Below, in pieces: positions 1 through 64,000 of a stretch of DNA of 64,000 bases. The notes under the pieces were generated by a model. It ran no database searches and was not told where the DNA came from. It saw only the letters and a program-made list of their open reading frames with translations. The translations under genes and the position numbers were made by a program. Position 1 is the stretch's first letter; each line of letters opens with the position of its first letter. The stretch spans positions 124,001 to 188,000 of the forward strand of contig VUYT01000033.1 of assembly GCA_008802785.1 (NCBI GenBank), read 5' to 3'. Source of the DNA: Symmetrospora coprosmae. Its lineage: Eukaryota; Basidiomycota; Cystobasidiomycetes; Symmetrosporaceae.

Positions 1-109
1 GCATCGACGTAGGCTATCTCGCCACTCGATCTTCATATCTGCGTTGCCGCCTGCGGCTTTTCGTAACCGCTAGACTGCTCGCGGGGGGACAATACGTGCT
101 GTATCGAGG

Positions 110-2572
110 TTACGCAGCATCGCCAGACGCTCCAGTTGTTGCGCCCGTGTCCTCCGCGGTCGCCCGCTGCTGCCCCTGCCCGCTCCCCTTGCGCTTCCCG
201 AGACCCGTTTCGAGCAGCGCGACGTACTCCTTCCATCCGTTGGTAATCTCCCCCTGCCTGCTTACGAGTCCGCGTGCGTACGCCTCGAGCGCTGTGCGAA
301 AGTCGGCCACTTTCTCGCCCTCGAACCGCGCCCACTCGCTCGTCTTGAGGCGGCGCGAGACGTCCTCAAAGTCCTTCTTGAGCGCGAGGGCGCGGCGCTC
401 TGCCTCGTTGATCTCGAACAGCCCCGCTGTGACGAGCTCCGGGTGGGTGCGCCCGCTCTTGGCTTTGATTTTCTCGTGGCTTGCCCGCAGGGAGCGCAGG
501 TGCTGCTCTGCGCGCGTGTAGGCCACATAGATGCGGATCCGCCCCTGCAGCGCCGCGCGGACGCTGGCAATGAGGCGTGCGTACCGCTCCGCGACGGCGA
601 GGAGGTGCTGCTCCTCGTCGCGCGCCTGCTGCTCGCCCAGCTCGGCACGGCGCTGCTCCTGCTCCGCGAGCGCGCGCACGGCCGCACGCACATTGTCGCT
701 CAGCTCGCACGTGGCCAGCGCAGTGTAGGCCCCTGCCAGCTCGAGCGCGGACGCGCACACGGCGAGTCGCTGCTTGCTGCACGCGCCCAGCGCGCCAGTG
801 AGCGACTTGAGGCCAACCTCGAGCGCGTCGAGCGTCGCGCGGCGCTGGTCGAACCACTCGTCAAACTCAGAGAAGCGCGGGCCAGTCAGATTCGAGAGGA
901 AGGAGGGCTTGAGCGAGTCCAAGGCAGAGGCTGCCGCTGACGCTGTCGACGAGGAAGCCGATGGCAGGCCGATGGCGGACGACGAGAGCGCGGCGGACGA
1001 GCTGGAGCCCGAGGCGTGCTGCCGATGTTTGATATCGGTGTGGAACGTGTCGGACTCGAGGAACGTGCGCAGGTCCGGGTCCGTGTACAGTAGCGGGTGG
1101 TTCAGGATCTGCTGCAGACACGTCTGCAGCGCTTGCCGCCGCGTCTCTACAAAGTTCTGCGAGAAACGGCCTGTGGGTCATGCGCGGTCGTTGCCGGCGG
1201 GCGGGATCAGACGAGGAGCGTGCATCGAGACAAGGTGAACAGCTAAACGTACCCACAACGGCCTTGTCTGGCGGAGGCGGGACAATCACGCCCGGGTTGT
1301 TGTCAAGCAAGCGCTCATTCAGCCAGAGGAAGTCCCTGAACCGCCTCAGGACGCTAAAGTCCTGCTTGCGGAATTGTATCGAGCTCGTCCTCGTCCGGAT
1401 AGTGTACACGGTGTGCGATGAGAGGTTCATGGCATCGATGGCTGACCCTACTTTCGTCGGATCCGAGACGGTGACGAGGAAGGTTGGGCGGCCGGAGGGG
1501 TCGTCCGAGAGGGCGGGGAGGGACTGGGATGGTATCGCGTGAATGATGGGCTGTGACGCGCGCAAGATCATGTTGTAGTCAGCCAGATCCGACGTCTGCC
1601 CGACACGGGCAACCTGCCAAACTAGCCGACACGCACCTGCTCGCGCAACGATTGCTGCTGTTGTTGCTGCTGGCTTTGTATGCTCGCTGCATCATTGTGA
1701 ATGCTGTCGAGCCCGACGGTGCGTATGCTCGCAGCGTCTTCCGCCGCCGCATCGCGCTCCACACGCTTGTCGCTATCCTCTCTCCGATCTGACGCCTCGG
1801 ATCCTCTCTGCGCCTCGTCCTCTTCGCCGCCGCCCTGCACGCTGGACGAGGTCCTCGCAGGCTGCAAGACATCCTCATCCGTATCTGCAAAGCCCCTCGC
1901 GACTTCGTCGTCCGTGATGGCTGCCCGGCTGAATCCGTCTTGCCTCGAAGAGGAGCCGTGCGGATCGGCATACGGGTTGAAGCTGGGGTCAAGCGCATGG
2001 TCGTCGTAGAAGGACGTCCCGCTTCCCGCATGCACCTGAGATGGCTGATCGGCGGGGAGGGGAATGGCAAGCGCCGTCCCTGTCGCGGTTGCGGCAGACC
2101 TGGCCATGGGATCCACGTCCACGTCCGTGACCATCTCGCCCTCATCGGTGCTGCTGCCCGAATTGGACACGTACGGGCTGACGAGGACGCGGTCTTCGCC
2201 GTCATTGTGCTCGATGCTTTTATCGTTATCGTTCTCGTCGTCCTTGCTGCTGCTGCTGCTGCTGCTGCCGCCCCGTGCCCGTCCCCATTCCCCACCTGCA
2301 GCTGACGAAGGCGACGCCTGCGGTGACGCGAATGCGAATGCTGCGGACGTGGACGTGGACGTGGATGGGCCAATACCAGTGCCAGTCGCATCTCCGTCCA
2401 TTGCTCCACCCATCAGCCCGCCGTAGTGGACGGCCCCGCTGCTCTGCAGGTCGGCGAACGGGTTCTCGGAGGATAGATAGCCATCGCCGACGTCGTTGCC
2501 ATTGCCATTGCTGCCGTTCCCCGTTCCGCTGCTCTCGCTGCGTCTGAACAGGTCATCAAAGTCGTTGGACAT
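110..2572 (-). CDS. VPS5: VPS5/SNX1-type sorting nexin (PX-BAR, retromer)
   Basis: Membrane-binding sorting nexin of the retromer complex, which recycles cargo from endosomes to the Golgi. Three exons: 1637-2572, 1253-1595 and 110-1170, with introns of 41 and 82 nt and consistent phases; 779 residues. The start (MSNDFDDLF) opens a Ser/Gly/Asp-rich disordered N-terminus of about 310 residues. A PX domain follows at about 340-450, with the RRFRDFLWL core and the VVGRFSQNFVETRRQ helix rebuilt across the second splice. The last 270 residues are a helical BAR region rich in Glu, Arg and Ala. The domain order and the motif FLESDTFH just after the PX domain match Vps5/Snx1 rather than Snx4 or Mvp1. 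ALG2 lies upstream on the same strand. Confidence 0.93.
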
Positions 2573-2703
2573 GCTCGCAGCCTTTGCTCGAGGTGGTGGA
2601 AGAGTGAGCGAGAGGGAGAGCCAGCTAGAGGTAGGTAGGTATCTATCCACACGGGCACATACGGATGGATAGGCAGACTGACAGGCAAACCATGGCTGAC
2701 TTG

Positions 2704-4396
2704 CTACACACCCCGGTAGTACAGCATGCCAGCTATCGACAGCGCGCACAGGAACGTCATCAAGCTCGCAAGGACAGCCTTGAGCGTCCCGACCTCTGTC
2801 CAGATGTCGCCCACCCGGCTCGTCTCGACGTCCTCGAGCACGCTCCTCGCCGCCCGCTCAAACTCCCTTGCGAGTACTTTGACCTCAAAGTGGTCATTCA
2901 CGCGCTTCCTCCCCGCAGAAGCCATCTGCTCGCGCTGGCCTTCGTCGAGGTTGACGAGGCTGACCATCGCCTCTGCCCACTCTGCCTTCTTTGCTGGACG
3001 GAGAAAGCCCGTCTCCCCATCCTTGACCGTCTCGAGCGGGCCGCCGTTGTTCACGGCCAGGACGGGAAGACCGCACGCCATGGCCTCGAGCGGCACAATG
3101 CCGAGGTGCTCAAAGCTCGGTGTGTACAGCAGCGCGCGCGTGTTGTGCGCCTTGAGCAGGGCGAGCTTCTGGTGCTCGGACAGGTTCGTCAGGAACAGGA
3201 CCTGCGCCGACAGGTCTGTCGTACTGTGCGTGAGCTTGTGGTCGTCTACCAGGCGCTGAAGCGCGCGCAGCGTGTAGATGCAGCTGTCCACCCGCGAATC
3301 GTACCCTCCGGCGATGACGAGTCGGAGATCTTGCGGCACCTTGCCGCTCTTGAGCGCCAGTGCGAAAGCATCGATGGCAAGGCCGACGTTCTTCTTCTCC
3401 TCGAAGCGATTAAGGGAGAGGAGCGTGGGCCGGGTGCTGACGACGCGTAAAGAGAGGACAAAGAGCGCGTCAGAGGTGAATTGCCAGGCCTCCCATGTCC
3501 ACTACGAAGCGCGTCCTCAAACGCACCCAACCAATTCGTCCGCCGGTGCTTCCCCTGCATAGTCACCCGCGCGTATGCCCGGGTACACGATCTGCAGCTG
3601 GTTCCGGACCTCTGGGAAGATTGCATTGAACGTGCTTGCGGTGAAGCGCGAGTTGACGAGGATGCGGTCCGCCTGCCCCGTGGTGGCCTCCTCGAGTGCG
3701 TCGACGGGGGCGCGGTACATTGCGCGGAGGAGGCTCTTGCGCTCCGTGCCCGGCTGCCCGGACGCGTACCCGCTGCGCCCGGGCGAGAGGAGGAGGTCCG
3801 GGAAGTGGCAGTAGAAGATGACGCGCGTGCGCCCGAACCAGCGCAGGATGGGGATGCACGCGCTCAGCTGGTCCACAATGTACAGGTCGGGCGGGATGAA
3901 GCTCGACGAAAAGTACGTCTGCCACAGCAGGCCGAGCGCGAGGTGCACCTGGCGCAGGATGGCAAAGAGGATGTGGAACCTGTGCCGGAATGAAATGGGA
4001 AGCGAGTCGCCGAGCACAGTCACGCCGAGGGTGCCTGGAAGGGGGGTACCCAGACGCGAGCAGGCGTCAGTCGGTCCCGATAACCTCGCTCACCAAAGTC
4101 GCCACGGAGGACAGAGAGAGGAACGCGCGCACCATTGCGCGTTTCTTTGAAGCACCGCTCCTTCTCCCAGTGGCTCGTGTAGATGTGGACGTGGTGCCCC
4201 AGCTCCTGAAGCCCGCACGCCGCGTCGACGACCAGTCTCTCTGCTCCGCCTGCGAGGAGCGTCAGTGGATGGGCGCACGGCCGGCTCGACGTCAGCCTGA
4301 CAGGATGCATATGCCAATTGGAGGTCGCTTCAACGGACCTATGCCCAGGTCCGGATGTATGAAGCCGATTCTGAGCGGTCGAACTGTGACGCTCAT
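2704..4396 (-). CDS. ALG2: Alpha-1,3/1,6-mannosyltransferase Alg2
   Basis: GT4-family enzyme that adds the second and third mannoses to the dolichol-linked N-glycan precursor on the cytosolic face of the ER. Four exons: 4339-4396, 4133-4249, 3527-4034 and 2704-3436; 471 residues, normal for the family. Exon 1 supplies [20 protein letters not shown]. Splicing then gives the donor-site motif [10 protein letters not shown] and VTVLGDSLP. The GT4 E-x7-E motif is in [19 protein letters not shown] hydrophobic tail (about 453-470) fits the known C-terminal membrane hairpin of Alg2. All three introns keep phase. About 380 bp upstream (4397-4775) hold nothing else I can support. Confidence 0.96.
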
Positions 4397-4775
4397 CTCT
4401 CGAAACGGTGTGCCGACACTGTCCGGAGAGGCAATACGCTTGAGACCTCTTTCCGTGCAGTGATTCTTGCACAGAAGCGTGTCCGTGCAGCGGTTGGCAG
4501 CAGCAGAGAGGGCGGAAAGCCTCGTCGTCGTCGGCGAGAACCCTCCGCAGTCGCAGTCGCAGGCTCGGAAAAGGGCCGGAGGATGGAGAGCATCCCTTCC
4601 AGCTCATCACCGGCCAATGCAACGCGCGCTCAACAGGTCGCGCACCGGACGTCTGCCCTCTCTCATTGCTCTTCGTCCCGCCGCGCGTGGACCGAACGGG
4701 ACCCGAGGCCAGCTGCAGCCTGTCTAGATCAGATCTACCACGGTACAAGCATGCGCAGGCGTGCGGGCATGTAGG

Positions 4776-6008
4776 CTACTGCATCTTCTCAATTGGCTTG
4801 CTGTTCGCTTCCCCCTTGAGCCTCCGTTCCATCCTGTCGCTCAGGGCCGTCTTGCCGCTCAAGAGTGCGACGACGCCTATACCGCCCACGAGCGGCATGA
4901 AGCGCCAGACGGTGGTTGCGCCGACCCAGTACGCGGCGATGCACGCTTCGAGGAGGGCCAGAGAGGCAATGAAGGGAAATGCGATGGCGGGGAGCGAGAC
5001 GCTCAGCGCCGGGAGGATCTGCGAGGTCTGCGAGCGCGTACGTATGCGGTTACCGAGCCGAGGTTCGGGCATGTCAGCATTTGTCGCTTGCCTGCTTGCG
5101 AGGGCGATGCAAGAGGACGGCGAGGCAACCCTTACAAGCGCTGCGAGCAGCAACCACGGCGAGAGGACGAGGGCAAGCCCGAGAGCGGCTATTGCGGGGC
5201 CGATCTGCCTGCGCGGAGGCTGGAAGGTCCAGTGGAGCTCCGGGCGGGGCGAGTACCTGTCCATCTCCCACTCCCTGGGGTACTTGCGCGCCTTGCCCAG
5301 CTCCCTGTTCCAGCTCGCCTCGTCGGCAAAGTAGACGGTGCCGAGCTCGCGGAGCTCCGGGGTGCCATCGCTGCTGACCGTGTAGACCTGTGCCCGGACG
5401 CGGCCGTCGCCCTTCTGCGCGAGCGCGAGCACGTCCTCGTGTGCAGAGAGCGAAGAGGAGGAGGAAGCGAGGTCCCACTCCCAGCGGTACTTGCCGCCCT
5501 TCTTTGGCTGCAGCGGCACGCTCACGCTGCCTGCCTGGGCGTTGGCGCGCCGGAAGAGGTTCCCCTGCGCCGCGCTCGGATCGACGGGCGCGGCGATGGC
5601 GGCGCTCAGCGAGGACGGGCTGAGCGTGCGCAAGATAAGCGACGCGTAGGAGAGCCCGTCGCGGCCTGATCCCGACGTCGTATCGACCGCAAAGGAGAGC
5701 TTGAGCGTCGAGGTGGATGGCAGAGTGAGCACCTTGGATGCGCCTGTCGACGGATCCGTCTCGGAGGAGAAGCTGCGACCATGAACCCTCTTTCAGCATG
5801 GTGTGGCACGAGGTAGTATGCATATCCAGACGCACCTGACGGTCTGCTCTGCTATCCCAGCTGAAGAGATGGCCTGCAGCTTGCCATCCTTGATCCTGGC
5901 TGCTGCTTCGACACCGAGCAGGGCGAGCGTGAGCAGCGCGCGCAATGGCGACGGCGACGACGACGGCGACGACGATGACGACGACGATGGTGATCCTGTG
6001 CTCCTCAT
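4776..6008 (-). CDS. SWP1: Oligosaccharyltransferase subunit Swp1/ribophorin II
   Basis: Subunit of the ER oligosaccharyltransferase that transfers the glycan assembled by Alg2 and related enzymes onto nascent proteins. Exons: 5836-6008, 5136-5772 and 5019-5135 is the second intron, with the last exon at 4776-5018; 350 residues. The N-terminus is a Ser-rich stretch followed by a hydrophobic signal segment (RALLTLALLGVEAAA). A lumenal beta-rich domain runs to about 190. The family motif with Trp-Thr-Phe before the first membrane helix (ELHWTFQPPRRQIGPAI) is followed by three predicted membrane helices at the C-terminus. The second intron is 117 nt, a multiple of three with no stop, and the acceptor 9 nt upstream is also usable. 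The gene shares a 216-bp divergent promoter region with BUD13. Confidence 0.88.
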
Positions 6009-6224
6009 TGCTCGCTTCCTGCAGCCCAGTCTCTGGCTTTGTTGTATCGCGGAAGGTGAGAGGCAGACCCTCCGCGTCGCTGTACGGCGGTCTCCCCCCT
6101 CTCTCTCTCACGACAACCAGGGATATTATACGCACGATATTAGCTGACGAGATGATAGGATAGGACAGGGCAACAGCTTGCGCGGGCAGGATCCGGATCC
6201 CGCACAGTACCAGCTTCCACCACC
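6009..6224. promoter_or_regulatory. Divergent intergenic region SWP1/BUD13
   Basis: Only 216 bp separate the two start codons, so the promoters and leaders of both genes must lie here or overlap. I see pyrimidine-rich tracts (about 6098-6112) and an AT-rich patch (about 6120-6160), but no clear TATA box. This is inferred from gene layout only. Confidence 0.5.
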
Positions 6225-7581
6225 ATGAACTCGCTCGACCCGTCGCTGGCAAAGTACCTGTCGTCGAGCAAGCAGGAGATCTACAACGCCTACCACGGTA
6301 CAGGCACCTCTACCCTGTCATCCGACTATGCGCAAGATGAGCCGGCTCGCAAGATGAAAAAGAAGAAGAAGCGCAAGCTCGCCCCTGACGCAGAGAGCTC
6401 GGCGGGCATTGGCCCGGGCACGGGCACGGGCATGATCATCGAGGACGAGGACGGCGGATACAACCCCTGGACGGCCGTCAATCGGCGAGCTGGGGGAGAC
6501 GACGAGGACGACGATGAGAGCGGGTTTGCGCCTGGTGAGCTGGAGCTGTGGTTGCTCCGTTTGATGCGGCTCTGCACGATAGCATGGCGATGCCTACCTG
6601 CCCGCGCGTTAGCTGATACAGTTGACATCCGCGCGTGGCATTATCCCAGTCGTGCAGCATCGCGCGAGCGCAGCCTTCAAGCCCGTCTCGCAGCCAGCAG
6701 CGCCGCCGCAACAGGCGCAAGAAGAAGAAGCCATCCCCGCCGACGAGGCGCCCTTGGTCATTGGCGGGGTCGTCGACGAGGCGCCTACTGCCTCGTCCTC
6801 CACCGGTTCGTCGGCGTTCGCACCCAAGCGGCTGCAGGGCGGCTTGCAGACGGCCGCGCAGCTGCGCGAGGAGAGCCAGCGGCGGCGCGCTGCGATGGAG
6901 GCGGAGAAGGAGGCGACAAGAGCCAAGGCGGCTGCTGCTCGCCAGGCGCAGGGCAGCGACGGCGACGGCAACGGCAACGGCGCAGAGGAGACGGTGTACC
7001 GCGACAAGTCCGGGCGGCGGATAGACGCCAAAGCTGAAAAAGCCGAGCAGAAGCGGCGGAAGCGCCAGGAGCTGGAAAAGGAGATTGCCAAGATGGAGTG
7101 GGGCAAAGGGCTCGTGCAGCGCGAGGAGAAGGAGCGGCGGCAGCGCGAGCTCGAGGAGATGGCCGCGAAACCCATGGCGCGGTACGCAGACGACGCCGAC
7201 ATGAACGACGAGATGAAAGACGTGCAGAGGTGGAACGATCCGGCGGCGCGCTTCCTGACCGAGACCAGCAAGGACAAGAACAAGGGCAAGAGCAGGGCGC
7301 CGGCGAGACCGAGGTACATGGGTCCTGCGCCACCGCCAAATCGGTTCGGCATTCTTCCAGGGTATCGGTGGGTGCCATTCTGCATGGTGTAAGGCGAGAC
7401 GACGAGCCTGACATTTTGCTGACTTGCTTCTGGGTGCGTTCGCTGTGCGTGCTTCGCGCTCATCCGCAGGTGGGACGGGGTGGACCGCTCGAACGGGTTC
7501 GAGAAGGAATACTTCCAGGCCGGCAACAAGCGGAAAGTGCAGGAGGCTGCGAGCAGGGTGTATTCGACGGAGGACATGTAG
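6225..7581 (+). CDS. BUD13: Pre-mRNA-splicing factor Bud13/Cwc26
   Basis: Component of the RES (retention and splicing) complex in the activated spliceosome. Exons 6225-6534, 6650-7367 and 7470-7581; 379 residues. The N-terminus [20 protein letters not shown] and a Lys-rich patch are typical. The conserved C-terminal half contains [12 protein letters not shown], the Lys/Glu helix with [30 protein letters not shown] (rebuilt across the last intron) and an Asn-Lys-Arg ending. The start is the first in-frame ATG and the phases close at the TAG. Introns are 115 and 102 nt. The first acceptor (CCCAG at 6649) was chosen because it alone restores the frame. Confidence 0.95.
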
Positions 7582-8068
7582 GTGGTATCCCTACTGTGCA
7601 TGGCCGGCCCTTCGAACGTCGCACACGACTTGGAACCGGGGTGGCATGCGATGGCATTCTCTACCAAGCTGTAGTATAGGTCAATGTGTTACTCGCTGCA
7701 TGCGACATCCTGTTCTGTGTTGCGGTCTATGTGTTATTGCGTGCTGTAGTTCGGCATCTGCGATCCACCCTCTCATCTACTGTATGTAGCTCGCCCCTCG
7801 CCCCGAGGCGGGAGGCGGCCAGACCGCCAACACGGACAACCACGCAGCAGCTTCCTCTCCCTCCTGCCAACAGCAGCAACGGGGGGGATATATATCGACC
7901 ACGGTATTTGCGCACACACGAGAGTATGCAGATGGTGCAGGAGTAGGGGATAGCGACAGGGAGAGACACCGGTCAAGGGAGATCCGACCCATCCATCCTC
8001 GTGCAGGACGGGGAAAGGAAAGGACAGATAGAGAAACAGACACACACAGACACGGACGCACACCCACC
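7582..8068 (+). promoter_or_regulatory. Upstream region and leader of TUP1
   Basis: 487 bp between the BUD13 stop and the TUP1 start. The last about 100 bp are rich in CA/GA repeats (cacacagacac) and look like a 5' leader. An AT-rich patch with ggatatatatcg at about 7887 could be a TATA-like element 180 bp upstream of the ATG. I see no coding sequence. Confidence 0.4.
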
Positions 8069-11000
8069 ATGCTCAGCGCGAACCCACATCACACACACGC
8101 ACACCCTACGCACAGCCAGCACCACCACCACCCGCAGCAGCAGCAGCAGCAGCACAACGGCATGACGGGGCACGGGGCTGGGACTGGGGCTGGGACTGGG
8201 ACTGGAGGCCTGCATCCTCACGCTGCAGGACCGCCGGGGGCTTCATCGACAGCAGCGACAGGGGCAGGCGCAGGAGCAGGAGCAGCATCCACAACGCATG
8301 CATCGCACCCCATCAGCGCAGGGAGCGCACGCCTCGGCGACCTCCTCGAGTTTGTAAAGCAGGAGTTTGACGGCATATCGGGCACGGCAGAGGCCATGCG
8401 CAGGGAGAACATGGACTATGCGGGACATGGTGAGCTGTCACACGGCATGAGCACAAGGGCAAGACGGTAGATACGGGTCTGAACTGGACTGACTGATACT
8501 CCCTCTCGCCTCTATGGCATGTGCCCTTCCTCCCCGCAGCCGACCAGCACCTGCACGAGGTCGGCCTGCTGCGCCAGGAGCTCGCCGCTCTGGAACGGGA
8601 GCACTCGCGGGCAAAGCTGGCGTGCGTCTCTCTCGAGAACACCGTGCGCATCTGAAAGAGTGATTGTGACTGACATCTCTGCGTCGTGGGCGTCCCACAC
8701 GCAGCTACGAAGACAAGATTGCCGACCTGAGGCGCCAGGTAGAGAGCCTGCGCGCAGCGAACGGGACGGGGCCGCCCATCCCATCCGTCATGCCAGCGAC
8801 GACCAACCACTTTGGCTCGCTCATGGGCCACCCGCACGGCATGTTCAACCAGGCCAACCCCAATGCGAACGCGAACGCGAATGCCTCCCTCAAGGAGCGC
8901 GAGGCTCAGCAGCAGGCGAATGGCGCCGGGCACCCGCCTGGCAGCGCGGGCGGCCTCTCGAGCGTCGGAGGCGGAGGCCAAAACGGGGCAGGAGCAGCAG
9001 CGACTGGAGCAGGAGCGGGGCAGGGAGCCGCGGGGATGCAGCAGGCCATGCCGTCCATGGGCATGCAGGTCGACGAGCGGGACCGTCAGATGGGCTACGA
9101 GCGCGAGCGCGAACGCGAACGCGATAGGGAGAGGGAGCGGGAGAGGGAGCGCGACAGGGAGCGAGACTCACGAGCTGCTATCGGCGCGAGCGAGAGGGAG
9201 AGAGAAAGAGACAGGGATGGGGCGGGCCCACTGCTCGGCAAGCGCGGCCGGCCTGCGCAAGAGGACGTGCACATGCGGGACGCGTACGAAGGGCCTGGAC
9301 CTGGCGGCAACGGAGCCAGTGGACATGCAGGCCCGCCGCCCGCCGTCAAGAGCAGACTGGCTGGGCTGGGCGACGGCCCGTCTGCCAGAGACAATGGTGC
9401 GTCGATTCAGCTTTTCACCCTCTCTGCATCCCCTGCATCGTCATCGTGCTGGCAGCTTTCGCTGACCGCTGATCTCCCGGCTCCGCTGAAGCAGGCCTCG
9501 AGTCGCGCACAGCAGGCAGCGCGTCCTTCCCGCCTCGGCCCCCATCGCGCACCTATGCCTCCTCACCGCAGCACTCTCATCACCGCGACCAGCATCAGCA
9601 ACGCCCGGGCTCTTCTGCGGCTTCCCACTCGCACCAATCCTATCAGCACCACGACCGCGAGCGCGAGCGAGTCGAGCCATCTGTCCTCCAGCAGCCGCCG
9701 CAGGGCTCCGACTTCGGCAGCGGCAACAGTATCCGGCCGTCTGCGGGACGTGCGGCAGGGCCGTCGCACGGCTCGAATCCCGCAGGCACAGGCGCGGGTG
9801 CAGGCGCAGGCGCAGGCGATGACCACAAGATGGCGACAGATGGGCCGGCCGACCGTCTGCAAGCTCAAGGTCAGGCAGCGTCTGGCGCGGCACCGGCAGC
9901 AGAGCGATCTGGACCCTCACCGGCCCCGCCCGCAGCGCCTGTCCCGAACAATACGGGCGTGCAGGCGCCTGCGCAACGGCAGAAACAGCCAGACTGGGAC
10001 GTGGCTTACAACAAGAACGTCGAGCGGAAACTGGACGTGCAGCTTCTGCACACTTTTGTGCACGATAGGTGCGTCTCGTCTCGATTCTGCACACTGCTGT
10101 ACGGTGGGGTGTTGTATCTGACATCGCACATGTCTCTTCAACACGCAGTGTTGTGTGCTGCGTGCGCATGTCGCCAGACGGCAAGCTGCTCGCGACGGGC
10201 TGCAACCGCAACACGACGCTGTACGACACCAAGACGGGGGCGCGGATCCTGCAGCTTGTCGATCCGACGGTGGAGAAGCCGGACAACTACATCCGCAGCG
10301 TAGCCTTCTCGCCGGACGGGCGGTCGATCGCGACGGGCTCAGAAGACCACCACGTGCGCATCTGGGACCTGGCGTTTGGCAAGCTGCGGAGCCGGCTCGA
10401 GGGGCACAAGAGCGAGATCTACAGCCTCGCGTATACGCCGGACGGCGACAAGCTCATCTCTGGCAGCGGGGACAAGAGCGCCATGATCTGGGACGCCGAG
10501 AAAGGGACCGCCCTCCACCGGCTCACCATCGACGACGTCCCCGTTCCTGCGCCCGGCGCGCATGCACAGGGCCAGCCGCCCGACGCCGGCGTGACGAGCG
10601 TGGCCATCTCCCAAGATGGCAAACTCCTCGTAGCCGGCTCGCTCGACCACCACATCCGCATCTGGGACATTACAACGGGCAAGCTCCTCGAAAAGCTAAA
10701 AGGGCACAAGGATAGCGTCTACTCGGTCTGCTTCGTCCCCGGCGGAAGACAGATCCTCACTGGATCTCTCGACAAGAGCTTGAAAGTCTGGGACCTCAGC
10801 AACCTCCTCACGGCCACGGAGCGGGGCGAGAGCGTGGACCCGAGCGGACCGAGCAGGTGCCAGTGCATTCAGACGCTGCAAGGGCACAAGGTAAGTCATT
10901 ACGTCGCTTCAACGGAATGTTCGCGTGTTTGGTATTGACGCTACATCTGCAATCTCATCTTCCCAGGACTTTGTGCTGTCGGTCGCGGCAACCGCTGACG

Positions 11001-11797
11001 GACAGTACGTCATTTCCGGCTCAAAAGACCGCGCCGTCAACTTCTGGCAGGCCAAGACGGGGCAGACGCAATTTGTCCTGCACGGGCATAAGAACTCGGT
11101 CATCTCGATTGCCATGAGCGAGAGCGGCGGCCTGCTCGCTACGGGAAGCGGCGACTGGCAGGCACGCATCTTCAAGATCAACGGGCTCGGAGAGGCAATC
11201 GTCCCTCTTTCTCCTGCTCCTCCTATTGCCGCTGCTAGTGCTGGAGGGCCGAGTGTGAAGGACGAGAAGGCTGGCCGGATAGAGGCAGCGCCTGCCAGTG
11301 CAACGGCACAGTCATTGTCGCAACAAACACAATCGCAGAATCAGGCACAGTCGCCCTCGACCAGGCCATCCGCGCCCACGCTGTCATCAGCAAACAAGGC
11401 TGGAACGCCAGCGCCGATTTCATCGGGCAGCACATCAGCAGCGCCTAGGCAACCGAGTGCGGGAGCACCAGCATCGCAGACGGGCAAGGCCAGCTCGCCT
11501 CCCGTTCCTAGCGCAGTCAGCAAACCAGCTGCGTCTGGTACCGCGGAAGAAGGAGCGGTTGCAAGCCAGGCCGAGGTGGACGGCAGCAACGGTGAAAGCA
11601 AGCCCGCGGCCATTGCGCAGCCCGCAGCAGGCGAGAGCGAGAAAGCTGCACGCGGCGGGAGCGCAGACGGATCGCCGAAACCTGTTGCAGCCGACATGCC
11701 GGCGCCCATGGAGCAGGACAAGCCGGCGAGCAAGGAAGGGACACCGAATGGCCCCGCAGCGTCCGGCTCGGAGATACAGCAGAGGGTAAATCCGTAG
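8069..11797 (+). CDS. TUP1: Tup1-type global transcriptional co-repressor
   Basis: WD40 co-repressor that works with Ssn6 at chromatin. Six exons: 8069-8429, 8540-8621, 8705-9396, 9495-10068, 10149-10890 and 10967-11797; 1,093 residues, long for the family because of insertions. After a His/Gln/Gly-rich start comes the Tup1 N-terminal tetramerisation coiled coil (RLGDLLEFVKQEFDGI to ADLRRQVESLRA, about 90-170, spread over three exons). A disordered middle follows, with an Arg-Glu repeat. The hallmark DWDVAYNKNVERKLDVQLLH then precedes seven WD40 repeats, for example GHKSEIYSLAYTPDG and GSLDKSLKVWDL. The last about 200 residues are a Ser/Ala/Pro-rich tail not typical of Tup1. All phases are consistent. 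Confidence 0.95.
9098..9170 (+). repeat. Arg-Glu codon repeat inside TUP1
   Basis: Imperfect GAGCGC/GAACGC/GAGAGG hexamers encode alternating Arg-Glu/Asp residues, a charged single-helix or RE-type low-complexity segment between the coiled coil and the WD40 domain. Such hexamer tracts often vary in length between strains. Confidence 0.7.
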
Positions 11798-12877
11798 TGC
11801 TACGCTTTCGATATGTACAACTACAGGCCGAGCAGTGTTCAGAGAGGTGAAAACAGTGCCAGCACAAACGCGTCACTACATGTCGACGAGGGCGGGCTGG
11901 GTTGCGAGTGGTGCCTTGCACATTAGCGCTAGGTGGCTTCGGTGGTCTACGCATCTCCAGCAAGTGTGAGCCGGTTGCCGTCCTTTCGTGAAATGCCCAT
12001 GCGGTACAAGCTGCACGAATGCTCACTCGGTCTTTGTAGGCGGTCCAACCAGATGCTTGTCCCCAGGTCGTGTGCAGGGTCATGAACGTCATATTGAAAA
12101 GGATCTGAGGCAGGTCGATGAATATCAGGTGCCGATAGAATGCACGAACCGTGGGATAGGCTTTGGCAGCACATTCGAGGCACGTTGCGGATCAAGGGAG
12201 GTGACTTTTTAGTCGCGACCTGGTGGGGAGGAGAGAAGGCAGAGATGTCATTGCAGACAGCTTCCGCAAGGTGCTGTTCTCGGCCGCGCTGTTTCGTGTA
12301 CGTCCTGCTTGTCAGTCCTGTCGCACCTCAGCTGCGTCAGGTCGTGTCCGTCCGCGGTGGTACCGAATGACGCCTCCAACGGAATCCGTTCTATTGCCTC
12401 GCTAATAAAGGAGAGTAAGCTGGCATGGCTCCTTTCGAGAGACGGCTCGTCAGCGGGGATGGTTGAAATCCGGTTGTCATTCGCGGATGACTGTGCGAGG
12501 CGGTCCGCGCCTGAGGAGGTGTGCAAGGACGAACTCCGACATCTCGGTCAGTAGCGAAAGCGGATTGATTGGCTGCAGCCATCGTTGCGATGCATCTAGA
12601 AAGGCTCTCGTTGCATGAATGATGGGATGAGAGCGAAGCCAGAGATGGTCGGGATGTCGGGGATCCTCCGGCCGCGTGCGCCACCTCCTCCATCACCTCT
12701 CCTTTATCTCGATAAGACGCCGTATAGCGCAGCGCGTCGCACCTGCAGACGGAAGCGCTTCAGGCTTCTCGAGAGTTATTGCAGCGAGAAAGGTATCAGA
12801 TACACGACGTCCTTGAAGCAATTGAGGCTGGAACGGCCTAAACAAGGCGCCGGACGCGCAATCCCACCCTGCACATC
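11798..12877. other. 1.08-kb intergenic region without a supportable gene
   Basis: Lies between TUP1 and the MCH1-like gene. Only short, unconserved reading frames (under about 100 codons) are present on either strand, and none has a recognisable domain or splice pattern. It probably contains the TUP1 3' UTR and the transporter promoter. I found no tRNA B-box-like sequence. Confidence 0.5.
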
Positions 12878-14538
12878 ATGACCTCCGAACGCCCTACCCG
12901 CGATGGACATGGAGGCTTTCGTCGAGTCCTGACTTGCGTCTGCATACTGCTCAAGTGAGCCGGCCTTTTCGTGGTCATGTCGGAATCGCGCTGACGCATC
13001 TGCCCGGCAGCTGTTTGAGCGCTGGGTCGAGCTACCTCTTCCCGCTATTTGGACCTCTGCTCACAAAGCGAATGGCCCTCTCGAGCACCCAGACGAACGC
13101 CATCTTTTTGGGAGGGATTACGGGCTTATACAGCGCCGCACTCGTCATGGGCGCTGTGGCGGACAGATCGATCCGCGCGACTTGCCTTATCGCGGCTCTG
13201 TTCTTCCAGGGTTACGCCATGATGGCTAGCTCGCTCGCTCAGTCTGCTGCACCCTCACTCATCTCCTGCATGATCTTCTTCTTCCTCGCGGGAATCGGCA
13301 CAGTCTCATCATACTTTGCCGCAATGACCTCGGCAACCCGATCCTTCCCTTCTCATCCGGGCCTCTGCATCGGCGTCGTCAGCTCAGGCTTTGGCCTTTC
13401 TCCACTGCTCCTCTCGACAGTAGCGAGTGCGCTCTTCACAAACAACGAGGGCAGTGATTCGGGCGATATCGACGCGGTCCGCTTCTTCACCTTTTTGGCC
13501 ACCCTCCTGGGCGCGGTGAACCTGTTCTCTGCGGTAGGAATGCGGCCACCTGTGCCGACTCCCGAAGAGGCAAAGGGCACCGAGGCGGGCGGATCATCCC
13601 TCTTGCCAGAGGTTCAGCAGTCAGACACAAACGAGACTACACCTCTGCAGGCTAACCAAGCCCGAAATGCTCGGATACCGCACGTCCGCCTCTCGACCTT
13701 TATGCGAAAGAGCTCGGTATGGATGTTCCTACTTATCATTCTATTCGTCAAGTGAGTGCCGTAGATACCCTGTCATGTTGCGATCGCCTCATTACTCATT
13801 CGCTTGGACCTCCAGCGGCCCTTGCGAGGTCATCTCGCAGAACCTTGGCAGCATCAGCGAGGCTTTGATGCCTATCAGACACCAGACATGGCCAGAACAC
13901 GCGGCTCTACAATCACGCAAGCGACAGATCCAGATCTTTAGTCTGCTCAACACAGTCTCGCGGCTGGTCTTTGGCGCCCTTTCCGACTTTACCTGTCCTT
14001 CGAATTTGAGTAGCTCGCAATCATCCGGCCCTACCACTTCGACACGAAAGCGCGTCACTACTCCGCGACTTACCTATATCCAGCTATCCGCAGCACTTCT
14101 CTTCGGAGCCTGCATTTTCAGCGCAACCTTCTTGTCCTCGGTCGACCAGATCTGGGTTCTGTCTGCCGCTTCTGGCGCAAGTTATGGCATCGTATCATCC
14201 TGTGGACCATCCCTGGTCAGCAAGGTGTGGAATTCGGGAGATTTCGGAAGGAACTTCGGCCTTATCTGGTATGCTCAATCGATCCAAGTTACAGCTGCAT
14301 CTTTCCGTAACTGACGCTATGACGGTGTACCCACAGGAGCTTGGCCGCGGCGGGACCCGTCATCTACGGGCTTGAATGGGGAAGCGTTTCGGACCACTAC
14401 GCTAGAGAGCAAGGCTCAGACACCTGCAAAGGTAGAGTGTGCTTCAGCTTCACTTTCTGGACGATTAGTGCAGGCACCATTGTGGCGTTTGTGCTCTGCT
14501 CGGTACTCAAGAGGAGGGAGTCGTGGAAGCGGGTCTGA
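12878..14538 (+). CDS. MCH1-like major facilitator transporter
   Basis: Probable membrane transporter of the MCH1/nodulin-like branch of the major facilitator superfamily; the substrate is unknown. Exons 12878-12954, 13011-13751, 13816-14268 and 14337-14538; 490 residues, with about 12 hydrophobic segments. The first helix is split by intron 1 and gives LLNCLSAGSSYLFPLFGPLL, close to the start of yeast Mch1. A soluble loop rich in Glu/Ser/Thr lies in the middle (about 225-265), and SRLVFGALSDF matches the MFS loop motif. Intron 3 is spliced inside FGLIW-SLAAAGPVIYG. Exon phases agree. The specific subfamily is less certain than the superfamily. Confidence 0.85.
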
Positions 14539-14720
14539 TGATCTCTGCCTCATACTTAGCTGCTTTTCTGTATCTTTATCAGTGACCATATTGTTGTAGC
14601 TTTACCTGCATCATCGTTCTTCAGCATTGCTTCTCAGATACGTCTGTTCCCCGAGGCGCGCGTCCGCCACTTCCAAACTGCAAGCGTGCGTTGATTCCCG
14701 TATGACTTGAGGTCGACAGG

Positions 14721-17543
14721 ATGGCCTTCGTCAATGGCGTCGGCTCTAGCAAGGGCTCTGGGTCTGGGTCTGGGGCTGTCACATATCGGCATCTGTTGTC
14801 TAAGCAGAGCCTGACACCGACGTAAACCTCGCAACCCTCGGCGCGTCGATGGCTCAGACATTTCGACTGATGTGGGCCGCGTTTCGCTGCAACGCCTCTC
14901 CTGCAGGAATCCGCTCCGGGTCATAGCACACTGCGACATCGATGCTGCATACGCGTAAGTGTGAGCGATCTGCTGTTCGTTCGGACACCTCCGGATCCGT
15001 CTGAGAGCCTCGGAGGCTGACCCGAGATGTCTGACGCGAATCGCGAATTGGCGAATTCGTGTCGTACAGGCAATTCGAAGCGGTCAGACGTGAGTTCGAG
15101 GTGTCGAGCTCCCCGTAAGACGCTCCGCGAATCTAACACCGTTGCGGCACCTCAGTCAAGCTGGACCCATCTGTACCTGTCGCGTGCCAACAATGGACTG
15201 GTTTGATCGCCATCAACTACCCCGCTCGCGCCTTCGGCATCACGCGTCATATGGACGTGCACGAGGCGAAGCGGAAATGCCCAGAGCTGGTCGCCGTGCA
15301 GTGGGTTCGCCTTCTGCATCACTATGGTAGGCGAGGAGATCTGACCATTCCGACTGGATTCAGCGTGGCTACCTACAAAGAAGGCGAAGACGAAGCTGGC
15401 TACTTCGAAGACGCAAAGCCAGAGACACACAAGGTGAGCACCTCATCGCAGACCTTGCCTCAGGCGGTACTGACTCGCGCGCCGATTCAGGTCTCCCTCG
15501 AGCCATATCGGCGCGAGTCCCTCAAGATCCTCAAGGTGTTCTCAGAGTTCTGCTCCACGATAGGTGAGGCTTTAAACCCTCAGAATACGGAGGGACACGC
15601 CTGACGCTTGAGGCGGTCTATAGAGAAGGCCTCTATCGACGAGGCGTACATCGACTTCTCCGGGCCAGTTCGGGACTTGATCATCGAGCGCAACCCTCAC
15701 CTCGCAAAGCCACCGGCGGAATCAGATCTCGGTCTGGATACGCCTCTGCCTCCTCCGCCGTCGATTGACTGGGATGGTCTAGGCAATATCGTGCCTGTGC
15801 TGTCCGAGAAGGAGCAGAAGGCTGCTGAAGCGACGGGGAAGGACGGAGAAGGCGGCAGCGAATCCGGTCCAGGAGATACGAGCAAGTCCGAAGAGGAAAA
15901 GCAGGAGAAGCAGGGAGCTCCGCCGTCTTCACAAATCATCGAGCAGCCTTCGGACCCCATCAACGCCTGGAGCGACTATGCCTTGTCTATCGGCGCAGAG
16001 CTCATGCAGAAGTGTCGGGCTCAAGTACGTCAACAGCTTGGATACACCTGCTCTGCCGGAGTGGCCCGCAACAAGGTGGGCTCAAGCTGGACCGGCCATC
16101 GTCCGCACCCTTAGTGCTGACCTAGTCCATGTGCGCAGATCCTCGCCAAGCTGTGCTCTGCATACGTCAAGCCAAATGCACAGACCATCCTGCGGAATGA
16201 TGCCATTCCCAGCTTTCTAAGGCCGCTCAAATTTACGAAGATCCGTTCATTGGGTGGAAAGCTAGGTCAGACTATTGCGGAAGAGTACGATGCAGCCACA
16301 GTCGGCGACATGTGGTAGGTCATCCCGATCTGCTCCCCTGAGTCCGAGCCAGACTCCCATCTGAACCTCGCGTGCTGTGTATAGGGACGTGCCTCTGCGC
16401 GATCTCCAGGGCAAAGTCGGTTCGGAAGGAGGCAGCTGGGTCTACAATGTGCTCAGAGGCTTGGAGTACGGAGAAGGTGGGCGATCCCTGGTCCAGTGAC
16501 TTGCAAGAGTGATGCCCGACTGACGCAAATGATTCCAGTCTCTGCGAAGACTGATGTCAAGTCAATGCTCTCGTCCAAGAGCTTCCGCCCTCCGCTCAAG
16601 ACCATGGAAGAGATTGTGAGGCGCCTCATCGTCCGCATTGGTGGGCAGGAGCTGACCAGCCTCGGCCCCTAGTCTTACTGGATGCGCATCATCGCCACCG
16701 ATCTTTACGCTCGACTGAACGAAGCTCGCGAAATATCGCCAGGCATCTGGGTACGTCTTGAGTTACAGTTGACTGTATCATGGCATGACTGATGACGATG
16801 GCGTCCTGTTGGAGCAGCCCAAGACTATTGTTCTTGGCTTCCGTGACGACACACCCGGTCTTGGACCGTGGCAGACCCGCCATCGCCAAGGCAGCTTTCC
16901 CGTGACGAATACCTTAACCATCGACTACGTTGCCAAGTACGGAGAGCGCCTGCTCAAGGACTACATGGGCGAGAGGAAGAAGATTGGACCCTACTTTATC
17001 ATCTCCTTGTCGTTTACCGGCCTGGAGCGCGCTGAAAAGGGCCAGCAGGCTATCCAAGGCTTCTTCGGGGCCGGCGCAGCGAACGGCAGTGGTGCTGCAG
17101 GACCTTCTCGCGGCTCGTCCCTGCCCCTCGCGAAGCCGTCCAAGCAATCGGCAAAAGCACTGGGCAAGCGCAAGGCGAGCGAAGAGTTTGTCGACCTGAC
17201 GGCTGGCAGTAGCGATGTTGACGTCGAAGCAGTCGACGGCAATGGGGCGCGGACAGATGGCTCGCTCGATCCAGCGGGAGACTTGTCACTGTCGAGCGAC
17301 GACGACGAGCTCGCCGAGATTGAGCCTACCGGTCCCGTGTACCGCTGTCCAGCATGCAAAGCCATCATGAGCGTGCAACAGAGCGCAGGAGAGACGCTTG
17401 ACGATGCCACGCAGCGGATAGGCGCGAAGCACGAGGCCTGGCATGCATCGTCAGCAGCGCCGTCTCGAAAGAAGCAGAAGGCGTCGACAAACAAGAAGAA
17501 GAAAGGCCAGCAGAAGCTCAAAGCCTTTTTTGGCAAATCTTAG
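14721..17543 (+). CDS. RAD30: DNA polymerase eta (Y-family translesion polymerase)
   Basis: Translesion polymerase that copies past UV dimers. Twelve exons: 14721-14821, 14907-14954, 15070-15089, 15156-15300, 15364-15433, 15491-15563, 15624-16075, 16139-16314, 16385-16476, 16539-16615, 16673-16750 and 16818-17543; 685 residues, all phases consistent. Catalytic Asp44 is in HCDIDAAYAQFE, and Asp158-Glu159 are in ASIDEAYIDFS. Tyr49 occupies the steric-gate position. Ser/Glu-rich acidic sequence is inserted at about 215-255. The tail carries a C-x2-C...H-x3-H motif (RCPAC, KHEAWH) like the UBZ ubiquitin-binding finger and ends with a PCNA-binding PIP box, QQKLKAFF. Exon 3 is only 20 nt. Confidence 0.94.
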
Positions 17544-17666
17544 CGAGTCGGCAGGGGCCAGGATGCAGTGCTGCTCATACTCTCCTGTTGTTGTGGTATA
17601 GATTGACCGCTTGATTCTTGTATATGCTCAGATTACTCGCTCTTTTGTACTGCTGGGGCCGACAGG

Positions 17667-20075
17667 CTAGAACCACCGCCTGCTGCCGAAACCGAGTAAT
17701 TCGCTCAGGCTCATCGCCAAATTGCGCCCTAGCGATGCTGGCGGTGTCGGCCTGTGTATCGGCTGGCCGACGACATCCAGGCTCCACGCCTCCTCGCCGT
17801 CCACATACAGCTTGAAGACCACTGTCGGGCGTGCTGGGCGAGTATCGACTTCGAAGGTGCCAAACTTGCGGCTGCCGTCGGGGATATCTGTAAGATCGTC
17901 GTTCGATGTTAGCGAGCGTTCGACTGGGCAATCCCAATAGCCGGTAGAAGCACTCACACTTCAGCACCCGGTCTTCTCCAGTCGATCCTCTGCCGTACTT
18001 TTGCGAGAGCGTGCGTATCTACGCGAGGCAGGAGCTCAGCTTCTCGTCCGCCGAGTCTCTAGGAGATGTACAGACAGAGGCTTACAGGCAGGTAAAACTG
18101 GTTGAGCGGGCTGATGGAGAAGTCGAGCACCTTCTCCCTGATGATGGCCGCTGCAAACTCGTGCCGGTCCCCGCTGATGAAGATGATGCTGCACGGGTGA
18201 CGAACCCCATCAGCTCCTGGCCCTCCGCAGACAGCCAATAGAAGGTGAACGGCTCACTTGGGCACGTATTCCATAATGTCCATGAGCTCTGTGCGCTCCG
18301 TCTGGAACCCGCCCCACGTGTCGAACTGGCCGTTGGGCCCCGCCCAGTTTGTGAGGAAGGGCACAGACGAGACGACAAACTTCCACGTTGCCGTCTGATT
18401 CTTATCGGCCAGCCACTGGACAAAGTGCATCTTCTGCTCGTCGCCCAGCATGGTCTTTTGCTCGTCGTCGGTCGCCTCGTTGGCCGACCTGTACCGCCGC
18501 GTGTCCATGACGAAGAACGAGACGTCGCCATGGTCGAACGTGTAGTAGTGCGCTCCAGGCACGATGGGGTCTGGGTTCGCGCTGCCCACGTAGGCCGAGT
18601 ACGCCGAATTGGCCATCTCGAAGTATGGCTGCGAGTCGTTGCCCTGCCCGGCATAGTCATTTACGATCTGCATCCTCAGGGATCGTCAATTTTAGCACTG
18701 GTCAAGATGGACAGCGACATGGTGCAAGACTCACCTCGTGGTCGTCCCAGATGCCAAGCACCGGAATGGCCTCGTACACACGGCGCCAGTCGCGCGAGGC
18801 GTAGTTTTGCCTGTACTTTTTGGCGTAGCCGGCCGCGTTGGCGATCCTGGATGGAACATCGGCATAGATAAAGTCGCCCAGGAGAAGCGCGAAGTCGATG
18901 CTCTTGGGCACAATGTGCTCTGCGAGCTCCGCGGCGCCCCGGATGCTGAGGTGATCTTTGCCCGGCACGTAGGGCCAGTTTGGCTTGATGCACGAGGATG
19001 CGGCAAAGGTGAAGTGCGTCTGACGGACGCTCAGGCGCGGGTCGGGCGCCGTGCGGAAGTAGTGCGGGTGCGCGACGCTGGGCGCGACGTGCCTATGAGC
19101 CTGCGCATCTGGCAGAACCATCGCATACTCGTACTCGGTGCCGGGCAGCAGCGATTCGAGCTTGAGCACGCCCACGTAGTCCGTCTCGGCGCCTGCGGCC
19201 ACGGATCCGCCGAACAGCCAGGCGCCGTGCGGCTTCACTGGCCGGTAGACGATGTTGACTGCGTCCGGTGTCTCGTGCGATAGTGCGTGACGGTCGCCCG
19301 CGTGGCCAGCAGAGTCGAGCGCTGCTGCACGTCGCGCAGCGTGGAAATGCGCCGGAGCTGCAGTCGGAGCAAAGAGCGAGGGCGGCAGGCGGGCGACGAG
19401 CTTGACGGACGTATCCGCGACGGCACCGACGCGGATGAACGTCGTGTCGTGGACGTTCTTGCCGAGCAAAGGCGTGTACTGGAAGTCGAGCGCCATGGCC
19501 AGCAGCCCGGCATTGATGACGATGGCGAGCCAGTTCCCGCGCCGGCTCGACGAGGGGAGCCCGAAGAGCAGGTGCAGGTACCCTGGGCGAGAAGGGACGC
19601 CCACGTCTCTTGCGAGGTGAGACGTGGGTGGACGCCTCGTTGCTGCCTGTCCTGCGTCTGCTCCTGTTCCTGTTCCTGTTCCTGCTCCTCCACCCTGATG
19701 CTCCTGCACGACTGCCGTGTCCTTCGCCGCTGCTGCTCCCTTTGCGGCGATCTCGGCGTACGAGGGCTTGTTCTTCTTGTGCTGCTTCTTGCTGCTCTTT
19801 CCATATGGTGAGCTGGGAGATGTCTGCTGCTCGCTGCCGTTGCCGTTCTCGATGTATCTTGCCTGTTCTGCGTGCATGGTCCTGGACGTCTCCTCCTCGA
19901 TGAACCGCAGCTTGCGATTGATGAGATACAGCCCAACGGCGGAGGCGAGGAACAGCCATCTGCAGTATGTCCCGATGTGCCCGCTGCTGGGTATGCGCAA
20001 TGCGCAGTGCGCAGTTCGACGCAGGCCATGGGCGAAATCCATCAGCTTCAATTGCCCTGGAATCCATGCCGTCAT
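17667..20075 (-). CDS. Membrane-anchored PhoD-like metallophosphatase
   Basis: Probable metal-dependent phosphatase or phosphodiesterase; the substrate is unknown. Exons 18735-20075, 18258-18667, 18086-18188, 17958-18018 and 17667-17887; 711 residues with consistent phases. The N-terminal part has two hydrophobic helices (about 35-55 and 190-210) separated by a Lys-rich and Gly/Thr-rich cytosolic-type loop. The PhoD/SxC superfamily core follows: a Fn3-like beta domain, FAASSCIKPNWPYV, the metal-site motif LLGDFIYADVPS, IPVLGIWDDHE (split by intron 1), VMDTRRYRS and FISGDRHEFAA (formed by splicing exon 2 to exon 3). The last about 75 residues are a beta-rich tail. No signal peptide is evident; membrane anchoring is inferred from the helices. 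Confidence 0.88.
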
Positions 20076-20423
20076 CGAGCTGGAGCGGCGTCGACGGCAC
20101 TCACGGTATGATTCTCAGAAAAGCAAATGCAGTTATGCGTGTGAGCACGCTCGTTGTCCCCGCAAACACCTCGAGGGCGCCCATATTGCTATATTGTTCT
20201 TGTTCCGTGTTAGTTGGCCAGAGAGAGAGATATGTCGAAGGCGCGAGAGCCCCGTCATGAATGGGCCTTGGAAGACCCCGCGGGACATATGCTCAATGCT
20301 GATTACCATGCAGATATGCAGGAATAAGAGTGTACAGATAGGATACAGATGGGGATGGAGACCGTGAGATTGAATAGTCCTTCTGCCTAGATTGGCATTA
20401 CTGGCTTCCCCGCCTTTCTCCCC
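20076..20423. other. Intergenic region PhoD/secreted protein
   Basis: 348 bp holding the promoter of the PhoD-like gene and the 3' end of the next minus-strand gene. I see nothing coding. Confidence 0.4.
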
Positions 20424-22161
20424 TCAGAGCAGCATCATCGCGAAAGATGCAACGACGACACTCACGGCCGCAGCCAGCAGGCCTGAAGAGCCCGTCGCTG
20501 CGATAGCAGGCGCCGCTGCGCCGGACGGTTGCGTAGTGGGCACGCTGGCACCACCGTTCGGCTGCACGAACACGGCGCTCTGCGAAATGAGGAGGACCGT
20601 CTGCTGCTGCGTGCGCGTGCTCGTCGACTGCCCCGGCTGGACAGCTACGACAACCTGCACACGCGTGCTTGTGCGCGTCACGAGCTGCTGCGAGACGACG
20701 GACGAGCCGCTCTGCTCCGACGTCGTGCTCGGCGGCTGCACGGTCGATGTCACGATGCCGCCGCCTTGTCCTTGTCCATTGTCGCTGCCGCTCGCCGTCA
20801 CGGTGACTGTGCGCGTCGGCTGCTGCTGAGAGGTCGGTGTTGTGGTCGTGGTAGTCTCCTCGGGACGAGTGGTGCTCGCCGTCGTTGAGGTGGACGGGAC
20901 GGGCGCAACGGAGGTGGTGTTCGAGGCGATTGACGACGTTGAGCTCGGGACAACCGTCACGGTCGCTGTCGTAGTGAATGGCGCCGTCACGCTGCCCTGA
21001 GACAGCGTCGTCGTGATCACGGACGTCAAGATCGTCGACTCGGTGATGGTGGTCGGGATGGACAGCGTGAGATTAGCGGTCGGCAGCAGTACCGTCGTCG
21101 AGGCTGCACTCGTGGTCCCGTTCGTGGCAGTCGAGACGGCAGTAGTGATGTTTGCCGTCGCAGGCAAGGTAGCATTGACCCCGGCTGTGGCAGTAGCCGT
21201 CGCATTGGGCGCTAGCGACGTAGTGTTGGCTGCTCCCGATGACCCGTCCTCGCAAGTGATGTTCAAAGTGGGCGCGGCTGCCTGAAAAGTGATAGCCCCG
21301 TTCTGATATATCTGCCGCTCTGTAACGACCAACGAGAAGGGCCCACATGCGCCTGAAGGCAGGGCAAACGAGCCAGTGATGTCGGTGCTGGCCTCTTCCT
21401 TCCAGAGACCATTCACCACCTGCGCACCACAGGAAAGGTCAGCTAACGCGGACCCACAAACGGAAGTAGAGCTCTGCGCGAACCCACAGTATAGTTGGCG
21501 GAATCGGAGGAGAGAATCGCATCAATAGCGAATGTCTGACCGCCCTCCGTGACTGGCGTATATGCGATCGCAAGCGAGCCTCCGGGTGACGTGAGCGAGG
21601 CGCCTCCGCTTGGGGACGTCAGGGTGCCAGATGGCCCTCCCTCAGTCTGTCTTTTGAGGAGGCTGCGCGCCCTCTTGTCGAATGGAGGAGGGAGAGCAAG
21701 CTGGATGGGCGAGCACGAGACGGTGAGGTCCCGCTCGAGCGCCAAGGTGCTGTTGCCGCTGGCGTTCTCGAAGACCTGGAGGGCTGTGAAAGCCGCACGT
21801 TAGATAAGCACATGCCAGGCAAAGGCCCCTCCGGCCGCTGTGTACTCGTATGCACCGACTTACTCAGAGCGCCGCACAGGCCCGACGGTGCGAACACGGC
21901 CGTATAGTCCCCGCTCGATGGTAGCAGCCCGTTCGCAATCACGAACGTCTGGTTTCCGCCATTGGGATCCGCGAGGAGAGCGGCAATGTTAATGGACGAC
22001 ACTGCATCGGACGAGGGCGAGTAGTCGAAGGGTATGCTGCCGGAGCCGGAGAAGCTGTTCAAGACCTGGTCGGCCGTGGGCTCTCGAAGCGTCTGAGCCA
22101 GTGCGGCAGGAAGAGCCAGCAGGCCGAGCAGGGCGTCTCGTTTCCGAGGTAGAGACGGCAT
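20424..22161 (-). CDS. Secreted Ser/Thr-rich protein, probable GPI anchor
   Basis: Exons 21864-22161, 21488-21783 and 20424-21419; 529 residues. MPSLPRKRDALLGLLALPAALA looks like a signal peptide; an in-frame ATG 15 nt upstream would add five residues. The mature N-terminal about 230 residues may form a folded domain with few Cys. From about 230 on, the chain is dominated by Ser, Thr, Val and Ala with many N-x-S/T sites and Thr-Val-Thr-Val repeats, as in fungal mucin-like cell-wall proteins. The last about 20 residues are hydrophobic after small residues (GSSGLLAAAVSVVVASFA), which fits a GPI-attachment signal. I cannot name a family; the role in wall or surface is inferred. Confidence 0.8.
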
Positions 22162-22727
22162 TTGGTAGTCACGCATCGTGTTATCTGAAGCCGTCCTCCC
22201 TCGCCAGTCGCACTGCAGGAACAGACGGGAGCTCTTCTTCCTCTGTCTTCTTGACGTATGCGAGCCGATCGGGCTAGGGGTCTGTGCGCAGTCGCGGCAG
22301 GGGATTAGCTGCTGGGAGAGGCTGCTATGCTGTGTCGTCTGTTGAGTCGTTTTGCCCAGTGTTCGGTTGGCGCAGAGGCGACCCTCTTCCGCCATCGCCT
22401 CCGCCGTACTGATTGCTGTCACTGAACAGCTTTTGCCACCGAGGCCGACTTCCTCAAAAAGGCAGGCCGTCACGTGCATCCCCATTGCCACGCGGCGCTC
22501 TACGAGTACCCAAGTACTCGAGAGGCGCAGTTGGATATCCTGTCCCAGTGCTCGCAATCGTATGTGAGACAATGAACCTTCCATTACCCAAGATTGCCCA
22601 GCGTCTATGCTACACGAGTCTGCGAGGCCGCCGGTCCACCCGACATGTATCCCAAACTCTCGATGCATCGTCGCCTCTACAGATTAGGCCGGTATGTCTT
22701 AGTCTAGCGTTACGCAATGCAATGCAA
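22162..22727. other. Intergenic region with no supportable gene
   Basis: 566 bp upstream of the secreted-protein gene and downstream of the next minus-strand gene. It contains short open frames only. It probably holds the secreted gene's promoter; a pyrimidine-rich stretch lies just upstream of its ATG (minus sense). Confidence 0.4.
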
Positions 22728-25700
22728 TCAGCTCCTCCAGCTCTGCCTCCTCTCCTCCGCACTTTCAAATCCACCCGAGTCCCTCCGGACGTGCGACAGG
22801 CCAGCGCCGCTCCCACTGCTCCGGCCGAGAGACGATGGGTCGGAGTACGTCCGCTCATGCTTGGGTCGCCGGGAAAACAAGCCGCTCAAGCGGAAGGAAG
22901 GCGTCGACGGCGAGGCGGAGGGCACAGCTGGGCTGTTGGGCCCCGTTGAAAAGGCAATGTGCGATTGGGGCGAGAGCGCCCCGGACCTGGGGCGGGTTGG
23001 CGATGTCGTAGTGTCCAAGAAGGAGTCTCGTTGAGGCCGTCCGTCAGCCGAGGGTGTCCGCGCGTGCTTGAGCGTCGCATCGCCTGCGTCCGCGTCCGCG
23101 TCCGCAACCACGTCCGCGTTCGCATCCGCGCCATTCGCGCTTGGTCTACCTACTTTCTCGTTCGAAGAAGAGAACGTGTAGATCGAGGTCGTTTGTGTTC
23201 CCAGCGTCGATCGACTGGGGTTACCGGACCCCGCTGGAAGCTGCGCGCTCTCAGCGGCGCGCCGCCGAGATGCAAGAGTGTGGTCCGACTCCGCGGGCCG
23301 AAGCAGCGTGATGGGCGACTCTTCTGCCCGACCGTCCCCGGCACTGCCCTCAAGGTTGACGCTCGAAGCTGACGCGTTGGGCGGATTAGGGAAGTCACCC
23401 AGTCTCGACAACAGCGACGTGTTTGATGCGGAACGGACGTGCGAAAGACCACTGCTGCGGTCTCTGCTAGCGGTTCCTGTGTGCGGGGATGGAGGCACGC
23501 CGAGCGCAAAGTCGCCTCTGATGCCTCCGAACGGCGACGAGGCGAATGACTGTCTCTGGCCTTCCTCGGGGTTCATCCGCCGGTACGACTCGAGGACCTC
23601 GGAGATCCGCGTGCCGCCAAGATCGTCTGCTGCCTCCGTAACAGCCGTATTCTGGCTGTAGTGCGAGGCTGGGCTGAATGGAGTTATAGGCGCTGTCGAC
23701 AGGCTAGACCCTTGCACGCCCGTAGCAGTAGGTGCCCCGGTGTCGGCAGGCTGCTCAACGAATACGCTCGGGCTGACTGCTCCCAGAGCCGGAGAAATGC
23801 CCGAGTCGGGGCGGAATGCCTGTACTACTGATGTCCTCTCGACATTGCTTCGTGCTCGGAGAGTGTGATCCTGGTCCGTCCCCACAGCAGGCTGCCCGTC
23901 TTCGTCTTCCGAATCATCGTCGATGAAGCTATGCTGGCTGACCGAGTTGCGCCGAGCAGCTAGCTGCCTGGCCTCTGGAACGTCAAAGTCGATGAACGAT
24001 CCTCGCGAAGACTGGACACCACTCGGCGTTGATGCAGAGGCTGTCGATGCCTGCTGCTGCTGCTGCTGCTTAGCCAAATCGGCAAGAACGGCCTGTGCCC
24101 CCACTGCGTGCTCGAAGCGGTCAGTGGCCGCAGGTCTCGGTACGAAGATTGGGCTGAGTTCTGTGCGGCGTATTGCAGCCATCGGGTCTTGAGGCTCAAA
24201 GTCGAGCCCACCCGCCGTGTCTGCATCTGCCGTGTAGAAGGGCGCTTCCCGCATCGATGAAGCGGCTGTGTCGTTCGTGTACGCCGGTCTGAAATTGAAT
24301 TGCTGACGTTCAAAGCCGGGGGTGTCCCCCATGACGGTCGGGGCAGCGGAGTTCGCAGTGATGTGCGTTCGGGCAGAGACGAACGACGGCTGGTGCTGCA
24401 GGATCATACTGCGGTCTCCGCTGACGTCGCCAAGGCCGAGTGCAACGGTCGAAGCGTTCCGCGAGTCGGCGGCTGTCGTATAGTACATCGAGCTCTCGCC
24501 TGCGCTCGTGACAGCCGAGACTGTCCTGCCTCTGTGGTCCATGATTCCGGCGGGTGTAAGACGGGGCTGCAGCGACTGTTGGTGCTGAGACTGTTGATCG
24601 TGCAGCGGACGGTCGGTCTCGGGCAGGATTTCTTCCTGATCGCCTCCGTTAGCCTCGAGCTCGGAGGATGCCTGCGAGCCCAGCCAGAGACGTCGGTTGC
24701 CGCGCAGAAGGTCCTCGTCGACGTCGACCCAGTCGTCAAGGACGGAGCGATCGGTCACCACTGCCGAGTTCTCAGACATCCTGCTGATGTTCCCCTGTCC
24801 CACGTCTTCTGCACCCGCATTGTTCGCTCCATTCACGCTGAACATATCTGGGTTGCTGAAGATGGATGGTGTCGAGAAGCGGCGCTCTTCGGAGTGGGCG
24901 GGTGAATCTGGGCGAGTGGAGGAGGTTGTAGGGTTATCCTCCTCCTCGAGATGCATGGGGAGCTCTCCTTCATGTGCGCGCAAGAGAGTGGGCGAGTCTG
25001 ATGGCATCGGGCGGTCGCGCCGCACTTCGGGCGATCGCGAGACTCGGGGTGAGAGCGCTGCAGCAGAGCCGGTACCGGAGTACGAGGTCGAGCGCGAGCC
25101 CGATCCGGAGCTGTCCGAAGGCGGGACTGCAGGCAGCGGTTTAGTCGGAGGCGGGGCTTTGTAGAACTGGAGGCGTATCGCATGTTAGCATGTCATTCTT
25201 GCAACACGACGGTAGCAATGTAGGCCAGTCGCTCACGAGATTGGTAAAGCTGTCCTCGCTGAGGTCAAGAACATGGGCAGAGCCGCTGCTTGCACTGGGC
25301 GCGTGTGACCTTGGGGTATGGCCCGTGCTCGCGCCAGAGCTCGCGCCATCCCTTCGCCTGGCGACCGACAGTGACGCATTCTCGGCAGCAGTGTTCTCGA
25401 CAACGGGAAAGGTGCCTTCTCCGTCATGTGGCGTCGCATCACGCCTCGCGACAGGTGTCATCGACGAGCTTGACACTGCAGCGGCAAACCTGCCCGCCCC
25501 TCCATTTCCATTGCCATTGCCACTGCCATTGCCCAGCAGGAAGTAAGAGCCATGGCTTAGATTGCTCGGGTCGGAGCCACGATGCCCCGACCCGGTCATG
25601 GCGGAAAAGTCGAGGATCTCGCCTTCTTCAGACTGTGGCGCATCTTCGTGCGTCGAGAATGCCGTGCCATACACGACGGGCGAAGTGAGAGCCGCCTCGC

Positions 25701-28633
25701 CAAGGATAAAGCGGGACGCCTCCATGTCGCGCAGCTGCTCTTCTAATCCCGGAGAGATGTCGAGCTGACGCCGGTCTCGCTCTGCGCTGTCGTCGTACTC
25801 GTCACGGCTGTGAGCACGGCTGTCAATGCTCGCCATGCCGTCCGAGGGCCGACGAACATGGTCGAGCTGCCCCTCGGTGGACAGCGCCTGTCCCGAATGG
25901 GACTGCGTGATTGGCTTGGGGGTGCTCGATGCGATGACGCGGCCCGTGGTGAACATGGCAGCGCCCGCAGCTGTGCTGTACCCAATCTCGCGGTTGTGTG
26001 CGTGACCAGAACTGTTGTGAGACGAGCTGACATCAGGCGAGGCTGTAAAGTGATTCGGCGTGGGCGAGCGCCGCGAAGGCGGGGGAAGCGCGGCAAAGAG
26101 CGCTTCGCGCCGCTTGTCGAGGTCCTCAATGGCTTCCACGGACGCTTTGCTCGGTATCTGACGGAGACTGCGGCTCTCGGTACCTGTCGAGCTCGTAGAC
26201 CGATACGTTGCCACATTGTTGTTCTCAGGTGCGTGTGCTTGGGCGTGCTGCTGCTGTTGCTGGGCAAGAGCATTCGGAGTGGGTGCGGTTCTCGGCGTCT
26301 TGATGCTCTCGCCCAAGTCGCGATTGGCGAGCGGAGCCGAGATGAGCAGCCCGCCTTTCCTGTCCTTGCTGGAGGTGTACCCGCCCGCGTTACTCACAGC
26401 GTGCTGTCTGATGCTGCTGAGCGACTGTGACCGCCGGCGTAGGGCCTGCTCCGAGCCCGACATGACCATGATGGGCGCGCGGGGCGAGTTTCCCACACCT
26501 GCGCTGCTGTCCATGCCGGTGGGAGAGGGTCCCCTCCCCGTGTTGAGGTTCGGGTTCGGCGAGGCGTGGAGCAGCTCTCTATACTGATCGACACTGGCCT
26601 GTCTGACTCTCCTACGCTCAGCAGCTGCCGCCTCTCCATCAGAGGCCATCCCTCCACTCGAGCGCGGCGTGGTCGAATTGGCATCATGCGACTCCTGCCT
26701 GCTTCTCGCAGCGTGGCTGCCCGGCGTGACCGTGCTCGCGCTGGTCGAGCGGTGCCGCCGCCTGCCCCCGGGGTACTTTGTGTAGTCGAACTCCTCGTAG
26801 AAGGACGGGTCGCGCGCAACGAGGCTCGCCCCACAGATCCACGTCAGGCCCAGCGGCTGCGAGGGCAGGCGAGCGTCCCTATGCGTTCGGGCGGGCGAGT
26901 GCGGCGGCAGGCGAGCAGACACAAGCTTGCGCGGGGTGCGGCGTTCGCGCTCTTGTGATCTGCCATCTGCGGAGGAGGCGGACCCGGCGCGGGAGCGGGT
27001 GCGCGAGGCGAAGACGCTCCGGCTGCGCGAGCGTCGACCCCGGTCTCGCGCGCTCGAGTCGGTTCTGTGTGCAGACGCGGCAGCGCGCTGCTGATCTAGG
27101 CCAGGCGCCACTGTCGTACCGATACCAGGGGTCGATGCCGCCTGCGGGCTCCACGTCGGTGACGTGTCGGTTCCCGCTGCGCCGACTCCTCCAAAGCTCG
27201 ACGAGCGGTTCCGCCGGTTCCCTGCTTTCCTCTCCTGCGGCGAGCCGAGGCCATGTCCTTGACCATGCGCACTCGGCGACTTGCCGATGCCAGACGCCGT
27301 CTGCCCGCTGGCCGACGCAAACGACGTCGGCGAGCTGCCGCTGCTGCCATTCCCGCCGCCGTAGCTGATGAAGCGGCTCCCGATGCTCGCGCTCTGCGAG
27401 TGGCCATGACCGTGACCGTGGCGCGAGCTGTGGGCGGCCCTTGATCCGTGGCTGTTGCGCGAGTTCTGGCGGGAGCGCGCTGCGCGCGTGGAACGCTCTG
27501 ACCGGGCATCCCCATCGCCATCTGCTCGCACGGTGCGCGTGACGAGTGCCCCGTCAAGCGAGTTGGACCGGCGTCGCGTCATTTTTCGGCTCTGTTGCGA
27601 CTGCTGCTGCAGAGGCGCACTGGCCGGGTTTGGGCTCGTCTCGAACGCCGATGGTAGCTGTGCTGGCGAGTGCCCGCCCGGGACGTAAAAGACCTGCCCG
27701 CCCTGCGGGGCGCGCGTGACGAGCGGTGCCATGGCGAGGCTCGCGACGAAGGACTGCCCTTCTACTGCATTTGCAGGTGATGGGCCGACGCTAAAGCCGA
27801 TCTGGGGCGTACCATTGTGCGCCGCATTAACGTAGTGCGTGCGCTCCTTGCCGAAGGGCTCGAACAGGGGCGTGCGAGGTCTGGCACTTGATGACGGTGC
27901 CGCTGCTGAGGCGTGACTTGCGAATGTCGTGTAGCCGCGTATGGACGGCATGGTCGAGCTCGTTTGCACGGCCTGAGTGGCCGCCGGAGCCATAGCTGGC
28001 GCCGACCGCGGCCCTCCAATGTCGTGCGAGGCGCTCGAGCTGGACTGGTAGCGCGACAAGATGGAGGCGGAAGCTGCGCGGGAGTGATGGCTGTACTGCA
28101 TTGGCTGGTTGACGCGCGAGCTAGCGTTGCTGAGAACCGAGTCGGACGAGTCCTGGCGCGGTCTCGCACCGCGCGGGTCCGGGGGTGACTGCTGGAGGTG
28201 GTTGATGCTGGCGAGGCTGCCGTTCCGCTGATGGAAGAGACGCGATGAGGCTGCAGAGGGTGTTGCTGATGGTGCCCGTTGCAGCACCGCTGGGGACTCG
28301 CCTGAGTGACGAACGGTCAGACCGCCCGGACGGTTGGCATGAAAGGCGCAGGGGTGACGTCGACGCGAACGGACAGGGGAGGAACGGACAGCAATCATCA
28401 GCGAGATGCTACATAGCGAGTTCCTGTGAGCCGTGCTCTGTCTGAGCGGGTGGATGGCGTTGCGATGCGACCAGCTGCCGTACGTAGCCGAGCGACTCAC
28501 CGATTCCGCCGTTGGCGCTGCGATGGCTTGTGGACGATGAAGGGCGATATCCGTATCCGTATCCGTATCCATGCTCATTGCCGTTGCCATTGCCAGTGCC
28601 ATTCAGCAGGGGTGTTGTTGCCGTCGCTGCCAT
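22728..28633 (-). CDS. Very large, mostly disordered protein, function unknown
   Basis: Exons 28501-28633, 25237-28301 and 22728-25166; 1,878 residues, phases consistent. The start MAATATTPLLNGTG was chosen because splicing 28501 to 28301 joins it in frame to the long Ser-rich exon; a start inside the second exon is also possible. The protein is extremely rich in Ser, Arg, Ala, Gly, Thr and Gln with many SP/TP and RRxS sites, as in heavily phosphorylated scaffold proteins. One more ordered island lies at about 560-595 (GLTWICGASLVARDPSFYEE then FDYTKYPGGRRRHR). The end has FRLSGLFSRRPKHERTYSDP. I recognise no domain. It could be a cell-polarity or signalling scaffold, but nothing in the sequence proves that. 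Confidence 0.72.
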
Positions 28634-29477
28634 GGCTGCTCCTGACAACGACGCGACAGGCGCAGGGGGAATCCTGATCCTGCTCTTTCTTTGGCCGACT
28701 TGCAAGAAGCAAGAATGGGCGCAGTAGAGGGCGATACAGACCCTATTGGATGAGCAGAAGCAGCACCAGCGTCGACGCCATCGTGGTGGTTGCGGAGGGG
28801 ATGACCATTGTGCCGTATTATGGGTTGAGCGGAGGATGAGGAGGAGGGCACCATTTTGCGAACGAGACAACGGCGAGCTCTGCCACATAGATGAAGCACG
28901 ATGGCCAGCATCAACTGCAATGACACGGGTGCCCGAGCGACCTGTGTCGTCCGGGTCCGAGCTGCGGACATCCTGCGCGTGCATGACTTCCCCCGGGACT
29001 GACGAGAAAAGGTCACAAGAGAGCTTCCACACAGACCTGCCTGTCTCCGTTTCTTTCCTCTTCTCCCTTTCGTCTCCCCAGCCTATCCTTTCTCCCCTCG
29101 TCTTTCGTCTTTGCTGCTTTTCGACCGAGCTTGAGCCTCCTCCGGATCCATATGGCATCGCGCCAAAAGCCTGCACGCATCGTGTCAGTACAACGATCCA
29201 GCACCGCGATGACTGGGTACCCTTTGGCCGTCGTCCGCTGCAAACACCTCTGCAAGTCGACTAGGGATTGGTCTGGCACAGCCTGAAAAGCGCAGCATGA
29301 CGCTGTATGAGGCCAAGTTTGTACAACCAACAATTTGAACTCGGGAGGAACTGCTACTGCGCCTCCTCAGGGTCTCACCCCTGTCTTCTCCATCTTGAAG
29401 CCCGTGTCCTTCGGGCCCCCGACGCTACCCTGCACGCCAATCATGCTCTCTGTTCGCGATCCTCCGCCCGCACTCGC
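28634..29477. other. Upstream region of the large disordered-protein gene
   Basis: 844 bp between this gene's start and the SMC1 stop. Short repeats (tatccgtatccg just inside the gene, pyrimidine-rich tract at about 29040-29110) suggest promoter or leader sequence. I see no gene. Confidence 0.4.
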
Positions 29478-32400
29478 TCACGTCTCCGCATACCGCTCCA
29501 GGTCGAGCGTAAGCACCTTGCTGCTCCTCGCATCTACATCGCGATAGATGCCCACGAGGCCCTGTGCGCGCTCCCAGAATGTATTCTTGAGCGAGATGAC
29601 AATGAATTGAAAGTCCTTGCTGGCGCGGCTCCGGACACTGTGGGCCGTCAGAGCCGTCAGCGACCATCGCCTAAAGGAGGCTGAAGGGATTCGCACGCAC
29701 TATTCTGCAATCTTGGAGACGTTCGAGTTGTCGAGCGACGCGTCGACCTCGTCGAGCACAAAGAATGGCGAAGGCTTGTAGCTGGCGGGTACAGCAATCA
29801 GCGAGGTCAGCCCGGAGCAGCCAACGCGACACAGCAGCGGGGGGCGACCTGCCTGTGGATCGCAAAGAGGAGCGCGAGCGCCGCCATCGTCTTCTCGCCC
29901 CCGCTGAGCTGGTCCATGTCCCTGAACCGCTTCATGGGCGGCATGGCGTGGTACTTGATACCGTGCAGGTACGGCTCGTCGTTGTCCTCGAGGCTAAGGT
30001 ACGCGACGCCGCCCATGGGCGCTGCCTTGCCCTTTGTGAGGTCCTTGTAGACGCTGTCGATGCGCTCGCTGATGTGGTCGTACGCCTTGTTGAACAGCGC
30101 GCAGCGCCGGTCCTTCACGTCGTTGAAGGCGTCTTTCGCGTCTTTGGCCGTCTTGCGCGCGTCCTCAAACTCCTTGCTGATCCCCGCCAGCTTGGCCTCG
30201 ACCTCGTCCAGACGATCAATGGCCTTCATGTTGGGCGACATCCGGTCAATCTCGCCCTGCAGCTCGACGATGCGGTCGAGCAGCTCCTTCTCCGCTGCGT
30301 CGCTTGCGTTCTGCGGTCCCAATAGAAGTAGAGACGTCAGCCTCGGTCTGCCCGCATCGCCTAAGGGCATTCCGAGCTGCGCACCTCCGTCTCGTCCTCC
30401 GTCAGCGAGCCAAAGTCGAGCTCGATGCCATAGTCGTCGACCTTGCGCGCCGTCTGCGTGCCCTCGACCGCGCTCTCCTCGTCATTCTCCTCATCGACGT
30501 CCATGGCCATGCTATCTCTAAGCTTCTCCTCGACAGGGACCTTGTCCAGCCGGCCCTTGTTGAGTGGCAGATCAATCTCCTCGAGCTTGCACCGGCGGTA
30601 GATGGCGAACCGCTCACTGGCGAGCTTCTCGATCGTGTCGTTCCAGCTCGCAATCTCCTTGAAGGCTCGGTCAAATCCACGCCCGCTCTTCGCAGCCCCC
30701 TTCTTGACCTGCTCCAGCTCAGCCGTCTTGGCTTCGAGCGCTGCCTGCGCCGCGCTGGCCGTCGCCTTCACCTCGTCGATGCGCGCCGACAGCTCCTTCA
30801 GCGCTGCCTCGGCCTCCGCCTTTGCGCTCTCGAGATCAGCAAGCTTGACCTGCTCTGACGTGATGGACTTTGTGAGGACCTGAAGGCGGTCGCTGATGCT
30901 CTCGAGCTGCTCCGATTCAAAGGTCCGCCTGAGGGAGGAGACGCAACGAAAAGCTGCTCAGCGCGTGTAGCGGGAGTAGAGCAGCAGCTGAGCACCCACT
31001 GATTCCGGACTCTGGCTATCGTCGTCTCGAGCTTGAGGTTCGCCTCGCCGTGCGCCTGAGCGTCCTTGAGCTGCTTGCTCTCGTACTCGCGAATGTTGCG
31101 CACGCCAATGCGCTGGCAGAAGGACGCGAAGACCTCGTCTTCTGCGCGAGCGACGACCGTCTTGAGCTGGTCCAGCCGTCCGGAGCGCTCCTCAATTCCT
31201 GCCGTGCCCTGCAGAGTCTCGAATCTCAGCTCGACTACTATCATATCGAGAAGGAGGTGGGAACGCACCTTCTCCACCTGCGCGCTCAAGTTCTTGATCT
31301 GCTCATCCACATGCTTCAGGTTCTCCGTGATGTCCTTCAGCTTGTTCTTCGTGACTGCGAGATCCTCCCTGTCGCTGGTCAAGCTCGATTGCAGCTTGTT
31401 GATTTCGGCGATCAGGCGGTCGTCATGCTGCTCCCTCGGCCGCTTGCTCTGGAGCTCCTTCATGCGATTCTGATACTGCTCTCTCTGGCGGTTGAGGTTC
31501 GTAACCTCCTGTTCGTCCCAGCGGCGGCCGCCCGTGCCCCGCGCGTCAAACCCACCCGTCATCAGGCCGCTCTTGTGGATCATGCTCCCGTCCAGCGTGA
31601 CGGCTTTGACCTCCTGCCCCTTTTCGTACGAGACGTGCTTGGCAATCTCCATGTTGTCGCAGATGAGCGTGTTGGCGCACGCGTGCAGCATCGCCCGCTC
31701 GTACATGGCGTCGTACTCGATGATGTCGAGCGCCAGGCGTGCCCCTCGCGCGTAGTTGCGGAACTTGTCGTTGACGGGTTTGGGGGTGAGCGTGTCGAGC
31801 GGGAGGAAGGTCGCCGTGCCTTTCCGGTTCTCGCGGAGGTACTGCCAGTTCCGCCTTGGGCGTGCTCGTTAGCGGGTATGTCCATCCGGGAACAGCTGCC
31901 AGACAGACGAGCTCACGTTCATGCACTGCACGCCCGTAGCGTGCGTGTCAACGACGATGGAGTCAATGTCCCGGCCCAGCGTGATCGAGACGGCCGTGTC
32001 GTACTTGCGCGAGCTGGGCTTGCACAGATCCGAAATGCGCCCTTTCACGGCGTCGCTGCCAAAGCTGCGCTTGAGATCCTCGAGGAGCTCCTTGAAGCGC
32101 GTCTCCTTGGTGCTCTCCTTTCTGTCGGCTTCGGCCTGCTGCAGCTTCCGGTAGACGTCCTGCAGCTTCTCGTCGAGCTCTGTCTGCTGCTGGCTGCGGG
32201 GCGAAATGCGAAGGGAACGAGGCAGAGTCAGCAAGTTAGCCAACTTCGTCTAGCCTTAACGGCTCCAAGCCCACTTGAATTTGGTCCTCTCTGTCTGCAT
32301 GTCCTGCAGCTCGCGCTTCACACGCGCCAGGTCCTGCGACAGCGACGCGACTCGCGCGTCCATCCTCGATCTTCGCTCGCTGTACGTCGCGTCCTCGTCT

Positions 32401-33984
32401 GCGAGGCGCTGCTGCGTGTTCCTGGCCTGCTGCAGCCTGTCCTGCACGCTGGCCATTTCCGAGCGCTTCGTCCTCAGCTCGCGCTCGAGCTTCTCGAGCT
32501 CCTGGCGCTCCTGCACTGCCTTCTTCGCGCTATCCGCCTTGAGCACATTGTACTCCTTCAAGTCGTCCTCGCTGAGCGTCATGCCCTTGCTCGCGAGCGT
32601 CTTGCGCTGGTCCTCCCTCTGCTGCGCAAAGACGGCCTCGAACCGCGCGAGCTCGCTCTGCAGGCTCGCCACTTTCCCTTGCTTGTCCTTCTTTTCGCGC
32701 ACCACCGTGGCGGCCGTCTCCTGCGCTTTTGCAATCTTGCGCTTGACGTGCGTGATTTTCTCGTCAATCTCGGCCAGCTCGGGCTTCTTGTCCTCGACGT
32801 CCTTTTCCCGCTTCTTGACCTCCTTCTCCTGCTTCAGCGCCGCTTTCTGCGCAGATGCCACCTCCTTGCGCGCAGACTTGAGGCTCGCCTCGTGCTTGGC
32901 CTGTTCGGCGCGGAGGCCGGCCAGCGACTCGCTCAGGGCGTCAATCTCCTCTGTCGCCGTGCTCATCTCGTTGTTGATGTGGTAGAGCTTCCAGAGCAGG
33001 TGCCGCACGACGGCCTCGTCCTGCAGGTCGGGCGCGGGTTCGCGTCAGCTTGATAAGGACCTGACGTCGTCCAATGGAACGCAGCCCACCCTATCAGCCC
33101 TGAGCTGCTCGAACTTTTCTGCTTCGCTCTTCTGCTCCTTGAACTGCTTCACTTCGGCATTGACGCCTCTCCGCTTGACGTAGTTGTGCGTAGACGTCTC
33201 TACCGCCTTGTCCTGGACTGCCTTTGCGCGATCGTACTCGTCCTTGAGGTCGGCGGAGCTGAGTGCAGCGGCGAAGCATCAGTATGACTAACCATCGCAG
33301 AGGCAGAGCGTGCCCGCCCGCCACGCACCCGCTGATCTGCTCGATGAGCTTTGTGAGGTCTTTCGGCGACTGGGACGCGACAGCCTCTACGTCTCCCTGG
33401 AAGACGAGAAAGTTCTTCGCCTTGACGAGGATCCCGTGGCTCTCGAGGACCTTGTTGTACTTCGCCGCCGTGGTGGTCTCGCCGTTGATCCTGTACTCGC
33501 TGTGCCCGGCGAGGGTGATGCTCCTCCGGAACTGCCACTCCTTCTCCTCGGCGTCGACGTACACCGCGAGGACCCACGCGTCCCGCGCGTCTTCCACACC
33601 ATGGCCGTTTTCGTTCAGGGCGTTGCCCATCTCCTCGTCGACACCCTCGCCTTCGTCGCGATCCCCCTCGTGGCGTGCCCCGGCGCGGTAGATGAGGTCC
33701 CGGAGCTGATTCGAGCGCAGCTGTGCGCTACGGACGCCGAGGACGAACGAGATGGCGTCCATGACGTTGCTCTTGCCTGCGCCATTGGGCCCTATCGTGC
33801 ATGTGAAGCTCTTGAAGGGTCCTCTGTCCTCGAGACGGCGTGATTTCGAGGCGCGCTCGTCAGCTGGTTCCTCTGGACCCTACAGACGCGGCAAGCAACA
33901 ACAGCACGGGAGCTGAGCCTGCACGCACATGACCTGATGCCCCTTGTAGCTCTTGAAGTTGTATGTCTCGAGCCGCTCGAGCAT
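29478..33984 (-). CDS. SMC1: Cohesin ATPase subunit Smc1
   Basis: Core cohesin subunit that holds sister chromatids together. Eleven exons: 33929-33984, 33329-33823, 33090-33258, 32275-33020, 31917-32193, 31269-31841, 31000-31208, 30385-30928, 29853-30310, 29701-29781 and 29478-29637; 1,255 residues, normal for Smc1. The start [17 protein letters not shown] is followed across intron 1 by VIGPFKSF and the Walker A box GPNGAGKS (30-37). Long coiled coils flank a hinge (about 520-690, with [16 protein letters not shown] after it). The ABC signature [11 protein letters not shown] and Walker B region [13 protein letters not shown] lie near 1160-1190. The intron at 29782-29852 appears to use a GC donor. 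Intron 31209-31268 is in frame without a stop. Confidence 0.96.
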
Positions 33985-34481
33985 CTTGGCTGGGCTATGT
34001 CGCTGGGCTTTGCCCTCTGTACGCGTCGTCCTGCTTCCACTGCCTGCTTGCCTGCTCTCCTGGGCTCAGGCGAAGACAGCGACGACGATGTACACGCTCT
34101 GTGCTAGTCAGAGATCGTCACTGGGTCGCTGCTGGTGTACAGATGCGGGTATCTGTGCGATGGGCGCTTGTTGGCATCCAGTCAAGCTCCTCCTCGTGCT
34201 CTCAGAACTCAGAAGCGCGTCCAGCTCTAGCGAGGGGAGACAGTTTGGAAGAGCTCCAACACAGCAGCATGGCGGCAGAAGAGCATGCGGACAGCGAGGT
34301 AGTCTTTGTTGACAGGCACTTGCTGGTGCTCATGGCAGGGAGGACCCAAAGCAGAGAAAGCAGAGGGAAGGCATTGCAAGCAAGGAAGGCAGCACAGTCT
34401 GAGTGGACAACAGTGGAGCAGGGCCACGGAATCGGCGAAGAAAGGCGAAAGGGGTGCAGGACGACGAGGTAAAGGCGACTA
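33985..34481. promoter_or_regulatory. SMC1 upstream region / histone H3 3' flank
   Basis: 497 bp. It should contain the SMC1 promoter and the H3 3' UTR. I see no coding sequence and no metazoan-type histone stem-loop. Confidence 0.4.
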
Positions 34482-35869
<1,388 letters not shown>

Positions 35870-36159
35870 TATGATGGTAGCTGCCGGCCAAGTGATCCAT
35901 GGCGGACAAGGGGTGACACTGTGGGAACGGCAGGCCTGCTGACCTGTGATAGACAGAGGCCTGGATCCGGCGCAGGCACGATTTGCAGCGCCTTTACCAG
36001 GGTGGTCTGGGATGCCACTAGGATGGAATAATCAAGGGGATATCGTCGAATGACCATAAAAGCGTGTCCGCCCACCCATTTCTCCCTTGCCTCCCGACGG
36101 CACCGAGACAGACTACAATCGCCCCTATATCCGAAATCGCCCACGATCCAGATCACAAC
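35870..36159 (+). promoter_or_regulatory. Upstream block of zinc-finger gene A (duplicated), TATA at 36055
   Basis: Positions 35870-36080 match 37215-37425 upstream of gene B over about 200 bp. This includes a 25-bp identical core at 35906-35930 (paired with 37264-37288; it contains gggtgacactgtggg). A TATA-like cataaaag sits at 36055-36062, 98 bp before the ATG, and is followed in both copies by gcgtgt. The conservation suggests a shared core promoter. Confidence 0.65.
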
Positions 36160-36945
36160 ATGTCGTACGAGTGCCAGATTTGGTCAGTCTGCGAATCCTT
36201 TCGATAGGGTTGTCTCCTTTGCTTGCTTGCTAACAACTTCTAGCATCTGCAGTGCCACTTCATTTGGCCGCCAGACGGACCTCGACGGTGGGCAATTGCG
36301 CTTATGATGGTTGGCTAGACATGTTGCTGTGCCAGTTGAAGCTAATGTTATCAATCTTCTAGTGCACGCGCCCACGTGTGCTTTCCTTCGCAGTGTTGCC
36401 TTATCGACGGGCGGCGTTCTTCATGGGAAGTCAGCTAGCAACTGGCGAGCGAGCGAGTATAGAGATATGTGTCCCCTCGCTAGCGGGCGAAAATGCCAAC
36501 AACCAATCATGGGCGGCGGTGAGGACTTCCGACTTGCATATCGTGCATGCAACTGCCTGTCTCTATCCAAGCTGACTATGAAGTCGCCTCCTCGCTAGTC
36601 GGTAACATCGTTATGCACCTGACTAAATCTAAAACCCATAGACTTGCACGGGTCGACGGCAAGTTCCTAAAAGAGGCCTTAGCCGACATCAAAGCCGCTG
36701 CGAGGAGAGAGCGCGAAAACGCAAAGCTTGCTCTGCAAAGAAGGGTACAGTCAGCGGCAGAAGCATCTGACGCTACGGCACGCAGGAACTATCGACCCAT
36801 AGCTCCGGCTAATACCCATAGTACCCCTCCGCGAGCAACCACTCCTCTTCGTTCTCGGACCGGCTTCACCCCGCTGCCACAGACGCCGCCTCACCGTGGA
36901 TCCAAGAGCCCGTCCACTACACCCGGTGGTACACGCAAGCACTAA
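36160..36945 (+). CDS. Small two-zinc-finger protein A of a tandem family
   Basis: Function unknown; fold inferred. Exons 36160-36182, 36244-36287, 36363-36518 and 36599-36945; 189 residues. All junctions keep phase (2, 1, 1) and introns carry GCTAAC, CTAAT or CTGAC branch sites. The N-terminus gives C5-x2-C8-x15-H24-x3-C28, with the first intron inside the codon of C8. A middle stretch (VALSTGGVLHGKSASNWR) aligns with gene B. A second motif follows: C-x7-C (CPLASGRKC) and H-x6-H (HLTKSKTH), split by intron 3. The tail is basic and Pro/Ser/Thr-rich (SKSPSTTPGGTRKH). The pattern suggests a zinc-binding, possibly nucleic-acid-binding protein. I know no family with this combination. Confidence 0.68.
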
Positions 36946-37497
36946 GACGGAGTCTGGCACACTGATTCGAGCGTCTATATTGACTAGACGATCCGACAGG
37001 TTCCAGAAATGTCTGATGCGATGTCCAGATCCCCTCCTAACAGTCCTCTTCATACCCTAGACGCTACTGCTAGCCTGCCTTCCGAAATTCATATATGCAA
37101 TGGTCTAACTCCATCTTACCGTCCCTCATGTTACCTCTGCACTCGCCCGTAGTTTGGAGATACTGAAAGGGCAGCTGATCCTCATGCGATTGACAGCTGA
37201 CCTGCTTACCGTGCAGTCGTGTCGTCTGGCTACGGCAGCTGCCGACCAGCTGATCCGTGCCAGACAAGGGGTGACACTGTGGGAACGGTAGGCCTGCTGT
37301 TCTGCGCCAGACAGAGGCTTGAATCCGGAACAGGCACGATCATGCAGCGCCTCCACCAGGGTGATCTGGGGATGTCATTGCGACGAGATGGCCAAAGGGA
37401 GTGACCTGAGTCGACTATAAGAGCGTGTACCGCTCCATCACCTCTCTTGACTCTCGGTTCCATCTAAGCACAGTCTCCACGAAGCTCAGGCACCATC
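36946..37497 (+). promoter_or_regulatory. Upstream block of zinc-finger gene B, TATA at 37415
   Basis: Two overlapping duplications meet here. Positions 37215-37425 match the block upstream of gene A, and about 37057-37300 match 38400-38640 upstream of gene C (shared cataccctagacgct, gctagcctgcct, ccatcttaccgtccctc). ctataagag at 37415-37423 is a TATA-like box about 80 bp before the ATG. Confidence 0.65.
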
Positions 37498-38275
37498 ATG
37501 CCTTCCAAAAGATTCTGCTCGCGATGGTCAGCTTGCTGCCTTGTTCTTCATCTTCAGATCGTGTTTATTCATGCTGACGATGTGCGCTGGCTGTCTTACA
37601 GCGCTAAAAGGTCCAAGAGCAAGGAAGATGAAGACGGTGCGTTAAGCCGAATTCGAAGGGGGCGCTTCTCCAATGTCATGGACCGTTATGACTGACGGTC
37701 TGGCGTGCCGTCAGAGCACGACAGGATCTGCTTACTCATATGCGCGATTGCCCTCTCGGCTGCCGGGAAGTATAATGGCAAGGCCGAGAGTGATTGGAGA
37801 ATAGAGATGTTCCGCTCAAAAATCCCGTGTCCGCTGGCATCATGTTTGACTTCAATCCAGCAGGAAGGTATGCTTAAAACTTGGTACCATCCGATGCCGG
37901 CGCTGGCACGGCTTATCGCTGATACGAGCCCTTCCTGCGGCAGCGGGTGGCGTTGCCAGACACCTCCGGACTGTTCACAGTGGCGAGCAGCACAACGGCA
38001 TGGCCTTCTCGGACCTCTTCAAGTCCTCCGATGCCAGTCGGCGCCAAGCGAAGGCGTACTCTCGAGCAAAGCAGCCTCGCGCTGGCGAGTCCAGTGCCGC
38101 CGGGGCAGCCAACGCTACGAGACAGATTCGTTCGTCGGCTTCGCGGACACCTCCTACTAGGACACCTCCGCCTAGAACAACTCCGACTGGAACTCCTCCG
38201 CCTGGATCGGGATCTGCTCGTCAGGCCTCGAAGAGCCCTTCCAAATCACCCGGAGGCACACCAAGGACTCGCTAG
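37498..38275 (+). CDS. Small two-zinc-finger protein B of a tandem family
   Basis: Function unknown; fold inferred. Exons 37498-37526, 37602-37636, 37715-37867 and 37944-38275; 182 residues, intron phases 2, 1, 1 as in gene A. The first motif is C7-x2-C10-x12-H23-x3-C27, a textbook C2HC spacing (FCSRC ... EHDRIC). The second is C-x4-C (CPLASC), then 13 residues, then H-x4-H (HLRTVH), close to a classical C2H2 finger. Between them IALSAAGKYNGKAESDWR aligns with gene A. The tail has TPP repeats and ends SKSPSKSPGGTPRTR, resembling SPKK-type minor-groove-binding repeats. The reading frame is intact and the upstream block is duplicated. A short Lys/Glu/Asp run (KRSKSKEDEDE) fills finger 1. Confidence 0.7.
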
Positions 38276-38865
38276 CTCCTAGATAGTCTTGCGACCCCTC
38301 GATCCAAAAGGCTCTTTCATCAGATACGCCGGCAACATTCGAAATGGATCAATGCTATTCTCGCAGTTCCCTTCCACTGTCCCCCTTCCAACACGCTGCT
38401 CATACCCTAGACGCTTCTGCTAGCCTGCCTCCGGAAACTCATGTATGCACTGAGCACTGACTTGAATCCATCTTACCGTCCCTCCTGCTTGCCTTTGCAC
38501 TCACCCCATGGAACTACTGTGCGGACAGCTAACGTTGATGCCGACGGCAGCTGACCTACCTACCGTGCAGTCGAGTCGTCTGGCTGCAGCAGCTGACGAT
38601 CAGCTGACTTGGCCCGGTCAAAGGGAGCCGTGTGGGAAAGACAGCCCTGCTGGCCATACGAGCAAGAGGACTGCATCCGGGGGAGGCAATGCCCGGCCGC
38701 GCCTCTGCAAAGATGAGGTGGAAATGTCATGAGGACCTGCTGGATAAAAGGATCTAGGATCCGCTGGGTATATAGGAGGATCTGGTTGCGGTCACTCATC
38801 GACTTCCGACAACTCCTAGCCTCGCATCCGATACACCGTGCTATTTCGACCGTACGACTGTCGAT
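38276..38865 (+). promoter_or_regulatory. Upstream block of zinc-finger gene C, TATA at 38769
   Basis: About 38400-38640 is a diverged duplicate of 37057-37300, continuing less clearly to about 38780. tatata at 38769-38774 lies 92 bp before the ATG, with a second AT-rich site (ggataaaag) about 25 bp further upstream. No coding sequence is seen. Confidence 0.6.
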
Positions 38866-39565
38866 ATGGGTAACACCCCTTGGGCATGCGGCATTTGGTG
38901 AGTCATTCGGTGTCAATGTAGACCGTTGCCGTCTCGATTAAACGTCGGCAGTATCCCCCTCGCTCTCCGACAATAGCCACGCTGAGTTGAAGCTGGATGC
39001 TGGAGCAAAGAAGCGTAAGCTCGCCGTGCTATTGTCCTGCTTGGCCTTTCGGCTGTCAGGGCTGAGCTTCAGCTTCTGGCAGATCACGAGCAGATTTGTG
39101 GTGCCAGAATAAGACTCGCTGCTCAGCAGTTTCCCGACAGGCAGTACAACCCAGCGACCCGTACCTGCCCCTGCTGCTGGCGCTCGGACTTCAGTACCCA
39201 GGTCCGCGCTCTACTTCCTGGCCCCTGTGTGCTATGTCCCGTCACTGACGATATGCTGTTCCCGACCAGCATCCCTCTTCTTACACATACAGACACACAC
39301 GGACATTACGCTGGATGGGCAACCGCTTACCAATGTTTTTGCGGGATATCGGAAAACGTCTGCTTCCTACACTCGGCCTAACGCAACTGTCCAACGCCAG
39401 CCGGTGGTACGCAAGCCGGTCGTACGCAAGACGATAGTACACCAGCCTGTCCAGCATTTGAGGCTGCCTCCCCCTACGGGCTATTTACTGCCGTCGCAAG
39501 CACAGCGTCCCGCGTACCCCGATGGGCCTTTCGCAGACGGCGTTAGAGATTTCTTCAGGAAGTAG
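38866..39565 (+). CDS. Small two-zinc-finger protein C of a tandem family
   Basis: Function unknown; fold inferred. Exons 38866-38897, 38977-39014, 39083-39226 and 39270-39565; 169 residues; intron phases 2, 1, 1 match genes A and B. The first motif is C8-x2-C11-x13-H25-x3-C29 (ACGIC ... HHEQIC). The second begins TCPCCWRSDFSTQ and ends LFLHIQTH (H-x3-H), again split by intron 3. After the finger, DGQPLTNVF aligns with NGMAFSDLF of gene B. The tail differs from A and B: VVRKPVVRKTIV repeats and an end in DFFRK. The second exon's acceptor (CAATAG, 38976) has a branch site unusually close to it, so that join is the least certain. Confidence 0.6.
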
Positions 39566-39732
39566 CTGTCGACGTCCTAGATGCGGAGCTCCGTCTGGCC
39601 CTCTGATACCCTGATGGCTCCTATCAAACAATCCCCTGCTCCGCATGCAATTCCTTCCTTCTTCCCTCTGGCCGTGTTGCTAGCTTTGGTCTTGCACTTA
39701 AATATACCGCCAGATGCAGATGCTCTTCAGCT

Positions 39733-41108
39733 TCAGATCGAAGCTGAGTCGGATGTTCCACCTTCCACAGAGACAGCATCGCTCAAGCCTTCCGCGTCCA
39801 CTCCCTCTTCAGCACCGCTTTCCTCCGTCCCGGGGTGGTACCAAACGTGCGGCGAAAAGTCGTCCACCCAGTCAATAATGCATTCCACCCCTCTCGCCTC
39901 GCACAGCCTCGTCGCCTCCGCTATGTCCGCGCCACCAAAGCCTTTCTGGGCAATCCGACATCCAGACGTTCGAGGTACACCTGCCATTGCGGATCTGCGA
40001 GATGAGCAGCGAGCTGATGCACGATGTCGGAGGGTGTGTAGAATCCGAGCTGGGTGAGATAGAGACGTCGTAGCTTGGGCGGAAGAAGGCTGGCGTCCAC
40101 GGAAGACAGAGGGCATGACAGCACGAGCTCGCGAAGAGCAGCGAAGGCGCTGTAGTCGAGCACGGCCGGCTGCCATGGCAAGTCGGGATAGTGGACTGTT
40201 GCCGCGTGCTGAATCTCCAGGCTGAGCAGACGCTTTCGCACGAATCCGCAGATCTTGCCGAGATTCCTCGCTGCGGCGAGACCGTGCTCGTCAAAAGGCG
40301 GTGAGACATATAGATTGAGGTATAGACTCTTCAGAACTGGCGCTTGCTTGGCGACGGCCAAGGCGAAGTCGCTGTTGCAATCGTTGCCGGAGCCCAAATC
40401 GACGCCGCGCAGCTCGGTCAAATGGGCGAATAGCGGTAGCTCGTAGGCACCTGCAGGAATCGGCTCGGGAAGGTGGAGGGTACGAAGGGTAGCACCGGCG
40501 CGGCGTACTAGTTCCACAGTTGGTACTCCGTCCGGAAATCCCGATGCCCTGTACTCCAGGGTCTGCAGGCGGTCGGCCTGCACGGCCTGCTCGATGAGAT
40601 GAAGCGTTTCCACCCAGGCATCCTTGAATGGATATACCAAGTCGGAAGAGCCTACGTGTAAATACTGCGGTGATGTGCAGCTGAGGAAGTCACGCAGCGC
40701 TTCCGGCGTGACGGCAACGTCCTCCGGGTCGGGGCGACACCCATATAGGGCGACGCGGAGCACATTGAGATTGCGGATGAGGCGCCTGACATTGCTGAGC
40801 TCGTTCACGCAGTGGAAGAGCTTGGCGGGCTCTAGGTACGGCACAATGGTCTGTTTGTCGTCGCTGACATGACAGTGGATGGCCACCCAAGCCCATTTGT
40901 ACAGGGCCGTTTGTAAGGCGCGATGAAAGCGCTTGCAGACGAGCATCCAGGAAAGGACTGTGGCGTTGAGCAGATGTGTGTCACAAGGACCGATCTCGAG
41001 CTACGGTATGGTGCCGCGAAACGCACTGGTCGATCTAGGCCTCTTGATATCGCCGACTGTCGCCACCCTTTCGAGGATTTCCAGGGGAAGGGAGTTGATG
41101 GTGATCAT
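39733..41108 (-). CDS. F-box protein with one apparent frameshift
   Basis: Probable substrate adaptor of an SCF ubiquitin ligase. Exon 1 41027-41108 starts MITINSLPLEILERVA, the first half of an F-box. Intron 1 joins it to exon 2 from 40957 with ILSWMLVCKRFHRALQTALY, the second half. A leucine-rich body follows (LRTLHLPEPIP, LRRLYLTQLGFY). Near 39940-39950 the frame changes by one base: the long frame would end shortly after RLDVGLPRK, while the next frame continues GFGGADIAEATRLCEARGVE and stops at 39733. That ending (LCEARG) is typical of fungal F-box proteins, so the true product probably has about 410 residues. One missing base, a sequencing error or a recent mutation would explain it. 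Confidence 0.7.
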
Positions 41109-41244
41109 GGTAGTGCTCAGCAGTGCTGCTTGATTGACGGTGTGGTTGTTCGCCGCGCGCGACGTGCACAGACGAGTTCGTCGAAGGACAACCCCCGAGG
41201 ACGCCAGCTCGCTGACTCTTGACCTTCCACCATCAGCACGCAAT

Positions 41245-42088
41245 ATGTCACTTCATCGCGCGACGGCGACAACAGCGTCGACGTCCACCATGCGATGCTC
41301 GTGCCTCTGTCAGGCGCAGGTTCGCGCCGCGTCAACCTCATCGCACGCCGTCCGCCCTCCAAGAACATGGGTCCTCCCGAAGTTCAGCCAGATGAAAAAG
41401 AGCGTCGACCTCCCTGCGCCGCGCGTGCAGAAGTTTGAGAACACGGTGCGCGCATCATTCGCCGTTCCGTTAGCTTGCTCCCGCTGACGCGGCATTGCAG
41501 GTCTCCCTGCCCAACGAGCGGACCCTCACGCTGTACTCGACCTGCCCGCGCCCGAACATCGCCGTCAGCCGGGACGTGTCGAACCACCCTCTGTGGGGTT
41601 ACGCCTCGACGCTGCCATCCGGATCAGGCGCGGGTGCCAGTGCGCCGCAGGACGAGGAGCAGGCCGGGCGGATGGGCAGGTTCGCTCGGCGCTTTGGCGG
41701 AGGAGGGCAGTCCCGCCCGGCGCCGCAGCAGCAACAGGAGGAACCGAGCATCAGCCCCGCGCAGGAGCGGGCCGCAGTGCAGATGGGCGAAGCGAGCGCG
41801 GGGGCGACAGCGGGAGAGACGGAAGCGGGCGTTGCAGCTGCGCGCAGAGTCATGAAGGAGCAGGTTGCTCCTGCGTCGGCGGAGGCCAAGCAACAGCAGC
41901 AAGGACAAGCAAAGGCGCAGGAACAGACGCAGAGCAAGAGTGCAGACACGAGCGATGGCAGCGAGGATCTCGAGATGTTTGACCTGGCCCTTGAAGGCGA
42001 GGTCTTTGAGGAGTCCAAGCACAAGATTGTCGAAGAGACGGGCAAAAAGGGCAAGGGCAAGGGAGGCAAAGGGAAAGGGAAGAAGTAG
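41245..42088 (+). CDS. MRPL36: Mitochondrial ribosomal protein bL31m
   Basis: Large-subunit mitochondrial ribosomal protein. Exons 41245-41445 and 41501-42088; 262 residues. The N-terminus is Ser/Thr/Arg/Ala-rich without acidic residues, as expected for a mitochondrial presequence; an internal ATG at residue 16 is an alternative start. The core QKFENTVSLPNERTLTLYST with the following RPNIAVSRDVSNHPLWG matches fungal bL31m (target strand, then a Thr-Lys-Asp/Ser-Arg-Asp, Asn-His/Asn-Leu-Trp motif). The remaining about 140 residues are Gln/Ala/Glu-rich and end in a Lys-Gly repeat, an extension not usual in the family. The gene is divergent from the F-box gene with only 136 bp between starts. Confidence 0.72.
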
Positions 42089-42290
42089 GGATGTGGACTG
42101 TCATAGTATGCCATGCTGCGATATGTGCGTCGAGCAGCAATCTCCATGTCGAGCTTTTTGCACGAGTTCCACCGTGGCTTCACCGGTCCTTCATCCTGAT
42201 CCACCGCGCTCTGTCTCCTGCCTCCATATAATTGCATCGTCTCGAAAGAGCAGCACCGACTGCATAGCAGAGCTCGCAGCGCGCACGAGG

Positions 42291-44627
42291 ATGTCGCTCT
42301 ACTCTGGCATCAGCTTTGGCAGCAGCGTCGCCAGCTCTGGCAGCGGCGGCAAGGACGACGCGATCTCTGTGGATGCTGCTCCAGGCAATGCAGGCGACGC
42401 AGCAGGCAAGACGGCAGCACAGGCAGACGCAGACAAGTATGCAGCTGAGCAGGCTGCCAATGCTGCAAGGGAGCAGCAGGAGAGCAACCGCAAAGCCGCG
42501 CTGGGCTTCCAGCCTGTCGTGAGGAAGCGACCAGCAGCTGGGAGTGCGGCTCTGAAGCCCAGGATGGCCACGGCGACACTCGCTGCAGCCGCCGCTGGAC
42601 CATCTTTGAGCACCGCAGCGCCAGCGACCTCCACCAGCGCCAGTCCGCTCGCCGCCGCCGCTGCTCCAGCAAAGCAGAGCGCCGAGCCTGCACCAGCTTC
42701 GACGAGCGCGCCTGCGACTGCAACAGGAGGGACCAGCATGGTCGGGCGCACGCTCATTGTCGCGCCCTCAATGACGCTCGCCGACGAGGACGTGAACGGC
42801 TTTGCGAGCTCCGCAGCGGGGAAGAAGGCACACGCGCAGGCGAACAAGCGCGCGGGCGGGAACAGCAAGAAGAACAAGGCAAAGCGGAGGGGTGGAGCCG
42901 GTGCCGAGGAGGATCCAAGCCTGGCATGGACGGCAGAGTACGACCCTGCTCGTCCCACGGACTACGTGCGTGTTGCGTTCGTCTTCTTTGGGAGCTTTCC
43001 GACGCTTCCCTGACGATTCGTCCCATTGCAGACAATGTACAAGGAGTACACGAAGCTCCTGCGCGCACAGAAGCGCGAGGCCGCTCGCGAGGAGCGGCGT
43101 CTCAAGGAGCGGGAACAGCGCTTACGGGAAGCGTACGGCGAGTCTGGGACTGGGTCAGGCTCGTCCGGCAGCGACGACGATGACGGGGACGACTCGGACG
43201 AAGAGCGGCGGAGAAGGATTGACGCGGCCGAGAAGCGCTTCAAGGGGTTTGTGCCGCCGCCCGTCAGCTACGACACGCCTGTGCAGCCGTATCCGTACAG
43301 GAATGATGACGACGCCGTGCCGGATGACACGGACGAGGAGGACGCGCCGAGCGGGATGCAGGGCGTCCAGCCCGCGGCTGCGGCGTCTGCTCCAACATCC
43401 AAGAACGAAGCGGACGAATGGGCAAGCTGGTCTGGAGCTGCCCCTGCCTCGGGCGCTGCGGTAGTGGACGACCCGTACGCGAGACGGATGGCCATGTCCA
43501 TACAGAACCAGTCTGGCCAGCCAGCGCAGCCGTCTCAGCCAATCCAAGCGCAGTTATACGCTCCTGCAGCGCAACCTCCCGCTTTCCCACATCCGAGCGC
43601 GTTCGGCGTACCACCCTTAAATCTGCCTTTGCCCGGGGGCCAGTCCATCCCACTCCCGCCGTCCTTCCAGGCTCGGCCGGCGTCAGCTTCACCTCTGCCT
43701 GGAACCTCGCCGGCGGGGGCCGCGCAGATGCCGCAACCGCCTCAAACAAGTGCAGCGGGTGGAGTCTCGATAGAGGAGGCTCAAGCCAGAGCGAGGGCGA
43801 TAGCAGCGCGGCTGGCGGCTATGAAGGGTGGCGTGTCTCCAGCGGGATCGGCAGGCGCTTCCTCCCCGTACGTCGCTCCACCAGCTTCGTCATACGATGG
43901 CATCCCGGGTATCGATCCGCCCCAGCCTCCCGCACCTCAAGCTTCAGTAGGCGGACGACCCTCGCCAGGCGCAGGCATTGCCAGCCAGGGTAATCCTGAA
44001 GACTTTGCCAAGAACCTGATGAACAAGTATGGATGGACGAAAGGACAGGGGTTAGGGGCGACGTCTCAGGGCATGCTCAACCCGCTGGCGCTGTCGACGG
44101 ATCCGGCAACTGCTGTAGCAGGCGCGAGCAAGAAGAAGAAGCAGCAGCAGCAGGCACAACAGCAGCAGCAGCAGGCGCAGGCGAAGGTGACGGGGATGGC
44201 TAGTGCGAAAGGGAGGGTGACGAGCGATCTAAAGACGGAGAAGGAGCGGGCCGAGCGGGAGAAGTTTGGCGAGCCGACGCGGATAGTGTGCCTGTCCAAC
44301 ATGGTGGGGCGGGACGAGGTGGATGAGGAGCTCGTGAACGACGTCTGTGAGTGGGCTTCCCGTCTCCCAGGCAGCAATTCAAGGCTGATCGTCATGCTCG
44401 CAGCCGAGGAAGCGGGCAAGCTGGGGATCCTCGAGCGCTGCTTTGTGCACGTCATGCCCGAGTATGCGCCAGAGGACGACGCTGTCCGTGTTTTTATCGT
44501 CTACAGCGGGCTTGTGGGAGCGTGGAAGGCGGCCAAGGCGTTCGAAGGGCGGTTGTTCGGGGGCAGGCAGGTCCGGGCTCGGTTTTACGACGAGACTGCG
44601 TTTGCGACGAGGACGCTCCATCTGTAG
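42291..44627 (+). CDS. SPF45: Splicing factor SPF45/RBM17 homologue
   Basis: Splicing factor with a G-patch and a UHM-type RRM; in other eukaryotes it helps 3' splice-site choice and short-intron splicing. Exons 42291-42965, 43032-44346 and 44404-44627; 737 residues. The start MSLYSGISFGS is followed by a low-complexity Ala/Ser region, then WTAEYDPARPTDYTMYKEYT (across intron 1), typical of SPF45. The G-patch lies at about 540-575 (NLMNKYGWTKGQGLGATSQG), followed by a Gln-rich stretch. The UHM RRM occupies the last about 110 residues (RIVCLSNMVGRDEVDEEL to AWKAAKAFEGRLFGGRQVRA). The 57-nt second intron is in frame; removing it restores the RRM helix as DVSEEAGKLGILERC. Confidence 0.92.
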
Positions 44628-44924
44628 TGAGCTGCGTACCCAATGCGCCTCGTAATAGCGAAGTCGACGATCTGCAATATTCACGCGCAATCACCTCGCT
44701 CGTCCCGAAGAGTCTCACTCGAAGTGTCCGCCGCACGGTGTCTTGACGTCAGCAGACTAGACTTGGCACGTGCACCCGGTGATGAGAGGCGAGGAGGAGG
44801 AAAAAGCCCCAAGGTGTGGGGCTAGACTTGGGACAGGCAGAGTGACAGCACCTGCTCCTTCGCTCTTCTCCCTTCCTCCTTCCTTGCCTTCTCTCCAGCA
44901 TCGCATCGAGAGCAGTCGACAGTC

Positions 44925-47900
44925 ATGGTGCGCAGAGCTGCCTGTTCCCGCCGGGATCTTAGGACGCCCCAGCTGTTCTACCCCAGCGAGTCTTGCTGCC
45001 AGCGATACTGACTTCCTTTGCCTTCTCCCGCCGTAACAGGCGAGCGTCGCTTCCGGGTCGCAGAACGTCGGGGACAAGTCGACAGAGGTGAGCTCGCAGC
45101 TCGCACAGTGGCGCAAAGCTCCGTCTCCTCTCGCGGCAGGCGCTTGAGACTCTGAGAGAGGCCCGCTGATTTTATGGCTTGGTATCCGTCTATCCTCTGC
45201 AGTCCTTCCTGACCGCACTCGTCACCAATGCCGCTATCGGGGCGGCTACCCTCGGCGCCTTCCTCATCCTGCGAAGGCGGTTCCGCAACGTCTACGAGCC
45301 AAGATATGCTCTGAAGCCGACAGGCCCCAAGCAGAGCCCGCTCCCTCAGGGCTTCCTCAGCTTCATACCTGCAGTCTTCCGTGCGAGAGACGAGGATATC
45401 ATCCGGTGCGTCGCATCGGTATCCGATTTTGGTCCGTCCAAACGGTTCTCATCTCGATATCATCCCCCATCCCTCCCTCACAGACATAACGGCTTGGATG
45501 CGTACCTATTCAACAGGTATAGTGGCGTTCTGAAGCTTTGGTATAACCCAGTTTTGAGCTAAGACCGTCAACACATCTGTATTTCCCGTCCAACTCTGAA
45601 GGTTCATCAAGCTCCTCTTCTACTTCTTCCTGCCGGTAGCTATCGTCTCATGGGCGGTCGTGAGTATGCTCGACTCGTAATGCCCCGATCAGCTCACTGA
45701 CGCCCCTCCGCGGACAGCTGCTACCCGTGTACGGAACGGGCTCCAACGGCAATGTGCAGCTCAACCGCTTCACCTTTGGTGCGCGCATATCCTTATACAT
45801 TCCTCGTCATAGCCTCTAACATGTCCCTCCCGCTCTCCAGGCAACATTGGAGCCGATCAGCAGCCGCGACTGGCAGCCCCGCTCATTCTTGCATGGGCCA
45901 GTACGCTCGGCTTTCTCTGGCTCATCCGCCGAGAATGGCTCAACTACATACAGGCTCGTCGAGAGTTCCTTACCAGCCGCGGCTGGGCCACCCGGGTCAG
46001 TGTCTCGTGTATCACTTCTTATCGCTTGGCGCTGAAACGTCATTTAACTCACAGCCACAAGCGAAGACGGTGCTCATCACCGGCCTTCCTAGTGACTATG
46101 CAAGCGAATCCGCCCTTCGCTCTCTCACTAGCCACCTCCAAGGGGGTGTTGCTTACATCTGGATCGCAAAGGACGTCTCGGAGCTATCCGACGTGTACGA
46201 GCGACAGATGGATGCTGCGCAGAAGCTCGAGAAGGCCAACATCAAGGTCATCAAGCAGGCCACCAAAGCCGCGCGGAAAGACAAGGCGCCGGCTGGGGGA
46301 AGCTCCGATGGGCAGCACAGCAAGTCGCTCGCCACAAAATACTTGAAACCCAAGAAGCTGCCACACCATCGCCTGGGCAAGATCCCGTTCATCGGCCAGA
46401 AAATTGAGACAATTCCTTGGGCCGAAGAGGAGATTGAAACAACCCAGAAGGAGCTTGATGCCGGGCGGTCCAACCCGGACAAATACGAGACCCGACCGAG
46501 CGCTTTGATCCTGTTCAATGACCAGATCGACGCGCACATCTTTGCGCAAGGCGGAGAGGAGGGCGAGTCGAAGAAGCTCAAGCTGTGCCAGCGATTCATC
46601 AATGTGTCGCCGGATGACATCGTCTGGTCGAACCTGGGCAGGAAACCGCTCGTCAACACGGGTCTCCGGGTCGTCTCACTCACGATCACGACGCTGATCA
46701 CGACACTTTATGCGCCAATCACTGTCTTTGTGAGTCTCTATTCCCTCTCACAACCACCGTGTCCGACTCTGGACTAATATTTTGGCGAATTCTCGTGTTC
46801 ATAGGTTACCGGAGTGTCTAATGTGTCTTCTCTATGTAGCACGGTGTCCTTCCTTGGCTGGCTGTGCGATCTCCCTTCGCCCATAAACGGTATCATCCAG
46901 TGCGTGTCCGGGTTCAAGGGAGAATCCCCAGTGGATCGGAGCTGATACCTCTGTATCATCGATCAGGGGTGCATTGCCGCCGCTAGCTCTCGCTCTGGTC
47001 TTCCTGCTCGTTCCAATCGTCTTCCGGCTGCTCATCAAGCTCGAGGGCGTTCCCCTTCAATCCCAGATCGAGCACCGTCTCGAGAGAAGATACTTCGTAT
47101 TCCTGTTCCTGCAAGGCTTCCTTCTGGCCACCATCAGTTCCGGCATTGTCAAATCTATTAGCACCATTACGCAGGATCCGTCAGCGACCGTCAACATCCT
47201 CGCGCAGAACCTACCAGCCGCCGCCACATTCTTCATCACGCTTATCCTCGTACATGGCCTCACTAAGGCTGGGCTCGGCATCCTTCAAGCTCCTAAGTTC
47301 CTTCTGTACTTCGTCAAGGTCAAACTGCTCGGCAGCACGCCGCGCAGTCTTCTCAATGCCCGGCAGTCGATTCCCCAGGTCCAGTTTGGCACGGAATATC
47401 CCAACTCGGTCAGTCCCAGCGCTCGTCTTTGACACCGATCCCACGCTGACCCGATCTACTACACAGCTGCTCATTGCCGTCATCGGCCTGTCGTACAGTA
47501 CCATTTCTCCCATCGTGTGCGGCTTCAGCGCCTTTGCCTTCTTCAGTCAGTCTTGGCAATCTTTCCATACCTGAGTCCCACAGTGAAACTGACTTCCTGC
47601 ACGGCACAGCATGGTGGTTTGTCTACAAGTATCTGGCTCTCTACGTTTGGGTGAGCTGAGTGGCGTAGTGATCCCTGTGCCATCGAGCTGTAACTGACCT
47701 GCAACTGCCATCAGGACCAACCGCCCGAGACCGAGACTGCCGGGTTGTTCTTCAAGACGGCGCTCAACCAGCTCTTCGCCGGCATCTACATCTACCTCCT
47801 CTGCCTGACGGGCCTGTTCTTCCTGAGTCGCAACGAGTCCAACAGCCTGAGCACGGCGGGCCTCGCATGCGGCATCTGTTCGGCCATTCTCCTGGGTCTG

Positions 47901-48443
47901 TCGATCTTGGTGCAGATCTACCTCAACTGGCGACTCGGTTCGGCAAGCGTGTACCTCGATGCCTCGATGGCCGACCAGACCCGCCAGAACGAGCGGCGAT
48001 ACGCTCAGGAGATGGCGGCAGAGAAGGCCAGCCCCAACGGCGGAATGCGACCGGTCGACACTCGCGCTACGGATGGTACTGCAGTCGGCGCGGGGGGAGA
48101 CGATCAGAAAGCGGGCAAGGGTCGCAATGACGCGTACGTGGAGAGGGATGTCGAGTCGGGCGACGGACACGGCCAGCAGCGTGACAGCACCGGTACAGCA
48201 GAGGCAGACGGGGAGCTGGCAGGAGGGCTCGATGAGACGACCTTCATGCACCCGGCGCTGTACAGGGAGCAGCCGACCGTCTGGCTGCCTCGCGACCAGC
48301 TCGGCCTGTCCAGGGAAGCTGTGGAGCGAGCGCGAGCGCGCGGGGTGCAGATTACGGACGAGGATGCCACCATAGACAACGATGGCAAGATCGACATTCA
48401 GACGGACGAGCTGCCGGGTGAAGATCACGATGCCAATCTCTAA
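44925..48443 (+). CDS. CSC1/OSCA-type mechanosensitive cation channel, copy 1
   Basis: Multipass channel of the CSC1/OSCA/TMEM63 family, osmosensitive and Ca2+-permeable in characterised members. Thirteen exons: 44925-44927, 45040-45087, 45203-45405, 45484-45516, 45602-45659, 45718-45778, 45841-45995, 46055-46729, 46805-46899, 46967-47408, 47467-47545, 47610-47650 and 47715-48443; 873 residues. Exon 1 codes only the ATG. The N-terminal helix, the cytosolic RRM-like loop (KTVLITGLPSDYASE to PHHRLGKIPFIG, about 200-410) and the conserved TLPSIN-like pore-region stretch (PSPINGIIQGALPPLALAL) are in family order. The C-terminal about 170 residues are soluble and end LPGEDHDANL. A close paralogue follows 518 bp downstream. 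Confidence 0.92.
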
Positions 48444-48463
48444 TCTAATCTAATCTAATCTAG
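48441..48463 (+). repeat. TAATC pentamer repeat overlapping the stop codon
   Basis: Four to five TAATC units begin at the TAA stop of CSC1 copy 1 itself. A slippage-prone repeat at the stop would leave the stop intact as units are added or lost. The rest of the 518-bp spacer (to 48961) holds no gene I can support. Confidence 0.7.
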
Positions 48464-48961
48464 AACGCGAACAGTCCATGCTTGTCCATACACGAAGCGA
48501 CATTTTATTTCATCTACTTAATTCTTGTCTACGACCGAGCGTGTTGAAACCTCACGACAGCACAGCTTCTGTAACGTTAGATGTGCGTCGAGCTCTATAC
48601 AAATATACACGGATTCTGTGCTGCGGCATGCCTTATTGACGTTGTTGTTCACTTGTGAGGCTCAGCCGGTCCGCAGTGACACGCCTCCGCGTCCGCCCTC
48701 CCTCCGCAGGGGCCACCCGCCCGTTCCTTGATCAGATAGGGGTTAAATTGGGGTGGGCGGATTCTGGACCGCTTGCTGAGACGGTGTTGACGTCGACGTC
48801 GGTGGCACGGAGGGGATGGGAGGACAAGGGGGCAGCAGCCCATTGCGAAAAGCCAGTCCAGTCCGCGTGAGTGTCCACACACGCTTGGCTTCCTGTTCAT
48901 CATCAGTAACATCGTCGCCATTCTGCTTACTGTAGGGGTACAGTACAGTCGCAGCCCAGCA

Positions 48962-51900
48962 ATGGTGGGTGGGGATCATTGAGCGAGCACGCCCTGGCGC
49001 GTCCCTCTGTTGCTGGCACGAGACTGCTGCGAACGCCTCGCAGAGGGGTTCCCGCCTGGATGAGCACGCACAGCAGCATCGACAGCGGGGGAAGGCATAT
49101 CCAAGGACGTGTGGCTGATGATGCAGAGTGTGTACTTCTCCATCCACAGTCCACGGTAGGCCAGGGAGCCGCCCAGGGCCAGGACAAGTCGACAGAGGTG
49201 AGGCACGGGATTCCAGAGGGAATGGTGGCGAAAAGGCCCGTGCACGTCAGAGGGTGGAGTCGGTCGCAACTGACGCGCAACATCTCGATAGACCTTTGTC
49301 ACCGCGCTCATCCTCAATGCTGCCATCGGAGGCGCAGAGCTGCTCGCCTTCCTCATCCTGCGACAGCGCTTCAAGGTGGGGGAGCTCCCCGCAACTGTTT
49401 GAGGCAGGGTTACTGACTGAATTACATCCCATGATGCAGACTGTGTACGAGCCTCGAGCCACTCTCAAGCCCTACGGACCCAAGCAAGACTTGCTCCCCA
49501 GTGGCCTGCTGAGCGTCATCCCTGCCGTCTTCCGCGCCAAAGATGAAGACATCATTCGGTGCGTGGGCCCGATTCCCTCTCGAGACTCTGGAGACTAAAT
49601 CGCGGGTATGCATGCTGTGCACACAGTCACAATGGAATGGATGCCTACCTCTACGTCCGATTCTCCAAGCTCCTCTTCTATTTCTTCCTCCCGACGGCCA
49701 TCTTGACATGGGCAGTGGTGAGTAACGTCCTACTCTGCTCATCGACCTCAGATCTCACCGAAAACATGCCCCGCAGCTCCTGCCAATCTATGGAACTGGC
49801 TCGAACGGCAATCAGCAGCTCAACAAGTTCACCTTTGGAAACATCGGACGCGACCAACAGCCCCGCCTGGCAGCCCCTCTGATTCTCATTTGGATCATGA
49901 CGCTCGGCCTGCTCTGGCTCATCCGCCGAGAATGGATCTCGTACATCAGCAAGCGCAAGGAATTCCTCACCTCGCGAGGATGGATGACCAAGCCTCAGTC
50001 AAAAACGGTGTTGATGACCGGCATCCCCGACGAGTACGCCAGCATCGAGGCCATCCAGTCCCTGACCAACCACCTCGAGGGCGGCGTCGCGCACATCTGG
50101 CTCGCAAAGGACGTCAAGGAGCTGGCCGAGCTGTACGAGCGCCAGATGAAGGCTGCCAAGAAGCTCGAGAGCGCCAACCTCAAGGTCATCAAGACTGCCA
50201 CGAAGCTCGTCAAGAAGGGCAAGGTGCCCGCCGAGGGTAAGCCTGATGCTAGCGAGGACGGCTCCCTGGCACTCAAGTACCTGCCAGCCAAGAAGATCCC
50301 GCACCACCGTCTCGGAAAGATCCCCTTCGTCGGAACTAAGGTTGAGACGATCGACTGGGCAGAGGGCGAGATTGAGGAAACGCGCAGGCTCCTCGAGGCT
50401 GGTCGGGAGCGCCCGGACAAGTACGAGCCCAAAGCGTCGGCTTTCATTCTGTTCAATGACATGATTGACGCTCACGTGTTTGCACAAAGTGAGTGACTGC
50501 TTGTCTCATGCAGCGTCCATCTGTCCGGATGAGCTGACTTCCGCGAACAGAACTCGGAGAGAAGGACCAGCCAATGAAGCTCAAGCTATGCAAGCGGTAC
50601 ATCAACTGTGACCCGGAGGATGTTGTGTGGTCCAATCTGGACCGCAAGCCTCTCGTCAACAAGGCCATGAAGGCGGTGTCTCTGGCGGTCACCACTCTGA
50701 TCATTAGTGAGTCCAGCTGGACATGACCACTCGATTAGGCAATGGATAGCAGCTGACAAAAGCATCTTTGGACAGTCTTCTACACTGTGCGTCTCTATGT
50801 GTCATGCTTGGGCCATCCCGTTCGAGCACGCTGACCGGACATCGCCACTGATCGCTTATGACCTACCTTCGAATAAATACAAAGGTTATCACGACGTTTG
50901 GTAGGTCTACATGGTGTCACGAAGCGTTCTACGATCGTAAGCTAATCCTGTCCAATGCCAGTCACGGGAATAAGCAACGTGAATCGCCTATGCACGCTCG
51001 CTTCGTGGCTAGGATGGCTGTGCAACCTTCCCACTCCCATCAACGGTATCATCCAGTGAGTCTCGCTCAGATGATCGTCCTGTTGGATGGTAAGCCATCG
51101 TCGTGGACGATCTGACACCCCTGCCGCCTCCTCACCTATCTTTCAGGGGTGCACTGCCGCCCATTGCGCTCGGTAAGGCTCTCCCTCTGACTCCCGACAT
51201 TCGTGCGGCCGATCTGACGCTTGTCTCTGTCAAAAAGCCGTGGTCTTCATGCTCGTTCCAATCATCTTCCGGCTTCTTCTCAAGCTCGAGGGTATCCCTC
51301 TCAGGTCGCAGATAGAATGGAAATTAGAGCGCCGCTACGGTGCTTTCCTAATCATCCAGGTGAGTGATCTTAGCTATCCTGTATCGTGCTGTTCGTACTG
51401 AGACCGTTCTGGCTCCGTTTAGGGCTTCATCGGTCGGTCGGCTTCCCCGGCAATTGTCTGCCTCTGCTATGCAAACTGACGTCTCTACATCCGCAGTCGG
51501 TACGCTGTCATCCGGCATTGTGGCTAGCATTTCGGAGATCATCGACAACCCTGGATCGGCCGTCAACCTTCTCGCTCAGAACCTGCCCGGAGCCGCCACT
51601 TTTTTCATCACCCTGATTCTCGTGTCGGCACTAACAAAGGCGGGAGGAGCCATACTGCAAGTCGTCAAGCTGCTCCTGTATACAGTCAAGGTCAAGCTTC
51701 TCGGTGGAAATCCGCGTAGTCTGCAGAAAGCCCGTCATGCGATGCCGCAAGCTGCGTACGGAGTCCAATATCCCAACCAAGTAAGTCACTTTCGTTTGCG
51801 CCGGCCCTCAGGCGAGACTGACCTTGTCCTTCGCATCATAGCTCCTCCTGGCAGTCATCGCGCTGTCGTACGCAAGCATCGCGCCTTTGGTGTGCGGCTT

Positions 51901-52781
51901 TGCGGCCTTGGGGTTCTTCAGTAAGCGCAACTTCCGACCACTGCTGCCTGTGTCCGTGCACTGACCTTCTGCGTTCTTCAGCCTGGTGGTTCGTCAACAA
52001 GTACCAGGCTTTGTTCGTCCTCAATCAGTCTCCGGACACCGAGACTGGCGGACTCTTCTTCAAGACTGCCCTCAACCAGCTCTTTGTCGGCATCTACCTG
52101 GCGCTCGTCTGCCTCATTGGCCTATTCTTCCTCTCGCGAGACGCCAACGACCAGCTCTCGACTGCGGGCACCGTCTGCGGAGCGCTCACTGCAGCCCTGC
52201 TCGCCATTTGCGTCATTGTGCAGATCTGGCTCAACTGGAAGCTCAACCCGACGAGCATTTACCTCTCAACGGACCTTGCCGACGAAACACGCAAGAACGA
52301 GCATCGATACGCGGAGGAAATAGCTGCGGAGAAGGGCCTGACGAACAACAAGATGGGTCCGGTCGACACCCGGGCTACCGACGGCACTGCAGTAGGAGGC
52401 AACGAGCAGCGCTCCAGCTCTGAGGGGCTCATCGGTGGCAAGGGTGCCACGAATGGCCGAGGCGACATTGAGATGGGCGACCTCGACGGCAGGCACGCCG
52501 GACAGGGCGGCAAGTACGGCGGTTCGGCGGGTCTTGCCCAGGCGGATCGTGAGCTAGCTGGCGGCCTGGACGAGAACACGTTCAGTCACCCCGCACTGTA
52601 CCGCGACCAGCCTACCGTCTGGCTGCCTCGAGACAACCTTGGCCTCTCGCGCGAGGCAGTCAGGCGCGGCCGAAAGCACGGCGTCCTCATTACCGACGAC
52701 GATGCCACGATTGACGAGAAGGGCAAGGTGGACATCACGCGGGATACTCAGCCGGGCGAGACATTCGACGTCAACCTTTAG
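48962..52781 (+). CDS. CSC1/OSCA-type mechanosensitive cation channel, copy 2
   Basis: Tandem paralogue of the preceding gene. Sixteen exons: 48962-48964, 49150-49197, 49292-49375, 49440-49558, 49627-49717, 49777-50488, 50551-50706, 50776-50786, 50885-50900, 50962-51055, 51147-51172, 51238-51359, 51423-51432, 51497-51780, 51842-51920 and 51982-52781; 884 residues, all phases consistent. Exon 1 is again only ATG and exon 2 is again 48 nt, ending DKSTE. The family blocks PAVFRAKDEDIIR, KTVLMTGIPDEYAS, PTPINGIIQGALPPIAL and ETGGLFFKTALNQLF are present. Compared with copy 1 it lost several introns in the 5' half but has extra ones in the pore region, with exons of 11, 16 and 10 nt. It ends QPGETFDVNL, like copy 1. 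Confidence 0.9.
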
Positions 52782-53172
52782 GCGGGAACACCATCTCTCC
52801 CTTCCCCATGTCGCCCCGTATTCGTTTGTTCTCGCCACCGCACCATACACGATACGACCCGCACCACACCGCCAGTAGTAATCGCTTTTCCCTCTCTCTG
52901 CCACTTAGATCAGATACTGCGGCCATGTTGTGTGCACGTCGCTTAGCCATGACTAGTTCTAACTGGAATGCAATGCCTTCTTCTCCCTGCCCAGCCCAAT
53001 TTGCCACAATGTCTTTGCCGTTTTCAGCCCAGTCTCGTTGCGACTTCCCGGATGTCGCTCACACCAACTCGCTGGAGTTGCAACAGCATAGCAGGAGAGG
53101 CCAGGGTCCACGCACAGAGAAGGACACATTCTCCGGAAACAGAGACATTCGCTTGTCTGCCTGATTCCAGCA
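52782..53172. other. Intergenic region CSC1 copy 2/TFA1
   Basis: 391 bp, with the CSC1 3' flank and TFA1 promoter. AT content rises around 52850-52930. No supportable gene. Confidence 0.4.
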
Positions 53173-55250
53173 ATGGCCCCCGTCGACCCGAACGTCCTCC
53201 GCCTCGTCCAGGTGACGCTTCGCACCTTTTACGATGCCAAATATGTCATTGTCGCAGACCAGCTGCTGCGCAAGGAGGCGTCAGTCATGCTCCTCGCATC
53301 GAGACAGTGCAGCTGCTGGATGGAGCACCTGTGCTGATGCGCCATGCTTTCTAGAATGCGCGACGAGGAGCTCGCAGCGAGGATTGGGCTAAACACCAAG
53401 GACCTCGGGAAACTCACTCACCGCCTCGCAGAGGACGGGTTCCTCGCAACGTGAGCCTATTTGGTGGTGGTCCGCGTACCAGTCCCTTCAGCTCCTCGGC
53501 CATGCGCTGTCTTTGGGTGATTCCGAAGGTGCAAGTGGGCTGAGCGAGCCGAGTTGATGCTCAGGCGGCAAAGGCATGGGCAGGCCCATGCTACACATAG
53601 ACTGCAAGCTGCAGCGAGCGCGTCTCTTCGGACACGTCTCGTCTGTTGCGCTCAGCGTGCCCATAGCGCCCTCTGCCAGACAGACGGGTGAGGGCAGGTC
53701 CGCCTGACCAGGCAGGACCTCCGGCTCCAAATGGGCAACTGGGCTAGAATGAGCCAGAAGCGCCGTACCGCCTCCTCTCCACCTTCCGCCCTCGCGCAAG
53801 CAGGCAATACGTGATGACCGAGAGAGAGCCAGTATTGACAATTCATGCCTTCTCGCGTGTGCCTGCCTTGCGCACAGTCACCGCCGGCTAGAGCTTCGCC
53901 CGGGTGCCATGAAGGCCACCTCGCGGACGTGGTACTACATTGATTACCAGCGCACTATCGACAACATCAAGTGGCGCATGTTCAAGATTCGCAAAGTCAT
54001 TGATGACAAGCTGCGGAATGTCAGTCCGGCTTGACTCCACAGAATTAGCCTGTCCAGGCCGCTGACGCAGACCTTCGCTATTATGCTCACAGGAACTCGA
54101 CCAGCAAGGCTACGTGTGCCCTCGCTGCAAGAAGCGCTTCTCGACGCTCGACGCCAGCGCTCTCCTCGATTTCATTAGCAATACGATGCGCTGTGACGTG
54201 TGCAGCACCGACCTCATCGACAACGAAAACCTCGAAGATGTCAAGCGGAGCAAGGACAAGATGTACCGGTTGCAGGATCAGACCAAGCCGATTGTGGAGG
54301 CACTGAAAAAGACGGAACAGTTGCCGTTGATGGCATTCGACATTGCCGACTGGCTGGAAAAGTTCCAGCCAGTGCAGACATCGGATCTGCCCACCGCGCA
54401 GAGCTCCGGTCCGGCCAAGGTCACGATCGAGCTTGTGGATGGCGCGACAGACGAGGCGGAGCGGCACAAGAAGGAAGCCGATGCGGAAGCGCGGCGGACG
54501 CAGAACGCGCTCCCGAGCTGGATAGAGCGGTCCACCATCACTGGCGAGCTGACTGCCGTTGGAGCGGCGCAGCACAAGCCAGGCGCTGGTGCAGGAGTCA
54601 GTATATCGGATGCAGACGGCAACGCGCCGCCCTCGCCGACGAAAGCAAAGCCGGAGCAGGACGACACGGACGCGTACTATGCCAATCTTGCAGCGGCGCA
54701 AGCTGCCACGGCGAGTGGAAGCGGGGCCCGAGGGGACGAGTCTCAGCAGGGCTCTCCAGCGTCGGGTACCGCCAAGCTGGCTGACAGCGGGTACGAAGAG
54801 TTCGGCGATGAGCTCTACTCACACTCCGCGAGTCCCGCGTCGGTTGTCGCAGCGGGAATGTCTCCCTCCATATCTGCGGGAAGCCGGCAACGGCAAGGCA
54901 GCAAAGCGCCGCTCCGGTCGAGCGAGATGCTGCGTCCGCCATCTGTCGCGTCACTGTCGCAGTCGCTGGGTAAGCGGAGTCGCGAGCCGAGCGAGGAGGA
55001 CGACGGGCCGGACGAGTTTGGCAAAAAGTCGCGCACCGGCGACACGACACCTGTCGAGCATGTTGCTCCCTCGCCTCCGGATGCGGCACCGGACGAAGAG
55101 GAGTTCGACGAGGCTGAACCTTCGGACGAACCCATGGTATCGGTCGCAGGCAAGGAGATGCCGTTCTCGGAAGTCACGGAGGACATGACGGAGCAGATGA
55201 CGGCGGATGAGTATACGCGGTACTTTGAGGTCATGTCGACCGTGGGATAG
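53173..55250 (+). CDS. TFA1: Transcription factor TFIIE alpha subunit
   Basis: General RNA polymerase II initiation factor. Exons 53173-53279, 53355-53450, 53878-54019 and 54093-55250; 500 residues with consistent phases. The winged-helix TFE domain runs from VLRLVQVTLRTFYDAKY through DLGKLTHRLAEDGFLAT to TWYYIDYQRTIDNIKWR. The zinc ribbon follows: Cys124-x2-Cys127 (CPRCKKRF) and Cys149-x2-Cys152 (CDVC). The rest is acidic, with Ser/Pro-rich stretches, and ends in an acidic block before VMSTVG, as in other fungal Tfa1. The second intron (53451-53877) is 427 nt, several times longer than the others in the window. Confidence 0.95.
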
Positions 55251-55454
55251 CCAGGTTCATCATTCCCTTCGCTACCTTTCGTTGTGCAGGATCTCGCCTC
55301 GGGAGCTTCTGTGTTGTTTTCGTCTGCACTATCATACGGAACACGTCCGCATCTCTCGACAGTCACCTGCATTGTCAAGATTCGTACAATGCTGACGCTG
55401 CTTTCGGCCTCTATCCTCTTCCTTCGTAATCTGCGTCGTCCTCCCCTCCGTGCG

Positions 55455-56379
55455 CTACCACCACCAAGCATGGGAAGCGCTAACGCTCTGAGCCGCCACT
55501 CCGCTCCAGCCAACCTCTATCTGACGCTGCGCACACAGTGACTCGACCTGTTCCTGCGTAGCGGACTTGCCGACTGAACTCACATTGTCAAAAAATCCCT
55601 GCTCCCGTAGGCAAGGGGATTGCTGGATGATCCGACAAACTGTGCCGACTATGCCGACCGTTGGCGAGAGCTTGATCTCTTCGAGGCACGGGAAGACAGG
55701 GACAGCGCCATTGATGTGGGCTGGCTCGGATACAGGTAGGCTGATCGTCCGAAGAGTCGGAGCTGCCCGAAAGAGGAGAGCGACGAAGGCGTGGACCGGT
55801 CCATCTTTCCAGCCGAAACGGCCGACCGACGCGGACTGTAGCCTGCTGACTGAAAGGCGATTCAGGATGTTCTCGCTTAAGGCGGAGCAGAGCGTCCCGC
55901 ACTCTAGTGGAAGGACAGCGGACTGAGGTGTTCTACGACCCAATCGACCACATCATTGAACGGCGTGTTGGACCAGGCGAACACTTCCGCCGGATGCTCC
56001 TCTTCCCGTTCGTGCGAACTGCCCCAGCTGTCGCGTTCTTTGCAGCCAGAGACAATTTGGCAGCAAGAGCTACCAGCTCCTCGACGATGGGTGATGCCGT
56101 CGTGCACATCACTAGCTTGTGCAGTGATCTCTGTACGGCATCGAACCACGAGTCGGTTGCGCGGAAGATGCGACCGTCGAGTTGGCGGTAGAGCTGCTCG
56201 ATGCTAGCCTTGTAGAACTGCTTGCTGGTGGCAATGCATGAGTAGACTGAGACGGAGGATTAGCTGAAGAGATGAAGGCACGGCAATGACGGCGAGTACG
56301 CACGATCAGATTGGCCGAGATAGGACACCACCAGCTCGAGAGTCTCGACAGGCAAGGTTTCAACGGTGATGCCGGGCAT
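55455..56379 (-). pseudogene. F-box protein gene, probably broken
   Basis: Exon 1 56304-56379 encodes MPGITVETLPVETLELVVSY followed by LGQSD, an F-box start. Intron 1 joins it at 56246 to LYSCIATSKQFYKASIEQLY, the expected second half. Downstream, protein-like sequence appears in three successive frames: up to about 56070 in the first, EVFAWSNTPFNDVVDWVVEH in a second, and LSVSRLQSASVGRFGWKDGP onward in a third, which ends with an F-box-type terminus (VESLCAQRQIEVGWSG) near 55500. Two frame changes without convincing introns suggest a decayed gene, though an unseen intron or assembly errors are possible. It is related in style to the F-box gene at 39.7-41.1 kb but not obviously a duplicate. 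Confidence 0.5.
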
Positions 56380-56752
56380 GGCTGTGCGCAAGAGGTCACT
56401 GGATCCAGATGGGAGGGAAGGGATGGAGCAGAGGCAACCTGCACGGAGGAGGAGCTGGCCTTGTCCAGCTGGGCCATGCTCAGTACGCAAATCCTGCATG
56501 TGATGCCCTTTCACGCAGGCGTCTTCGCGCTTCTTCTGGGCATGCGTCATGCGTCATTGGACCGATTGGGGCTTATCGGTATTGACTGGGCAAGTTGTGC
56601 GATCAGGACAGGATGACACCGAGCATTTGTTAGGACTGGATTGAGTCCATCGAAGCCTGCGTGGCAACGAGTTGACCTAATGCAGGACACGCTCTCGGCG
56701 GAATGCAGAGCAACATGTACAACAACAGTCTAGACCATAACGATATTCCAGA
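56380..56752. other. Intergenic region F-box/NTO1
   Basis: 373 bp upstream of the broken F-box gene and downstream of NTO1. Nothing coding is supported. Confidence 0.4.
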
Positions 56753-59700
56753 CTACCGCCTCCTCTTCCTAGCCTTGTTGTCTTCCTCCAAGAGATCCTC
56801 CGGCACTTCTGCAATAGCCACAGCCTCCTCGTACGCTTTGGCTATGGTATGTGCCGACCGCTTGCTCTTGCTCGGCATGGCGGCCGACGTCTTCAGGAGA
56901 TTATCCAGCTCTTCGTTCTCGCGCAACTTGGCCAGATTGCTGACCTTGACGATGTCCCTATATATGGAGGATCAGCGCCGGTCAACATATACTCGGACAG
57001 GGACACTCACCACGGCCTCTTGTGCCCAAAGTACTGCACGAGCACATCCCGCTCCTTTGCCGGGGGTGCACGCCATGTTTTCGGCATCTTGCGTCCGAGC
57101 GTCCCTTCCGGAGCGTTCGCAAGCAGCTCCTTTGGGATATCTCGATCTTCATCGTCCAGCTCGATGCAGACCTCGGCAGGCCAGAATGCTTCGCGTACAT
57201 TCTTCCGCGCCCACACGAGCTCGTAGTCCCCAATCTCCTTTACGGTGTTGTATGACAGGGTCGGGAGGAGTTCGGCCAGGCGGTCCATTGCTTTCACGCC
57301 TCGAGCTGGTGTGGCGGTACTCATTGACGTGTCTCCGGCGCCCACGATGGGCGTCGCAGAGCTGGACGCAGCTGCCGATGCTCTGGGTCGACGACGCGGA
57401 GCAGGCGTGGGCGCAGGCGCAGGCGCAGTCTCTATTGGATCCTCTCGTAGTTCCGGCTGCGGCATCTCTTCTGATACGGCCGGCTCGTCCGCAAGTGCGG
57501 CTGGAGTGATGGACGCTTCCCGCGAAGGAGTGGCTCGCAGGAGGGCAGCTTCGGCAGCGAGCATTCCGCGTGTTCGGGATGGTGCGTAGTGAGAGCGCGG
57601 AGTGGCAGACGCAGCAGTAGATTCGCGCCTGCTCCGAGTCCTTCTAGGCGATGTTGTTGGACCGCGCGAGGAATTGACGGCCTCCTTCTTCGCCTCTTCG
57701 TCGGGGTCGGAAAGATCGGAAAGATCAGAGATGTCGGAGAGGGCACTGGAGGGGTGAGCCAGGGGGGCATCGGGCTCTGGCTCATCTGTCTCCATCGGCT
57801 CTGCCGCTGGTAGAGCTGATGTTGAAGCAATTGACGCTTCCTGCGGCTTCACCGCTTCCTGCGGCTTCACTTCTGCGAGTGGTTGCGAAACCGTCGACGG
57901 CTGCGGTTGGCTCTGGCTGTCCTCGAGTGTAGAGAGGTCGCTGTCGCTTGCTTGAATGCTCAGAGTCTGCACGCGCTCTGCTGGTGAAGCAGCAAAGATA
58001 ATGCTCTGGCTACCCTCCCCAAGCGTGGGAAGGGGCACAGTGGGCAGCGGTGCCGTCTTTGCCGTTGGCGAGATTGTCTTTCTCGATTTGCCGGAACCAA
58101 CACTGCCTGGCTGTGCCGCGCTCTTGCTGCCGCTCGAGCCGACACTCGTATTGGCGACGAGACCGTCGATCTGGGCACTCTTGGCTCGCCGTCTGACGCC
58201 GTCAGGCAGCACCCAGCCAGTGTTGAAGAGGAGGAACGAGTCATGGTCGGTGACGTCGTTTCGCGCGACCTCTTTGCTGTTATCGCTGGTATCGGCTACG
58301 GGCTCGGGCAGCGGCTGTCCGTCAATCGCCATGCTAACTGACGACTCTTCGGCCGCAAATTGCTCGCCGACGACTGGTTGGACGACCTCTGCGATCTGCT
58401 CGGATGCAGGCATGACCTGAGGAGGCGCTTGATGGTCCAGTGCTTCTTCCGCTCCGGCGTGCTGAACGTTGACGCCGCTAGCCCTTGGCCCAGCAGAAAT
58501 GCCTTCCGCCTCCATTGCAGCGCCGTCCGCAGGGAGATCGAGCGTCGGGAACGGTACGGGCGCTGACGGAGAAGCCGTAGCAGGTTGTGCCATTGCAGGA
58601 GCTGCAGGAGTTGCAGGAGCTGCAAGAGCCGGAGGGTCAGCTTGCGGCTTGTCTCCCTTCTTTGCGCGCTCCTTCGACAGCGCTTCCGCCTCCTTCCGCT
58701 TCCTCTTGCGCTCCCTCTCCGCCACGCGCTTCGCCTCGAGCAACTTCTCCCTTTTCTGCGCTGCCAGGACCGCAGCGTTGAGAGCCTCCCCTTCGAATTC
58801 CTCGAAATTCGGGGTCGGCTGGTTGGACGCACGGACAGCGGGCGGCAAGGGCGGAAGCAGTGCATTTGGCTGCTTGCGCGTCGAAGGGCGGGGACCGGGA
58901 GTGGCACTTTCGGAGTCCCTTCCGGCACGCTTGCGCTTTCTGCTGCCGGATGCAGCTGGATTTTGTACTGCGGCCCCATCCTCCTGCTTTACGCTGTCGA
59001 TACCCATCGGTGTCCCGTGCGGCAGAGACTGGCGCGCAGGAGTCGATGCCAGCCCTTGCGCAGGTACGGGCTGCAGCGCCGCGAGCCGAGCAGCCTCTGC
59101 CAGGGCCTCCTCTCGGGCTTTCTGCGCAGCCGCAGCTTTGCGCACGTCTTCAGGCGTGGGGGCGGGATACCAAATCCTGCTCAGCCCGTTGACGGTCTCA
59201 GCGTCGAGGAGGCTCGGCATCGCAGCATGCAGTGCGTGCAGGGTCGATGATGGGTCTTCGAGGGCATCGAGGCCGCGCAGGATGGGCTGCAGAGTGGTCT
59301 GTAGCTTCTGTGCAACCTTTGCGTGGCGATCTTCTGGCCGATTGTAGGAGAGCGCATTCTTCAGGACCAGGTTGACATCCGTCTCGAACTCGTCGGCTGT
59401 GTGGTACGCGTTGGCATCGATCTTTTCGGCGATCCGGCCCCACCACATGGGCTGCTTGATGAGAGTGTAGTAGTCGGGCACCTCGGCTTCGTCGACTGCT
59501 TTCGTGAACAGGCCGTTCTTGTCTTGTCTGTGGACGGCATGTATCGCATCAGCTCTGGACGCGAGCATCGCACGCACGAGGGATGGACAAACTGCATGAT
59601 GGCCTGCAGAGCCTGCTTGAATAGAGTCGACTGCGGGAAGACGACCTGCTCGACGATCGTCCTGAGCAGCTGCGTCCGGCGCAGCTTCTCGCGCTCGCGC

Positions 59701-61411
59701 TTCCGGACGAGCTCGGTGAGCGTGCGGACTTTTTCGAGGTCGTTGCGGAGGAGGAAGACGAGTTCGAGCTTCTTCTCCTTCTCGAGGTCGGTTGCACCCC
59801 GTGCTCCGCCAGATGCAGTCCAGGGCTATGAAACGAATGAATGTCAGCGGATGTCGGTTGGCAACAGAGAAGGTGTGCAGCCCACCTCGAGATGCAGCCG
59901 TTTCAGCAGAGGCGCTCCCCGCCTGCTCTCCCTCTTCAGACTCCAGTACCGGCACACGCTCCGCACGGCCATCGGCTTCTGCTTGCACTTGAGCGGGCGG
60001 ACATACTCCCACAGCTTGTCGTAGATGTACTGCGGGACGATGGGCGGGCCAGCCGGCGCGACAGACTTGTTGCTTGCTGCTCGATTGTGCCTGAATAGCG
60101 GAACGGGCGGGCCGACGGGCGCAGAGGGCGTCCCCGGCGTCTCCGAGCGATCCCTGTGCCGGCCGCCCTGCATGAGCAGGCGGTTCTTCGGTGGGCGGCC
60201 CCGCCTGCTACTCTGAGGTTCCTCCGCATCGTCCTCCGTAGCGTCCCCGCCCTGATTCAGCTGAGCGTAATTTGGCGAGTGCTTGTGGCAGTACGAGATG
60301 TTGGCGCCGGGCGAGCCGTCGGCGGTCGTCATGCCGCTGGTGGTGCCGAGCTTGAGGTGGAGGCCGTACTCCTGGGCGCAGGTGACGTGGTACGCGGCGT
60401 AGCAGCTCCCTTTGCTGCACTGGATGCACGCGCCCATGCGCTTCTTGCACAGGTAGCACACGAGCTTCCAGCGGCCTTTTGGGATGGCCTCGACCCCGTC
60501 AATGGGCTCCATGTACACCGTGTTGCTCACGCCCGTCTCGTTGATCCAGATGGCGCACAGGAGGTGGGCCCACTTGCCGTTGGTCGTCTGCTTGAAGGCG
60601 CCGTAGTCGGTCGGGCAGAGCACGCAGGTCTGGGCAAGTTGGTGGTCCGTCTCAGCAAGGGGCCACACGCGGGGTCAGGTGTGCAATGTGCCCTCACCAC
60701 CGGCCTATCTGGGGAGACTGTACATTTCCTGCAGAGCCACTGCCCTTCGGGGATGTATGGCACGCCGTAGCAGTCTGTCCTCCCGGAGTGACGCGTAAAT
60801 GGATGGGCGGAAGTGGGTCCAGGTCAGCAACAGGGCGTCGCTCAGCTACCCAGAGAGAGTGCGGACCCACCCTGGTGGACGGCCAAGTTGCAGCCGTCGC
60901 AGAAGACGATAGCATTGCTCGCCTCGCACTCGCCGTCGTCGCAGATGGCGCATGTGCTGTCCTCTGCCGGTAAAGTCGAGGCGGGTTTGGGGATGTGCTT
61001 CTGGAGCTCGAACCAGCTCTTCTCGAGCTGGTCAATGACAATCTCAAAAAACTCGTACGAGAGCGCGTCGTTCCCTTCGTAGACGCGCTCCCTGTTGTAC
61101 TCGTCGAGCCATTCCCTGTCCCCGTCGTCCATGTCGTACTCGACCTGCTTTGCGAGCTCGGACTCGAGCGGCTGGACCCAGCGCGTGTAGCTGAGCTCCT
61201 GCCGCCACGGCGCATCGTCATTGTACCCGAACCGCTCGCTGTCCCGTCCATCGCCTAGGCTCCTCGGGTCTCGCGGCTGCAGTCCTTCCTCCCTGTCCTC
61301 GTCGCCGGCGTGCTGGACCTTCCAGACCTCGACCCGGGGCAGCGTCGTCGGCAGCGCCCGCAGCAGCAGGGACTGCGGGTGGTGGTGGTACGGATGCTGC
61401 GCGGACACCAT
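56753..61411 (-). CDS. NTO1: NTO1/BRPF-type PHD-bromodomain-PWWP protein
   Basis: Chromatin reader and scaffold of NuA3/MOZ-type histone H3 acetyltransferase complexes. Exons 60871-61411, 60698-60774, 59886-60629, 59578-59825, 57011-59527 and 56753-56957; 1,443 residues, phases consistent. The EPL-like N-terminus ([24 protein letters not shown]) leads to PHD1 ([20 protein letters not shown] ... WLCRKC, about 155-205), then a zinc knuckle and extended PHD2 ([13 protein letters not shown] ... [12 protein letters not shown]). A bromodomain (about 540-640) keeps the acetyl-lysine Asn in [12 protein letters not shown] long disordered acidic linker follows, then a PWWP domain at about 1300-1378 ([20 protein letters not shown]). 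Metazoan BRPFs have the same domain order; yeast Nto1 lacks the bromodomain and PWWP. Confidence 0.95.
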
Positions 61412-62633
61412 TGCCCCACGGGTTCTATGCTGCTATTGCGGGGGACATGGAGAGCGGGAGTGTGGTGCAGAGCTCAAGAGCAAGCAGCGGGGGCACGTGT
61501 GCAGTTGGGTCCACTGGACTGGATGGGACTGCGCTTCCAAACAGGCAACGGCAAGGGCTGTGTACAAGCGATACATTGCGCAAGGGTATCGCTATCGTGG
61601 TTGCATTGCATTGGGCTCTGTTGCGACGGTGCGGACGGGAAGCCCGTCTGAGCCGTTGAGCAGAGATGCCTGACGCGTCCTCGCAAGGTGGCCGACTGAG
61701 CGATTGAAAAGAAACGACTCGCATCCGGTACGGTAGTGGAACACACCGCTGCAATCATGCATCATGCGAGATGGATGGCTGCTGCAGATCCGCACAACTT
61801 GGACGACTCTGGCCGTTCGCTGGACACGGCCCTGGAAGCCCGGGCCGCCACCAGGCATCAAGCAACGACGCGTCCACACAGCCGGACGATGCGGACGGCA
61901 TCAACAAGCAGCTGAGCCGCCGACAAGCACGCTCGATGCGACCGATGACGCTGTTGCTCTCTGCACTTGCAGCTCCTCACCAGCTGGAGACGCGTCCCCG
62001 CGCACCCTGGGCACGAGTAGATGTTGAACTGCGATCACGCGCGACTCTGTCTCCACCCAAGTCGCATTCCTCGAGCACGACAGGGAGGAAGATGGACACC
62101 GATGCCGCAGGACAGAGAAGGATGCCTGCCTGCGCCTGCGATGAATGGATGGTGGGATGGACGTGCAGGGCATCCTGCGCCAGCGCCTGCGCCAGCGCCA
62201 GCGTGCCCTCCCTCGGAGACGCGCACCAAGCTTCTCCCGTGTCTGTGCCTGGAGAACGATAAAAAGCAATTGGCATGCAAGGTGAAGGCGCGGCTGCGCA
62301 AACGTCAAAGAGATGGGATGAACTGTGCATCGGCCGAGCCAAGACTCTGTCCTGGTGCTGAGTGTCGGAAAACAAACAATGCCCGTCTTTGCCGAGGGGG
62401 AGGGTAGAAAAGGGCCAGCCTCTCCTCCTGCAGCAGCTTCTCTCTTCTTCTTCTCCCAACCAACACGCACACACACACATACTTATACTCCCTACACACA
62501 CACAACCCCCAAGCCAGACTAGCTCACAACAGGTCACCTTACGCTCACTCAGCTAACTCGCACTCTCCATCCCCCTCAAGCAACTTCCCATCAAGGCCCA
62601 CCCACCACACCTCCTATCTCAAATCAACACAAC
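61412..62633. promoter_or_regulatory. 1.2-kb divergent region NTO1/secreted protein
   Basis: It separates two divergent genes and should hold both promoters. The last about 190 bp before the secreted-protein ATG are almost pure C/A/T (cacacacacacata, ccaaccaacacg), a leader typical of strongly expressed fungal genes. Short frames exist on both strands, but none is supported by splice structure or domains. Confidence 0.5.
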
Positions 62634-63489
62634 ATGCACTTCTCCACTGCCCTCGTCGTCCTCTCTGGCGCTTCCGTCGCCCTCGCTGGCTCGTTTGCCG
62701 CGCCCGCCGCACCTGCTCTCGCCCTCCGCCAGGCGAGTCGTGAGCAGATTGTCGGAAGGCAGCGTCACAACATGCAGAAGGTCAAGCGTCAGAACCCTTC
62801 CATCCGAGTCAAGTGGGTCGCTTCCCCCTCCCCCTCCTCACGACTCTCGGATATCTGCTGACGCTCATCTCGATGTTTCCCCCGACCCGCAGCGCCTGTG
62901 GCGCCCCCACCACCGGCTTTGTCCTCCAGCTCCGAGGCATCAACTCCAACAGCAACGGCGACACGGTCGATGGCGAGCTCAACGCGCTCAACAACCAATA
63001 CGTCCTCGTCGACACGGCCGAGCAGTCATTGACGGCCATCCAGTCGCTCGGCGAGGCCACCACGCTCGCACTCAACGACGCGAATTGCAACTTTGAGTCG
63101 CCGGACGGCACTCGGTTCGCCAACCTCGACTCGGTCGACACCGCCACCCTGCAGACGCTCTACTTCTCCACCGACGCAGAGGCCGCCTCCGTAGACGAGA
63201 ACTTTGGCACCGTCTCGGCACCCGTCGCGTGCAGCATCTCGTCCGGAACCTTCACCTGCAATGGCCAGACGGCGGCTGATGCACCGCTCAATGCCTTTGT
63301 CATCTGCAACAATGCCAACACTGGTGCTGTGAGTAGCAGCGCTCTCCTGCGCCGTTTCCCTCGCTGTCCTCGACTGACGCGTCCCTTTGTGCTTACTCCA
63401 CGCAGAAATTCCTCGGCCTGGCTACCCAGGATCAGCAGAGCGCTATCGCCGGCTGCACACCCGTCACCATCGCTTCCATGGCTGCCTAG
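62634..63489 (+). CDS. Small secreted protein, probable Kex2-processed
   Basis: Exons 62634-62812, 62893-63328 and 63406-63489; 232 residues. A clear signal peptide (MHFSTALVVLSGASVALAGS) is followed by an Ala/Pro segment and a dibasic site (QKVKRQNP, about 48-51) that fits Kex2 cleavage. The mature part has about seven Cys, spread as ACGAP, NANCNFES, VACSIS, TFTCNGQ, VICNN and AGCTP, consistent with a disulfide-bonded extracellular domain. I recognise no family; related Ser/Thr/Asn-rich secreted proteins occur in smut-type fungi. Strong expression is suggested by the C-rich leader and biased codons. It could be a cell-surface or effector-like protein, but that is inference. Confidence 0.82.
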
Positions 63490-63750
63490 ACTGTGCAGCG
63501 GTAGTGCCCGCGCCCTGGTCCGGCATGACGACGATACCCCTCGGTCTCTGGCTCCCTCTCCTTTCGGCTGGTTCTGCGGGCTTGGCTGGCGTTTTTTTGA
63601 ATCCTATTAGACAGTTCTATCCAATCCAACCCTTAACGACTCATCGCCCTCCCCCATGCAGTTCTGTCTGAAGGCACATCGTTGTACAAACTAAGACGCG
63701 TACATATTAGATGGTCGAATGCAGTTCCAGCGGGGGTCGAGGTTCCTCTA

Positions 63751-64000
63751 TCATCGTGACGCAGTGAGCTGCTTGCCGACGAGGAACGCGAGTCCGGACT
63801 TTGCCCCGTCGATGATGCGCACTTGCGGCAGACCAGCCTCTGCAACGCCTGCCTCGATGACGCCCTCCTTGCCCGCAAAGCCCGCACACCCAAGAATGAC
63901 AGCCTCCGCTCCGGCCGCGACGAGCTTTGCCGCCGCGCGTTTGATGGCCGTGTCTACACGCGCCTGCTCCGGCCCATGCAGCTCGAGCACGCCCAGGCCC
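63751..64000 (-). CDS. Asp/Glu/hydantoin racemase-family protein, 3' part
   Basis: Only the C-terminal about 83 residues are in the window; the frame is open to the right edge. GAEAVILGCAGFAGKEGVIE contains the conserved catalytic-type Cys (LGCAGF) of the Asp/Glu/hydantoin racemase superfamily, and VRIIDGAKSGLAFLVGK is the usual C-terminal helix of the Dcg1/hydantoin racemase branch. Fungal members are thought to act in allantoin, hydantoin or nitrogen metabolism; the exact substrate cannot be read from this part. Confidence 0.8.
   Translation of the reverse strand, partial: GLGVLELHGPEQARVDTAIKRAAAKLVAAGAEAVILGCAGFAGKEGVIEAGVAEAGLPQVRIIDGAKSGLAFLVGKQLTASR

Follow-up and report, generated by a model that had tools for sequence, protein, structure and literature searches.

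Does the array of three adjacent short genes in the window (the whole stretch of DNA analysed, 64 kb with a GC content of 60.7%) represent one family of small zinc-finger proteins, and what could such proteins do in the cell? We addressed the gene models, their relationship to each other, the DNA between them and their resemblance to known zinc fingers.

Gene models

On one strand lie three models, each with four exons, GT-AG introns in phases 2-1-1 and an intact frame (Table 1). Enumerating splice models from the three ATGs with GTNNG donors, we found four models for gene 1 (two with both fingers), two for gene 2 (one with both) and three for gene 3 (one with both). Proteins of 189, 182 and 169 residues are among them, and the three genes of these lengths, with the same exon number and phases, that the original prediction had described were thus recovered. 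Allowing any GT as donor gave six models for gene 1 (four with both fingers), two for gene 2 (one) and four for gene 3 (two). As a control, we sampled 500 ATGs from both strands of the rest of the window, again with GTNNG donors: a comparable model was obtained for 8 of them, and finger 1 for none. As only these 8 gave any such model, the fair comparison is with 8 control ATGs and not with 500. The array is real, but less uniform than first described: both proposed Cys/His patterns can be obtained in all three genes, but for gene 1 the spacing x12 is favoured over the predicted x15, and the case for gene 3 is weakened.

Table 1. Features of the array; positions are those of the window
Feature	Position	Strand	Basis or remark
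Promoter block, gene 1	35876..36060	+	similar to promoter blocks of genes 2 and 3
Gene 1	36160..36945	+	splice models, three branch points, protein similarity to gene 2
Gene 1 exons	36160-36182, 36253-36287 (or 36244-36287), 36363-36518, 36599-36945	+	splice models
Spacer block after gene 1	37030..37233	+	repeats D1, D5, D6
Promoter block, gene 2	37234..37420	+	repeat/alignment
Gene 2	37498..38275	+	splice models, three branch points
Gene 2 exons	37498-37526, 37602-37636, 37715-37867, 37944-38275	+	182 aa
Spacer block after gene 2	38380..38587	+	repeat of gene 1 spacer block
Promoter block, gene 3	38588..38772	+	alignment to gene 1 and 2 blocks
Gene 3	38866..39565	+	splice models; 3' half uncertain
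Gene 3 exons 1-2	38866-38897, 38977-39014	+	splice models
Gene 3 exons 3-4	39083-39193 (or -39226, -39201), 39270-39565 (or -39437)	+	alternatives

The product of gene 1 has 186 or 189 residues, depending on which of two possible first acceptors is used. The branch point lies 19 nt from the acceptor of the 186-residue form and 10 nt from the alternative one; this spacing favours the shorter protein, in which finger 1 reads C-x2-C-x12-H-x3-C (x15 instead of x12 in the 189-residue model). Its finger 2 reads C-x7-C-x13-H-x6-H, and the proposed zinc ligands take up all five cysteines of the protein. Gene 2 has the same finger 1 pattern, C-x2-C-x12-H-x3-C, followed by C-x4-C-x13-H-x4-H, with five of its six cysteines as proposed ligands. 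The tails of the array proteins are basic and, in genes 1 and 2, contain S/T-P pairs; isoelectric points are 9.9-10.7 for the whole proteins and 11.3-12.0 for the tails. No strongly hydrophobic stretch of 19 residues was found in the array proteins (maximum 0.71-1.21).

Codon usage differs from that of the neighbours. We obtained in-frame scores of -0.15 bits per codon for gene 1, -0.07 for gene 2 and -0.13 to -0.25 for the gene 3 models. Of seven neighbouring ORFs, which also formed the training set, six score 0.18 to 0.35 and one -0.02. The proposed frame was the best of six in genes 1 and 2 and in the gene 3 models of 153, 158 and 169 residues.

Genes 1 and 2 as old duplicates

The proteins of genes 1 and 2 align with a score of 192, while 1000 shuffles reached at most 76, and in exons 3 and 4 their in-frame similarity lies far above that of other frame pairs. 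All six introns of the two genes have a CTRAY branch point at 17-24 nt from the AG, compared to a background of 102 of 3876 YAG sites (2.6%) across the window. Judged by these comparisons, genes 1 and 2 are certainly paralogues. In a crude two-sequence test dS is 2.39 (near saturation) and dN 0.77; conservation is higher at second codon positions (0.520) than at third ones (0.367). These values suggest that the duplicates are old and under some constraint, and they do not support the earlier description of the family as fast-evolving, if selection for change is meant.

A probable third member

For gene 3, several possible donors of the third intron lead to products of 118, 158 or 169 residues. 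Finger 1 reads C-x2-C-x13-H-x3-C. In three models we found no significant similarity of the protein to those of genes 1 and 2 (the score was reached by 79 to 486 of 1000 shuffles), and none of the 158-, 169- and 118-residue forms matched Pfam zf-C2H2. A MAFFT alignment of the three proteins (A1) places gene 3 at 27% identity; as this alignment is forced and the shuffles give no significance, we set the figure aside as evidence. The upstream DNA is more informative: the alignment score of the gene 3 promoter exceeds shuffles with z 15.8 for gene 2 and z 12.7 for gene 1, even though plain identities (64% and 67%, respectively) are close to the 64% that shuffled alignments give, and local matches to the other copies reach 72% and 71%. 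Upstream DNA is thus common to all three genes of the tandem family, and by this measure gene 3 is a third, more diverged and possibly decaying member.

It might also be that only genes 1 and 2 are working members and that decay or restructuring has left gene 3 as a copy with a still recognisable promoter, a reading to which we would give somewhat less than even odds. A CTRAY branch point is missing from two of its three introns, its splice scores are mostly lower (4.1, 4.2 and 3.9, or 5.2 with a 43-nt intron 3, versus 5.0-5.6 in genes 1 and 2), and among its competing models two that lack finger 1 are tied for the top score; the insignificant protein similarity fits as well. However, the last exon is open over 98 codons, and finger 1 is present with the same phases, a pattern that none of the 8 control ATGs yielding a model showed.

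Promoter and spacer DNA

Each gene is preceded by a TATA-like sequence: CATAAAAG about 105 nt 5' of the ATG of gene 1, CTATAAGAG about 83 nt 5' of that of gene 2 and, read from the sequence, TATATAGG about 97 nt 5' of that of gene 3. Between genes 1 and 2 the promoter blocks agree in 146 of 183 aligned bases (80%, z 30), and a query with the gene 2 upstream DNA finds the gene 1 block with 84% over 35876-36011. The spacer blocks after genes 1 and 2 agree in 156 of 199 aligned bases (78%, z 29); before gene 1 and after gene 3 no match to the spacer block above shuffles was found. The introns of genes 1 and 2, by contrast, do not align better than shuffled sequence. Promoters and spacers are much more alike than the gene bodies, a feature absent from the original prediction. 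A 22-base promoter core occurs without mismatch in the three array copies and nowhere else in the genome; with 3 mismatches it has 6 further genome matches, versus 1 control match. For a second core we found 10 further matches (1 with one mismatch, 9 with two), versus 3 control matches. In a promoter fold, compared in three copies only, both sides changed in 9 of 56 pairs, and Rfam gave no family at the gathering score over the window.

This likeness could reflect ongoing gene conversion instead of functional constraint, the gene bodies being too diverged to convert. We regard this as possible, but less likely than not. Between genes 1 and 2 the similarity of the promoter blocks is spread fairly evenly (a 107-nt repeat at 84% and a 28-nt repeat at 89%), and it drops near the TATA-like site, both in line with conversion. 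On the other hand, the gene 3 block is about equidistant from those of genes 1 and 2 and has conserved patches in common with them, which, for three sequences only, fits descent under constraint. If the block is indeed held by constraint, the factor that binds it can be sought directly. The locus offers a compact case of tandem-gene promoters outlasting coding similarity, in a thinly sampled fungal group.

Relatives and host

In the 20-Mb genome we found three copies of the family, all within the array: with genes 1 and 2 as queries nothing outside it scored better than E 0.136, and gene 3 as query returned no match but itself up to E 10. This agrees with the reading as a small family. Also in keeping with the original prediction, searches of Pfam and NCBIfam, including a profile of the three-protein alignment, gave no family over cut-off. 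The A1 alignment, with the 158-residue form of gene 3, served as query for the family-library, protein-collection, ZBTB7A and IMG/VR profile comparisons. Searches of the protein collection found no relative except a piece of gene 1; the family profile matched ZBTB7A with E 0.027, and none of 31 pattern matches in IMG/VR was a relative. In an exon-by-exon genome scan with zf-C2H2 (62 candidates) the array was not among the 33 places at E up to 0.01.

Of the single proteins, the 186-residue form of gene 1 matched Pfam zf-C2H2 with 13.2 bits (E 0.13), below the curated cut-off of 25.2 bits; the 189-residue form had no match in the Pfam scan. The 186-residue form also weakly matched Gfi-1 in the PDB (E 0.02); gene 1 had 12 PDB matches in all, 10 to classical zinc fingers, at its finger 1, and 2 to SRP54. 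Gene 2 matched neither the PDB nor zf-C2H2 (PF00096). The zinc-finger layout of the array is missed by the family libraries scanned. A literature search of titles and abstract openings brought up no counterpart that we recognised, which is not proof that the family is unpublished.

The host had been taken for a smut. The array lies between a histone H3 gene and a G-patch gene, and the latter instead matches Cystobasidium, Rhodotorula and Sporobolomyces, with no smut among the 14 named of 24 matches; going by this one gene, the host probably belongs to the Pucciniomycotina.

Putative role of the array proteins

We favour, with a probability of about one half, a reading in which genes 1 and 2 are old tandem paralogues and gene 3 a diverged member, with a promoter type in common, all encoding nuclear regulators that contact nucleic acid. 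Most likely the array proteins are small, basic, zinc-binding regulators, a function that we infer from their layout. In genes 1 and 2 an N-terminal C2HC finger of the classical C2H2 type is followed about 30 residues later by a second C2H2-like site and then by a long, basic tail that contains Ser/Thr-Pro pairs. Each gene has its own TATA-type promoter of common descent and is therefore probably expressed under the same regulator. The analysis establishes the paralogy of genes 1 and 2, the likeness of the promoters, the finger layout of these two genes and the basic tails, whereas zinc binding, a nuclear location, joint expression and contact with nucleic acid are inferences. Each protein may then act in the nucleus, with fingers and basic tail contacting nucleic acid; such binding is plausible for these putative regulators.

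The fingers could instead be protein-binding modules, finger 1 resembling the ubiquitin-binding C2HC finger of the Rad18 type, so that the proteins would be adaptors and not nucleic-acid binders. The pattern C-x2-C-x12-H-x3-C is indeed near the Rad18-type spacing, and single fingers lie far apart, unlike in the usual DNA-reading array. We nevertheless consider this unlikely, given that no Rad18-type Pfam family appeared at E up to 10 (HMMER filters drop most matches above E ~0.1, which limits such negatives), that finger 1 of gene 1 has classical fingers as its main PDB matches, and that the tails are strongly basic. Very improbable, in our estimate, is a self-contained control locus in which the finger proteins bind the same conserved 0.2-kb promoter block that drives their genes; each protein would then regulate its own and its neighbours' genes, and this would keep the target unchanged even as the protein sequences drift apart around the zinc ligands. 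That the array is non-coding and its finger patterns a product of free splice-site choice can practically be dismissed: codon bias is weak and the protein collection lacks a homologue from another organism, but just 2-4 GTNNG models exist per gene, at least one of them with both fingers in each, and both the in-frame similarity of exons 3 and 4 and the branch points of genes 1 and 2 stand far above background.

Comparison with known zinc-finger systems

A survey of C2H2 genes in Basidiomycota lists finger-bearing genes, some of them tandem duplicates; in its Pucciniomycotina examples singletons predominate, with 56% in Microbotryum intermedium and 67% in Mixia osmundae (PMC12295980). The likeness to our locus lies in the tandem finger genes; we came across no description of anything resembling this array in the survey, and C2HC, Rhodotorula and Cystobasid do not occur in its main text. 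For the lichen-associated Cyphobasidium genome a GC content of 51-52% is given (PMC8355462), too low for the 60.7% of the window, and this genome was set aside as the source.

Finger 1 of gene 1 (186 residues) has the aromatic-x-C-x2-C-x3-F-x5-L-x2-H core of classical C2H2 fingers (PF00096), with Cys as last ligand. The array genes differ from these by their score below cut-off, by having no tandem finger array and by the long Cys and His spacings of finger 2. The zf-C2H2 spacing is C-x(2-4)-C-x12-H-x(3-5)-H/C. Only finger 1 of genes 1 (186 residues) and 2 follows it; finger 1 of gene 3 has x13, as does finger 2 in both gene 1 and gene 2, and these lie outside the rule. Hydrophobic core residues between the ligands are present in finger 1 of gene 1 but, by inspection, not in that of gene 2, which lacks the usual Phe and Leu.

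The Rad18-type C2HC finger binds ubiquitin and has the spacing C-x2-C-x(11-12)-H-x3-C, nearly that of finger 1 of the array; we know of no such tail or second site in Rad18-type proteins. OrsD-like fungal proteins have two separate Cys/His zinc-binding segments, as do the array proteins; with the same limit on weak matches, no match to the OrsD-like family was listed by Pfam up to E 10. In fungi, weak finger signatures are otherwise common among orphan genes, and the array adds a small zinc-finger layout beyond the family libraries scanned.

Organization and paralogy of the array

The locus holds three plus-strand units, spaced ~1.35 kb apart, between a histone H3 gene and a minus-strand open reading frame (ORF) at 39.9–40.9 kb. 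Each unit is made up of a promoter block, a TATA-like site ~80–105 nt before the ATG and a four-exon gene (introns of 68–80 nt in the gene models).

Features of the array and its neighbours (window coordinates)
Feature	Position	Strand	Remarks
Histone H3 gene	near 35.0 kb	minus	identity read from translation
Promoter block, gene 1	35876–36060		
Gene 1	36160–36945	plus	186 or 189 residues
Spacer block after gene 1	37030–37233		
Promoter block, gene 2	37234–37420		
Gene 2	37498–38275	plus	182 residues
Spacer block after gene 2	38380–38587		
Promoter block, gene 3	38588–38772		
Gene 3	38866–39565	plus	158, 169 or 118 residues
Neighbour ORF	39921–40946	minus	F-box-like by eye

The neighbour ORF matched no Pfam family over the cut-off, its sole match being sub-threshold (DUF317, E 0.092). 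Four diverged relatives of it occur in the genome. Three lie on contig C13 (29–33% identity), two of these side by side, and the fourth, which has an internal stop, is on contig C26 (30%).

From the three gene ATGs we enumerated splice models that have three introns of 43–95 nt in phases 2-1-1 and a last exon that stays open. When donors were limited to GTNNG, genes 1, 2 and 3 gave 4, 2 and 3 models, and both the N-terminal C2HC site (finger 1) and the second, C2H2-like site (finger 2) are present in 2, 1 and 1 of these; with any GT donor the numbers are 6, 2 and 4 models, 4, 1 and 2 with both fingers. The originally predicted proteins of 189, 182 and 169 residues are among the GTNNG models. 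Among 500 control ATGs drawn from elsewhere in the window (both strands, GTNNG only), just 8 yielded any such model, none of them with finger 1, so the effective control for the fingers is 8 ATGs; the scarcity of any such model among the controls is part of the evidence too.

Compared as whole proteins, genes 1 and 2 score 192, and none of 1000 shuffles exceeds 76; over the first 105 residues they score 113 (shuffle mean 26). In the proposed frames exon 4 scores 101 (at most 45 in the eight other frame pairs) and exon 3 scores 82 (other pairs at most 28). Codon-usage scoring also ranks the proposed frame best of six for each gene, with a codon usage unlike that of the neighbouring ORFs that served as training set. 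Given an end of gene 1 intron 1 at 36252, a CTRAY branch point lies 17–24 nt from the acceptor in all six introns, against 102 of 3876 YAG sites (2.6%) in the window at large; for the alternative acceptor of that intron it lies 10 nt away. These distances lead us to prefer the 186-residue model of gene 1. There, finger 1 reads C-x2-C-x12-H-x3-C, with identical spacing in gene 2, and finger 2 reads C-x7-C-x13-H-x6-H (C-x4-C-x13-H-x4-H in gene 2). The C-termini of both basic tails have a SKSPS-x2-PGGT motif in common. The gene 2 tail also contains three similar units, spaced by 15 bases (38147–38206), that encode Thr-Pro-rich sequence.

Promoters that outlast gene bodies

Between genes 1 and 2, dN is 0.77 and dS 2.39 (near saturation) over 177 aligned codons, and identity at codon positions 1–3 is 0.492, 0.520 and 0.367. 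By this crude two-sequence test, they appear as old duplicates under protein constraint; fast evolution in the sense of positive selection, as the original prediction might imply, finds no support. Segments of the two genes were aligned pair by pair and scored against shuffles. The three intron pairs lie at −0.3 to 1.7 standard deviations, the exons at 0.4, 1.8, 3.5 and 6.8, and the TATA-to-ATG stretch at 3.4. The promoter block reaches 30 standard deviations (80% identity) and the spacer block, detected only after genes 1 and 2, reaches 29 (78%), where shuffled alignments of either block average 63% identity.

On these alignments, a single neutral rate could not easily account for both introns and blocks. 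With only three sequences available, the likeness of the blocks could stem either from gene conversion or from constraint on a regulation that the genes share. That the promoters outlast the gene bodies is the most interesting point of the locus, and one absent from the original prediction. In a genome scan, exact occurrences of two promoter-block cores are confined to the array; the second core, 21 bases long, recurs once with 1 mismatch, on C13, where a further gene might be controlled in the same way.

Gene 3

The probable family membership of gene 3 rests on its upstream DNA, with local matches of 72% over 185 bases and 71% over 331 bases. The alignment score of its promoter block exceeds that of shuffles by 15.8 standard deviations with gene 2 and by 12.7 with gene 1, at plain identities (64% and 67%) about those of shuffled alignments (64%). 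The protein has no significant similarity to that of gene 1 or gene 2 in three models: for the models of 158, 169 and 118 residues, the score against gene 1 is reached by 290, 107 and 79 of 1000 shuffles and that against gene 2 by 278, 383 and 486. A separate run with 158 residues gave 256 for gene 1 and 307 for gene 2.

A CTRAY branch point is absent from two of the three introns, and intron 3 has the candidate donors GTACCC, GTCCGC and GTGTGC. The mean splice score is 4.23 for the 118-residue model (GTCCGC) and 4.07 for the 158-residue model; two more models, both without finger 1, tie at 4.23, and 15 of the 234 models of the scan contain finger 1. The 169-residue model scores 4.5, averaged from its three intron scores; its 43-nt intron, the shortest in the array, is below the minimum of the scan. 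By codon usage, the frame in which the 118-residue model reads its last exon does worse than the one used by the longer models.

Relatives and likely role

Protein and DNA searches of the 20.05-Mb genome listed only the three array copies (best candidates scored, exons seen singly). In the protein collection (E up to 10), the three-protein profile found one record, P0001 (150 residues, two contigs), which by eye equals, from residue 11 onward, the open frame holding the last exon of gene 1. Within the corresponding stretch (~36490–36945), at the donor of gene 1's third intron, the window has TGA for tryptophan 10 of P0001; either the gene call translated TGA as Trp or the strains differ at this site. 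Gene 2 had no match at E 1 among 5.8 billion proteins. Little weight attaches to this absence of relatives, since even the nearest ones in the collection are distant. A G-patch neighbour has 43% identity to Cystobasidium minutum over its whole length; the upper limit among other records is 49% over 83% of the length, or 55% over 34%. For this gene, scoring was confined to the 8000 candidates that shared most words with it, and organisms are named for 14 of 24 matches: C. minutum (best), Rhodotorula (eight), Sporobolomyces (two), Dichomitus, Polyporus and Exophiala, with no smut among them. Cystobasidium belongs to Pucciniomycotina, and the named matches, thin evidence from one gene, argue against the smut host originally assumed.

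The proteins are small and basic (pI 9.9–10.7; tails 11.3–12.0) with no strongly hydrophobic stretch (maximum 19-residue hydropathy 0.71–1.21), and contain 6, 7 and 1 Ser/Thr-Pro pairs in genes 1, 2 and 3 (gene 3 as 169 residues throughout); phosphorylation of the tails could occur. Among PDB sequences, 10 of 12 matches to gene 1 are classical fingers (weak, best E 0.02) and the other two SRP54; the family profile also gave weak matches to classical fingers (best E 0.027), the 169-residue gene 3 one match (E 2.3) and gene 2 none. Size, basicity and hydropathy, together with the classical-type finger in gene 1, best fit nuclear nucleic-acid-binding regulators, whose Cys/His sites would bind zinc and which would act in the nucleus on a nucleic-acid target.

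In Pfam, the 186-residue gene 1 has two sub-threshold finger matches (E 0.084 and 0.13) and the 189-residue form none; gene 2 has one sub-threshold match, to a zinc ribbon (E 0.031), and gene 3 none in three models. NCBIfam listed no match. Taken together, the family is real and small, with two sure members and one probable, and is apparently confined to this locus; it is ordinary in kind, yet claimed by no family model.
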